NCBI GenBank assembly: GCA_027482195.1
Contig: JAIXWE010000075.1
Span: 1 to 40,088, forward strand
DNA length: 40,088 nt
Direction of reading: 5' to 3'
DNA from: Alphaproteobacteria bacterium
GTDB taxonomy: Bacteria > Pseudomonadota > Alphaproteobacteria > Micavibrionales > Micavibrionaceae
Part shown: positions 1 through 40,088 of the stretch, one piece after another
How positions within the stretch are numbered: the first letter of the stretch is position 1
How the letters are laid out: each line of letters opens with the position of its first letter
Program-made: the position numbers and the translations under genes
Notes under the pieces: model-generated
What the model was told of the DNA's origin: nothing
The model's input: the letters and a program-made list of their open reading frames with translations, nothing else
Database searches by the model: none

Positions 1-2
1 CC

Positions 3-203
3 GGGCGTTTGGCGAAACAAGCGATGATAACCGCGCAATCCACAGCTTGGGATGAAGAAGATATTCTTAAATATACTTTCATCCGTGCGGTTGAAAATTG
101 CGCGCGTCGTTTGAACGGCACACCCGAAGGCCAGCTCGATGTATCCTATTGGCGTCGTTTTATTGGAGTTGCAGCCGATGCCGCGGGAATAAACCTGCGT
201 TAA
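3..203 (+). CDS. C-terminal part of an unrecognised protein at the window edge
   Basis: The frame is open from the first bases of the window and ends in TAA at 201-203, directly against the ubiE stop codon at 204-206 on the other strand. A TTG at 9 could be a start, but the open frame upstream makes a gene entering from outside equally likely. The visible 64-66 residues are soluble and mixed in charge, with a Trp/Asp/Glu-rich stretch (WDEEDILKYTF) and a C-terminal YWRRFIGVAADAAG segment. I do not recognise the family. The exact stop-to-stop packing with ubiE supports a real gene; nothing visible gives a function. Confidence 0.45.
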   Translation, partial: GRLAKQAMITAQSTAWDEEDILKYTFIRAVENCARRLNGTPEGQLDVSYWRRFIGVAADAAGINLR

Positions 204-953
204 TTACAACTTCCATCCCTCGTGAATGGCGGCCACGCCAAAAGTGAGGTTGGTATAAGAAGCTTTGGCAAATCCCGCATCCAACATGCGGGATTTTAAC
301 GTTTCTTGATCGGGAAAAGCGCGAATGCTTTCAACCAGATATTGGTAACTGTCGCGGTCTTGGGCGATCAATTCACCCATGCGCGGAATCACGTGGAATG
401 AAAAAGCATCATAAAGTTTGCGGATCCCATATTCTTCGACCTTTGAAAATTCCAAACAGAAAAAACGCCCGCCGCGTTTTAAAACGCGGTGCGCCTCAGA
501 TAACGCATGATCAATATGCGTGACGTTTCTTAAACCAAAGGCAATGGTGTAGACGTCAAAACTCTCGTCCGCGAAGGGAAGCTTTTCCGCATTGCCCTCC
601 ACCCAAGTCAGGTTGGTGATGCCGCGGTTAAAGGCGCGGTCTTGCCCAACTTCCAACATGGCGGGGTTGATATCACATACGGTAATGGCGGCGGTGCCTT
701 GCGTGGCCTTATGAAGACGAAAAGCAATATCGCCCGTGCCGCCCGCCACATCCAAAAATGCTTGGGCGTCGCGTGGGCGGATGGCGCGGATCAGCCGGTC
801 TTTCCAAATACGGTGAACGCCCCCCGACATGACATCATTCATCAGGTCGTATTTTGCGGCCACATTGCTAAAAACCCCCTCGACTTTGCGGGTTTTCTCT
901 TGCGGGGTGACAGATTGTCTGCCAAACCAGAAACGTTCAGGGTTCGTGCTCAT
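204..953 (-). CDS. ubiE: Ubiquinone/menaquinone C-methyltransferase UbiE
   Basis: SAM-dependent C-methyltransferase that methylates the benzoquinol ring in ubiquinone synthesis (and demethylmenaquinone where present). The 249-residue length is normal. The UbiE signature is clear: KYDLMNDVMSGGVHRIWK at about residues 34-51, then the SAM-binding motif DVAGGTGD at 68-75, and the later GLRNVTH and RVLKRGGRFFCLEFS segments. The start codon lies only 17 bases from the divergent murJ start, so the promoter must overlap one of the two coding regions, and I see no clear Shine-Dalgarno. A second ubiquinone gene, ubiG, lies at 33.8 kb, so the cell very probably makes ubiquinone. Confidence 0.96.
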   Translation of the reverse strand: MSTNPERFWFGRQSVTPQEKTRKVEGVFSNVAAKYDLMNDVMSGGVHRIWKDRLIRAIRPRDAQAFLDVAGGTGDIAFRLHKATQGTAAITVCDINPAMLEVGQDRAFNRGITNLTWVEGNAEKLPFADESFDVYTIAFGLRNVTHIDHALSEAHRVLKRGGRFFCLEFSKVEEYGIRKLYDAFSFHVIPRMGELIAQDRDSYQYLVESIRAFPDQETLKSRMLDAGFAKASYTNLTFGVAAIHEGWKL

Positions 954-970
954 AAACAGAGGTTTAGCAC

Positions 971-2560
971 ATGAAATTATTCAAAGCTATGGCTACCGTT
1001 GCCGGATTTACCATGGTTTCCCGCGTGACCGGCATGGTGCGCGACATGTTGACGGCCAGTTATCTCGGCGCGGGGCCGATTGCCGATGCGTTTTTCGTGG
1101 CATTGAAACTTCCCAATTTCTTTCGCCGCATCGCGGGAGAGGGGGCGTTCAGCGTGTCCTTCATCCCGCTTTATTCCAAAACCATTGCGCAAGAAGGCGA
1201 AGACGAAGCGGCCAAATTCGCCGGCCAAGTGTTCTCACTGATGACGGTGATTTTGGGAATTTTCACGGCAGTGATGATGATCCTCATGCCGTGGGTTATT
1301 CACATTATCGCACCCGGGTTTGAAGATGGCACGCTGCGTTATAATGCGGCGGTGAATATGACACTCATGAGCTTTCCTTATTTGATGCTCATTTGCTTGA
1401 CGGCGTTGTTTGGCGGCATTTTAAACGCACATAATAAATTTGCCCCTTTTGCCGCCGCACCGATTTTATTTAACCTCACACTCATTACCGCGTTGTTATT
1501 GGGGCATAATCTTTTCCCCACGGCGGGGCATGCCATGGCATTGGGGATTTCCGTTTCGGGAATCTTTCAACTTGGTTTGATGGCTTATTTTATGCGCCGG
1601 CACAAAATTCAATTTCATTTTCAACCGCCGCGCCTCACTGAAAAAGTGCGCAAATTATTTCGCCTTATGGGCCCGGGCGTTATCGGTGCGGGTGTATTTC
1701 AGATTAATTTATTCATTGATATGATGATTGCGTCGCTTCTCGCCGCTGGCTCCATCTCTTATTTATATTATGCGGATCGGCTCAATCAATTACCGTTAAG
1801 TATCGCAGGAATCGCGGTGGGAACGGCATTATTGCCGATGTTGTCACGCGCGTTATCGGCGGGAAATCATGCGGAAGGTCGCAATTTATACAATCGGTCA
1901 TTGGAGTTTTGTTGCCTCATTGCGATCCCCGCGGCGGTGGCGTTATTGGTTGTCCCCATTCCGATGGTGGCAGCCATTTATGAGCACGGAAAATTTTCGT
2001 ATCAAGATACATTGACGGTGGCTTATGTCTTGATGGGGTATGGTGTGGGCTTGCCCGCTTATGTGGCGGGAAAGGTTTTCATGACCGCGTTTTGGTCACG
2101 TCATGACACGATGACGCCCGTTAAAATCTCCATCATCACGGCGGTGTGCAATAGCCTCATGGCGTTCGCCTTAATCTGGACGCCGCTTGGGGTTGCGGGA
2201 ATTTCCTTGTCCACGGGGCTTGCGGGTTGGATTCAAATTTATCTTCTGCGCCGTGCGTTGAAAGACAATACGATTTTGACCCTTGATGAGCGGATGGAGC
2301 GTGTGTTTCCTAAAATCATCATCGCATCCGTCGTTATGGGTTTTGTGTTGGCGTTGCTCGCTTATATTTTACAGCCGTTTTTCCATGGTATGATTATGAA
2401 CAAAATCTGGGCCATTGCGGCTTTGCTGGGTGGCGGGTTTATTGTTTATGCGGCTTGCATCCACTTGACGGGTGTTTTGACATTATCTGAAATTAAAAAA
2501 TATATGACACGAGGACCAAAAGATGAGACGCATTCTCTCCGGCATGCAGCCGACCAATAG
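971..2560 (+). CDS. murJ: Lipid II flippase MurJ (MviN)
   Basis: Inner-membrane flippase of the MOP superfamily that moves lipid II to the periplasmic face for peptidoglycan synthesis. The 529 residues form many hydrophobic segments, as expected for about 14 helices. The N-terminus is typical: [18 protein letters not shown], then [20 protein letters not shown] with the conserved Arg-rich loop and [17 protein letters not shown] at 971 is preceded by AGAGG at 958-962. The 3' end overlaps the trpS start by 38 bases; murJ-trpS is a common alphaproteobacterial pair and the two are probably co-transcribed. Confidence 0.96.
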
Positions 2561-3524
2561 ATTACAGCTTGGAAATTACTTGGGGGCGTTGCGCAACTGG
2601 GTCGCGCTGCAAGACCAAAATTATCAATGTTTATATTGTGTGGTTGATATGCACGCAATCACACAACCCTATGATGCCGCGACATTGGCGCAATCCACGC
2701 GTGAAGCGGCCGCGGCTTATATTGCCGCTGGTGTGGATCCAAAAAAATGTATTCTTTTTGTGCAATCGGCTGTTGCTGATTTGCATGCAGAATTAATGTG
2801 GTATCTCGCGACCATGACACAAATCGGCAAACTTAATCGTATGACGCAATTCAAGGACAAGGCGGGAAAGGATTCCGAGCGCGTCGGGCTTGGTTTATAT
2901 GCGTATCCTGTGCTGATGGCGGCGGATATTTTGTTGTATAAAGCAACCCATGTTCCCGTCGGGCATGATCAAAAACAGCATTTGGAATTGGCGCGTGAAA
3001 TTGCCGCAACGTTCAACCATCGTTATGGACAAGATTTTTTCCCGCAACCCGAGCCGCAAATTTTGGGTGAAGCCACGCGGGTGATGTCCTTGCGTGATGG
3101 CACACAAAAAATGTCGAAATCTGATCCGTCGGACCTGTCGCGCATTAATTTGACCGATGACGCGGATATGATTGCTGATAAAATCAAGCGTGCAAAAACG
3201 GATCCGCATCCGCTGCCCGACACGGTCGAAGGTTTGGCGGGGCGCCCCGAGGCCGATAATCTTTTGACCATTTATGCGGCGTTATCAGGGCGCGCGAAGG
3301 CTGATGTTGTGGCGGAATTTGCGGGCCAACAATTTTCACAGTTTAAGCCAAAACTGGCGGAAGTTTGTGTCGCGGCATTAAGCCCGATTACGGCGCGGAT
3401 GCGTGAATTATTGCAAGACCCAGCTGAGATTGATGCAATTTTGCGTGATGGCGGAAGCCAAGCGCGTGAAATCGGTGCGCCGGTGATGGCGGATGTTCGT
3501 AAAATCATGGGCTTGTGGTCGTAA
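2523..3524 (+). CDS. trpS: Tryptophanyl-tRNA synthetase
   Basis: Class I synthetase that charges tRNA-Trp. The length, 333 residues, is normal for bacterial TrpRS. KMSKS is intact at 196-200, and the core segments ([44 protein letters not shown]) are all present. The HIGH-type motif reads [13 protein letters not shown] at 10-22, where relatives usually have PTGxLHLGNYLGA; the Gly and His positions are changed, but the site is variable among TrpRS enzymes (some bacteria have Thr). ATG 2523 has GAGG just upstream, inside murJ, and starts within the last 38 bases of murJ, which suggests translational coupling. Confidence 0.97.
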
Positions 3525-3575
3525 AGCTTGGTCTTAAAGGTTGTTTTTTGAAGACGGAATTGGCACAATAGAGTC

Positions 3576-4232
3576 ATGAAAAATATCGTTCTTTTTTCTT
3601 CTGTTTTTGCTGTTCTCACTGTGCCTACTCTTGCGCGCGCGGATTATTTTGTATGGCAAGATTCACGCACAGGTTTGACGGCTTCTTTTCCCGATACATG
3701 GGCTATTCAAAATAATCAAACATCGCACGATATTTTAACGGTGGCGCTTCCTTCGGGTGATGATCGCGCGGTGTGTAAAATTTCGGCTGTGCCCGATGCG
3801 CGGTTCTTAATTTATCCAAATCGTTTTCGCTCTGATATTCAACAAATTCACTTTTCCAAAGATTTTTGGTATGAGCAAACGGCAAAATATCAAAATATCA
3901 AAGTTCATAATTTCACCGATGGTGCGGGGCTTGGAAAGGCGTTTGCATCTACGGCTGTGATCACTTATGTCACGCCGCCCGACGAAGTGCCGGAGCAACG
4001 CGCGGCCTTAGTATCTGGTGGGCAATATTACGATCAAACATATACGGTGGAATGTTCGTCTATCGCTGCGTCTTATGGCACTTATGCGGATGCGTTTCAA
4101 AGTTTTGTGAAATCAATTGACATGAAAAAAGCTTATCATGCGCTTGGTGTTGGTAACTATCGCAATTTCTTGCGCGATTGGGGCACGCTCGAAGTGCAAA
4201 TGCCCAACGCTGTGAGTAAGACAATTTATTAA
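3576..4232 (+). CDS. Secreted protein of unknown function
   Basis: Residues 1-22 look like a Sec signal peptide (MKNIVLFSSVFAVLTVPTLA) with likely cleavage after ARA, so the mature protein begins DYFVWQD and should be periplasmic or released. The mature part is about 196 residues, beta-prone and rich in aromatic residues, with two Cys (near residues 68 and 152) that could form a disulfide. The opening DSRTGLTASFPDTWAIQ resembles the start of small secreted domains that begin with a FPxxW strand, but I cannot assign a family. It sits 51 bases after trpS and 32 before the TSUP exporter, on the same strand, so it may belong to the same transcript. No membrane segment beyond the signal. Confidence 0.75.
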   Translation: MKNIVLFSSVFAVLTVPTLARADYFVWQDSRTGLTASFPDTWAIQNNQTSHDILTVALPSGDDRAVCKISAVPDARFLIYPNRFRSDIQQIHFSKDFWYEQTAKYQNIKVHNFTDGAGLGKAFASTAVITYVTPPDEVPEQRAALVSGGQYYDQTYTVECSSIAASYGTYADAFQSFVKSIDMKKAYHALGVGNYRNFLRDWGTLEVQMPNAVSKTIY

Positions 4233-4264
4233 GTTTTTTTCCAGGCGCAAGGTCTGGAGGTGCC

Positions 4265-5176
4265 ATGCAAATTTATCTACCCATCGCGGAAATGTCTGTG
4301 CCGCTTGAACTCATTCTTGGGTTGGGGACGGTTGTTGGTTTTTTGTCGGCGGTGTTTGGTATTGGTGGTGGCTTTTTGGCGACACCCTTTTTAATCTTTC
4401 TCGGCATTCCGCCCTCGATCGCCGTTGCAACGCAAGCTAATCAACTTGTTTCTGCGTCACTTACATCATCACTGGGGCATTGGCGGCGCGGCAATGTTGA
4501 TATCAAATTAGGTGCTTCGATGTTTTTGGGAAGTGCGGCGGGAAGTTTGATTGGTGTCTTGCTTTTCGGTTTTTTAAAACATATTGGCCAGATTGATACG
4601 GTGATTAATCTTTTATATGTCGGTGTGTTGGGTTCCATTGGTGTGATGATGTTTCTTGAAAGTTTGCGCACCTTGCGGCACAGCCCCACGGCGGATGCGC
4701 GTCCACTTCCGAAGTGGTGGTTGGAGTTTATCAATAAACTCCCCGCACAGAGGGTTTTTCCAAAATCGAAACTGCAAATCAGCCTTTTTGTGCCATTAAG
4801 TATTGGGTTTTTGGGTGGTTTGATGGTGTCGCTCATGGGAATTGGCGGTGGTTTTTTTCTTGTTCCTGCGATGATTTATTTGTTGGGTATGTCAACATTG
4901 TTGGCGGTGGGGACATCTTTGTTTCAAATCTTTCTGACAACGGCGTTGACAACTTTGCTGCACGCAACAGCCACCTCTTCTGTCGATCTTGTCTTGGCGG
5001 TGTTATTAATTTTGGGTGGAATTGTCGGGGTTAAATTAGGGTTACGCGCAAGCCCTTATATTCGCGGAGCCAAGGCACGTTTGGTGCTTTCGGTGATGTT
5101 GATTTTGGTATGTTTGCATCTGGCGCAAAAATTGTTTCTGATGCCGCCCGATTTATATATGATTCAGGAGCGGTGA
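4265..5176 (+). CDS. TSUP (TauE/SafE) family membrane transporter
   Basis: A 303-residue polytopic membrane protein of the sulfite exporter TauE/SafE family, members of which export sulfite, sulfonates or related organic anions. Two inverted halves are visible. The first carries VFGIGGGFLATPFLIFLGIP followed by AVATQANQLVSASLTSSLGHWRRGNVD; the second carries LMGIGGGFFLVPAMIYLLGM followed by AVGTSLFQIFL. These repeated GIGGGF motifs are the family hallmark. A strong CTGGAGG lies just upstream of the ATG. The gene abuts the next one (stop 5174-5176, start 5177), a TIGR02186 protein, and this pairing is widespread in alphaproteobacteria. The substrate cannot be read from sequence. Confidence 0.92.
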   Translation: MQIYLPIAEMSVPLELILGLGTVVGFLSAVFGIGGGFLATPFLIFLGIPPSIAVATQANQLVSASLTSSLGHWRRGNVDIKLGASMFLGSAAGSLIGVLLFGFLKHIGQIDTVINLLYVGVLGSIGVMMFLESLRTLRHSPTADARPLPKWWLEFINKLPAQRVFPKSKLQISLFVPLSIGFLGGLMVSLMGIGGGFFLVPAMIYLLGMSTLLAVGTSLFQIFLTTALTTLLHATATSSVDLVLAVLLILGGIVGVKLGLRASPYIRGAKARLVLSVMLILVCLHLAQKLFLMPPDLYMIQER

Positions 5177-5896
5177 ATGCGTTCAATTTTTCTTCTTACC
5201 ACTCTTATTCTTTTCTGTGCCCCATCGGCTTCGGCACAAGATGTGTCTTCGATTATTTTAGATGTTGCGCAAGAACAAGTGAGTATCACCGCAGGTTTTG
5301 ACGGTGCCAAGGTGGTTGTCTTTGGAACGGCCTCACCGCAAGACCAAATCACCATCACCTTAAAAGGTCCACCGCGGAATATGATTGTTAGGCGCAAGAA
5401 AAATATTCTTGGCATGTGGCTGAATGCTGTGTCGCAGGAGTTTCGCAATATTCCTTCTTATTACAGCTATGCCATTTCTTCTCCTGATTTTAAGGTAAAA
5501 GTGGGGCTTGATGCGCTTGATCTTCCGGGTGCAGAGTCTGTGTCTTCTCTTCAACAAAGAGATTTTCAAGACGCGCTTGTGCGTAATTTACAAGCCCAGA
5601 ATTTATATGCAACCGATGCCGTTCCCGTGTTACGCCCGGGTGGCAATTTATTTCGTGCGGAATTTAATTTGCCGCACAATACCCCCATTGGGGCATTTAC
5701 ACTTGAGGCAACCGCTTATCGTGAAAATGTGATTATTGGCCGCACGCAACGTGTCATGCGGGTGATTCAAACGGGGGTTACGGGGCAAATTCAAAATTTT
5801 GCCCTGGATTATAGCTTTGCCTATGCTTTGTCTGGGCTTATAATTGCCTTGATGGCGGGACTGGGGTCCTTCTTTTTAAGCCGCCGCGATGTATGA
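5177..5896 (+). CDS. TIGR02186 (Alph_Pro_TM) membrane-anchored periplasmic protein
   Basis: The 239 residues begin with a signal peptide (hydrophobic 3-16, likely cut after ASA near residue 20), followed by a beta-rich periplasmic region and a single C-terminal transmembrane helix (about 215-234) that ends in SRRDV on the cytoplasmic side. The segments VSITAGFDGAKVVVFG, TLKGPPRNMIVRRKK and LGMWLNAVSQEFRNIPSYYS match the alphaproteobacterial family TIGR02186/PF09608. Its role is unknown. The constant link to a TSUP transporter suggests a periplasmic partner of that exporter; this is inference from neighbourhood. It overlaps the next gene by the 4-base ATGA at 5893-5896. Confidence 0.9.
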   Translation: MRSIFLLTTLILFCAPSASAQDVSSIILDVAQEQVSITAGFDGAKVVVFGTASPQDQITITLKGPPRNMIVRRKKNILGMWLNAVSQEFRNIPSYYSYAISSPDFKVKVGLDALDLPGAESVSSLQQRDFQDALVRNLQAQNLYATDAVPVLRPGGNLFRAEFNLPHNTPIGAFTLEATAYRENVIIGRTQRVMRVIQTGVTGQIQNFALDYSFAYALSGLIIALMAGLGSFFLSRRDV

Positions 5897-6423
5897 GAAA
5901 AAATATGATGGAGCCTTTACATTCCTCTTCTGAATCAATGCACCGCCCGCCGCGCCGTGGTGATGGCGGCGTATATTTGGTTGTCGTTGATGACAGTCAA
6001 GAATGCAAGCTTGCTGTGCGCTATGCGGGACGCCTTGCCGCTTCGCGCCGTGGTTATGTGGCCTTGTTAAAAATAATTGCGGGCGATGAATTTCAAGCAT
6101 GGGGGCGCGTTGAAGCAAAACTGCGTTTGGAATTACGTCGCCAGGCTGAGAATGACCTTCTCAAAGCAGCGGCCGAACTTTATGAGTTAAGCCAAAGGCC
6201 AGCCGCACTTTACGTGGCGGAAGGTGATGTGCGTGACGCTTTGTTACAAACAATTGCCATGGATGACACCTTAACAATGTTGGTTCTTGGCGGCGGGGTG
6301 AGTGCTGCGGGACCCGGGCCTTTGGTGCAACATTTTACAACAAAAGTTCTCGGAAAATTGACAATTCCTGTTGTTATCGTACCGGGTAATCTTGATTCTT
6401 CACGCATTGACGCTATTACTTAA
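5893..6423 (+). CDS. Universal stress protein (UspA domain)
   Basis: A single UspA domain in 176 residues. A hydrophobic first strand, VYLVVVDDSQECKLAVRYAGRLA (about 27-50), gives the acidic nucleotide-site residues. The C-terminal MLVLGGG ... GPGPLVQHF ... LTIPVVIVPG block is the loop and last strand of the fold, a version of the Gly-rich ATP loop. The start overlaps the stop of the TIGR02186 gene by 4 bases, so it is translationally coupled. About 25 non-conserved residues precede the domain; an internal ATG at 5905 is an alternative start. Usp followed by nfu is a common alphaproteobacterial order. Confidence 0.88.
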   Translation: MRKNMMEPLHSSSESMHRPPRRGDGGVYLVVVDDSQECKLAVRYAGRLAASRRGYVALLKIIAGDEFQAWGRVEAKLRLELRRQAENDLLKAAAELYELSQRPAALYVAEGDVRDALLQTIAMDDTLTMLVLGGGVSAAGPGPLVQHFTTKVLGKLTIPVVIVPGNLDSSRIDAIT

Positions 6424-6426
6424 GTC

Positions 6427-6978
6427 ATGTTCATTCAAACCGAAGTCACACCCAATCCGCAAACCGTGAAATTTATTCCCGGCCAAGTTGTTCTTGTAAC
6501 CGGCACGGCGGAGTTTCGCGATGCGGCTGAGGCAAAAAATAATTCCCCTCTGGCGGAGCGTTTATTTCGTATCCAAGGTGTTACGGGTGTTTTCCTCGCG
6601 CATGATTATATCGCCGTGACAAAAGAGGATGATAAAGATTGGCTAGGCCTCAAGCCACTTATTCTTGGTGCCTTGTTTGAACATCTCAGCATGAACATGC
6701 CCATTCTTTTGAATGCGCAACAAGACGAAGCGGCGCAGCCGGACACACCGGAAATTCTTCAGATCAAAGAAATCTTGGATCAGCAAGTGCGTCCCGCTGT
6801 TGCGCGCGATGGTGGTGACATTGTTTTTCACAAATTCGAAAAAGGTATTGTGTGGTTGAAATTAAAAGGAGCTTGTTCGGGTTGTCCCAGCTCAACACTC
6901 ACCTTAAAAGCCGGTATTGAAAATATGTTGCGCCATTATATACCAGAAGTTTTGGAAGTGCGCGCGGTTAATGATTAA
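6427..6978 (+). CDS. NfuA/Nfu1-type iron-sulfur cluster carrier
   Basis: Late-acting Fe-S carrier that delivers clusters to apo-enzymes. Two domains are visible: an N-terminal Nfu domain (FIQTEVTPNPQTVKFIPG, residues 2-19, continuing to about 95) and a C-terminal NifU-like domain (about 110-180) with the cluster-binding pair Cys150-x-x-Cys153 in KGACSGCPSS. The 183-residue length fits the alphaproteobacterial and mitochondrial Nfu1 type. It starts 3 bases after the stop of the universal stress gene and converges with the deacetylase-like gene 6 bases downstream. The SIR and house-keeping Fe-S assembly genes are not in this window. Confidence 0.94.
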   Translation: MFIQTEVTPNPQTVKFIPGQVVLVTGTAEFRDAAEAKNNSPLAERLFRIQGVTGVFLAHDYIAVTKEDDKDWLGLKPLILGALFEHLSMNMPILLNAQQDEAAQPDTPEILQIKEILDQQVRPAVARDGGDIVFHKFEKGIVWLKLKGACSGCPSSTLTLKAGIENMLRHYIPEVLEVRAVND

Positions 6979-6984
6979 AGCCGC

Positions 6985-8067
6985 TTATGGCTCTAAGCCC
7001 GTGGCATCATTTGGTTGTATATTTTGCAATTCCGTTTTTTCCGGAAAAGAAAAGAAAAAACCAAGCCAACGATAACGCGTAGGCTCATCGGCAATCTCCG
7101 ACGCTACCGGAATTGTGCAATTTATTCTCAACTTTGTTGAAGAAATCTCTTCATTCACCCTAATCTCAATACGATTTTTTTCTAAAATCACGGGCGTGAT
7201 TTTTCCGGTTTCAGAAGAAAAACAAGACAGATTTTTGGAAGAGATTCCGTCTAAGGTAAAACCGGCCGTGATCGATGATCCGGTTACAAGATTATCGCGC
7301 GGTTGAATATCATGTGCGGGAAGGGGGAGGGCGGTGCTCGCTATTTGAAAGCGCTCCGTATCCGCAAAATCATTCGTCAAAGTGAAGCGCGGCAAACGAT
7401 AAGGATCCGATAGATAAGATGTGACACCAGAGTGCTGCCCGAATGCGGCTGTGAACCCGGCGTTTTTCAAGGCTGTGACAATCTCTTCATTATAAATTCC
7501 CGCGCCATAGGCAAATAAAGTGGGTGTTATATCAAGCTCTTCACGCAGGCGCGCCCGCGCACTGTTTAACCGCACCTCCGTGACGGCTCCATATAAAGTA
7601 AGCCCGATATCAAGATGAGGGTTTTTTTGAATCTTTCTCAGCTCTTCCCAAGTGAAACCATCGTTTTTTTCCTGATCAATATAATCAGGTGTTATAAAAA
7701 GGGTGATTGGAATTTTTTGATCTAAAATTTGTGGCCAAATTTTATTAAAAAAATCAAGGTGCGGATTATCAAAGGTAATCGCAATTGTTGGAGGGGGGAT
7801 ACGCGTGCGATCTTTTTGCGCAGATAAAATGTCATTAAGCGAAATGACATTAACATTTGAGTTGGTTATGATATCGAGATGCTTCAGAAAGTTATCAGCT
7901 AATTCCGAAGCATTAAAATCCGCATCTTGAGGTGTATCAACATAAACAAGAACAGGTGCGGCAGTTGCATCCAACGTATCAAGTGTTGAAGCGAATACGT
8001 TGCCACCAAAAAAAACTGTTAAAACAGCACAAATTAAAGCAAAAAAACCTGTCTTGTGTCTCATCAT
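6985..8067 (-). CDS. Polysaccharide deacetylase-family protein, catalytic motifs degenerate
   Basis: A secreted protein of 360 residues: a hydrophobic signal segment at 8-26, then an NodB-type fold. The family is recognisable from FLKHLDII, WPQIL, AGFTAAFGQHSG (203-214), DPYRLPRF and a C-terminal beta domain ending RINCTIP ... RYRWLGFFFSFP. The active site is not conserved. Where relatives have TFDD/TIDD it has TFDN (98-101); where they have a HTxSH-type metal motif it has IGLTLYGAV (154-162), with no His; where they have FAYPYG it has FAYGAG (185-190); and the usual YH near the N-terminus is YV (42-43). It is probably not a metal-dependent deacetylase. ATG 8067 is preferred; an in-frame TTG at 8085 would add 6 residues. 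Confidence 0.82.
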   Translation of the reverse strand: MMRHKTGFFALICAVLTVFFGGNVFASTLDTLDATAAPVLVYVDTPQDADFNASELADNFLKHLDIITNSNVNVISLNDILSAQKDRTRIPPPTIAITFDNPHLDFFNKIWPQILDQKIPITLFITPDYIDQEKNDGFTWEELRKIQKNPHLDIGLTLYGAVTEVRLNSARARLREELDITPTLFAYGAGIYNEEIVTALKNAGFTAAFGQHSGVTSYLSDPYRLPRFTLTNDFADTERFQIASTALPLPAHDIQPRDNLVTGSSITAGFTLDGISSKNLSCFSSETGKITPVILEKNRIEIRVNEEISSTKLRINCTIPVASEIADEPTRYRWLGFFFSFPEKTELQNIQPNDATGLEP

Positions 8068-8107
8068 AAACGCACTATAATTCAAGCTTCACAGAGAGGC
8101 AAATGCT

Positions 8108-8704
8108 ATGAGCGCACACATGTTAAACGATGATTCCTTAGATATTCTGTTTCGTAATGCGCGTACATTTAATCATTGGCAAAATAAACCTGTTTCCGAT
8201 GTGACGTTGAAGGCGTTATTTGATTTGCTGAAAGCGGCACCGACAAGTGCGAATTGTTCACCGGCACGATTTATTTTTGTAAAAAGCCAAGCGGCAAAAG
8301 AAAAATTGAAATCAACTCTGGCGCCCGGCAATGTTGATAAAACTATGACCGCTCCTGTCACGGCAATTATTATCAATGATCATAAATTTTATGATCAGCT
8401 TCCGAAATTATTTCCTCATACCGATGCGCGCGCATGGTTTGTTGGAAATCAAAAAATGATTGACGATACGGCCGCGCGCAATGGAACATTACAAGGGGCT
8501 TATTTGATCATGGCGGCGCGCAGTTTGGGGCTTGATTGCGGGCCAATGTCGGGCTTTGACGCTGAAAAAGTCAAAGAAGCTTTTTTCCCCGATAAGCCCG
8601 ATTGGCATGCAAATTTCTTGTGCAATCTTGGTTATGGGGATATGGCGGGAATGCACCCGCGCTCGCCGCGTTTTGACTTTTCGGAAGTGTGTGAAATTGT
8701 GTGA
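8108..8704 (+). CDS. RutE/HadB-like nitroreductase family oxidoreductase
   Basis: FMN-dependent NAD(P)H oxidoreductase of the malonic-semialdehyde-reductase branch of the nitroreductase family, 198 residues, the usual size. Visible family blocks are LFRNARTFNHWQNKPV, LLKAAPTSANCSPARFIFV (FMN phosphate site), NGTLQGAYLIMAARSLGLDCGPMSGFD and FLCNLGYGD near the C-terminus. In E. coli RutE reduces malonic semialdehyde in uracil breakdown, but no other rut genes are nearby, so the substrate here is open. GAGAGG at 8094-8099 supports ATG 8108. The stop overlaps the GTG start of tsaB (GTGA at 8701-8704). Confidence 0.88.
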   Translation: MSAHMLNDDSLDILFRNARTFNHWQNKPVSDVTLKALFDLLKAAPTSANCSPARFIFVKSQAAKEKLKSTLAPGNVDKTMTAPVTAIIINDHKFYDQLPKLFPHTDARAWFVGNQKMIDDTAARNGTLQGAYLIMAARSLGLDCGPMSGFDAEKVKEAFFPDKPDWHANFLCNLGYGDMAGMHPRSPRFDFSEVCEIV

Positions 8705-9303
8705 TTATTCTGGGTTTTGATTGCTCTGGTCATGGGTGTGGTGCGGGTATATGCAACGCGGCAACCAAAGACTTTGTTATCTTGCGCGATGAGGAACCGC
8801 GGCGTCAGGCGGAACGCCTTGTTCCTTTGATACAAGATGTGATGAGCCAAGCCTCTCTTACTTGGCAAGATATCACGCACATCACCACGCCGCGTGGGCC
8901 TGGATCTTTTACGGGCTTACGCATTGCGCTTTCGGTTGCGAAATCTTTACGCCTAAGTCTTCAAAAGCCTGTTTCAACACCTGATGCGTTTGCCGTTCAT
9001 GCGCAGGCGCAAAATATTCAAACGAAGAGTTTGATTTTAATTGATACGTTGCGCCGCGATTTTTATGGTCAGGTTACACAGCCCGATGGCACCGCTTTTG
9101 AGCCGGCGCGGATTTATCAAAAAACAGAGATTGAGACGACAACAACCCCCATTATTCATGCTGCGGATATTGATATTCAGGCGCTTTTAAATCTTGCACA
9201 TGCGGGATTTGTGGAGACAGCAGATATCGCGCCTTTTTATTTGCGCGAAGCAGAGGTCAGTCAACCAAAGAATCCTATTGCTGTGCGCAGTGATTTATTT
9301 TGA
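8701..9303 (+). CDS. tsaB: tRNA threonylcarbamoyladenosine biosynthesis protein TsaB
   Basis: Inactive ASKHA-fold partner of TsaD and TsaE in making t6A37 on ANN-decoding tRNAs. The 200 residues show IILGFDCSGHGCGAGI at the start, QAERLVPLIQDVM, and the signature TPRGPGSFTGLRIALSVAKSL at about 63-83. It starts with GTG at 8701 overlapping the previous stop. In many alphaproteobacteria rimI, fur and miaB follow; here the next gene is a J-domain protein on the opposite strand whose 3' end overlaps tsaB by 9 bases, so the usual downstream genes have been moved or lost. TsaD, TsaC and TsaE are not in the window. Confidence 0.93.
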   Translation: MIILGFDCSGHGCGAGICNAATKDFVILRDEEPRRQAERLVPLIQDVMSQASLTWQDITHITTPRGPGSFTGLRIALSVAKSLRLSLQKPVSTPDAFAVHAQAQNIQTKSLILIDTLRRDFYGQVTQPDGTAFEPARIYQKTEIETTTTPIIHAADIDIQALLNLAHAGFVETADIAPFYLREAEVSQPKNPIAVRSDLF

Positions 9304-9918
9304 CTCAAGATCGTCAAATTTCTGATAAGCCATTTTCAAGACGGTATAGGCCATATTGATTTTCTTCAGCGTTTCTTCGGCGGCTGGGTCATCGCGGTTA
9401 TGATCGGGGTGATATTTTTTTGCTAACTCCCGATAGCGCTCTTTAATTTTATCTAAATCAACTGGCGGCTCTAAACCCATCAGAGCCAAGGATTCAAATT
9501 CTGGCGTGTTACGATTGCCATGGTAACGATGGTTGTTATTGCCAGTTTCATCATAAGAATCACGTGGCGGTTCAGCATCGGTAAAATGATAAGTTTGCCA
9601 AGCTTTGCGCCGCAATGTCTCGGTGTTTGCCATTGTGTCATAACGGCGCGTGGGGCGATCCCAGATTGTGGCTTTGTTAATATGCTCCTCAATTTCGTTG
9701 AGGCTCATGCCTTCAAAATAATTCCACGCTTTGTTATATTCTTGGACATGCTCCAAACAGAACCAATAATAATCTTTACTGTCGCGGGTTTTGGGGGCTT
9801 TGTGCGCGCCGTCACATGTACAATCGGGCATATCGCAACGCTGTGGCTTTGCGGCCTGATACGGCTTGGAGCCATCAGCAAATTCGGGCGAGTTCGGTTT
9901 CAAATTAATCGTTGGCAT
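9295..9918 (-). CDS. C-terminal J-domain protein of the alphaproteobacterial type
   Basis: A 207-residue cytoplasmic protein. The last 60 residues form a J domain with the HPD tripeptide at 170-172 in RELAKKYHPDHNRDD, which stimulates an Hsp70 ATPase. The N-terminal part carries CDMPDCTC near 28-35 and YWFCLEHVQEYNKAWNYFEGM near 51-71; the four Cys and a His could bind a metal, which is inference. This architecture is typical of a conserved alphaproteobacterial protein commonly found beside bolA, as here (divergent, starts 54 bases apart). Its client is unknown. The 3' end overlaps tsaB by 9 bases. Confidence 0.9.
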   Translation of the reverse strand: MPTINLKPNSPEFADGSKPYQAAKPQRCDMPDCTCDGAHKAPKTRDSKDYYWFCLEHVQEYNKAWNYFEGMSLNEIEEHINKATIWDRPTRRYDTMANTETLRRKAWQTYHFTDAEPPRDSYDETGNNNHRYHGNRNTPEFESLALMGLEPPVDLDKIKERYRELAKKYHPDHNRDDPAAEETLKKINMAYTVLKMAYQKFDDLESK

Positions 9919-9972
9919 ATTCTTATAAGTGTATAGGATTTTGGGTAAAGTTTTCTACCTTTGGGAGAGGAA

Positions 9973-10251
9973 ATGTCGGAAATATTTTCAAAAATTGAAT
10001 CAATTTTGCAAACGCGTTTTCATCCAACACGGCTTTTGATTCGTGACGACAGTGCAAAGCACGAAGGTCATGCGGGCCATGATGCGCGGGGTGAGAGCCA
10101 TTTTTATCTCGAAATTGTCTCCGATTCTTTCAAGGGGAAGTCCCGGGTGGAATGCCATCGTATGATTTATGAGGCTTTGGATGAATTGCTCAGAACGCGG
10201 ATTCATGCGTTATCTTTCAAGGCCTTAGCGGCTGATTCGCCTAAAAATTAA
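9973..10251 (+). CDS. BolA family protein
   Basis: A 92-residue BolA-fold protein. Relatives pair with monothiol glutaredoxins and bind or relay [2Fe-2S] clusters, or act as regulators. The conserved features are the His-rich loop (KHEGHAGHDARGESHFYLEI) with candidate metal-ligand His residues, and the VECHRMIYEALDELL helix followed by IHALSFKAL. ATG 9973 is chosen because GGGAGAGG at 9963-9970 sits immediately upstream at suitable spacing; a TTG at 9961 would begin before this site. It is divergent from the J-domain gene and is followed by a strong hairpin terminator. Confidence 0.93.
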   Translation: MSEIFSKIESILQTRFHPTRLLIRDDSAKHEGHAGHDARGESHFYLEIVSDSFKGKSRVECHRMIYEALDELLRTRIHALSFKALAADSPKN

Positions 10252-10300
10252 CAACCTAAAGAGTATAAAAAATAAAAAACTCTACTTTAGGTTGTATTTT
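10251..10300 (+). terminator. Hairpin terminator after bolA
   Basis: Arms ACAACCTAAAG (10251-10261) and CTTTAGGTTGT (10285-10295) are exact inverted repeats; an inner AGAGT/ACTCT pair can extend the stem around an A-rich loop. The 3' arm runs into TATTTTCATTC. It begins at the last base of the bolA stop codon, so it most likely ends the bolA transcript and insulates the RHH regulator downstream. Confidence 0.75.
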
Positions 10301-10382
10301 CATTCAAAAGTATGTATCCTGTCCTTAAGGTTAGGGTCAAAAGCCCGGCCAATTCAAAAACCATATAACAAGGATGCATGCG

Positions 10383-10850
10383 ATGGCTGGTCACACTTTG
10401 CCAAAGGAGAATGCTGCGTTTTTTTCAAACCCCTCTTATTCCAATACGCCCCAGGCGGCTTTGGCACGAATGCGGGAAAAATATGTACGTGATGATGTGC
10501 ATGAGCCGGCATTTGATATCAAAAGCTCACTCATAAGCCGTAACGTCACAATTTTGGGTAAGCGCACGTCCGTAAGGTTGGAACCGGAGATGTGGCAAGC
10601 CTTGAAAGATATTGCGCGGCGCGAAGGATGTACCATCCACGAACTCTGTTCCTTGATTGCTATTCGCAAGCGTGATTTATCGTCACTCACCGCCTCGATC
10701 CGGGTGTTTTTGATGCTGTATTATCGCGCAGCCTCCACGGAAGAGGGACATGCACGTGTGGGCCATGGGAATTTTTCAACCATGAAACGTCGTGCCCGCC
10801 TTGATGAAGTGACTCTTATGAAGCAATCTGTTGCTACGGCAAGCCTTTAA
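10383..10850 (+). CDS. Ribbon-helix-helix DNA-binding protein (RHH_4 type)
   Basis: A 155-residue protein with a disordered N-terminus (about 1-50) and a ribbon-helix-helix domain beginning near residue 54. The strand is VTILGKRTSVRLEPEMW, and the helices are QALKDIARREGCTIHELCSLI and LTASIRVFLMLYYRAAS. This matches the RHH_4 group (PF13467) common in alphaproteobacteria, where it is usually short and uncharacterised; DNA binding is inferred from the fold. ATG 10383 is preferred over ATG 10374 because AAGGA at 10370-10374 would touch the earlier codon but has normal spacing to the later one. Its 3' end is 2 bases from the convergent accA stop. The target operator is not visible. Confidence 0.85.
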   Translation: MAGHTLPKENAAFFSNPSYSNTPQAALARMREKYVRDDVHEPAFDIKSSLISRNVTILGKRTSVRLEPEMWQALKDIARREGCTIHELCSLIAIRKRDLSSLTASIRVFLMLYYRAASTEEGHARVGHGNFSTMKRRARLDEVTLMKQSVATASL

Positions 10851-10852
10851 AA

Positions 10853-11797
10853 TCAGGTGCGCCCCATGGCGAGGTATTTTTGTTGACGCTTTTTGATCAA
10901 GCGGTCGGAATCCCACGGTGTCAAATCGTGCAATCCTTTTTCGATCTGGTTTGCGACCATCTCAATCGTCATATCTTTGCCGCGATGCGCACCGCCCAAA
11001 GGCTCTTCGATGATGCCATCAATAAGCTTAAGATTTAAAAGATCTTGCGCGGTGAGTTTTAATGCAACCGCTGCTTCGTCTGCATGTTGGGCGGAGCGCC
11101 ATAAAATGGAGGCACAGCCTTCGGGCGAGATGACCGAGTAAATTGCATGCTCCAACATATAAACGCGATCAGCGGTGGCAATTGCAATCGCACCGCCCGA
11201 TCCACCTTCGCCAATAATGACCGAGATCATGGGTGTGCGTAACCGCAAACACGAATCAATCGATTGGGCAATCGCCTCAGACTGGCCGCGTGCTTCGGCA
11301 TCAACACCGGGATAAGCACCGGCCGTATCGACAAGAGAGATCACAGGAATTTGAAATTGTGACGCCATCTCCATCAAACGCTGGGCCTTGCGGTAACCTT
11401 CGGGGCGCGCCATGCCGAAATTATGTTTGATCCGCGTTTCGGTGTCATTGCCTTTTTCATGCCCCATGATCACAACCGAGCGGCCACGAAACCGTGCCAA
11501 ACCACCCAAAAGCGCGTCATCATCCGCGAATAAACGATCTCCCGCAAGCGGAGTGAAATCAGTCAACATCCCGCGGACATAGTCCGTGAAATGCGGGCGT
11601 TCGGGGTGACGCGCCACTTGAACTTTTTGTGCGGGCGAAAGCTTGCTGTAAATACTGACAAGCAATTTGCTTGATTTACTTTCAAGACGCGCCAATTCTT
11701 CTGCGATGTTAAAATCACGTGTGCTCGTCATATTGCGAAGCTCCGTGATTTTTCCTTCGAGTTCCAGAATGGGTTTTTCAAACTCCATAGCGGGCAT
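10853..11797 (-). CDS. accA: Acetyl-CoA carboxylase carboxyltransferase subunit alpha
   Basis: Alpha half of the carboxyltransferase that transfers CO2 from carboxybiotin to acetyl-CoA, the first step of fatty acid synthesis. The 314 residues are the normal length. Key segments are MEFEKPILELEGKI at the start, GHEKGNDTETRIKHNFGMARPEGYRKA, ISLVDTAGAYPGVDAEARGQ, IGEGGSGGAIAIA (oxyanion loops) and ISPEGCASILWR. Two identical palindromes and a TATAAA box lie just upstream on its strand, suggesting its own regulated promoter. A hairpin separates it from xerD upstream. accD, accB and accC are elsewhere. Confidence 0.97.
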   Translation of the reverse strand: MPAMEFEKPILELEGKITELRNMTSTRDFNIAEELARLESKSSKLLVSIYSKLSPAQKVQVARHPERPHFTDYVRGMLTDFTPLAGDRLFADDDALLGGLARFRGRSVVIMGHEKGNDTETRIKHNFGMARPEGYRKAQRLMEMASQFQIPVISLVDTAGAYPGVDAEARGQSEAIAQSIDSCLRLRTPMISVIIGEGGSGGAIAIATADRVYMLEHAIYSVISPEGCASILWRSAQHADEAAVALKLTAQDLLNLKLIDGIIEEPLGGAHRGKDMTIEMVANQIEKGLHDLTPWDSDRLIKKRQQKYLAMGRT

Positions 11798-11822
11798 TGT
11801 TTTATCCTTCTTAAAAGTTTGT

Positions 11823-11877
11823 GAACAAATCTTCGATTTGCTTTGATTTTATATGCGAACAAATCTTCGATTTGCTT
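11823..11877. repeat. Two identical palindromic repeats upstream of accA
   Basis: The palindrome CAAATCTTCGATTTG (6-base arms, 3-base centre) occurs at 11826-11840 and again at 11860-11874, with identical flanks extending each copy to 21 bases (11823-11843, 11857-11877). The centres are 34 bases apart, and on the accA strand a TATAAA (11848-11853) falls exactly between them. The copies lie 29-43 and 63-77 bases upstream of the accA start. This looks like a paired operator or a small duplicated hairpin element. I found no further copy in the window. The regulator is unknown. Confidence 0.7.
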
Positions 11878-11900
11878 CACGGGTGCAAACATTAGCAAAT

Positions 11901-11930
11901 CAGGCTGGTCCACGCAAATGGGCCAGCCTG
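11901..11930 (-). terminator. Hairpin terminator after xerD
   Basis: CAGGCTGG (11901-11908) and CCAGCCTG (11923-11930) form a GC-rich stem that extends inward by a T-G wobble and G-C pairs around a short loop. It lies 24 bases beyond the xerD stop codon on the xerD strand. The T-tract on that strand is weak (ATTTGCT), so efficiency is uncertain. It separates xerD from the accA promoter region. Confidence 0.6.
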
Positions 11931-11954
11931 AGATAAAAATTTATGTCTTAAGAA

Positions 11955-12944
11955 TTATGACGCTTTTTTGTTGGAGAGAGGGTGTTTCTCATCCACAGTT
12001 TTCTTCAGATTTTTACCAATAATATGGGTATAGATCTGGGTTGTTGCGATATCGGCATGACCCAACATTTTTTGAACCGCGCGCAAATCTGCACCATTTG
12101 ATAACAGATGCGTTGCAAAAGCATGGCGCAAAATGTGGGGGCTGACGCGATCTTCATCAATTTTTGCATCGCGTGCGAGGTCTTTCAACAATTGCGCAAA
12201 ACGCTGACGTGTTAAGTGACCACTGTCGGATGTGCGTGATGGGAATAACCATTGCATTTGACGGCCACCATCATCAAGCGAGATGAATTGGTTGCGGACA
12301 TCCATGTAACGTCCCAACGCTTTTTGAGCCGAGTCAGACAAAGGCACCATACGCTCACGTCCGCCTTTTCCTTCAACCATAATGAACTGGTTGCCTTCGG
12401 AAATAGCAGCCATGGGAAGACCCACAAGTTCAGACACGCGCAAGCCCGTTGCGTACAGCATCTCAAGCAGGCACACAAGGCGCACGCTCTCTGCACCACC
12501 TTGGGCGGCAGCTGTTTTGATCAATTGATCAACTTCGTTCTCGGCCAATGTTTTTGGCAAAGTACGTGTTTGTTTTGGGCTGTCGATCGTCGAGGTCGGA
12601 TCTTCTTTGCATACTTTTTCGCTTACCAAATAACGGTAAAACTGACGCAAAGCGGACAAACGACGTGCCACAGTGCGCACGGCGATTTGATTTTTGTTCT
12701 GGCCTTTTACGTGAATCTTGTTCGACAAATCGCTCAAGTAAGCTTTCAAATCATCTGTCGTTGCAACTTCGATTTCCTTGTTGCGTCCATCACGCAAATA
12801 AAGGCTGACATCGGCCAAATCACGCCAGTAAGCATGACGTGTGTTCAATGCCGCACCACGCTCGGATGTCAACATATCAAGAAAACTGTCTACCCATTTT
12901 GACAATTTTGGTTTCGGCATTGCCGGACGGCCTGGACGTGCCAT
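11955..12944 (-). CDS. xerD: Site-specific tyrosine recombinase XerD
   Basis: Chromosome dimer resolution recombinase that acts at dif with XerC. The 329 residues have an N-terminal SAM-like core-binding domain (about 15-115) and a C-terminal catalytic domain with the complete active site: Arg169 in TGLRVSEL, Lys193 in EGKGGRER, His270 and Arg273 in HILRHAFATHLL, His296 in LGHADI, and Tyr305 in TTQIYTHI. The N-terminus carries a basic, Pro-rich extension (MARPGRPAMPKPKLSK) with an RPGRP core. GGAGAAGT just upstream supports the ATG. accA-xerD beside aroK-aroB is a conserved alphaproteobacterial order. Confidence 0.95.
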   Translation of the reverse strand: MARPGRPAMPKPKLSKWVDSFLDMLTSERGAALNTRHAYWRDLADVSLYLRDGRNKEIEVATTDDLKAYLSDLSNKIHVKGQNKNQIAVRTVARRLSALRQFYRYLVSEKVCKEDPTSTIDSPKQTRTLPKTLAENEVDQLIKTAAAQGGAESVRLVCLLEMLYATGLRVSELVGLPMAAISEGNQFIMVEGKGGRERMVPLSDSAQKALGRYMDVRNQFISLDDGGRQMQWLFPSRTSDSGHLTRQRFAQLLKDLARDAKIDEDRVSPHILRHAFATHLLSNGADLRAVQKMLGHADIATTQIYTHIIGKNLKKTVDEKHPLSNKKAS

Positions 12945-12990
12945 ATTACTTCTCCTTCTTTCGTTACACTTCTTTGTTTCAAATTCAATT

Positions 12991-14481
12991 TCATTTTACT
13001 TTGAGAGATTTTTGCAGATTGTGCGCAAATCTCCCGCTTTCCGTACTCAACCCCAGTGAGTTCCAAGTTTCCAAAACTTTGAGCAAGGCCACAGGGTGAA
13101 TTTTTTCAACCGAAGCTTGGTTCAAAATTTGGAGACCTGTCATGACCGCATCTCCTGCCGCTTTGTTATCGCGAGCACGGGTGAGACGATTCATAATCTC
13201 GTCATTAGGCATTACATAATCTAAATTTACTGTCAAGGAAAAAATTTTGTCATAAATGCTTTGTGCGATAGGTGTCCCATCCCGCTGAGATTGAAGAAAA
13301 ATGCTAAGAGCATATTCCAAAGGATTTGTAAGTGAATCAAGGGGTTGCGGAGCTGGCTCGATGCTGTTTTCCGCTTCTTGCGCTGTGGCCGTATCCTTTG
13401 TTTTTTCACTTACCGCGGGGGCAGTTGGGGCGGTGTTTGAGCTTTCTGGCGCGGATTTTTCAGATGATTCGGTGATGTTGGTCAGCTTATCCCACTGTGC
13501 GGCGACCGCTTTACCAAAAACAGTTTCCGGATTGCTGTAGGTTTTCAAAAGCCCGAGCGTGCGCAAAGACACATCCTCAAAGCTGCTTTGTCCTGGCGCA
13601 GTTTTATCAAAAGCCCCGGTGCGCGCCAAAGTCATAACGCGAACTGAAGTTAAGGGATTAAGGTCTTTTAACAAAGACGGCACGGGAAATTTTTCCGCCG
13701 TTAAAAACACGCGCGCGGCGTTAGCTTGGCGTTGTGTTTCTTCTAAATCAATCGGGCCGCTTGCGGGGCCTAAAAGGCTGTTACAAAAAGTTTGTAAATC
13801 TACCCAAAATGTGGTCGTGGGACGCAATGACGGATCCATTGCTTTTGATTCCAAACACGCAATCCCTAATTGTTGATTGCCGATCATGGCATCAATACCC
13901 ATTTGTGCGGCTAACGGCGTTGGGGTTGTTGCTCCCAATTTGCGATACAAACGAAACGCTTCGTCAAAGGCGCCAGCCTCAACTAATTTCTCTAAGCGCA
14001 AAACAAAAAGATCCTTGTCGGATGATTCAGATGATGGCGCGGATCCGGATTCCAAACTGGCATCACTTAACAAGGCGCGCACAAAAAGATCACGTAAAAT
14101 TGGGTTTTTCGGCGCATCGGTTTCTGAGATAAGTTGACGCGCATTAACGCGTGATAAATTCTTCCACGCATCTTTGCCTAAGCTTCCGTCATTGGCGGTG
14201 ACCAGCAAGGCCAAGGTTTCAACGTCAATATCTATTTGCTCTTCTTTTTCTTCTGTGATTGGTGCAGCCGCTTTTGACATGCCATCTGCACCCTCTTGGC
14301 GGGGCTTAATTTTAACTGGCAAGATCGGGCTGAAATTCATCGCGGGTTGTTCGGATGTTGCCGGCGCAGAAGGAGAGGGAGCGGTTGCGGACGATGACGA
14401 CTCGGGCGTTTGTGCAGCTGCAAAATTTGGAGCCAACAAACTCACCGAACAAAGAAGAGAAAGAAAAATTTTTGAATACAT
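12991..14481 (-). CDS. Large secreted protein of unknown function
   Basis: The 496 residues start with a signal peptide (LSLLCSVSLLAPNFAAAQ, cut near residue 23), then a Ser/Ala/Pro-rich stretch (about 25-50). The bulk is predicted alpha-helical, with repeated Ala/Leu-rich segments such as LVEAGAFDEAFRLYRKLGA that resemble TPR-like helical pairs. A second low-complexity insert (TPSE/A-rich, about 335-385) separates the N-terminal helical region from a final helical region (about 390-496). No enzyme motif is visible. A long secreted protein of this kind between xerD and aroK occurs in other alphaproteobacteria, uncharacterised. It is 9 bases downstream of the anchored Pro/Ala-rich protein on the same strand, and xerD follows 46 bases later. 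Role unknown. Confidence 0.78.
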   Translation of the reverse strand: MYSKIFLSLLCSVSLLAPNFAAAQTPESSSSATAPSPSAPATSEQPAMNFSPILPVKIKPRQEGADGMSKAAAPITEEKEEQIDIDVETLALLVTANDGSLGKDAWKNLSRVNARQLISETDAPKNPILRDLFVRALLSDASLESGSAPSSESSDKDLFVLRLEKLVEAGAFDEAFRLYRKLGATTPTPLAAQMGIDAMIGNQQLGIACLESKAMDPSLRPTTTFWVDLQTFCNSLLGPASGPIDLEETQRQANAARVFLTAEKFPVPSLLKDLNPLTSVRVMTLARTGAFDKTAPGQSSFEDVSLRTLGLLKTYSNPETVFGKAVAAQWDKLTNITESSEKSAPESSNTAPTAPAVSEKTKDTATAQEAENSIEPAPQPLDSLTNPLEYALSIFLQSQRDGTPIAQSIYDKIFSLTVNLDYVMPNDEIMNRLTRARDNKAAGDAVMTGLQILNQASVEKIHPVALLKVLETWNSLGLSTESGRFAHNLQKSLKVK

Positions 14482-14490
14482 TTTATGACG

Positions 14491-14841
14491 TTATTCCGTG
14501 GGGGCTTCGTTCACTGGGGCGGCGGTTGTTGGCACATCTGTTGCGGGTGCCGTTTGTGTTGTCGGTGCGGGGGCAGCTTCAGGTGTAACTTGGGGCACTT
14601 GCTCAACCGAAGCGGGCGGTGTGACAACCGCCGGAGCAGGTGCGGGTGAAGGCGTGGTGGTTGCAGGAGCGGCGGCCATCGGCGCGCTTACTTGGGACGG
14701 CGGCGGTGCTGGGGTGGGTGATGTGGCAATATCTCGCGTGATCGTGGTTTGCGTAACTGGGGCGTCTGTCATCCCAACAAAGGCAAAACCAGCACCGAGT
14801 AAGACAAGAAAAGATAAACCAAGAAGTGCAAAAATTTTCAT
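14491..14841 (-). CDS. Membrane-anchored Pro/Ala/Thr-rich protein
   Basis: 116 residues: one N-terminal hydrophobic segment (about 3-24, MKIFALLGLSFLVLLGAGFA), then about 90 residues almost entirely of Ala, Pro, Thr, Val and Ser, with no secondary structure expected. It should be an inner-membrane anchor, or a cleaved signal, with an extended periplasmic tail. It is the first gene of the leftward set that includes the 496-residue secreted protein and xerD. The opposite strand is also open here, a by-product of the biased composition. No family is recognised. The tail could be a spacer through the peptidoglycan layer, which is inference only. Confidence 0.68.
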   Translation of the reverse strand: MKIFALLGLSFLVLLGAGFAFVGMTDAPVTQTTITRDIATSPTPAPPPSQVSAPMAAAPATTTPSPAPAPAVVTPPASVEQVPQVTPEAAPAPTTQTAPATDVPTTAAPVNEAPTE

Positions 14842-14999
14842 CTGTAAATATCCGCTTGATTAAACGTAAGGAGTTTTTTTTGTGTTACCGAAATCTATGG
14901 CGCGTAATACCGAAAAGCAAGAGGGGCTGAGGCTTTCCATACAAAAATCCCACACTTACCCACAGACTTGCCCCAACCTCTTGAGTTCTTAATCTGCTT
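14842..14999. promoter_or_regulatory. Divergent intergenic region upstream of aroK and the Pro/Ala-rich gene
   Basis: This 158-base gap separates two leftward and rightward transcripts and must hold both promoters, though no clear -35/-10 pair stands out. It contains a long-range inverted repeat, CAAGAGG (14918-14924) with CCTCTTG (14977-14983), and a C-rich stretch between them on the aroK side. The repeat could fold in an aroK leader; evidence is weak. Confidence 0.35.
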
Positions 15000-15002
15000 G
15001 TG

Positions 15003-15572
15003 ATGAAGTCAAAGAAAATGACGAATCTATTTGAGAAATCAGGAAAAAATCACTCCAAGCCTTTATGCCTTATTGGCATGATGGGAGTTGGGAAAACAAC
15101 AATCGGACGTTCTCTGGCTGCGCATTTTTCCTGTGATTTTTTTGATTCTGATCAAGAAATAATCCGCACCACCGGCCAAAGTATCAGCGAAATTTTCGCA
15201 CAACACGGCGAAGAAAAATTTCGTACATATGAATATGAAACTTTTCAAAAATTGAGCGGGCATGATTTTTGTGTCATCGCAAGCGGGGGCGGTGCGGTGA
15301 CTCATCCTCAAACTGCCGAGCTTCTTTTTCAGCACACACTGCCCATATGGCTTCAAGCTAGCCCCGCAACGCTTTTAACTCGTATCGGGAATGTGTCCAC
15401 ACGTCCATTGCTTAAGGATGCAGATAATCCGGCTGCTGTTTTGAAAAAGAAATTGGCGGAGAGAGAGCCGCTTTATCAACAAGCCCCGCTTCATATCCAG
15501 ACCGATAACAAATCTGTTACCGAGATTGTTGCGGATATTTCCACAGAACTTGATCAATATCTGTTAAAATAA
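15003..15572 (+). CDS. aroK: Shikimate kinase
   Basis: Phosphorylates shikimate at the 3-OH, fifth step of the chorismate pathway. The P-loop is GMMGVGKTT (about 25-33), followed by the shikimate-binding DSD (about 48-50), FRTYEYE with the conserved Arg, ASGGGAVTHP (Gly-rich shikimate loop) and the lid Arg in STRPLL. All catalytic elements are in place. The start is uncertain: GTG 15000, ATG 15003 and ATG 15018 are all in frame and none has a strong ribosome site, so about 20 N-terminal residues may be non-core. The next gene, aroB, begins 5 bases after the stop; aroK-aroB-corC is a conserved alphaproteobacterial operon. Confidence 0.94.
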   Translation: MKSKKMTNLFEKSGKNHSKPLCLIGMMGVGKTTIGRSLAAHFSCDFFDSDQEIIRTTGQSISEIFAQHGEEKFRTYEYETFQKLSGHDFCVIASGGGAVTHPQTAELLFQHTLPIWLQASPATLLTRIGNVSTRPLLKDADNPAAVLKKKLAEREPLYQQAPLHIQTDNKSVTEIVADISTELDQYLLK

Positions 15573-15577
15573 TTGCC

Positions 15578-16705
15578 ATGAATACGTCACATCAGATTCT
15601 AAATGTCGAACTTGGGGAGCGTGGCTACCCCATCCATATTGGGCAAAATATTTTTGTAAATCCTCAATCTTGGGCTTTGCCTCAGGCAGATACGCGCCGT
15701 GCTTTTATATTATATGATGAAAATTTGCATGAATTTTTGGAAAATTCTGTTCTTCCCGCCCTTCAAAAAATTCATCCCGATATTGCGTGTTTAAAAATTC
15801 CAGCGGGCGAGGCGAGTAAATCGTTTTCGCAATTTGAGTTTTGTTGTTCATGGCTATTGTCCCAAAAAATTCAACGCAGTTCGATCATTTACGCACTTGG
15901 CGGCGGTGTCATTGGTGATCTTGTGGGGTTTGTATCTTCCACAATTTTGCGTGGTGTTGATTTTGTTCAAATTCCGACAACCTTGCTGGCACAGGTGGAT
16001 AGTTCGGTCGGTGGAAAAACCGGAATTAATTCTGCGCAGGGTAAAAATCTTATTGGGGCTTTTTATCAACCACGCAGCGTCTTAATTGATCTTCATTGCT
16101 TGCACACTCTGCCCACGCGGGAAATGCGCGCAGGCTATGCAGAGATTGTCAAATATGCTCTTTTAGGGGATGAGAATTTTTTTTCCTGGCTTGAATTAAA
16201 TTCCCGAAAAATTTTTGAAAAAGATGAAAACGCGCTCATGCAGGCTATTCATACGTGCTGTGCGATGAAGGCCGCAATTGTAAAAAACGATGAGTGTGAG
16301 AAAAACGGGCAGCGTATTTTGCTCAATCTTGGTCATACTTTTGCCCATGCTTTAGAGGCGGCAGCAAGTTATGACGGCCGTTTGTTGCATGGTGAGGCCG
16401 TTGGGATTGGCTTGGTTTTGGCCGCACGCTTGTCTCATCATTTGGGTTATGTTGGTACGGATATCCCACAAAAAATTCAACGTCATTTGCGCGCACTTTC
16501 TATGATGACGGAAATTTCTGATATCCATCCGCATCTTTCCTGCACGCCGCGTGATCTTATAAATTTAATGTCTCAGGATAAAAAATCTGATCACGATGGA
16601 GTTCATTTTATTCTTCTCAAAAAAATCGGCGAAGCACAGATTCACCACCTTGCTGATTTTACACGCGTTGAAAAAATTTTAAGGGAGTCGTCTCATGGAA
16701 CCTGA
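15578..16705 (+). CDS. aroB: 3-Dehydroquinate synthase
   Basis: Converts DAHP to 3-dehydroquinate, the second step of the shikimate pathway, using NAD and a divalent metal. The 375 residues are normal. The NAD/phosphate region is ALGGGVIGDLVGFVSST and the catalytic block is QIPTTLLAQVDSSVGGKTGIN. Metal ligands are in AGYAEIVKYALL (Glu), LNLGHTFAHALE (His) and LLHGEAVGIGLVLAA (His). It follows aroK by 5 bases and overlaps the CorC-family gene by 11 bases, with AAGGGAG for the latter inside its end, so the three genes are very likely one operon. Confidence 0.97.
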   Translation: MNTSHQILNVELGERGYPIHIGQNIFVNPQSWALPQADTRRAFILYDENLHEFLENSVLPALQKIHPDIACLKIPAGEASKSFSQFEFCCSWLLSQKIQRSSIIYALGGGVIGDLVGFVSSTILRGVDFVQIPTTLLAQVDSSVGGKTGINSAQGKNLIGAFYQPRSVLIDLHCLHTLPTREMRAGYAEIVKYALLGDENFFSWLELNSRKIFEKDENALMQAIHTCCAMKAAIVKNDECEKNGQRILLNLGHTFAHALEAAASYDGRLLHGEAVGIGLVLAARLSHHLGYVGTDIPQKIQRHLRALSMMTEISDIHPHLSCTPRDLINLMSQDKKSDHDGVHFILLKKIGEAQIHHLADFTRVEKILRESSHGT

Positions 16706-17990
16706 AATTCCTGTAAATATTGGGCAAGATTTGCCGTTTTACGCGGGTGTTGTCTTACTCTTAATGATCATTTCTTCCTTCTTTTCTGCCGGGGAGACAG
16801 CCTTGACGGCCGCGTCCGAAGCGCGACTTATGGCCGCAGAAAAAGATGGCAATGCGCGCGCAAGTTTGGTGCGCAAAATTCTTAAACACAAAGACCGCAT
16901 GATCGGTGCGATGTTGTTGGGTAATAATCTTGTCAATATTTTGGCATCGGCGATTACAACGTCGGTGTTAATTGGTGTGTTTGGTGAGGCGGGTGTTGTG
17001 TATGCCACCATCATCATGACGATTTTGATTTTGATTTTCGTTGAGGTTCTTCCAAAAACCTACGCCTTTCATGATGCTGATCGCTTGTCGATGACGATGG
17101 CACCGCTTATTTATGCGGTGGTGATTATTTTTTCACCGATTACTGAGTTGATTGCAAAAATTGTCCGTACCACATTGAAACTTTTTGGTGTTGATCTTGC
17201 GAAAACAGATCATGGCGGTCATTTAGAATTGCTGCGTGGTGCCATTGAAATGCACAAGGGGCCAGAGGAAGAAACACAAAAGCAACGTGCCATGTTGCGT
17301 TCGGTGTTGGAGCTTGCGGATGTGACCGTTATTGACGTGATGATCCACCGCAAGAATGTCGCAATGATTGACATGAGCGATGGTGTTGAAAAAATTGTTC
17401 AAGATATTTTGGCATCACCTTATTCGCGCATGCCGGTGTGGAAAGATAATCCTGATAATATTGTCGGTGTTTTGCACGTGAAATGGGTTTTGCGCGAGCT
17501 TAAAGCCGTTGATAATGATTACAGCCGTATTGATATTTCGCGCATTGCAGCGGATCCATGGTTCATTCCCGATAGCACGAGTTTATTTGATCAGCTTCAA
17601 GCCTTTCGTGCGCGCAATGAACACATGGCGTTCGTTGTTGATGAATATGGAAGTTTTGAAGGTGTTGTAACGTTGGAAGATATCATTGAAGAAATTGTTG
17701 GTGATATTGATGACGAACATGATGTGACGATGACGGGTGTGCGCAAATTGCCGCAAGGAAATTATTTGGTGAATGGCACGGTCACCATTCGTGATCTTAA
17801 TCGTGAATTTGAATGGAACTTGCCGGATGAATATTATTCAACCATTGCTGGACTTATTTTGCATGAAACGCGCCGTCTTCCCGAAATTGGTCAAAGTTTT
17901 TCTTTTTTTGGATTCCGTTTTGACATCGTGCGCCGCCAACGTAATCAAATTACCCTCATTCGTGTGACCCCGCCAACCACTGGCGGATAA
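16695..17990 (+). CDS. HlyC/CorC (CNNM-type) family protein with CBS pair
   Basis: A 431-residue membrane protein: an N-terminal DUF21/CNNM membrane domain (about 1-190) with SSFFSAGETALTAASEARL and MLLGNNLVNILASAITTS; a CBS pair (about 205-330) starting VTVIDVMIHRKNVAMIDM and ending AFVVDEYGSFEGVVTLEDI; and a C-terminal CorC_HlyC domain (about 345-425). The family is linked to Mg2+ and Co2+ export or homeostasis; some members were misnamed hemolysins. The start overlaps aroB by 11 bases with AAGGGAG upstream. The 3' end overlaps the convergent hydrolase gene by 35 bases. Confidence 0.93.
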   Translation: MEPEIPVNIGQDLPFYAGVVLLLMIISSFFSAGETALTAASEARLMAAEKDGNARASLVRKILKHKDRMIGAMLLGNNLVNILASAITTSVLIGVFGEAGVVYATIIMTILILIFVEVLPKTYAFHDADRLSMTMAPLIYAVVIIFSPITELIAKIVRTTLKLFGVDLAKTDHGGHLELLRGAIEMHKGPEEETQKQRAMLRSVLELADVTVIDVMIHRKNVAMIDMSDGVEKIVQDILASPYSRMPVWKDNPDNIVGVLHVKWVLRELKAVDNDYSRIDISRIAADPWFIPDSTSLFDQLQAFRARNEHMAFVVDEYGSFEGVVTLEDIIEEIVGDIDDEHDVTMTGVRKLPQGNYLVNGTVTIRDLNREFEWNLPDEYYSTIAGLILHETRRLPEIGQSFSFFGFRFDIVRRQRNQITLIRVTPPTTGG

Positions 17991-18810
17991 GGTCGATTTG
18001 ATCGTCCACATATAATGATGGAACATGGCCGCAATTTGGAATTGTAACCAGTTGATAAGCATCATTTGGCTTACGCCGTTTCATATCCTCCGCAATTGAG
18101 GTGGGGAAAAGTAACGACCATTCACCACGCAAGGCCAAAACAGGCTGTGAAATATTTTCCCATGCCGGCCATAAATTTTCTTTGCCTAAAGGCTCGCTGC
18201 GAAATTTATATTTGATATTCTCGTCAAAGCTGCGTTCATAAAAACCATCTGAATTTTTCCGCATATGAGTTTGCGTGTAATAACGCCATAAATTTTCATC
18301 ACGAATGCCACGATCAAAGGGTGTGTTGATGGATTGTTTAAATGCCGCGACCGCTTCGTCTAAATTTGAAAAAGCCGGGTTGCGATCAAGATAATCGGCA
18401 ATAAAATTTAAGCTTTCTTGTGGCACATCGGGCCCAACGTCCGATAAAATAAGTTTGCTAATGCGCGTATTTTGTGCGCCGGCCAAAGCGATGCCAAGCA
18501 AGCCCCCCATCGACACACCCAACCACACCGTGCGTGTGATGTGAAAAAAATCCATGATGGCGTTAAGGTCATCAATATAACGTGCGTAACAATACGCATC
18601 TGGATTTTCAAGAAAGCTTGATTGTCCGCGGCCAATCATGTCGGGTGCAATAACAAAATATCCATCATCGGACATTTTTTCGCCAACGAATTTAAAGTCG
18701 GCCGATGATCCGGTTAAACCATGAACACACATAAGAGGTGTGTGCGATGGGTTGCCCCATGTGGCAATGAAAATGTCTGCGCCTTTGTGATGAAAGCGAT
18801 GTTGATGCAA
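17956..18810 (-). CDS. Alpha/beta hydrolase
   Basis: A 284-residue alpha/beta-fold hydrolase. VHGLTGSSADF (about 29-39) is the oxyanion-hole loop, VWLGVSMGGLLGIALAG carries the nucleophile elbow with Ser in GVSMGG, and the C-terminal His is in IPNCGHVPSL. The expected catalytic acid, Asp in the LRGxxSDLL loop of relatives, is not there: the protein has LRGEWSLLFPTS, so the neighbouring Glu would have to serve or the activity is lost. The start is TTG 18810, directly after the secA stop (18811-18813); AGGTGAG at the end of secA is a well-placed ribosome site and no ATG lies nearby, which suggests coupling to secA. The 3' end overlaps the CorC gene by 35 bases. Substrate unknown. Confidence 0.85.
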   Translation of the reverse strand: MHQHRFHHKGADIFIATWGNPSHTPLMCVHGLTGSSADFKFVGEKMSDDGYFVIAPDMIGRGQSSFLENPDAYCYARYIDDLNAIMDFFHITRTVWLGVSMGGLLGIALAGAQNTRISKLILSDVGPDVPQESLNFIADYLDRNPAFSNLDEAVAAFKQSINTPFDRGIRDENLWRYYTQTHMRKNSDGFYERSFDENIKYKFRSEPLGKENLWPAWENISQPVLALRGEWSLLFPTSIAEDMKRRKPNDAYQLVTIPNCGHVPSLYVDDQIDLIRQWLAGSHE

Positions 18811-21540
18811 TCAACTCACCTGGCCGTGACAATGTTTATATTTTTTGCCTGATCCGCATGGGCAAGGTGCGTTACGTTGTACATTTCCTTCCCATGTCGT
18901 TGGGTCTTGCGGGTCAAATTTTTTGCGCATAACCACACGCGGACGATCTATATTTTCGTCTTGGTCCATTTGCGTTGCCGGATCAATACGTGTCGCTTTT
19001 GCCAATTTTTCTTGTTGAGCTTGTTGCGCGGCCACCATTTGTGCAAAGGCGTTTTCATCAATATTGATTTCCACGCGTGAAAGATTTTCCACGACCGATT
19101 CACGAAGGCGCGTCAGCATCGATTCAAAGAGTGCAAATGCCTCAGATTTATATTCATTCAACGGGTCACGTTGGGCAAAGGCACGTAAATTGATCCCTTG
19201 GCGCAAATGATCAAGGCTTAAAAGATGTTCTTTCCAAGACTGATCCAAATGGCGGAGAAGGAAAGATTTTTCAATTTGGGTAAAGAAATTTTCACCCGCC
19301 TTGGTGCGTTTTTCATTCATATGCGCATCGGACGCGGCCGTGATCCGCTCACGAATTTCGTCATCCGCAATACCTTCTTCACGCGCCCATTCATCAATAG
19401 GGAGTTCCAATCCCAAAAGGCGATGCGTTTCCATTTTCAAATTCGCCACGTCCCATTGCTCGGCATAGGCGTGGGGTGGAATATGTGCGGCCACCAATTC
19501 ATCAATCACCTCTAAGCGCATATCGGTGATAAGTTCATTAACGCTTGGGCTATTCATGATTTCGCGGCGTTGTTCATATATGACTTTACGCTGATCATTC
19601 ATGACGTTGTCGAATTTCAAAAGATTTTTACGAATCTCAAAATTCTGTTGCTCCACACGATTTTGTGCGCGCTCTAATGCTTTGCTCAACCACGGGTGGG
19701 TAAGGGCTTCGCCGTCTTTCAAGCCGATGGCTTTGTTCGATAACACGGCTTCCAACGCTTCGGGGCTGAAGATGCGCATCAAATCATCTTGGGTGGAGAG
19801 GAAGAAAACCGACGCACCCGGATCACCTTGGCGGCCCGATCGTCCGCGCAGCTGGTTATCAATGCGTCGTGATTCATGGCGTTCTGTTCCCACGACATAA
19901 AGACCGCCAGCTTGAAGCACAATTTCTTTGTCGCGCGCGACTTCTTGCTTGATAGCATTGATGCGTTTTTGTTTTTCATCGTCCGCAAGGTCGGCCGGTA
20001 CTTCGGCTTTGATGCGCATCTCTAAGTTGCCGCCCAATTGAATATCTGTTCCGCGTCCCGCCATGTTGGTTGCGATGGTGACTGCACCCGGGCGACCCGC
20101 TTGGGCGATGATCATCGATTCTTGTTCATGATGGCGCGCGTTCAAAACTTGGTGCGGAATTTTTGCTTTTTTCAAACGCTCTGACAAAAGTTCAGACTTC
20201 TCAATCGACACGGTGCCAACCAAAACCGGTTGCTTGCGTTCTTGGCATTCTTGAACCAAGGCAACAATTGCATTTTGTTTTTCATCCAAAGCTTTATAAA
20301 TTTTATCGTTGTGATCAATGCGTGAGACAGCAACATTTGTTGGAATTTCAACAACGCTGAGTTTATAGATTTCTTGGAATTCCGAAGCTTCGGTCATGGC
20401 CGTTCCGGTCATACCCGCAAGTTTCGGGTAAAGGCGGAAGTAATTTTGGAAGGTGATCGAAGCCAAAGTTTGATTTTCGTTTTGAATCTCAACTTTCTCT
20501 TTCGCTTCCAATGCTTGGTGAAGACCTTCGGAATAACGACGCCCTTCCATCATCCGCCCGGTGAACTCATCAATGATGATCACCTTGCCGTCTTTGACGA
20601 TATAATCCGTGTCGCGAGCAAATAATTTATGCGCGCGCAAGGCTTGGTTCACGTGATGGACAAGGGAAATATTTTGCGCATCATACATTGTCCCAACCGT
20701 CAAAAGCCCATGATCGCGTAAAAGCTGTTCAACTTTTTCTGTACCCTCTTCGGTCAAGATAACGCTTTTGACTTTTTCATCTTTTTCAAAATCTTCGGAT
20801 TCCAATTTTGGGATCAGCTTGTCAATTTTAACGTAGAGATCGGTGGTATTATCGGTCGGGCCGGAGATAATCAGTGGCGTACGCGCTTCATCAATTAAAA
20901 TTGAGTCAACTTCGTCGACAATGGCAAAGTGAAACGGGCGTTGCACCATGTCCGCGAGGCTATATTTCATGTTATCGCGTAAATAATCAAAACCAAACTC
21001 GTTATTCGTACCATACGTGATGTCACATCCATAAGCCGCGCGGCGTTCGGCGTCGGAGAGGTTGTTGACAATGCACCCAACGGTTAATCCCAAAAATCTA
21101 TAAATCTGACCCATCCAATTTGAGTCACGTTGTGCCAAATAATCATTGACGGTAACGACATGCACACCTTTGCCGGAGAGAGCATTCAAATAAACAGCGA
21201 GAGTCGCCACGAGCGTTTTACCTTCCCCCGTGCGCATCTCGGCAATGCGGCCTTGGTGCAAGACCATACCGCCAATAAGTTGCACATCAAAATGACGCAT
21301 GTTCAAAACACGCTTGGCGGCTTCACGCACTACGGCGAAAGCTTCGGGAAGAATATCATCTTCCGTCTCGCCGTTTTGAAGGCGGGTTCGAAACTCATCC
21401 GTCTTGGCGCGTAAGCCATCATCGGAAAGCGCGATGAGCTGCTCCTCAAAGCCGTTGATGGTGGGGATAAAACGGCCAATATTTTTCAGAATACGGTCGT
21501 TGCTTGAGCCAAAAATCTTTGTGGCGAAATTTAAAAGCAT
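18811..21540 (-). CDS. secA: Preprotein translocase ATPase SecA
   Basis: Motor ATPase that drives proteins through SecYEG. The 909 residues are full length. Walker A is MRTGEGKT at 102-109, Walker B/DEAD region is in [21 protein letters not shown], motif VI is [15 protein letters not shown], and [15 protein letters not shown] is intact. The extreme C-terminus has the zinc-binding SecB/ribosome-contact tail [14 protein letters not shown] with Cys893, Cys895, Cys904 and His905. A good sigma70-like promoter lies at 21569-21597. secA with a parvulin gene divergent next to it is typical of alphaproteobacteria, linking export to periplasmic folding. Confidence 0.98.
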
Positions 21541-21568
21541 TGCAGTTCAGTCCTTTTCGTAACAAAAC

Positions 21569-21597
21569 CATATAAGCTGTCAAAGCCCATGCGTCAA
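21569..21597 (-). promoter_or_regulatory. Predicted sigma70-type promoter of secA
   Basis: On the secA strand TTGACG (21592-21597) is followed, after a 17-base spacer, by TATATG (21569-21574). This puts a transcript start near 21561, about 20 bases before the secA ATG, leaving room for the AAGGA ribosome site. Positional fit and spacing are good; not tested. Confidence 0.45.
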
Positions 21598-21729
21598 TGA
21601 AAGACACAATTTCATCATCTGTTTTTATTTTTTGGCGGATTGTGGCTTTTCAGCCAGGCCAAAGAAGGGTACAAAGACGTTAATTTTCATACAAAACAAC
21701 CCAATCTCACTTATACAAAGGATGACACC

Positions 21730-22809
21730 ATGATCATATCCTCTTCACCTGTGCGTTTGATGACGGCCTTTGTGGCTGTGATTGCCGCCTTGTCTTTGAG
21801 CGCTTGCAAAGACGAAAAGAAAACAGACACGGCCGCAACCGAAACACCGGCCGCAACCGATACCGCTTCAACCTCTGAAGCTGGCCAAGAGCCAAGTGCG
21901 GATAACCCCGTCGTTGCAAAAGTTGACGGCACAAATGTTTTGCGCTCCGAAGTTTTGGCTTTCATTCAAACTTTGCCACCTCAACTTCAACAAATGCCGC
22001 CGCAAAATTTATTCCCGATGGCAGTTGAGCAAGTTGTGAATGCGAAAATTGTTGACCTTAAAGCCGCCAAGGGCGCGTCAAGCTTAACAAGCTCGGATGA
22101 GTATAATAAGCGTCTTGAAGAAGCAAAAACGCAAATTTTGCGCGCTGTTTACATGGAGCAAGAAATTGAAAAAAATCTCTCCGATGCACGTTTGCAAAAA
22201 GCTTATGAGGAATTCAAAAAACAACAAGGAAATGTTGAAGAAATCAAAGCACGTCACATCCTTGTGAAAACCGAAGCCGAAGCAAAAGAAGTGATTGAGA
22301 AACTTGGCAAAGGCGAAGATTTTACAGCCCTTGCAAAGGCACGCTCTCAAGACACCGGCAATAAAGATTCCGGTGGCGATCTGGGTTATTTCACCAAGCA
22401 AGATATGGTGAAAGAATTCGCAGATGCGGCCTTCACCATGCAAAAAGGTGATACATCCAAAGAGCCCGTGAAAACGCAATTTGGTTTTCACGTGATTCAG
22501 GTGGAAGATCGCCGCATGCGCCCTGTGCCAAGCTTTGAAGATGTCAAAGCTGGTTTAGCGGTTGAGGCACGTCGCGAAATCTTGAACGAATTGGTTGAAG
22601 GATGGCGCAAATCTGCTTCCGTTGAAATGTTTGATTTCAATGGTAATCCTGTGGCAAAGCCGGGTGAGCAACCTGCGGCTCCCGCCCCAGAAGCTGCGGC
22701 ACCTGCACCTGGTTCAGCGCCTGAGGCGGCCCCTGCTTCACCAGAAGCGGCAGCTCCTGCAGCTGAGGCAACACCGGAAACAGCTCCGGCGCAACAGCCT
22801 GCAAACTAA
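21730..22809 (+). CDS. Parvulin-type peptidyl-prolyl isomerase, lipoprotein
   Basis: A PpiC/SurA-like folding factor of 359 residues. The start at ATG 21730 is set by AAAGGA at 21716-21721 and by the signal peptide it produces: hydrophobic 10-22, then lipobox LSAC with Cys26 as the lipidated residue. A Thr/Ala/Glu-rich linker (27-58) leads to a SurA-like N-terminal helical domain (59-165), the parvulin domain (about 173-263: IKARHILVKTEAEAKEVI, SGGDLGYFTKQDMVKEF, GFHVIQVEDRR), and a 49-residue Ala/Pro/Glu tail (311-359). It should work in the periplasm, anchored to a membrane. The divergent secA suggests a link to export. A strong terminator follows. Confidence 0.93.
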   Translation: MIISSSPVRLMTAFVAVIAALSLSACKDEKKTDTAATETPAATDTASTSEAGQEPSADNPVVAKVDGTNVLRSEVLAFIQTLPPQLQQMPPQNLFPMAVEQVVNAKIVDLKAAKGASSLTSSDEYNKRLEEAKTQILRAVYMEQEIEKNLSDARLQKAYEEFKKQQGNVEEIKARHILVKTEAEAKEVIEKLGKGEDFTALAKARSQDTGNKDSGGDLGYFTKQDMVKEFADAAFTMQKGDTSKEPVKTQFGFHVIQVEDRRMRPVPSFEDVKAGLAVEARREILNELVEGWRKSASVEMFDFNGNPVAKPGEQPAAPAPEAAAPAPGSAPEAAPASPEAAAPAAEATPETAPAQQPAN

Positions 22810-22826
22810 GTCACCACATATTCAAT

Positions 22827-22855
22827 AAAAACCCCGCTTTATGCGGGGTTTTTTT
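22827..22855 (+). terminator. Rho-independent terminator after the PPIase gene
   Basis: AAACCCCGC and GCGGGGTTT form a GC-rich stem (about 22829-22837 with 22843-22851) with a 5-base loop TTTAT, followed by a run of T to 22855. It begins about 20 bases after the stop codon and is the clearest intrinsic terminator in the window. Confidence 0.92.
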
Positions 22856-22883
22856 ATGGCGTTGTTTTCGTTACACTTTGCCC

Positions 22884-23330
22884 ATGTCTTGTTTTGATGC
22901 TTTGCAATCGCCTGCGCCTTCTATGCCACACAAGAAAATTATTTTTGTTGTGGCCGCCGCTTTGGTCAATGAACAACGCGAAGTCTTTGTTGCGCAACGC
23001 CCGCTTTATAAAGCGATGGGCGGGTTGTGGGAATTTCCGGGTGGCAAGGTGCATGAAGGTGAATTGCCGGAATATGCGTTGATGCGGGAATTGCGAGAAG
23101 AGTTGGGAATTGAAACACGTCCCAGTTGTATGTCGCCCGTGGGTTTTGCTTCGCACACTTATGATGATTTTCATCTTCTCATGCCTTTATACGCGCTGCG
23201 TATGTGGCAAGGCGACATTATTTTAAAAGAACATAGTGCGGGAGCATGGAAAAAACCACATGACCTTTATGAATTGAATATGCCCGAAGCGGATAAGCCT
23301 CTTTTGCATCAATTAGAGGCGATGATATGA
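22884..23330 (+). CDS. mutT: MutT-type Nudix (8-oxo-dGTP) hydrolase
   Basis: Nudix hydrolase that most likely cleans oxidised dGTP from the nucleotide pool. The Nudix box is perfect: GGKVHEGELPEYALMRELRE followed by ELGI, matching Gx5Ex7REUxEExGU. VVAAALVNEQREVFVAQRPL and GGLWEFPGGK before it are typical of MutT, and the C-terminal LYELNMPEADKPLL resembles MutT ends. Start codon is uncertain: ATG 22884 gives 148 residues, ATG 22923 gives 135 and fits the usual N-terminus better; neither has a clear ribosome site. Its stop overlaps the next start (ATGA at 23327-23330). In relatives argJ lies just before mutT; here it is missing. Confidence 0.92.
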   Translation: MSCFDALQSPAPSMPHKKIIFVVAAALVNEQREVFVAQRPLYKAMGGLWEFPGGKVHEGELPEYALMRELREELGIETRPSCMSPVGFASHTYDDFHLLMPLYALRMWQGDIILKEHSAGAWKKPHDLYELNMPEADKPLLHQLEAMI

Positions 23331-24085
23331 GTGGGAATTACATTCACGATCTGAAAGATTTTTATGCCGATGCGCGCGGGCAACGTGTGGCGCGTTTGAT
23401 TAATTCTTATTTGAAACCCATCGCTTTGGCCTGTAAAACCCAGCGTATTATCGGCATGGGGTATGCACCGCCTTATCTTGAAACCTTCTCGCAAACTGAG
23501 TCGTGTTTTGCATTTATGTCGGCACAACAAGGTGCGGATTTTTGGCCGCATCAACATTTAAACCGCACCGCATTGATGGATGAAAACTTTCTTCCCCTTG
23601 AGACAAACTCGGTTGATATTATTTTTGCTATCCATTATTTGGAGCGCGCACAAAATCCACAACAAGCCTTAAATGAAATGTGGCGCGTGTTAAAAAGTAA
23701 CGGGCGGTTGATCATGGTTGTCCCCAATCGCTTGGGATTTTGGGCCCGGGCGGAATGGTCGCCCTTTGGTCACGGCACACCTTACAGCTTCGGACAATTA
23801 CGCCAATCATTACGTGATTCACAATTTATCTTCGAAAGTGCCCAACCGATTTTATTTGCACCACCCCTTCGCGGAAAAATTTTTGACAGGGCAGCGCGCG
23901 GTTTTGATTATATCGGATCACGCATCCTGCCCGCCTTGGCGGGGGCCTATTTTGTCGAGGCGCGCAAACAACTTTACGCCGCCATTCATGATGGTCACGG
24001 CGCGCGCGTACCATCGTTAATACGCACATCATCGGTGGAGCCGTTACCAACCCCATTCCAAAACAGGGATCGTATAGAATCGTAA
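23327..24085 (+). CDS. SAM-dependent methyltransferase (class I)
   Basis: 252 residues with a Rossmann-type methyltransferase core: IIGMGYAPPYLETFS (motif I region, about 42-56), NSVDIIFAIHYLERAQNPQQALNEMWRVLKSNGRLIMVVPN (motifs IV-V). The N-terminal DFYADARGQRVARLINSYL matches the alphaproteobacterial group usually encoded next to argJ, mutT and gloB. Motif I is atypical (GMGYAPP in place of GxGxG), as in that group. The substrate is unknown. It is translationally coupled to mutT by a 4-base overlap, and its 3' end overlaps the convergent DUF2125 gene by 42 bases. Confidence 0.87.
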   Translation: MSGNYIHDLKDFYADARGQRVARLINSYLKPIALACKTQRIIGMGYAPPYLETFSQTESCFAFMSAQQGADFWPHQHLNRTALMDENFLPLETNSVDIIFAIHYLERAQNPQQALNEMWRVLKSNGRLIMVVPNRLGFWARAEWSPFGHGTPYSFGQLRQSLRDSQFIFESAQPILFAPPLRGKIFDRAARGFDYIGSRILPALAGAYFVEARKQLYAAIHDGHGARVPSLIRTSSVEPLPTPFQNRDRIES

Positions 24086-24823
24086 CGGCCCCAAATAAGC
24101 CGCATTTTTTTGCACACGCAACGAGGTCGCAACATATGTCTCGCCCGTTTTTTCGTCTTTCCGGCTTACAAGTTGAAGCAAGCTTTGCGCCATGATCGCT
24201 TGACGTGCATCAATCTTTTGGTGGGCAACCATCTGTTCAATAAAATTTCCCAAACCTGTGATGGTCATCATGATTTGGCCGGTGGGTTGGTAATCTTGAT
24301 CAAGGCTCACAAACCCTTGCCCGTCCATCGTCATAACATTGCTCACCACATGAAGTTTATGAACGGGAATACTTCCACCTGTTTGTTGCCAGTTTTTAAT
24401 TTCTTGCGGCGTAGCGTTCAAAAAAGAAAAGGGCGGTAAGTCAAAAGAGAGAAATGCTTTTTCAATATCAATCGATGTTGGCCATAGGTGAGTTGTGATC
24501 ACCGCACCTTCATTGATCTTTATTTTCAATGTCGCGGAAGGGAAGGGCAAGCCGCACACGGAAAACCCTTGTGTTGCAATGTTTAAACCATTCTCAAAGA
24601 AAACTTGTCCTGTCAAAGTTAAACAAGGAAAATTTGGAAAACCCGATAGGGCCATATCTGAAATTTGAAGGATGATACCTTTTTGTTGGGCGACATCGAT
24701 GGCCCATTCCGTTTTATGTTTGAGTGTGAAGGCAACAAACGCCCACATACATGCATAGATTATAAAAGTAAAAATAATCAAAGATGAGAAAAAAGTAACA
24801 AAACGATTTTCAAGAAATTTCAT
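24044..24823 (-). CDS. DUF2125 membrane-anchored protein
   Basis: A 259-residue protein with one N-terminal transmembrane segment (about 8-32) and a large periplasmic region of beta-strand character. MALSGFPNFPCLTLTGQVFF (57-76) and the closing strands around LGPLRFYTIPVLEW match the alphaproteobacterial family DUF2125 (PF09898), whose function is unknown. It is the last gene of an operon, ftsE-ftsX-ydcF-plsC-DUF2125, joined by 4-base overlaps (ATGA at 24820-24823). Repeating beta layout and context suggest an envelope or lipid role; that is inference. Confidence 0.85.
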   Translation of the reverse strand: MKFLENRFVTFFSSLIIFTFIIYACMWAFVAFTLKHKTEWAIDVAQQKGIILQISDMALSGFPNFPCLTLTGQVFFENGLNIATQGFSVCGLPFPSATLKIKINEGAVITTHLWPTSIDIEKAFLSFDLPPFSFLNATPQEIKNWQQTGGSIPVHKLHVVSNVMTMDGQGFVSLDQDYQPTGQIMMTITGLGNFIEQMVAHQKIDARQAIMAQSLLQLVSRKDEKTGETYVATSLRVQKNAAYLGPLRFYTIPVLEWGW

Positions 24824-25548
24824 TGCAATGCTTCCGCAACTAATTTCTTTGAAACGGTTTCAATGCCCTGTTCCAAGCGGCTCATCACCTCGTCGTGGGG
24901 AAGGTGAGGGGGGATAAAGGGCAAAAATTCAAAAACAACTTTCCCGGGCTTTTTTAAAAAACTGTTCCGACCCCAGTAAACACCACTATTCATCGCAAGC
25001 GGCACAATGGGAAGATGTGTGGCGTCATACATGCGTAAAATGCCGCGTTTATAGGGCTTTTCAGCCGATGTTGTTTCAAGGCCCACGCGGGTTCCTTGAA
25101 CGAAAATCACAATTGGACGATTGAGTTTCATCATGCGTACCGATTCCTTGGTAATATGCTCACGGCTTGTTTGGCCTTGCGAACGATCAATCGCGATCAT
25201 ATCGCCTTTCAGCGCATGCCAGCCCCATAAAGGAATATAAGTCAGTTCTTTTTTCAAAATAATCGCCGGATCACGAAAAAGAAGGTGAAGTTTCATCGTC
25301 TCGTAAGCGGAGTAATGTTTAGAGGCAACAAGAAAAGGATAATCTTTCGGAAGATTTTCAACACCGCGAACCTCAAAATCGAGACCCAAAACATATTTTT
25401 CAATGATATGCACGCCGCGGAAATAAATATTGAGAAAATTTAAAAACCACGGACGTGGCAATATCAAAAAAGGTGTCAGCAAGATAGAGTAAACAGCCGT
25501 ATAGCCGTAAAATGCGATATTAAAGAGGATTTGGCGCAAAAAAATCAT
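24820..25548 (-). CDS. Lysophospholipid acyltransferase (PlsC-like)
   Basis: 242-residue membrane-associated acyltransferase of the 1-acyl-glycerol-3-phosphate type. An N-terminal hydrophobic region (about 8-32) is followed by VRGVENLPKDYPFLVASKHYSAYET, where the acyltransferase His is followed by Glu where E. coli PlsC has Asp; later comes IVIFVQGTRVG, in place of FPEGTR, and PIVPLAMNSGVYWGRNSFLKKPG. The E and Q forms recur in the alphaproteobacterial branch of the family, so activity is still likely. It overlaps ydcF and DUF2125 by 4 bases each. Acceptor not certain: phosphatidic acid synthesis or another lysolipid. Confidence 0.88.
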   Translation of the reverse strand: MIFLRQILFNIAFYGYTAVYSILLTPFLILPRPWFLNFLNIYFRGVHIIEKYVLGLDFEVRGVENLPKDYPFLVASKHYSAYETMKLHLLFRDPAIILKKELTYIPLWGWHALKGDMIAIDRSQGQTSREHITKESVRMMKLNRPIVIFVQGTRVGLETTSAEKPYKRGILRMYDATHLPIVPLAMNSGVYWGRNSFLKKPGKVVFEFLPFIPPHLPHDEVMSRLEQGIETVSKKLVAEALQ

Positions 25549-26162
25549 TGTTTCATCTCTGCTGGCAACGGGGATGTGGCGTGGGGGAAAAATAAAATCC
25601 GCAAAAGTGTAACAAGAAATTTATGATACTCCGTAAAGCAAAGTTTCCAGTAATTGAGCTGATGCGGCAAAAAATTATGCGGTAAAATTGGATGTGCAAT
25701 AATTTTTGTTTCCGGCAAAGCGTGATGAAATTCAAGAAGGGCGCGCGGCATGTGATAATTCGCGGTGACAATCCGCACACTGTGGAAATCATTTGCGGCA
25801 ATCCAATCACGCGCCTCGGTCGCATTGCCAATGGTGTTGTCGGCTGTGCGGCCTAAGGTAATACAGCAAGGTGTGGGAATATTTTTATCATGAAGACCCA
25901 AAAGTTCACGCAACCGCACATCCGGGTTAACGCCGGACACCAACAATCCTTTGGCTTTATTTTCTTTCATTAATTCCAAGGCGCGGGTGATGCGGTTTGT
26001 GCCGCCGGTAAGGGCAATAATGCCGTCGGTTGTCGTGATGATTTTTGGTTCCGACATGAGGGCGATTGAGCCAGTGAAGATCACAAATCCACCCAGCCAG
26101 CCAAAAATGAACAGAATAACCGATCCTGCAAGGATGGTGAAAAGACGTTTCAAAAAAGTCAT
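25545..26162 (-). CDS. YdcF family (DUF218) protein
   Basis: 205 residues starting at ATG 26162, which overlaps the ftsX stop in ATGA; a longer in-frame extension into ftsX is ignored because it would be translated from inside that gene. A single transmembrane segment (about 8-33) precedes the DUF218 fold: TDGIIALTGGTNRITRALEL, AKGLLVSGVNPDVRLREL, LGRTADNTIGNATEARDWI and RIVTANYHMPRALLEFHHALP. Relatives (SanA/YdcF/ElyC) act in envelope barrier or lipid-carrier control, but the reaction is not settled. Its position between ftsX and plsC is conserved in alphaproteobacteria. Confidence 0.9.
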   Translation of the reverse strand: MTFLKRLFTILAGSVILFIFGWLGGFVIFTGSIALMSEPKIITTTDGIIALTGGTNRITRALELMKENKAKGLLVSGVNPDVRLRELLGLHDKNIPTPCCITLGRTADNTIGNATEARDWIAANDFHSVRIVTANYHMPRALLEFHHALPETKIIAHPILPHNFLPHQLNYWKLCFTEYHKFLVTLLRILFFPHATSPLPAEMKQ

Positions 26163-27055
26163 GGCATGGCTCTTAAAACGCGCATCACTGTATTTTGTGC
26201 AGTGAGAAAAGAGAGAATAATCAAAATAAAAGGCACGGCGGCAATAAAAGCGTAGGATGCCAGGGAGTGATGATCCGTCGGGATCAATAGCCCCGTTTGC
26301 GGCTTTAAAATAAAGAACAAGACAAGAAGCAAAACAAAAGCGCAAGAACCAACGACCACGCCGCGCAAACTTAAACGCAAAATATAATTGCGAAATTGTT
26401 TTGCGATATAACGATCTTCGGCTCCCATAATGTGAAGCAAGCGCAATTCTTCGTGGTGAATAGCCATACGCGAACGCACGGCGCCCGCGATTGTCATCGC
26501 CGTGATAACAAGGATGATAATCAATAATGCCAAAGCCACAAGACGAATGGTGGTGGTTAAGCGCATTAAATCAGTCAACCATGTTTCATAGGCATCAATG
26601 CGGACATCATCTGATAAATTTGTGATGGTTTTGCGAATGGTGGCGATTGTTTCCGCATCACGAATGCGCAAATCAACTTGAATGAGTGTGGGAAGGGGCA
26701 GATCGCCCAATTGTGATTCAAGGCCGCCCAACCACGGCGCGATAAGGCCCGAGATATCATCACGATTTAAACGTGTGGCGCGTTTTACGTTATCTATTTC
26801 GCCCAAAGCGCGCTCAATAGATGTGGCAAGTGCGGGCGCATTATTACCGGCCGGAATTTCGATGGTGAGGGAGTTCTCAAGCCCTGATGTCCATTGGCTC
26901 AGCGCTTTCCCCAAAACCATACTTGTTGACGTCGCCAAAAGACACAGCAATGTCATCAACGCCAAGAGCATGATTAAAAATTCCGTTCCCAATTTTTGGT
27001 GAAGCGGAATATCGTAATGGGCATCTTTCGATTTATGGATGAAGATGCTGTTCAT
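26159..27055 (-). CDS. ftsX: Cell division protein FtsX
   Basis: Membrane subunit of the FtsEX ABC-type complex that controls septal peptidoglycan hydrolases in response to FtsE ATP hydrolysis. The 298 residues have an N-terminal cytoplasmic part, TM1 (about 28-50), a periplasmic domain (about 55-165), then three further transmembrane segments (about 168-190, 222-245, 265-288), the FtsX layout. The cytoplasmic AIHHEELRLLHIMGAEDRYIA motif is typical. The start overlaps the ftsE stop by 4 bases and the stop overlaps ydcF by 4 bases. Confidence 0.94.
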   Translation of the reverse strand: MNSIFIHKSKDAHYDIPLHQKLGTEFLIMLLALMTLLCLLATSTSMVLGKALSQWTSGLENSLTIEIPAGNNAPALATSIERALGEIDNVKRATRLNRDDISGLIAPWLGGLESQLGDLPLPTLIQVDLRIRDAETIATIRKTITNLSDDVRIDAYETWLTDLMRLTTTIRLVALALLIIILVITAMTIAGAVRSRMAIHHEELRLLHIMGAEDRYIAKQFRNYILRLSLRGVVVGSCAFVLLLVLFFILKPQTGLLIPTDHHSLASYAFIAAVPFILIILSFLTAQNTVMRVLRAMP

Positions 27056-27747
27056 GCCGCGTCTCCATCAAAATTCGTTTCGTCTTGCGGATCAAAAACG
27101 CGCAATTGTCCATGGTTTAAAACAAGGCGCGGGTAACGAAATTGCTCTAAAATATTAAGATTATGCGTGGCAATGACAATGGTTGTACCCATGCGATTAA
27201 GCTGTTCAATCAAGCTCATTAATTTCATACCAATTTCATCGTCGAGATTTCCCGTAGGCTCATCGGCCAGCAAAAGACGCGGGCGCGCAATCACCGCGCG
27301 GGCAACCGCAATGCGTTGTTGTTGCCCACCCGATAACGTGGCGGGAAGCCGGTTCATGCAATCACCCAAACCCACCCATTCCAACAACTCATGGACATGG
27401 GATTTGATTTCAGATTCAGGCCGCCCACAAATCCGCAAAGGCAAAGCCACGTTATCAAAAGCTGACAGGTGATTAAGCAAGCGGAAATCTTGAAACACCA
27501 CGCCAATTTGTTGGCGCAAAGGCACAAGTTCAGTGCGGGTCAAAGACCCGACATCATCGTCAAACATATTGATAAGCCCGCGCGTGGGCTTGCGCCCCAG
27601 ATATAATAAGGACATGAGCGAGGTTTTACCCGCACCGCTTGGGCCACATAAAAAATGAAACGACCCGGGTTTGAGGGTAAAGGAAATATCCGCCAACACC
27701 TCAGGGCCGATTCCATAGCGTAAGCCAACATGTTCAAACCGGATCAT
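27052..27747 (-). CDS. ftsE: Cell division ATP-binding protein FtsE
   Basis: ABC ATPase partner of FtsX. Walker A is GPSGAGKT (35-42), Q-loop VVFQDFRLL (about 84-92), signature LSGGQQQR (138-145), Walker [13 protein letters not shown] (158-169) and H-loop ATHN. 231 residues from ATG 27747, which has GAAAGAG just upstream; an in-frame TTG at 27774 would add nine residues and begin before that ribosome site. First gene of the five-gene leftward operon. Confidence 0.95.
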
Positions 27748-27777
27748 ATGATTCGCTCTTTCAAAGTTACTCAATCA

Positions 27778-27806
27778 TTGATACCTTTTTGAAGGTTTCA
27801 AATAAA
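27778..27806 (+). promoter_or_regulatory. Possible promoter of the zinc-ribbon gene
   Basis: TTGATA (27778-27783), a 17-base spacer, then AATAAA (27801-27806), placing a start about 13 bases before ATG 27826. The -10 match is only partial (4 of 6) and the resulting leader has no clear ribosome site, so this is tentative. ftsE is divergent, 78 bases away. Confidence 0.28.
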
Positions 27807-27825
27807 GATACTTTTCGTACGTCAG

Positions 27826-28527
27826 ATGATTTTAACGTGTCCAAATTGCCAGGCGCAATTCATGATCTCGGCTTCCGCATTGGGGGCGGAGGGGCGCGGC
27901 GTGCGTTGTGGGAAATGTTCGCACAAATGGCACGCATCCCCCCCACGTGACAGTCTTGACGATTTAAAAACGATCAATGTCACCGACACCGCGTCTCCCG
28001 CTTCGACAAAAATAGTAGATGAGCCGCCGGCGTTTTTAAAAACACCACCACCCGCACCACCAGAGTCTGCGCCGTCATCTGGCAAGAAGTTCGTGGTGAC
28101 TTTTTTAGATGTTGAAAAACAAAAAAAACTTGCGGCTGTTTTGGTTGGGCTTGCAATTATTTTTGTTACTGTGTGGGGGCTTGTTGGAATACGCCATCAC
28201 TTGCCAATTCTTCATCCTTTTTTTGTGGCGTTGGGGTGGCATGATGTTGTCCCCGAACCTCAACTTGTTTTTGAACGCCCGCAATTAAATATGACCCAAG
28301 GCCGTAAAGCCGTCAGTGTGAATGTCATCAATTTGTCAACAGAAAGCGCGGTGTTACCACCGGTGAAAGTGCGCTTTTATAAGGGAAAGCAATTGATGCA
28401 AGAAGAAATTATTCGCGCAGATCAGGATAAAATCAACGCTGAGTCGAGTGTGACCATCACGCACGGGTTTGAACGCTTGCCCGAAGGGTTGACGGAGTTG
28501 CGTTTCAGTTTTATCAACCCGGAATAA
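27826..28527 (+). CDS. MJ0042-type zinc-ribbon membrane protein
   Basis: 233 residues. An N-terminal zinc ribbon has two CxxC pairs, Cys5/Cys8 (CPNCQAQF) and Cys28/Cys31 (CGKCSHKW). A Pro/Ser-rich cytoplasmic linker (about 38-88) leads to one transmembrane helix (about 100-125) and a beta-rich periplasmic domain (about 145-233) resembling the DUF3426 region, with VNVINLSTESAVLPPVKVRFY. The combination is common in proteobacteria, with unknown role; the gene is conserved beside ftsE in alphaproteobacteria. The 3' end overlaps the convergent lysA gene by 14 bases. Confidence 0.88.
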   Translation: MILTCPNCQAQFMISASALGAEGRGVRCGKCSHKWHASPPRDSLDDLKTINVTDTASPASTKIVDEPPAFLKTPPPAPPESAPSSGKKFVVTFLDVEKQKKLAAVLVGLAIIFVTVWGLVGIRHHLPILHPFFVALGWHDVVPEPQLVFERPQLNMTQGRKAVSVNVINLSTESAVLPPVKVRFYKGKQLMQEEIIRADQDKINAESSVTITHGFERLPEGLTELRFSFINPE

Positions 28528-29773
28528 TTTCTTGCGCCCAAATGTCGGTGTAATCTTGGCGCCGGCGCACGCAATGAATCTGTTCATCCTTAACCAAAAT
28601 TTCGGCGCATAATGGCCGTGTGTTATATTGGCTACTCATCACAGATCCGTAAGCTCCGGCAATCATAATGGCCACCAAGTCACCAGGCTTTACGGATGGA
28701 AAATCACGTTCCAATGCGAAATAATCACCTGTCTCACATACGGGGCCGACAATATCGGCCATGCCGCTATTTTCTTTTTTGGTAACCGTCAGAATAGGAT
28801 GATACGCATCATAAAGTGTGGGGCGGATCAATTCATTCATCCCCGCATCCACAATCACAAAACGCTTGTTATATTGCTCTTTTACGCTGATAACGCGGGT
28901 TAAAAGACATCCCGATTCAGCCACCAAAATGCGCCCAGGTTCAATCGCAACATGAATATCAAGAGGGCCAAAAATGCGCGCAATCATCGCGGCATAGGCC
29001 GCGAGATCCGCCTTTGGCTCATCTTGATAAGGAACCCAGAGCCCGCCACCCAAATCGGCGTGGTGAACTTTGTGGCCTTGGGCGCGCAAATCCAAAATCA
29101 TTTTTGCCATACGCTCAAAAGCTTTTTCAAAAGGATCAAGGCGCGGCACGCCGGATCCGATATGCATGCTCAATCCATCAATTTTGATAAAGGGATGTGC
29201 GGCATAAGTTTGATACAAATCAAAAATTTCTGAGTCCATTAATCCGAATTTATGCTCACCTTCGCCGGTACTTGTTTTGCTATGGGCAAAGGATTCAATA
29301 TCGGGATTAAAGCGCAGCGCAACATGTACATTTTGATTCATCTCACGCGATAAAGAATCAAGGGCGATAAGTTCATCTCGCGTTTCCACATTGATCTGAC
29401 GAATGCGGTATTGCAGGGCTGCGCGTAATTCATCATGCGTTTTTCCAACACCGGAAAACAAGATTTTATCAGGCGAAAATCCTGATTTTAATGCGCGGTA
29501 CATCTCACCGATTGAAACAATATCACATCCGGCACCAAGCTTTGCGAAGCTGTTCATCACGGCTAAATTGCTGTTTGCTTTGCACGCATAAGCGATGAGA
29601 GGTTTTGTCGCATGTGGCCAAGCATTGTTCAACGCATTGGCCAAAAGAGTGTAAGAATTTTTCAAGCTCTCAAAGCTGTAAATATAAGTTGGCGTGCCAT
29701 GAATTTTTGCAATCTCGGCCAAGGGAATTGTGCCGACACATAAAATATTGTCGCGATAATCAAAGGGTTTCAT
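28514..29773 (-). CDS. lysA: Diaminopimelate decarboxylase
   Basis: PLP enzyme making L-lysine from meso-diaminopimelate. The 419 residues show the fold III PLP lysine, Lys65 in YACKANSN; GLSMHIGSG, ADLGGGLWVPY and AIEPGRILVAESG (PLP phosphate site); and the substrate Cys in VGPVCETGD, then GAYGSVMSSQYNTRP. The tiny lptM gene lies 3 bases upstream on the same strand. In relatives argH normally lies before lptM; here it is absent. With lysC at 34.6 kb the cell has both ends of the lysine/DAP branch, though DAP synthesis genes are elsewhere. Confidence 0.97.
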   Translation of the reverse strand: MKPFDYRDNILCVGTIPLAEIAKIHGTPTYIYSFESLKNSYTLLANALNNAWPHATKPLIAYACKANSNLAVMNSFAKLGAGCDIVSIGEMYRALKSGFSPDKILFSGVGKTHDELRAALQYRIRQINVETRDELIALDSLSREMNQNVHVALRFNPDIESFAHSKTSTGEGEHKFGLMDSEIFDLYQTYAAHPFIKIDGLSMHIGSGVPRLDPFEKAFERMAKMILDLRAQGHKVHHADLGGGLWVPYQDEPKADLAAYAAMIARIFGPLDIHVAIEPGRILVAESGCLLTRVISVKEQYNKRFVIVDAGMNELIRPTLYDAYHPILTVTKKENSGMADIVGPVCETGDYFALERDFPSVKPGDLVAIMIAGAYGSVMSSQYNTRPLCAEILVKDEQIHCVRRRQDYTDIWAQEIIPG

Positions 29774-29776
29774 GAC

Positions 29777-29956
29777 TTAATTGCTTTCGGAAAAAATGGG
29801 CGAGGGTGAGGGCGGCGCACCTTGCGGATAGCTGCGCGGAAAAGTATCTTTTTCCTTTCCTTGGGGCCCTGTTAATTTCTGTGGTTTTGTTCCGCACGCA
29901 CTCAAAGCCATGACGGCCAAGGCAATGCATACGCAAAAAGTAAATGGTTTTTTCAT
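29777..29956 (-). CDS. lptM: LPS translocon maturation chaperone LptM (YifL-like lipoprotein)
   Basis: A 59-residue small lipoprotein. The signal (MKKPFTFCVCIALAVMALSA) ends in the lipobox ALSAC with Cys21, followed by GTKPQKLTGPQG and a Pro/Ser-rich tail ending in FSESN. The CGxK/RGPLxxP-like start after Cys and the position directly before lysA identify the LptM family, lipoproteins that help LptD form its native disulfides in the outer membrane LPS exporter. The lysA ATG is 3 bases after its stop codon. It is divergent from the TlpA-like gene, 24 bases away. Confidence 0.8.
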   Translation of the reverse strand: MKKPFTFCVCIALAVMALSACGTKPQKLTGPQGKEKDTFPRSYPQGAPPSPSPIFSESN

Positions 29957-29980
29957 GAAATCTGTTGTATCACGCTTGGC

Positions 29981-30592
29981 ATGACGAAAAAAGCGCGCGG
30001 GTTTCTTCTTTTTACGGTTATCCTTATTTTCTGGTGTGGGGCTTATGTGTTCTTCAAACCCTCTGCGCGATCTGTGTTATCGGAAAATGATCCGGCTTTT
30101 GCGAATTTTGCTAAAATTTTTCATAGTGTTGAAATTGAAAACCCTCCATCTTTCCTGCCCCAAGCTTATGTCGAAACCGCCCCGGGAAAGTTTGAATCCC
30201 TCCCTAAAATTGATTCCGGAAAAATTCGTGTGATTAATGTCTGGGCGACGTGGTGCCCACCTTGTATCAAGGAGCTTCCATTGCTTGCGAAGTTTCAGGC
30301 GCAACACCCTGATATTAAAGTAATTTTGCTTTCTTATGATCTTCAGAAATCACATGAGGAGTTAGAGGCTTTCACCGAAAAGCACGGGGCGGGGAACTTG
30401 CCCGTCATCTCAGACAGCCGTTTGGAATTGCGCCGTATTTTGCCATTTACAGTACTGCCCAGTACCTTAATTATTAATGAAAAGGGGCAGGTTTTATATA
30501 CCATAAAAGGGGAAGGTGATTGGACATCCTCAGAAGTCACAGATTTTTTTAAGGCTTTTATGGGATCATCGAATCATGAGCCTCAGCCGTGA
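29981..30592 (+). CDS. TlpA-like membrane-anchored thioredoxin
   Basis: 203 residues: one N-terminal transmembrane segment (about 7-26), then a thioredoxin domain exposed to the periplasm with the active site WATWCPPCIKELP, Cys92 and Cys95. A cis-Pro in LPSTLIINEKGQV closes the site. Such TlpA/ResA/CcmG-type proteins reduce periplasmic disulfides, often for cytochrome c or cytochrome oxidase assembly. In alphaproteobacteria tlpA is typically next to argH and lptM-lysA; here argH is missing. Its 3' end overlaps the pentapeptide-repeat gene by 17 bases. Confidence 0.9.
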   Translation: MTKKARGFLLFTVILIFWCGAYVFFKPSARSVLSENDPAFANFAKIFHSVEIENPPSFLPQAYVETAPGKFESLPKIDSGKIRVINVWATWCPPCIKELPLLAKFQAQHPDIKVILLSYDLQKSHEELEAFTEKHGAGNLPVISDSRLELRRILPFTVLPSTLIINEKGQVLYTIKGEGDWTSSEVTDFFKAFMGSSNHEPQP

Positions 30593-31880
30593 TGAAAGTT
30601 TCAGTTTTTTAACGCAAGATCAGTTGGATGCGCTGGTCAGCCTTCACGAGCGTTTTTTACAAGGGCGCATTGGTGGACGGCGCGCCGTTTTAAAACGTGC
30701 GGATTTAACCGGATTAAAAATTGTGGGTCGTGATTTGCGCCAAGCCGATTTTTCCGGATGTATTATGCGCGAGATGGATTTGAGCGCGACAAGTTTTCAA
30801 GAGGCCTCACTTTATGCATGTGATTTAAGTCACTCCAATCTCAATAACACGAATTTCATTCGTGCCGATTTACGCGGAGTGCGGATTGAACAAGCCACAT
30901 TGAATAATGCCGACCTTGGTAAGGCGGATTTGCGCGCAGGCGGCGTGAGCATTGATGGTGGTTACCACCCGCCGCAAAATGTCAGTTTTCGCGGAGCAAA
31001 TTTAACCGGCGCGCGGATGGTCGGATGCATGGCCAATCATGCCGACTTTTCCGATGCAATTATGGTTCAGGTGAATATCCAGCAAGCAGATTTGCGTGGC
31101 GCAGTTTTGAATAATGCCGATTTATCGAATGCCGATATTACCGGTTCGCAATTAAGCGGAGCATTTTTTCACAACACCATTCTTGTGGGTGTGGATATCT
31201 CATCCGTGCGGGATCGTGGTTACGATTTATCACAAGCCATCACTGATGACAGTGCCGGAAAAGCAGTGACGGATTTTGAACGCCCGTTGCAAGTAATGTT
31301 AGAGGAGCACCGTATTTGGTTGGAAACCGCCGGCAAGCGCGGCGCGCAGATTGATTTTTCCGGTTATGATCTGCGCCCATTAGGGTCATTTAAGAAATAC
31401 CGATTAACCGCGATCCGTGCCGTGAAGGCAAAATTATTTGGCATGAATCTTTACAAGGTGGAATTGCAAAGTGCTGTCATGGATGGTGCGGATTTATACC
31501 GCTGTGATGCGGAGTCGGCCGATTTGCGTGGCATTAGTTTGGTGGGCGCGAATTTATCACATGCAAATTTGAAACATGCGAATTTTTCCGGATTAATGTT
31601 GGGTGCCAGCACCGCGCAGCGTTTCGCACCATCCAATTTATCACACGCAATTTTGCGGTATGCTGATTTATCACATGCAAATTTGCGCCAAGTGAATTTG
31701 CAAGATGCCGATTTAACCTGTGCCGATTTGCGCGGTGCTGATTTGCGCGAATGTAATTTGCAGGGTGCTAAATTAGAAGACGCACGATTGGAAGGCGCGT
31801 TGTTTAATGACGCGCAAACAGATGAGGGGCAAACGGGGCGCGTTTTCTCACTGAATGCGTTGCAAGATAAAGGATTATAA
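30576..31880 (+). CDS. Pentapeptide-repeat protein with two repeat blocks
   Basis: 434 residues from ATG 30576. After a 44-residue N-terminal region come tandem A(D/N)LxX pentapeptides, expected to form a right-handed quadrilateral beta-helix. The first block runs about 45-225 (ADLTGLKI, ADFSG, ANLTG, ADLRG, ADLSN); a non-repeat linker (about 226-275) holds VMLEEHRIWLETAGKRGAQI; the second block runs about 276-425 with ADLSHANLRQVNLQDADLTC. The middle helix and HxxWL motif recur in alphaproteobacterial members. No signal peptide or membrane segment, so probably cytoplasmic. The function is unknown; some pentapeptide proteins mimic DNA and bind gyrase. Overlaps etfA at its 3' end by 6 bases. 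Confidence 0.9.
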   Translation: MSLSRDESFSFLTQDQLDALVSLHERFLQGRIGGRRAVLKRADLTGLKIVGRDLRQADFSGCIMREMDLSATSFQEASLYACDLSHSNLNNTNFIRADLRGVRIEQATLNNADLGKADLRAGGVSIDGGYHPPQNVSFRGANLTGARMVGCMANHADFSDAIMVQVNIQQADLRGAVLNNADLSNADITGSQLSGAFFHNTILVGVDISSVRDRGYDLSQAITDDSAGKAVTDFERPLQVMLEEHRIWLETAGKRGAQIDFSGYDLRPLGSFKKYRLTAIRAVKAKLFGMNLYKVELQSAVMDGADLYRCDAESADLRGISLVGANLSHANLKHANFSGLMLGASTAQRFAPSNLSHAILRYADLSHANLRQVNLQDADLTCADLRGADLRECNLQGAKLEDARLEGALFNDAQTDEGQTGRVFSLNALQDKGL

Positions 31881-32804
31881 TTTTTCTGTAAGCTCTGGCG
31901 TGGCTTGGAATAAATCCGCGACCAAACCGTAATCGGCCACTTGAAAAATTGGTGCTTCCGCGTCTTTGTTAATGGCCACGATGACTTTTGAATCTTTCAT
32001 GCCCGCAAGATGTTGAATGGCTCCCGAGATACCGATGGCGATATATAAGGTGGGGGCGACAACTTTGCCCGTTTGGCCCACTTGATAATCATTCGGTGCA
32101 TATCCGGAGTCAACGGCGGCGCGCGATGCACCAACGGCGGCACCAATTTTATCGGCCAATTTTTCAATCAACGCAAAATTCTCAGCCGAACCAACACCGC
32201 GCCCGCCCGAAACGATCATTCCCGCCGCCGTGAGTTCCGGACGGGCGGATTTTGTAAGTTCCTGTCCTTCAAATGAAACATGGGGTGATAAAGATGCGGC
32301 CGCAAGATTTTCAATGGACGCCCCGCCATTTAATTCAGCCGCCGCAAAATTTGTTCCGCGCACGGTTAGTAATTTAGTTGCGTCGGAAGATTGCACCGTG
32401 GCAATGGCGTTGCCAGCATAAACGGGGCGGGTAAAGGTATTGGCATCAATCACCGATGTGATGTCGGAAATTTGTTGTACATCCAGAAGTGCGGATAAGC
32501 GCGGCAAAAGATTTTTACCAAAGGTGGTCGCAGGTGCCAAAATATGGGTGTAATTTTTGGCAATAGTGAGAATGAGATTTGTCAGATTTTCCGCCAAAAA
32601 ATGCTGATAAGCGGGGGCATCTGCGTAAAGAATTTTTGCAATGCCGGAGATTTTTGCGGCCATGTCACGTGCGCCCGCGCAGTTAGATCCGGCAATTAAA
32701 ACATGCACCTCATCACCGCATTGCGTGGCGGCCGTGACACAATTTAAGGTCGCGGGTTTGAGAGCATTATGGTCATGTTCGGCAATCACAAGAACGGGCA
32801 TCAC
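31875..32804 (-). CDS. etfA: Electron transfer flavoprotein subunit alpha
   Basis: 309 residues. EtfA, with FAD, accepts electrons from acyl-CoA dehydrogenases and passes them to ETF-quinone oxidoreductase. The FAD domain near the C-terminus is clear: [70 protein letters not shown]. The start overlaps the etfB stop by 4 bases (ATGA). Confidence 0.96.
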
Positions 32805-33565
32805 ATCACCTTGCTTTCAGTTTTTAATTTTGCAATCAGCTCATCCACGGAAGCAACTTTGCCGCCGCCCACACGTTTTGCGGGTTCGGTGACCGAGAGA
32901 ATTTTAAGACGCGGTGCAACCGTCACGCCATAATCTTCGGGTTTTGTCACACTTAACGGTTTTTGTTTTGCCTTCATGATGTTTGGCAACGCGGCATAAC
33001 GCGGTTCATTCAAACGCAAATCGGTGGTAACAATGGCCGGTAAATTCACCGCCAATGTTTCAAGCCCGCCATCAATTTCGCGAGTTACTTTTGCCACATC
33101 TCCCGCAATTTCTAATTTCGAGGCAAAGGTCGCTTGTGGCCAATCAAGAAGAGCCGCAAGCATTTGCCCCGTTTGATTGCTGTCGTCATCAATGGATTGT
33201 TTACCCATGATGACAAGGTTTGGATTTTCTTGCGCCACAATTGCCTTCAAAATTTTGGCAACCGTTAGCGGTTCTACCCCGCCCAAATCAATCGGGTGCG
33301 ACGTTTCCACCAAAATTCCGCGATCGGCGCCAATGGCCATTGCGGCGCGCAACACATCTTGTGCAACAGAGGGGCCGATTGTGACGACAATAATTTCACT
33401 TGCGATTGATTTTTCTTTGAGCCGCACGGCTTCTTCCACCGCGATCTCATCAAACGGGTTCATCGACATTTTGACGTTTGCAAGTTCCACGCCCGTGTGA
33501 TCAGCCTTGACGCGAATTTTGACGTTATAGTCAACCACACGTTTGATGGGGACAAGAATTTTCAT
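32801..33565 (-). CDS. etfB: Electron transfer flavoprotein subunit beta
   Basis: 254 residues. The AMP-binding half of [22 protein letters not shown] at the start, [19 protein letters not shown], and [32 protein letters not shown], the ETF-beta signature region. Tightly coupled to etfA. Upstream lies the 65-residue HIG1-like gene (12-base gap) and ubiG (on the same strand), giving a set linked to ubiquinone-dependent respiration. 3-hydroxybutyryl-CoA dehydrogenase, often next to etfA in relatives, is not here. Confidence 0.96.
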
Positions 33566-33577
33566 CCGGCGAAATCC

Positions 33578-33775
33578 TTATTTTTGTGACAAGAAAAAGA
33601 CAAGAGCAAGAAGAGCCAGCGCCACACCTTGCAACACCACACGGGCTTGCATAAGTTTATTGCCGTATTTGCGGTTAAACTCCCCGCCACGGATCATACC
33701 AACAAGCCCGATGACCAAAACCACCAAGACACAAATCATGGCCAGAACAGCCAGTGCGATCAAAATTCCATTCAT
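33578..33775 (-). CDS. HIG1-like twin-transmembrane small protein
   Basis: A 65-residue membrane protein with two transmembrane helices (about 5-27 and 45-62) joined by a short polar loop with RGGEFNRKYGNKLMQARV. The loop and layout match the small HIG1/twin-transmembrane proteins found just upstream of etfB in alphaproteobacteria. Mitochondrial HIG1 proteins associate with respiratory complexes; a similar role here is inference. ATG at 33775; gap of 12 bases to etfB. Confidence 0.85.
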   Translation of the reverse strand: MNGILIALAVLAMICVLVVLVIGLVGMIRGGEFNRKYGNKLMQARVVLQGVALALLALVFFLSQK

Positions 33776-33807
33776 AATAATAAGATAGAGTGAATCGCGC
33801 CCGATGT

Positions 33808-34545
33808 CTATCGGCTGGCGGATAAAAAGTAATTTATGGCCACATCATTTTTGTGCAAAGCAAACTCGTTCTTGAGCGGGTTGAAAACCAACCCCGTAAT
33901 ATTTTTTGTTTTCAAGTTATGCGTGAGGCACAGCCGCGCCAGCTCAGCCGGTGTGATGAATTTATGCCAATTATGCGTGCCGCGCGGAACCCAGCCCAGA
34001 ATATATTCCGCCGCAACAATTCCCAAGGCGAAAGATTTTGCCGTGCGGTTGAGGGTTGAAAAAATAACAAGCCCTTTGGGTGTTATCAGCTTTGCCAATG
34101 TCTCAACAAAAAAAGTGGGATGATCAACATGCTCAATTACCTCTAACCCCAAGACCACATCAAATTTTTTCTTGGAAGGGATCAGATCTTCGGCCGCGCC
34201 ACACATATAGGTGATATCAAGCTCCGCATCACGGGCATGATCTTTGGCAACTTGAATGGCGTTTTCATCACCATCAATGCCGGTCACATGAGCACCCAGC
34301 CGCGCCAAACTTTCGCACACAAGCCCGCCGCCACACCCGACATCAAGGATTTTAAGACCCTTGAGGGCCTTGATGGGCGTGTTATCCAGATGAAAATGAG
34401 CAATAATTTGCTCTCTTATATAATGAATGCGGGTGGGGTTCAGGCGATGAAGAGGCTTAAATGGCCCGTTTTCATCCCACCAATGGGCGGAATCCTTGGC
34501 AAAATGGGCGATTTCACTTGGATTGAGGGTGCGCGCTGAGGTCAT
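33808..34545 (-). CDS. ubiG: Ubiquinone biosynthesis O-methyltransferase UbiG
   Basis: SAM-dependent methyltransferase catalysing both O-methylations in ubiquinone synthesis. 245 residues, normal length. FAKDSAHWWDENGPFKPLHRLNP at the start, motif I ILDVGCGGGLVCESLA (66-81), VVLGLEVIEHVDHP, and FFSTLNRT-type segment (VIFSTLNRTAKS) with LGWVPRGTHNWHKFITP are all UbiG hallmarks. It is divergent from lysC with only 53 bases between the starts, and neither start has a clear ribosome site. Downstream on the same strand are the HIG1-like gene and etfBA. Confidence 0.97.
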   Translation of the reverse strand: MTSARTLNPSEIAHFAKDSAHWWDENGPFKPLHRLNPTRIHYIREQIIAHFHLDNTPIKALKGLKILDVGCGGGLVCESLARLGAHVTGIDGDENAIQVAKDHARDAELDITYMCGAAEDLIPSKKKFDVVLGLEVIEHVDHPTFFVETLAKLITPKGLVIFSTLNRTAKSFALGIVAAEYILGWVPRGTHNWHKFITPAELARLCLTHNLKTKNITGLVFNPLKNEFALHKNDVAINYFLSASR

Positions 34546-34598
34546 ACATCTATTTATAGCCTCTGTTCTTTTGATTCAAGTTCTGGCACAAAAAAATA

Positions 34599-35822
34599 AT
34601 GACGCGTGTCGTTGTTAAATTTGGGGGAACATCGGTCGCCGACCCTCAGCGCATTGCCCGCGCGGCCGAAAAGGTTGTGGCGGAACACGCGCGTGGCGTT
34701 CAGGTGGCGGTGGTTGTCTCCGCCATGGCTGGAGTGACCAACCAGCTTTTATCGTATTGTTCCAATACAGCATCAGATTTTGACGCGGCCGAGAAAGACG
34801 CGGTGGTCGCAAGTGGTGAACAAGTCACCGCCGGATTAATGGCCGGAGCCTTGATCGCACGCGGGGTAAAAGCAAGATCTTTTCAAGCATGGCAAGTACC
34901 CATTATGGGCGATGCCCATTTTGGTAAAGCCCGGGTTGAATCCATTCCGTCCAAAAATCTTTTGGCATGTTGGGAGGAAGGTATTATTCCCGTCATTGCC
35001 GGTTTTCAAGCTGTCACACATGACAACCGTGTGATTACCTTGGGGCGCGGTGGGTCGGACACAACGGCCGTTGCGGTGGCGGCCGCACTTAAAGCAGATC
35101 GTTGTGATATCTATACGGATGTGACGGGGGTGTTTACCACCGACCCCAGAGTTGAAAAATCAGCGCGCAAGATTGATCATATTACGTATGAAGAAATGTT
35201 GGAGATGGCATCCATCGGTGCAAAAGTTTTGCATCCGCGTGCGGTTGAGATTGGCATGACCTATCATATTCCAATTCAAGTTTTGTCGAGCTTTGATGAT
35301 GTGATAGGATCAGACCACCCGGGAACATTTATCGGTCAGGAGAGCGTCATGGAAAAACCACATGTCACAGGTGTTGCTTTCTCAAAGGATGAAGCAAAAA
35401 TCACCGTGCTTCATGTTGCCGACATTCCGGGTGTGGCGGCAAAAATTTTGCACCCACTGTCCGATGCCAATATTCCCATCGATATGATTGTGCAAAATAT
35501 TGCGGCCGACGGAAAATATACGGACATGACCTTTACTGTGCCGCGTGCGGAATCGCAACGTGCGATGGCCGCTTTGAAAGAGATCCCCAGTTTGCAAGGT
35601 GCGGATATTCGCGTTGATCACCAAGTTGCGAAATTATCAATTGTTGGCATTGGCATTCGCGGGCAACCCAAATTCGCGCAGACAATGTTCAAAACTTTGG
35701 CTGATATTGGTGTGAATATTCAAGTCATCTCAACATCCGAAATTAAAATCAGTGTTTTGATTGATGAAGGCCGTTTGGACGAATCTGTTCAAGTGTTGCA
35801 CAAGGTTTTTTCATTGGCGTGA
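34599..35822 (+). CDS. lysC: Aspartate kinase
   Basis: Phosphorylates aspartate, the entry to lysine, DAP, threonine and methionine synthesis. 407 residues with the kinase domain (VVVKFGGTSVAD at 4-15; VITLGRGGSDTTAVAVAAALKAD; DVTGVFTTDPRVE) and C-terminal tandem ACT domains (about 265-400), the class that is regulated by lysine and/or threonine. Conserved KISVLIDE near the end. ATG 34599 is fixed by the motif right at the N-terminus. I see no clear Shine-Dalgarno, so initiation may rely on other features. Divergent from ubiG, a conserved alphaproteobacterial order. Confidence 0.96.
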   Translation: MTRVVVKFGGTSVADPQRIARAAEKVVAEHARGVQVAVVVSAMAGVTNQLLSYCSNTASDFDAAEKDAVVASGEQVTAGLMAGALIARGVKARSFQAWQVPIMGDAHFGKARVESIPSKNLLACWEEGIIPVIAGFQAVTHDNRVITLGRGGSDTTAVAVAAALKADRCDIYTDVTGVFTTDPRVEKSARKIDHITYEEMLEMASIGAKVLHPRAVEIGMTYHIPIQVLSSFDDVIGSDHPGTFIGQESVMEKPHVTGVAFSKDEAKITVLHVADIPGVAAKILHPLSDANIPIDMIVQNIAADGKYTDMTFTVPRAESQRAMAALKEIPSLQGADIRVDHQVAKLSIVGIGIRGQPKFAQTMFKTLADIGVNIQVISTSEIKISVLIDEGRLDESVQVLHKVFSLA

Positions 35823-35829
35823 GAGGATC

Positions 35830-36630
35830 ATGAGCGAAGAACATCCAACCTTGCCACATATTGATTTAACCGTCGGAGAGGTTTTGCGCCGCGCGCGGCT
35901 TCAATATAATCTCACCCATGAACGTGTGGCGGCGGATTTGCGCATTCGTGCCGTTTATTTGGATGCGCTTGAGCGCAATGATTACGCTCAGCTTCCGGGA
36001 AAAGTTTATGTAAGCGGGTTTATTCGCGCCTATGCCGATTATTTAGGTTTGGACGGCGAAAAAATGATTGCGTTGTTAAAGCAACAATCGCAAGAAGTTG
36101 TAACCCGGCCCGTCTATGTTTTTCCCGAAGCAACCGATGATTTTAAGATGCCACAAAAACGTGTCATCATCATGGCGTCTGTTGTCGCTTTTCTTTTGCT
36201 GTTGGGGTTTTATCACCTGAACCGTGCGTCACCGCAAGATGATGTGCCGCCCGTGCCAAAAGAATTAACGGCGCAATTGACCGCACCGGCCAAACCCCAA
36301 GTGGAAGAGGCAACCGCAACCATGACCACACCGGCCCCGCCACCGCCGCATCCGATCGTGTTAAAGGCGGTTGAAGATACGTGGTTGGAGATTAGGGGTA
36401 ATGACGGCGCATCGCTTTTTTCACGGGTTTTGTTAAAGGGGGAGGAATATTGGGTTCCCCAAGATCAAGACAAAGCCGCCATGACCACCGGGAATGCCGG
36501 CGGCTTGGTCATTATGGTGGAAGGGGAGGCGTTAGAGCCCTTGGGCAAGATTGGCGAGGTGAAACGTCGCATTCTTTTAAACAAAGACAGTTTGAAAGAC
36601 TTGAAAAAATCTGAAAAATCCGCCATGTAA
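35830..36630 (+). CDS. RodZ-like helix-turn-helix membrane protein (DUF4115)
   Basis: 266 residues. An N-terminal Cro/RodZ-type HTH domain (about 14-85, [32 protein letters not shown] and [18 protein letters not shown]) precedes one transmembrane helix (about 112-130), a Pro-rich linker and a C-terminal DUF4115 periplasmic beta domain (about 185-265, [32 protein letters not shown]). RodZ links MreB to the elongation machinery. GAGAGG just upstream of ATG 35830 supports the start. It is placed 7 bases after lysC and 4 before ispG, a common order in alphaproteobacteria. Confidence 0.92.
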
Positions 36631-36634
36631 GGCC

Positions 36635-37777
36635 ATGGGAAAAGATCATACCTCTGTGCGGCCATGGCGGCAAATCACGCGCCGCACGTCACGCAAAATT
36701 TGGGTTGGTAACGTTCCCGTGGGGGGAGATGCGCCCATCACGGTGCAATCCATGACCAATACCGACACCCGCGATGTCGCCGCCACCATCGCACAAATTC
36801 GTGAGTTGGAAATTGCCGGTGCGGATATTGTGCGCGTATCTTGCCCCGACGAAGAATCGTCATTGGCGTTAAAGCACATTGTGCCGGAAGTGACTGTGCC
36901 GGTCGTCGCCGATATTCATTTCCATTACAAGCGCGCGATTGAAGCCGCGCAAAATGGCGCATCCTGTTTGCGCATCAATCCGGGAAATATTGGTTCCGAT
37001 GAGCGGGTGCGCGATGTCATCAAAGCCGCGAAGGATTATAATTGTTCCATTCGTATTGGTGTGAATGCGGGATCACTGGAGCGCGATTTATTAGAAAAAT
37101 ATGGCGAGCCTTGCCCCGATGCGATGGTGGAATCCGCCATGCGTCACATTCAAATTTTGGAAGATAAAGATTTTTACAATTTCAAAATTTCTTGCAAGGC
37201 GTCGGATGTTTTTATGGCGGTTGCGGCTTATATGCAACTGGCTGAACGGTGTGATTATCCCTTGCATTTGGGCATTACCGAAGCGGGCGGTTTGCGCACG
37301 GGTACCGTGAAATCCGCCATCGGTATTGGCAATTTATTATGGGCGGGGATTGGTGACACGATCCGCGTTTCTCTCTCCGCCGACCCGGTGGAAGAGGTCA
37401 AAGTCGGATTTGATATTTTAAAATCTTTAGGCCTGCGTCATCGCGGGGTGAATGTTATTTCATGCCCATCTTGTGCCCGCCAACAATTCGAAGTGATTAA
37501 GACGGTTGAGGAATTAGAAAAGCGATTAGAGCATATCACAACCCCCATCACGCTTTCGGTGATTGGATGTGTGGTCAACGGCCCGGGCGAAGCGTTGATG
37601 ACGGATATTGGTCTGACGGGCGGTGGGCGTGGCACGCATCAAATCTATCTCGATGGTGATACATCCCATCGTTTGATGGAAGGCGATGAGGGAATTGTTG
37701 ATCACCTTGTCAAAATGGTTGAAGAGCGCGCCGCACTCATCAAGGCCCAAGAAGATACGCAAAAAGACGCGGCGTAA
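36635..37777 (+). CDS. ispG: (E)-4-hydroxy-3-methylbut-2-enyl-diphosphate synthase IspG (GcpE)
   Basis: [4Fe-4S] enzyme of the MEP isoprenoid pathway, converting MEcPP to HMBPP. 380 residues, the short bacterial form. TIM-barrel segments ([49 protein letters not shown]) and the cluster ligands Cys277, Cys280 (SCPSCAR) and Cys312 ([10 protein letters not shown]) with the catalytic-site Glu319 are all present. Starts 4 bases after the rodZ-like stop and ends 2 bases before prfA, so the three are one transcription unit. Confidence 0.97.
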
Positions 37778-37779
37778 CC

Positions 37780-38844
37780 ATGTCTGATCTTCTTAAAAAA
37801 TTAAAACCGGTTGAAGCACGGTACGAAGAAATTTCCGCGTTACTTTCTGCGGGAAATATTTCGGGTGATGCGTATGTCAAGATGACCAAAGAATTTTCAG
37901 ATCTGGAACCCGTGGTCGCGACCATTCGTGCCTATGAAACCGCTTTGAAAGATATGAAGGGTGCGGAAGAGCTTGCATCCGACCCCGATATGAAGGAAAT
38001 GGCGTTTGAGGAAATTCAGCGTTTAAAAAGCATCATTCCAGATTTAGAACATGAGATTCGTTTAGCTCTTATTCCCAAAGATTCCGACGATTCCAAAAAT
38101 GCGATTTTAGAAATTCGCGCCGGCACAGGGGGCGATGAAGCGGCGTTATTTGCCGGCGATTTATTGGGCATGTATCGCGGCTATGCCGCCGCCAAGGGCT
38201 GGCGGTTTGACGTGGTGGAGGCAGCCGAGTCCGATTTAGGCGGGTTTAAAGAAGTGATTGTTGAGGTTTCCGGATCCGATGTGTTTTCACGTCTTAAATT
38301 TGAGTCAGGCGTGCACCGTGTGCAACGCGTTCCCGACACCGAAGCTTCGGGGCGTGTGCATACTTCGGCCGCCACAGTCGCCGTGTTACCAGAAGCGGAA
38401 GATGTTGATATGGAGATCAATGAAACCGATTTGCGCATTGATGTCTATCGCGCAGGTGGCGCGGGCGGTCAGCACGTTAACAAAACGGAATCGGCGGTGC
38501 GCATCACCCACATTCCCACCGGTGTTGTTGTCGCCATTCAAGATGAAAAATCGCAACATAAAAACAAGATCAAGGCGATGAAGATTTTGAAATCGCGTCT
38601 TTATGATGCGCAACGCCAAAAATTATATTCGGAGCGTGCGGCGGATCGCAAAGCACAAGTGGGGTCGGGGGATCGCTCGGAACGGATCCGCACTTACAAT
38701 TACCCGCAATCACGGGTGACGGATCATCGCATTAACCTGACCCTTTATAAAATTGATGACATCATGGCCGGCGCAGGGTTAGAGGAGATTATTAACGCGC
38801 TCACCACCGAGGATCAGGCCGAAAAACTGGCCAGTTTGGAGTAA
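37780..38844 (+). CDS. prfA: Peptide chain release factor 1
   Basis: Recognises UAA and UAG stops and triggers peptide release. 354 residues. The GGQ motif is at 229-231 ([13 protein letters not shown]), and the RF1 stop-codon tripeptide is PDT at 185-187 ([17 protein letters not shown]), fitting the P-x-T of RF1 rather than the SPF of RF2. The window uses TAA, TAG and TGA stops. Relatives normally have prmC next; here a P-loop gene lies between. Confidence 0.97.
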
Positions 38845-38922
38845 GGCTGATTTTTCTTGACATAGTTCGGATTTCGGGTGCATGAAGGCAGTCACATTCC
38901 AATTTTTTAAGGAGACTGCGTG

Positions 38923-39822
38923 ATGGTTATGCCAATTATAATCGGCCTGCCCGGGGTAGGGAAATCAGAAGTCAACAGGGCTTTAGCCGAGCGCCTCAAT
39001 TGCAAAATTATCTCAACTGAAAATGAGTTTCGTACGTTGCGCGCAATTGGCGCAAATGACGATCACCCCGAAGCCGTGGTCATCAATCTTTTTCTCAAGA
39101 AAGTTTATGAAGATTTCGTTGTTAAGGGCAAAATGACACCTTACAAATTTGCAAGGCTCATGCGCGCTTGTGAGATCGATAAAAACGATTTGACGCAAAA
39201 AAACAGCTTTCACACTGACAAGGTTTTATATTCCTTCGGCATGGATGTTTTCCGCACCTTTGAAGCCGTTGTAAATAAATGGCTTTATGATGAAGGGCAT
39301 TTTGCAGGAAAATTGCCGGATGTTTCTGCTTTTGCGTTGGCAAACCCCGATACACGCAGAATTTTCTCTGCTCAGAATGATTTTGTGCCGGTTCTTTTGA
39401 ATGCGGATCATGAAAGGATTGTCAATAATTTGATGACTGGGTTTGATCAATATGTAGAGCTTAGCCTTGATGCAAAACAATCTGTCCCTGTGCGTGATGA
39501 TTATGATCAAATCGGACTTAAGGCGTTGTATGAGGCTGTTGAGCATGTTGATGAAACAGAAAGTGATTTATATTATGCCGCAATGTGTGCGGGTGCAACG
39601 CGTGAATATTCTTTGATGGCGGCGTGGACAGAAGCGAATAGCCAAGCGCGTGATGTTGTGCGTTCGGCATTTTCTTATCACGCTATGCAACACCGCATGC
39701 AATGTTTGCCTTCCTTGCGCGCGGCGGCAAAAATGACAATTGATATGAACGATGAATCGGGCGGTCAGGCGGCAGTCACACGTGCGGTTGATCGCATTGT
39801 CCGAGAATTAAATCTTGGATAA
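38923..39822 (+). CDS. Divergent P-loop (shikimate-kinase-fold) protein, unrecognised
   Basis: 299 residues from ATG 38923, supported by TAAGGAG at 38908-38914; in-frame GTG 38920 is an alternative. A Walker A motif, GLPGVGKS (8-15), opens the protein, right after a short strand as in shikimate kinases. SAFALANPDTRRIFSAQNDF then VPVLLNADHERIVNNL (about 139-175) aligns by eye with the Gly-rich loop, strand and helix of AroK (GGGAVTHPQTAELLF, IWLQASPATLLTRI), but GGG is lost and the shikimate-binding Asp pair after the P-loop is STENE. Residues 205-299 are charged and helical with no recognised motif. Placed between prfA and prmC, overlapping prmC if that starts at TTG 39815. A nucleotide-binding role is inferred only from the P-loop; the substrate is unknown. 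A separate complete aroK exists at 15 kb. Confidence 0.75.
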   Translation: MVMPIIIGLPGVGKSEVNRALAERLNCKIISTENEFRTLRAIGANDDHPEAVVINLFLKKVYEDFVVKGKMTPYKFARLMRACEIDKNDLTQKNSFHTDKVLYSFGMDVFRTFEAVVNKWLYDEGHFAGKLPDVSAFALANPDTRRIFSAQNDFVPVLLNADHERIVNNLMTGFDQYVELSLDAKQSVPVRDDYDQIGLKALYEAVEHVDETESDLYYAAMCAGATREYSLMAAWTEANSQARDVVRSAFSYHAMQHRMQCLPSLRAAAKMTIDMNDESGGQAAVTRAVDRIVRELNLG

Positions 39823-39826
39823 TCAT

Positions 39827-40088
39827 GTGGCGCGCGCGGATTTAAAAGAAAAACTGCGCGCCGCTGGTGTTGAAAATCCGGATTTAGAATTGCGCATTCT
39901 TTTGCGTGATCTGGGTGATTTTGACGACACCGCGATTCTTTTGGGGTGCATACCCGACCCGTTGCCAGCCGTAATTTTAAGTGCGATTGATCAGCGTCTC
40001 ACGGGGAAACCTTTGAGCCGTATTTTAGGCTATCGTGAATTTTATGGCCGCCGATTTTATTTAAATGACGCAACGCTTGATCCGCGCG
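39827..40088 (+). CDS. prmC: N-terminal part of PrmC (HemK), release factor methyltransferase
   Basis: The frame is open to the window end. Visible residues are a helical N-terminal domain: VARADLKEKLRAAGVENPDL then LELRILLRDLG, and at the end QRLTGKPLSRILGYREFYGR followed by RFYLNDATLDPR, the PrmC signature just before the methyltransferase domain. PrmC methylates the Gln of the GGQ motif in release factors, in keeping with prfA nearby. GTG 39827 is chosen as start; TTG 39815 in the same frame is possible and would overlap the P-loop gene by 8 bases. The SAM-binding domain lies beyond the window. Confidence 0.9.
   Translation, partial: MARADLKEKLRAAGVENPDLELRILLRDLGDFDDTAILLGCIPDPLPAVILSAIDQRLTGKPLSRILGYREFYGRRFYLNDATLDPR

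Follow-up and report, generated by a model that had tools for sequence, protein, structure and literature searches.

A PgaB-like gene at a conserved locus

The stretch of DNA analyzed here, referred to as the window, is contig JAIXWE010000075.1 (40,088 nucleotides) from an alphaproteobacterium of the order Micavibrionales (GCA_027482195.1). A coding sequence on its minus strand (6985-8067) specifies a PgaB-like (NodB2) pseudo-deacetylase of 360 residues, and the frame runs from an ATG to its stop codon with no internal stop. An in-frame TTG at 8085, upstream of this ATG, would lengthen the protein by six residues. A putative signal peptide was recognized by eye from the sequence in residues 1-26 (7990-8067, minus strand), with a hydrophobic helix at residues 6-21 and a cleavage-like site, VFA/S. 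The helix is also present in the AlphaFold2 model of the protein, and positions 24 and 26 are most often Ala among the order members (29/47 and 31/47, respectively). The mature part is divided by model and structural match into a NodB2 barrel (residues 31-246; 7330-7977, minus strand) and a C-terminal Ig/Fn3-like beta-sandwich (residues 248-343; 7039-7326, minus strand), which carries the RxNCT and RWRWxG blocks. C282 and C317 are invariant in 47 order members and could form a disulfide within the C-terminal domain. Just 5' of the ATG at 8067, a promoter-like TTGCCT-17-TATAGT (8074-8102, minus strand) was noted as a motif match alone; if real, it would place the transcription start approximately at the start codon. 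A scan of the promoter pattern gave 64 matches against a shuffle mean of 42, and no individual site was taken as evidence.

On the plus strand, a convergent gene at 6427-6978, which we take to be NifU-like, adjoins the pseudo-deacetylase gene across the class. The divergent neighbor at 8108-8704 (plus strand) matches the profile of the nitroreductase family (PF00881), and it is followed at 8701-9303 (plus strand) by a presumably TsaB-like gene, which holds the same place across the class. Three genes at 4265-6423 accompany NifU here in many class members; one encodes an Alph_Pro_TM protein (PF09608), and the other two presumably a TauE-like permease and a universal-stress-type protein. A contaminant contig was ruled out, given that the gene order agrees with that of other order members.

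The window protein belongs securely to the NodB2 group of the polysaccharide deacetylase superfamily. It scores 37.3 bits against Pfam PF01522 (Polysacc_deac_1; curated cut-off 23.1, E 3e-9), and its closest solved relatives by sequence in a PDB search are PgaB and IcaB. NCBIfam points in the same direction, the score against the PgaB equivalog TIGR03938 being 40.9 bits, far under the cut-off of 321.9. AlphaFold2 gave confident models of the window protein, run with 65 relatives (pLDDT 90.3, pTM 0.86), and of the intact Sneathiella ortholog L179 (pLDDT 95.0, pTM 0.90). When residues 31-246 (approximately 200 residues) were compared with solved structures by VIA-align, ten entries, including PplD, IcaB, PgaB, BA0330, and BC0361, were matched with Z scores of 21-24, and the next-best group after the NodB2 entries reached only Z 10. 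Residues 248-343 match common Ig-like folds only (Z 7-8.4). These results bear out an earlier note, made from the sequence of this DNA, which had called the family secure and the frame of 360 residues intact; the AAFGQHSG, DPYRLPRF, RINCTIP, and RYRWLGFFF blocks that it named are all found in the protein.

Loss of catalytic residues in the window copy and its order

The same note had described four changes at the catalytic motifs, and each of them is read correctly. Motif 1 (MT1), usually TFDD, is TFDN at T98-N101 (7765-7776, minus strand), with the metal Asp lost and the catalytic-base Asp, D100, kept. The region of motif 2 (MT2, HxxxH), residues 155-163 (7579-7605, minus strand), contains no His, nor does any position in residues 150-170; depending on the alignment, Y159 may be the conserved Tyr that replaces the second MT2 His in the order. 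Motif 3 (MT3), usually FAYPYG, is FAYGAG at residues 185-190 (7498-7515, minus strand), in which P188 has become Gly. Motif 5 (MT5), usually YH, is Y42-V43 (7939-7944, minus strand). As MT5 sits at the N-terminus in NodB2 proteins, according to the relevant part of PMC10967932, this last change represents loss of the catalytic acid His. Neither a frameshift nor a sequencing error explains the motif changes, given that the family residues around FAYGAG are in register and the frame is open. Measured against a competent CE4 enzyme, the window copy has therefore lost the metal triad, the MT5 His, and the MT3 Pro, and has kept the catalytic-base D100 of MT1 as well as the Arg of the LPRF block (R227). 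The statement that every catalytic motif is lost holds for the former residues and goes too far for the latter two.

Most of this pattern is order-wide and not special to the window gene. A search of 58 genomes from this order, whose membership was set beforehand by kinship, found one ortholog each in 48 genomes, 26-38% identical to the window protein; one of the 48 matches is a contig-end fragment (49% over 44 residues). An in-frame TAG was flagged in two of the 48 matches, and none was seen in the frames extracted afterwards. The metal triad is complete in none of the 47 full-length members, as follows from the counts at its three positions. Gly occupies the metal Asp position in 39/46 members, and Asp is found there in a single one (L024, which lacks both MT2 His residues); Tyr occupies the second MT2 His position in 39/46, and His in none. 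The first MT2 His position is still His in 16/46, and the MT5 His position in 17/46. In the 47th member, L047, the metal Asp is likewise missing and MT2 is without His. The earlier note had proposed to look for the same losses in sister genomes; two replacements, metal Asp to Gly and second metal His to Tyr, recur across the order. The MT3 Pro is present in 45/46 members, the sole exception being the window copy (G188), which is the most degenerate of the order copies read.

With the motif columns excluded from the tree, 52 order rows form one clade (support 100/98); eleven of the named rows were placed in the order by means of a first tree, and this clade is to that extent post hoc. One family member, L139 from Micavibrio sp. 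RYN_474, has an open frame of 641 residues, and the nitroreductase gene lies on its other side. A profile search of the ten order genomes without a match gave no family member, and the protein is therefore dispensable in some members. An escaped paralog was ruled out, with the gene found as a single copy in its own genome and in each matching order genome and its locus the same as in intact orthologs. Besides this gene, the window's own genome has one more CE4 gene, from a different subfamily (L212:1693-2484); TIDD and NHLYNH are present in it and a signal peptide is not visible, and the cell therefore does not lack CE4 enzymes altogether. A CE4 gene similar to this second one was found by pattern in one of three other genomes.

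Orthologs in the rest of the class

Of 241 genomes sampled from the class, 90 have a family member at a threshold of E 1e-20. Nine of the class matches, all of them short, partial, or second ones, were left out (G100, two; G087, G271, G246, G200, G186, and G110, one each; and the second of G215). From 211 loci, 192 were retained after removal of a contig-edge fragment (L048), two repeats (L049 and L056, of L027 and L001), the rows below 170 bits (L047, L130, and L131), and 13 identical cores. The tree was built from 131 of these 192 rows, pairwise at most 62% identical, without L127, L128, L129, L166, and L196.

Among the rows from other orders, 60/79 keep both the metal Asp and the second MT2 His, and 13/79 have neither. 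Gln stands for the first MT2 metal His in 23/79 of these orthologs (L052, L053, L055, L058, L062, L065, and others), and in most of the Gln-type proteins the site is otherwise kept (QTASHPHM), giving an unusual Asp-Gln-His set. All 24 listed Azospirillum loci lack both MT2 His residues, and in the Magnetospirillum-type loci L205 and L207 these positions are Gln and Arg. Besides the family of Azospirillum, at least three further families contain changed members.

Changed and intact orthologs are flanked alike, by a divergent TsaB and/or nitroreductase gene and, at the opposite end, by a convergent NifU gene, a comparison that holds where the fetched stretch reaches the flanks and the arrangement is kept. 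Neighbors common to both kinds of ortholog speak for a replacement in place and not for a stray duplicate.

The smallest number of changes between the intact and the lost state was four on a quick tree and six on a careful one. However, an AU test did not reject a tree with all 70 'lost' rows as one clade (p 0.316), so the single-gene tree is no proof of repeated loss, and the case rests on taxonomy. Three families (f82, f94, and f121) each contain one intact and one changed ortholog. A common locus was seen on the TsaB side for the f82 and f121 pairs, and on both sides for f82; for the f94 pair it was not shown. Such mixed-state families are better evidence for repeated loss than the tree, and the site has apparently been lost in other lineages too.

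Selective constraint

Purifying selection acts on the order members, as observed in sister pairs; the nearest relative of the window copy is approximately 37% identical to it. By a simple counting method, dN/dS was 0.026-0.158 in six close order pairs. One pair with an untrimmed N-terminus gave 0.22, and pairs of the Azospirillum group ranged from approximately 0.06 to 0.53. The flanking genes in five pairs gave values similar to those of the pseudo-deacetylase (nitroreductase, 0.08-0.14; TsaB, 0.14-0.17). The window copy itself has diverged faster than its sisters, with a log-distance ratio of 1.43, which falls inside the range of eight neighboring genes (1.07-1.51).

Mean column identity at the five motif positions falls from 0.898 in intact orthologs to 0.523 in the order, while that of the rest of the barrel changes from 0.443 to 0.377 and that of the C-terminal domain is about equal (0.410 and 0.386). 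D33, N168, and R175 become conserved in the order, and the window copy has all three. The suggestion of a pseudoenzyme and not a decaying gene, for which the earlier note had proposed dN/dS as a check, is supported at the level of the clade by recurrent replacements, dN/dS of 0.03-0.16 in sister pairs, synteny, and a confident fold.

Discussion

On balance, we lean towards the view that this gene is a single-copy NodB2 ortholog converted in place to a non-catalytic pseudoenzyme that binds wall glycan or has a structural role. The putative signal peptide would export the protein to the periplasm, where it would fold as the usual NodB2 barrel with the C-terminal Ig/Fn3-like sandwich. With the Asp-His-His metal no longer held and the MT5 His gone, metal-dependent deacetylation would be lost. 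Binding of cell-wall glycan, probably peptidoglycan, may persist in the groove of the barrel and in the C-terminal domain, and the protein would be kept because it stabilizes or organizes the wall without chemistry. The combination of apparently lost metal chemistry and retained selection suggests that shape matters more than reaction. The closest functional precedent is provided by BA0330 and BA0331 of Bacillus, proteins with NodB2 and Fn3-like domains. In the pertinent sections of PMC4505593, they are described as inactive on the substrates tried, as binding purified peptidoglycan, and as supporting salt tolerance or cell shape, and they are proposed to be wall stabilizers. BA0330 retains its zinc site, and what it exemplifies is therefore a role without catalysis, not the loss of the site.

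A pseudoenzyme without glycan affinity of its own might instead act on a protein partner, as an activator or scaffold of a periplasmic wall hydrolase or synthase in the manner of EnvC or NlpD. D33, N168, and R175 are not among the former catalytic positions, as would be expected of a new interface, the invariant blocks of the C-terminal half are as compatible with an interface as with a glycan site, and a comparison with EnvC has been made for BA0330 (in the same sections of PMC4505593). However, the gene has no conserved operon partner and lies by itself between a divergent and a convergent neighbor, both unrelated to it, and we consider this explanation unlikely. Slightly less likely still is altered catalysis, either by rebuilt ligands (D100, H103, and H157, with or without H43) or by metal-free hydrolysis as in 3CL6. 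Among the 52 order rows, the first MT2 His (H157) is present in 12 (L002, L003, L005, L006, L007, L010, L013, L016, L019, L029, L035, and L043) of the 13 rows that have H103, a co-occurrence with Fisher p 1.5e-5 when relatedness is ignored and with at most three informative pairs when the rows are paired on the tree. The parts of PMC10967932 that deal with solved NodB2 proteins describe the MT1 Asp and the MT5 His as a putative second metal site and include the metal-free 3CL6, and in the part of PMC10838918 on MdaA this enzyme works with Cys replacing the metal Asp. Sisters that keep D100, H43, and H157 may, judging from these residues, still bind metal. A search for alternative ligands found the candidate set D100/H103/H157 in some sisters, but the window copy lacks much of what would be needed, having D100 and H103 and neither H157 nor H43; moreover, position 157 is Leu in 17/46 order members and position 100 is Glu in 16/46.

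Decay of the gene in the window lineage under relaxed selection would account for the loss of even MT3 in this copy, for its rather long branch (1.08 compared with a median of 0.59), and for the absence of the gene from some order genomes. The frame of 360 codons is nevertheless intact and the fold model confident, sisters with related losses evolve under the low dN/dS given above, and the divergence of the window copy is in line with that of the nearby TsaB and Alph_Pro_TM genes. In addition, this copy keeps 39 of 46 conserved columns outside the site against 6 of 11 within it, a concentration of losses that is weak by Fisher test (p 0.04 against all rows and p 0.19 against order rows only). 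We therefore regard decay as very unlikely and retain the in-place pseudoenzyme as the preferred reading.

Comparison with known systems places the protein close to PgaB and IcaB, the poly-GlcNAc deacetylases of the CE4 family (NodB2), with which it shares the barrel (Z approximately 22.5), the N-terminal motif 5, the order of motifs, and the Arg block (PR/LPR). Unlike in these enzymes, the metal and motif 5 residues are lost in the Micavibrionales proteins. In place of the C-terminal Ig/Fn3-like domain of the window protein, E. coli PgaB carries a second domain that is larger, and no pga-like genes adjoin the gene within the window, its neighbors being named by eye. BA0330/BA0331 (BC0361) resemble it as exported NodB2 barrels with a beta-sandwich (4v33, Z 22.0), but differ in that their Fn3 domain is N-terminal and their zinc site intact, and in being lipoproteins of another phylum. 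CE4 pseudoenzymes that have lost canonical function or residues with the fold intact are already known, such as BA0150 (4M1B) and EcCDA (2VYO), as covered in part of PMC10967932, and BA3943 (7BKF), by its PDB title. However, each of these is a single protein from another CE4 subgroup (Z to the window model approximately 10 for 7BKF and 4M1B), and none is an order-wide conversion of orthologs at a conserved locus. The nearest counterpart is the class-wide ortholog of Sneathiella, Nisaea, SAR116, and others, which has the same domain layout, locus, and C-terminal blocks, and differs in keeping the metal Asp and second MT2 His in most rows from other orders. A literature search of the open-access subset found no reported activity for any of the class-wide orthologs, and nothing on the alphaproteobacterial family or its pseudoenzyme state. 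The new element is a conversion that spans the order and concerns a single-copy gene at a conserved locus.

The common explanation of pseudoenzymes is duplication, after which one of the copies can shed its activity. In the present case, a gene with one copy per genome and a conserved locus seems to have been turned from enzyme to non-enzyme in place, throughout the order and apparently in further lineages, with selection retained. A wider proposal, which we hold only tentatively and think doubtful, is that the primary role of the class-wide protein is free of catalysis and that intact orthologs, too, mainly bind the wall. Deacetylation would then be an optional layer, shed repeatedly at one locus in Micavibrionales, in Azospirillum and its relatives, in Magnetospirillum, and in members of otherwise intact families. 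The natural series of intact, partly lost, and fully lost sites lends itself to the question of what CE4/NodB2 proteins do besides deacetylation. In Micavibrio, Azospirillum, and their relatives, the label 'polysaccharide deacetylase' on this gene should not be taken as evidence of wall deacetylation.

Follow-up and report, generated by a model that had tools for sequence, protein, structure and literature searches.

What might a P-loop protein be doing between prfA and prmC? In the window, by which we mean the whole 40,088-nucleotide stretch of DNA analysed here, an open reading frame (ORF) separates these two genes, and an earlier sequence-only reading had proposed for it a repurposed shikimate kinase (SK) fold, serving as a small-molecule or RNA kinase or as a regulator tied to translation termination. 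From its fold, motifs and distribution, which we computed, and from a catalytic activity and acceptor class that we infer, we consider it reasonably probable that the product is an SK-family phosphotransferase that uses ATP and has a rebuilt acceptor pocket, and that this enzyme is accessory, sporadically inherited and placed between prfA and prmC by chance.

The gene and its surroundings

The ORF (38923–39822, forward strand) encodes an SK-like P-loop kinase of 299 amino acids plus a stop, with no internal stop codons. A Shine-Dalgarno-like AGGAG (38910–38914, forward strand) lies 8 bp upstream of the ATG at 38923, and translation could alternatively start at an in-frame GTG at 38920. Upstream, prfA (37780–38844, forward strand), which we judge to be functionally unlinked to the kinase gene, ends 78 bp before it. 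Downstream, the 5' part of prmC (39815–40088, forward strand) begins either at a TTG at 39815, overlapping the kinase gene by 8 bp, or at a GTG at 39827, and runs off the end of the contig. The GC content of the kinase gene (44%, GC3 41%) is slightly below the window mean of 47% and inside the spread shown by the other genes of the window. With its full frame, its AGGAG and the full-size homologues described below, this is a real gene, as had been claimed, though a rare one.

The genome bin comprises 125 contigs totalling 1.8 Mb. On a second one of these, C32, the final 124 bp of the kinase gene lead into a complete prmC. Between the two versions there is a single difference in the kinase-gene stretch, at position 39762, and there are 16 over roughly the first 270 bp of prmC. 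Because both contigs join the end of the kinase gene to prmC, the junction is no assembly slip, and at least two strain variants are present in the bin. When positions 39699–40088 of the window are compared with L003, the uneven divergence (16 differences in the start of prmC, one in the preceding 124 bp) could mark either a recombination breakpoint or a mixture of strains. An intact, canonical aroK is found in the same window (15081–15545, forward strand; SKI 150.3 bits), in keeping with the earlier claim that the genome has a full copy elsewhere.

Relationship to the shikimate kinase fold

Pfam recognized only the P-loop of the window protein (AAA_33, 26.6 bits), with the SKI model (PF01202) at 14.4 bits falling under its cutoff of 22.1, which the three distant homologues that we identified all pass (41.1, 39.9 and 37.0 bits), their best SKI-matching stretch lying outside the P-loop. 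A profile of the family could be aligned, in register, with the AroK encoded in the window itself (E = 1.4e-6), and when the P-loop was removed from both sides the family profile matched an AroK profile built from six SKs with an E-value of 1.4e-4 and a score of 34, against a maximum of 16.9 among 30 column-shuffled control profiles. Stripped of its P-loop, the window protein alone was marginal against the AroK profile (E = 0.029) and matched its own homologues at 5e-19.

The same relationship was apparent in structure searches. For the Bacteroidales member, the model is of good quality along its whole length (pLDDT 86.6), and its top 28 entries were all shikimate kinases (Z 17.2–13.7), led by 3vaa, to which 169 of 176 residues aligned at 2.4 A (Z 17.2); the best other natural kinase reached Z 12.8 and 2vli, a tunicamycin-resistance protein, Z 11.4. 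The window protein gave a weaker model, good only to about residue 160 and poor at 160–280, which still ranks SKs first (2iyr, Z 12.3). The family thus has the SK fold and is a distant relative of AroK, and the proposed fold with an intact P-loop is confirmed. An AroK-like stretch had been placed by eye at residues 139–175; the likeness is real and beyond chance, but it was offset, as the equivalent of the Gly loop lies at 133–139, the next strand at 154–158 and the next helix from 163.

Related P-loop folds, 2vli among them, include kinases that inactivate an antibiotic or act on a nucleotide or cell-wall precursor, such as those resembling chloramphenicol phosphotransferase, TmrB or zeta toxins, and a sporadic, apparently mobile distribution would suit a role of this kind. 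We nevertheless regard it as quite improbable, given that SKs match far better than 2vli does (17.2 versus 11.4) and that neither the window protein nor its homologues match the zeta toxin or chloramphenicol phosphotransferase models of Pfam.

Active site and probable acceptor

The Walker A motif GLPGVGKS occupies residues 8–15 (38944–38967, forward strand), exactly where the sequence-only reading had put it. Lys14 is invariant in the four family members, and the Walker A Lys and Ser/Thr are kept in all homologues, including the Bacteroidales one, whose motif reads GLPATCKT with Cys replacing the second Gly. The DxD of SKs interacts with Mg2+; alignment with six SKs places STE (S31-T32-E33; 39013–39021, forward strand) at this site in the window protein, and STD, DTN and STD in the homologues. 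Beyond it come a family-specific motif, F36-R37-x-x-R40-x-I42 (39028–39048, forward strand), which is invariant in the four members and absent from AroK, and a helical insert of ~40–50 residues at 43–98, after strand 2. The motif G-x-D-x-F-R-x-F-E (residues 106–114; 39238–39264, forward strand) aligns with the GE..FR..E of AroK, so that Arg111 corresponds to Arg58 and Glu114 to Glu61 of MtSK, and F110 R111 x x E114 is invariant across the family. In place of the GGG shikimate loop, the alignment shows D-V-S-A-F-A-L (residues 133–139; 39319–39339, forward strand), the GGG site itself reading SAFA (S135-A136-F137) in the window protein and SGSA, SGSA and SASA in the homologues. The LID motif RPLL is absent from the family, which has instead P189-V-R191-x-x-Y194 (39487–39504, forward strand), with P, R and Y invariant, as a candidate LID arginine motif. 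All three homologues align an Arg with the distal Arg136; in the window protein, next to an insertion, the Arg falls one residue away. In MtSK, the carboxylate of shikimate makes contacts with Arg58 and Arg136, and the ATP gamma-phosphate with the LID residue Arg117 (PMC3646032).

Compared with AroK/AroL, therefore, the family shares a whole-length fold, Walker A, the GE..FR..E region and, in the homologues, the C-terminal Arg, but differs in its replaced DxD and GGG, its PxRxxY for RPLL, its added FRxxR and strand-2 insert, and its length (239–299 versus ~175 amino acids). The best score against the NCBIfam SK equivalog models was 18.4 bits, compared with a cutoff of 186. As neither GGG nor DxD is retained and the genome has another, intact aroK, phosphorylation of shikimate is unlikely, in agreement with the earlier prediction.

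We propose that the Walker A loop would bind ATP, as it does in AroK, and that the enzyme probably phosphorylates a small molecule other than shikimate on a hydroxyl. The acceptor is probably a small hydroxy-carboxylic acid, which Arg111 would hold, joined in the homologues by the C-terminal arginine; the sole basis for a carboxylated compound is the retention of these SK-type arginines. The F-R-x-x-R motif, the 43–98 insert, the D-[LV]-S-x-x-A-L loop in place of GGG and the longer LID and C-terminal region would together set the non-shikimate specificity. Of the two substrate classes suggested earlier, a small molecule is thus favoured over RNA, the kept arginine pointing to a small acid.

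As a counterpoint, with DxD changed to STE, catalysis could be weak or lost. The loss of DxD and GGG from the window protein would also fit an SK relative that has lost catalysis, or is not a kinase, and serves as a ligand sensor or regulator, as may be compared with plant SKL1 and SKL2, SK paralogues that have lost shikimate-binding and other key residues and have no SK activity (PMC2593004). These are plastid proteins with extra domains, however, and SKL1 lacks the proximal Arg that the kinase family keeps. We think such a role rather unlikely, as the Walker A Lys and Ser/Thr, the Arg58 and Glu61 equivalents and a probable LID Arg are conserved across two phyla, and as a Pfam scan of the window protein found no DNA-binding or other domain.

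A precedent for a changed substrate in an active enzyme is the Desulfovibrio homoserine kinase DvMF_0971 (NF040667), an SK relative in a genome that keeps its true SK (PMC5764234). Its model, hom_kin_desulfo, is among the weak matches of our family, raising the idea that the gene supplies a missing metabolic kinase of this type. The match is mostly to the P-loop, though, and amounts to 16–24 bits (16.4 for the window protein) against a cutoff of 197. A full-length ThrB-type homologue is already encoded in the same genome (242 bits, just below the cutoff of 255.9), and a ThrB-type protein exceeds that cutoff in G122, one of the genomes with a homologue. With both AroK and a ThrB-type homoserine kinase present, the kinase gene fills no obvious gap in the pathways checked, and we rejected a missing homoserine kinase as very unlikely indeed.

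For the favoured reading, an SK-family phosphotransferase with a rebuilt pocket, the four sequences and one confident model define an SK-like subfamily that Pfam and NCBIfam miss in the window protein and would label merely as shikimate kinase in the homologues. They counsel caution in annotating such genes as aroK, and offer a test case for substrate change in the SK fold. More tentatively, the family may represent a new, horizontally moving SK-fold subfamily with a substrate new to the fold and a rebuilt Mg2+ site in which STE or STD takes the place of DxD.

Another non-canonical SKI protein occurs in the same family of organisms, in G001 (L028:1474–2154, reverse strand). Its GGG is also replaced, by TGS (DLTGSAI), but at 226 amino acids it lacks FRxxR, matches the kinase family with an hhalign E-value of 7.8e-7, and by eye forms a separate subfamily. 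Its gene adjoins one for a HAD-type phosphatase-like protein, and it scores 52 bits against the Desulfovibrio homoserine kinase model.

Distribution and genomic position

A scan of 142 genomes of the order recovered two full-size homologues in Alphaproteobacteria of the same family, G122 (37% identity, E = 8e-32) and G112 (30%, E = 6e-22). A profile scan of genome_contigs found these again, in public bins, and added the Bacteroidales homologue; the genes flanking it in its bin resemble, by eye, those of Bacteroidota. No further convincing members turned up in 385 genomes of the class, 299 genomes of the phylum or 197 relatives of the Bacteroidales bin, and scanning genome_contigs, viral_contigs, phages and plasmids with a single sequence returned no homologues. 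Within the order, then, 3 of 142 genomes carry the gene, each at a site unrelated to the others; with one Bacteroidales copy in addition, it is probably an accessory gene that has spread horizontally. Transfer between phyla is suggested by the 39–42% identity of the Bacteroidales protein to the G122 and G112 homologues, which exceeds that of the window protein to any member.

Several other candidates were set aside. The viral match L031 is, by eye, another kind of P-loop kinase, one ending in an HD-like tail; weak matches in G018, G226, G007, G808 and G959 come from cytidylate-kinase-like proteins or adenylate kinases with the P-loop alone in common; phmmer matches to RhoA (E = 0.04 and up) are due to chance; and PADLOC matches barely extend beyond the P-loop. 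Among relatives of the Bacteroidales bin, L033:901–2070 and L035:1375–2547 encode proteins of 389–390 amino acids with two tandem adenylate-kinase-like domains.

The members share no conserved neighbour. One homologue is flanked on its two sides by GTP cyclohydrolase II and UPRTase genes, one by a helix-turn-helix (HTH) gene and a nitrilase-type gene, and one lies after a 439-amino-acid ORF whose function is not assigned. That HTH gene is present in 78 of 135 genomes, and is therefore not a partner or dedicated antitoxin; with the HTH gene widespread in genomes that have no copy of the kinase, a toxin-antitoxin kinase was rejected and the zeta-toxin comparison loses further ground.

A kinase or regulator coupled to translation termination, acting on a release factor or PrmC, would account for a gene lying between prfA and prmC, and for the C32 variant joining the same gene end to prmC. 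None of the three homologues is near either gene, however. The sequence-only reading had seen the interruption of a very conserved pair, and the gene does lie between the two, but this clade does not strictly preserve their adjacency. Among 29 relatives, the two genes adjoin each other in 16, with a gap of no more than 114 bp; they lie 416–807 bp apart in six, with other sequence between them (an acetyltransferase-like ORF, an HTH-like ORF and others), and are broken apart in seven, where prmC is not within 1.5 kb of prfA. The proposed tie to termination is thus not supported, and we consider it highly improbable; with homologues elsewhere and a variable junction, the placement of the kinase gene looks accidental. 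Across L037–L065, the prfA-prmC junction in the order behaves as a variable site that often holds unrelated extra genes.
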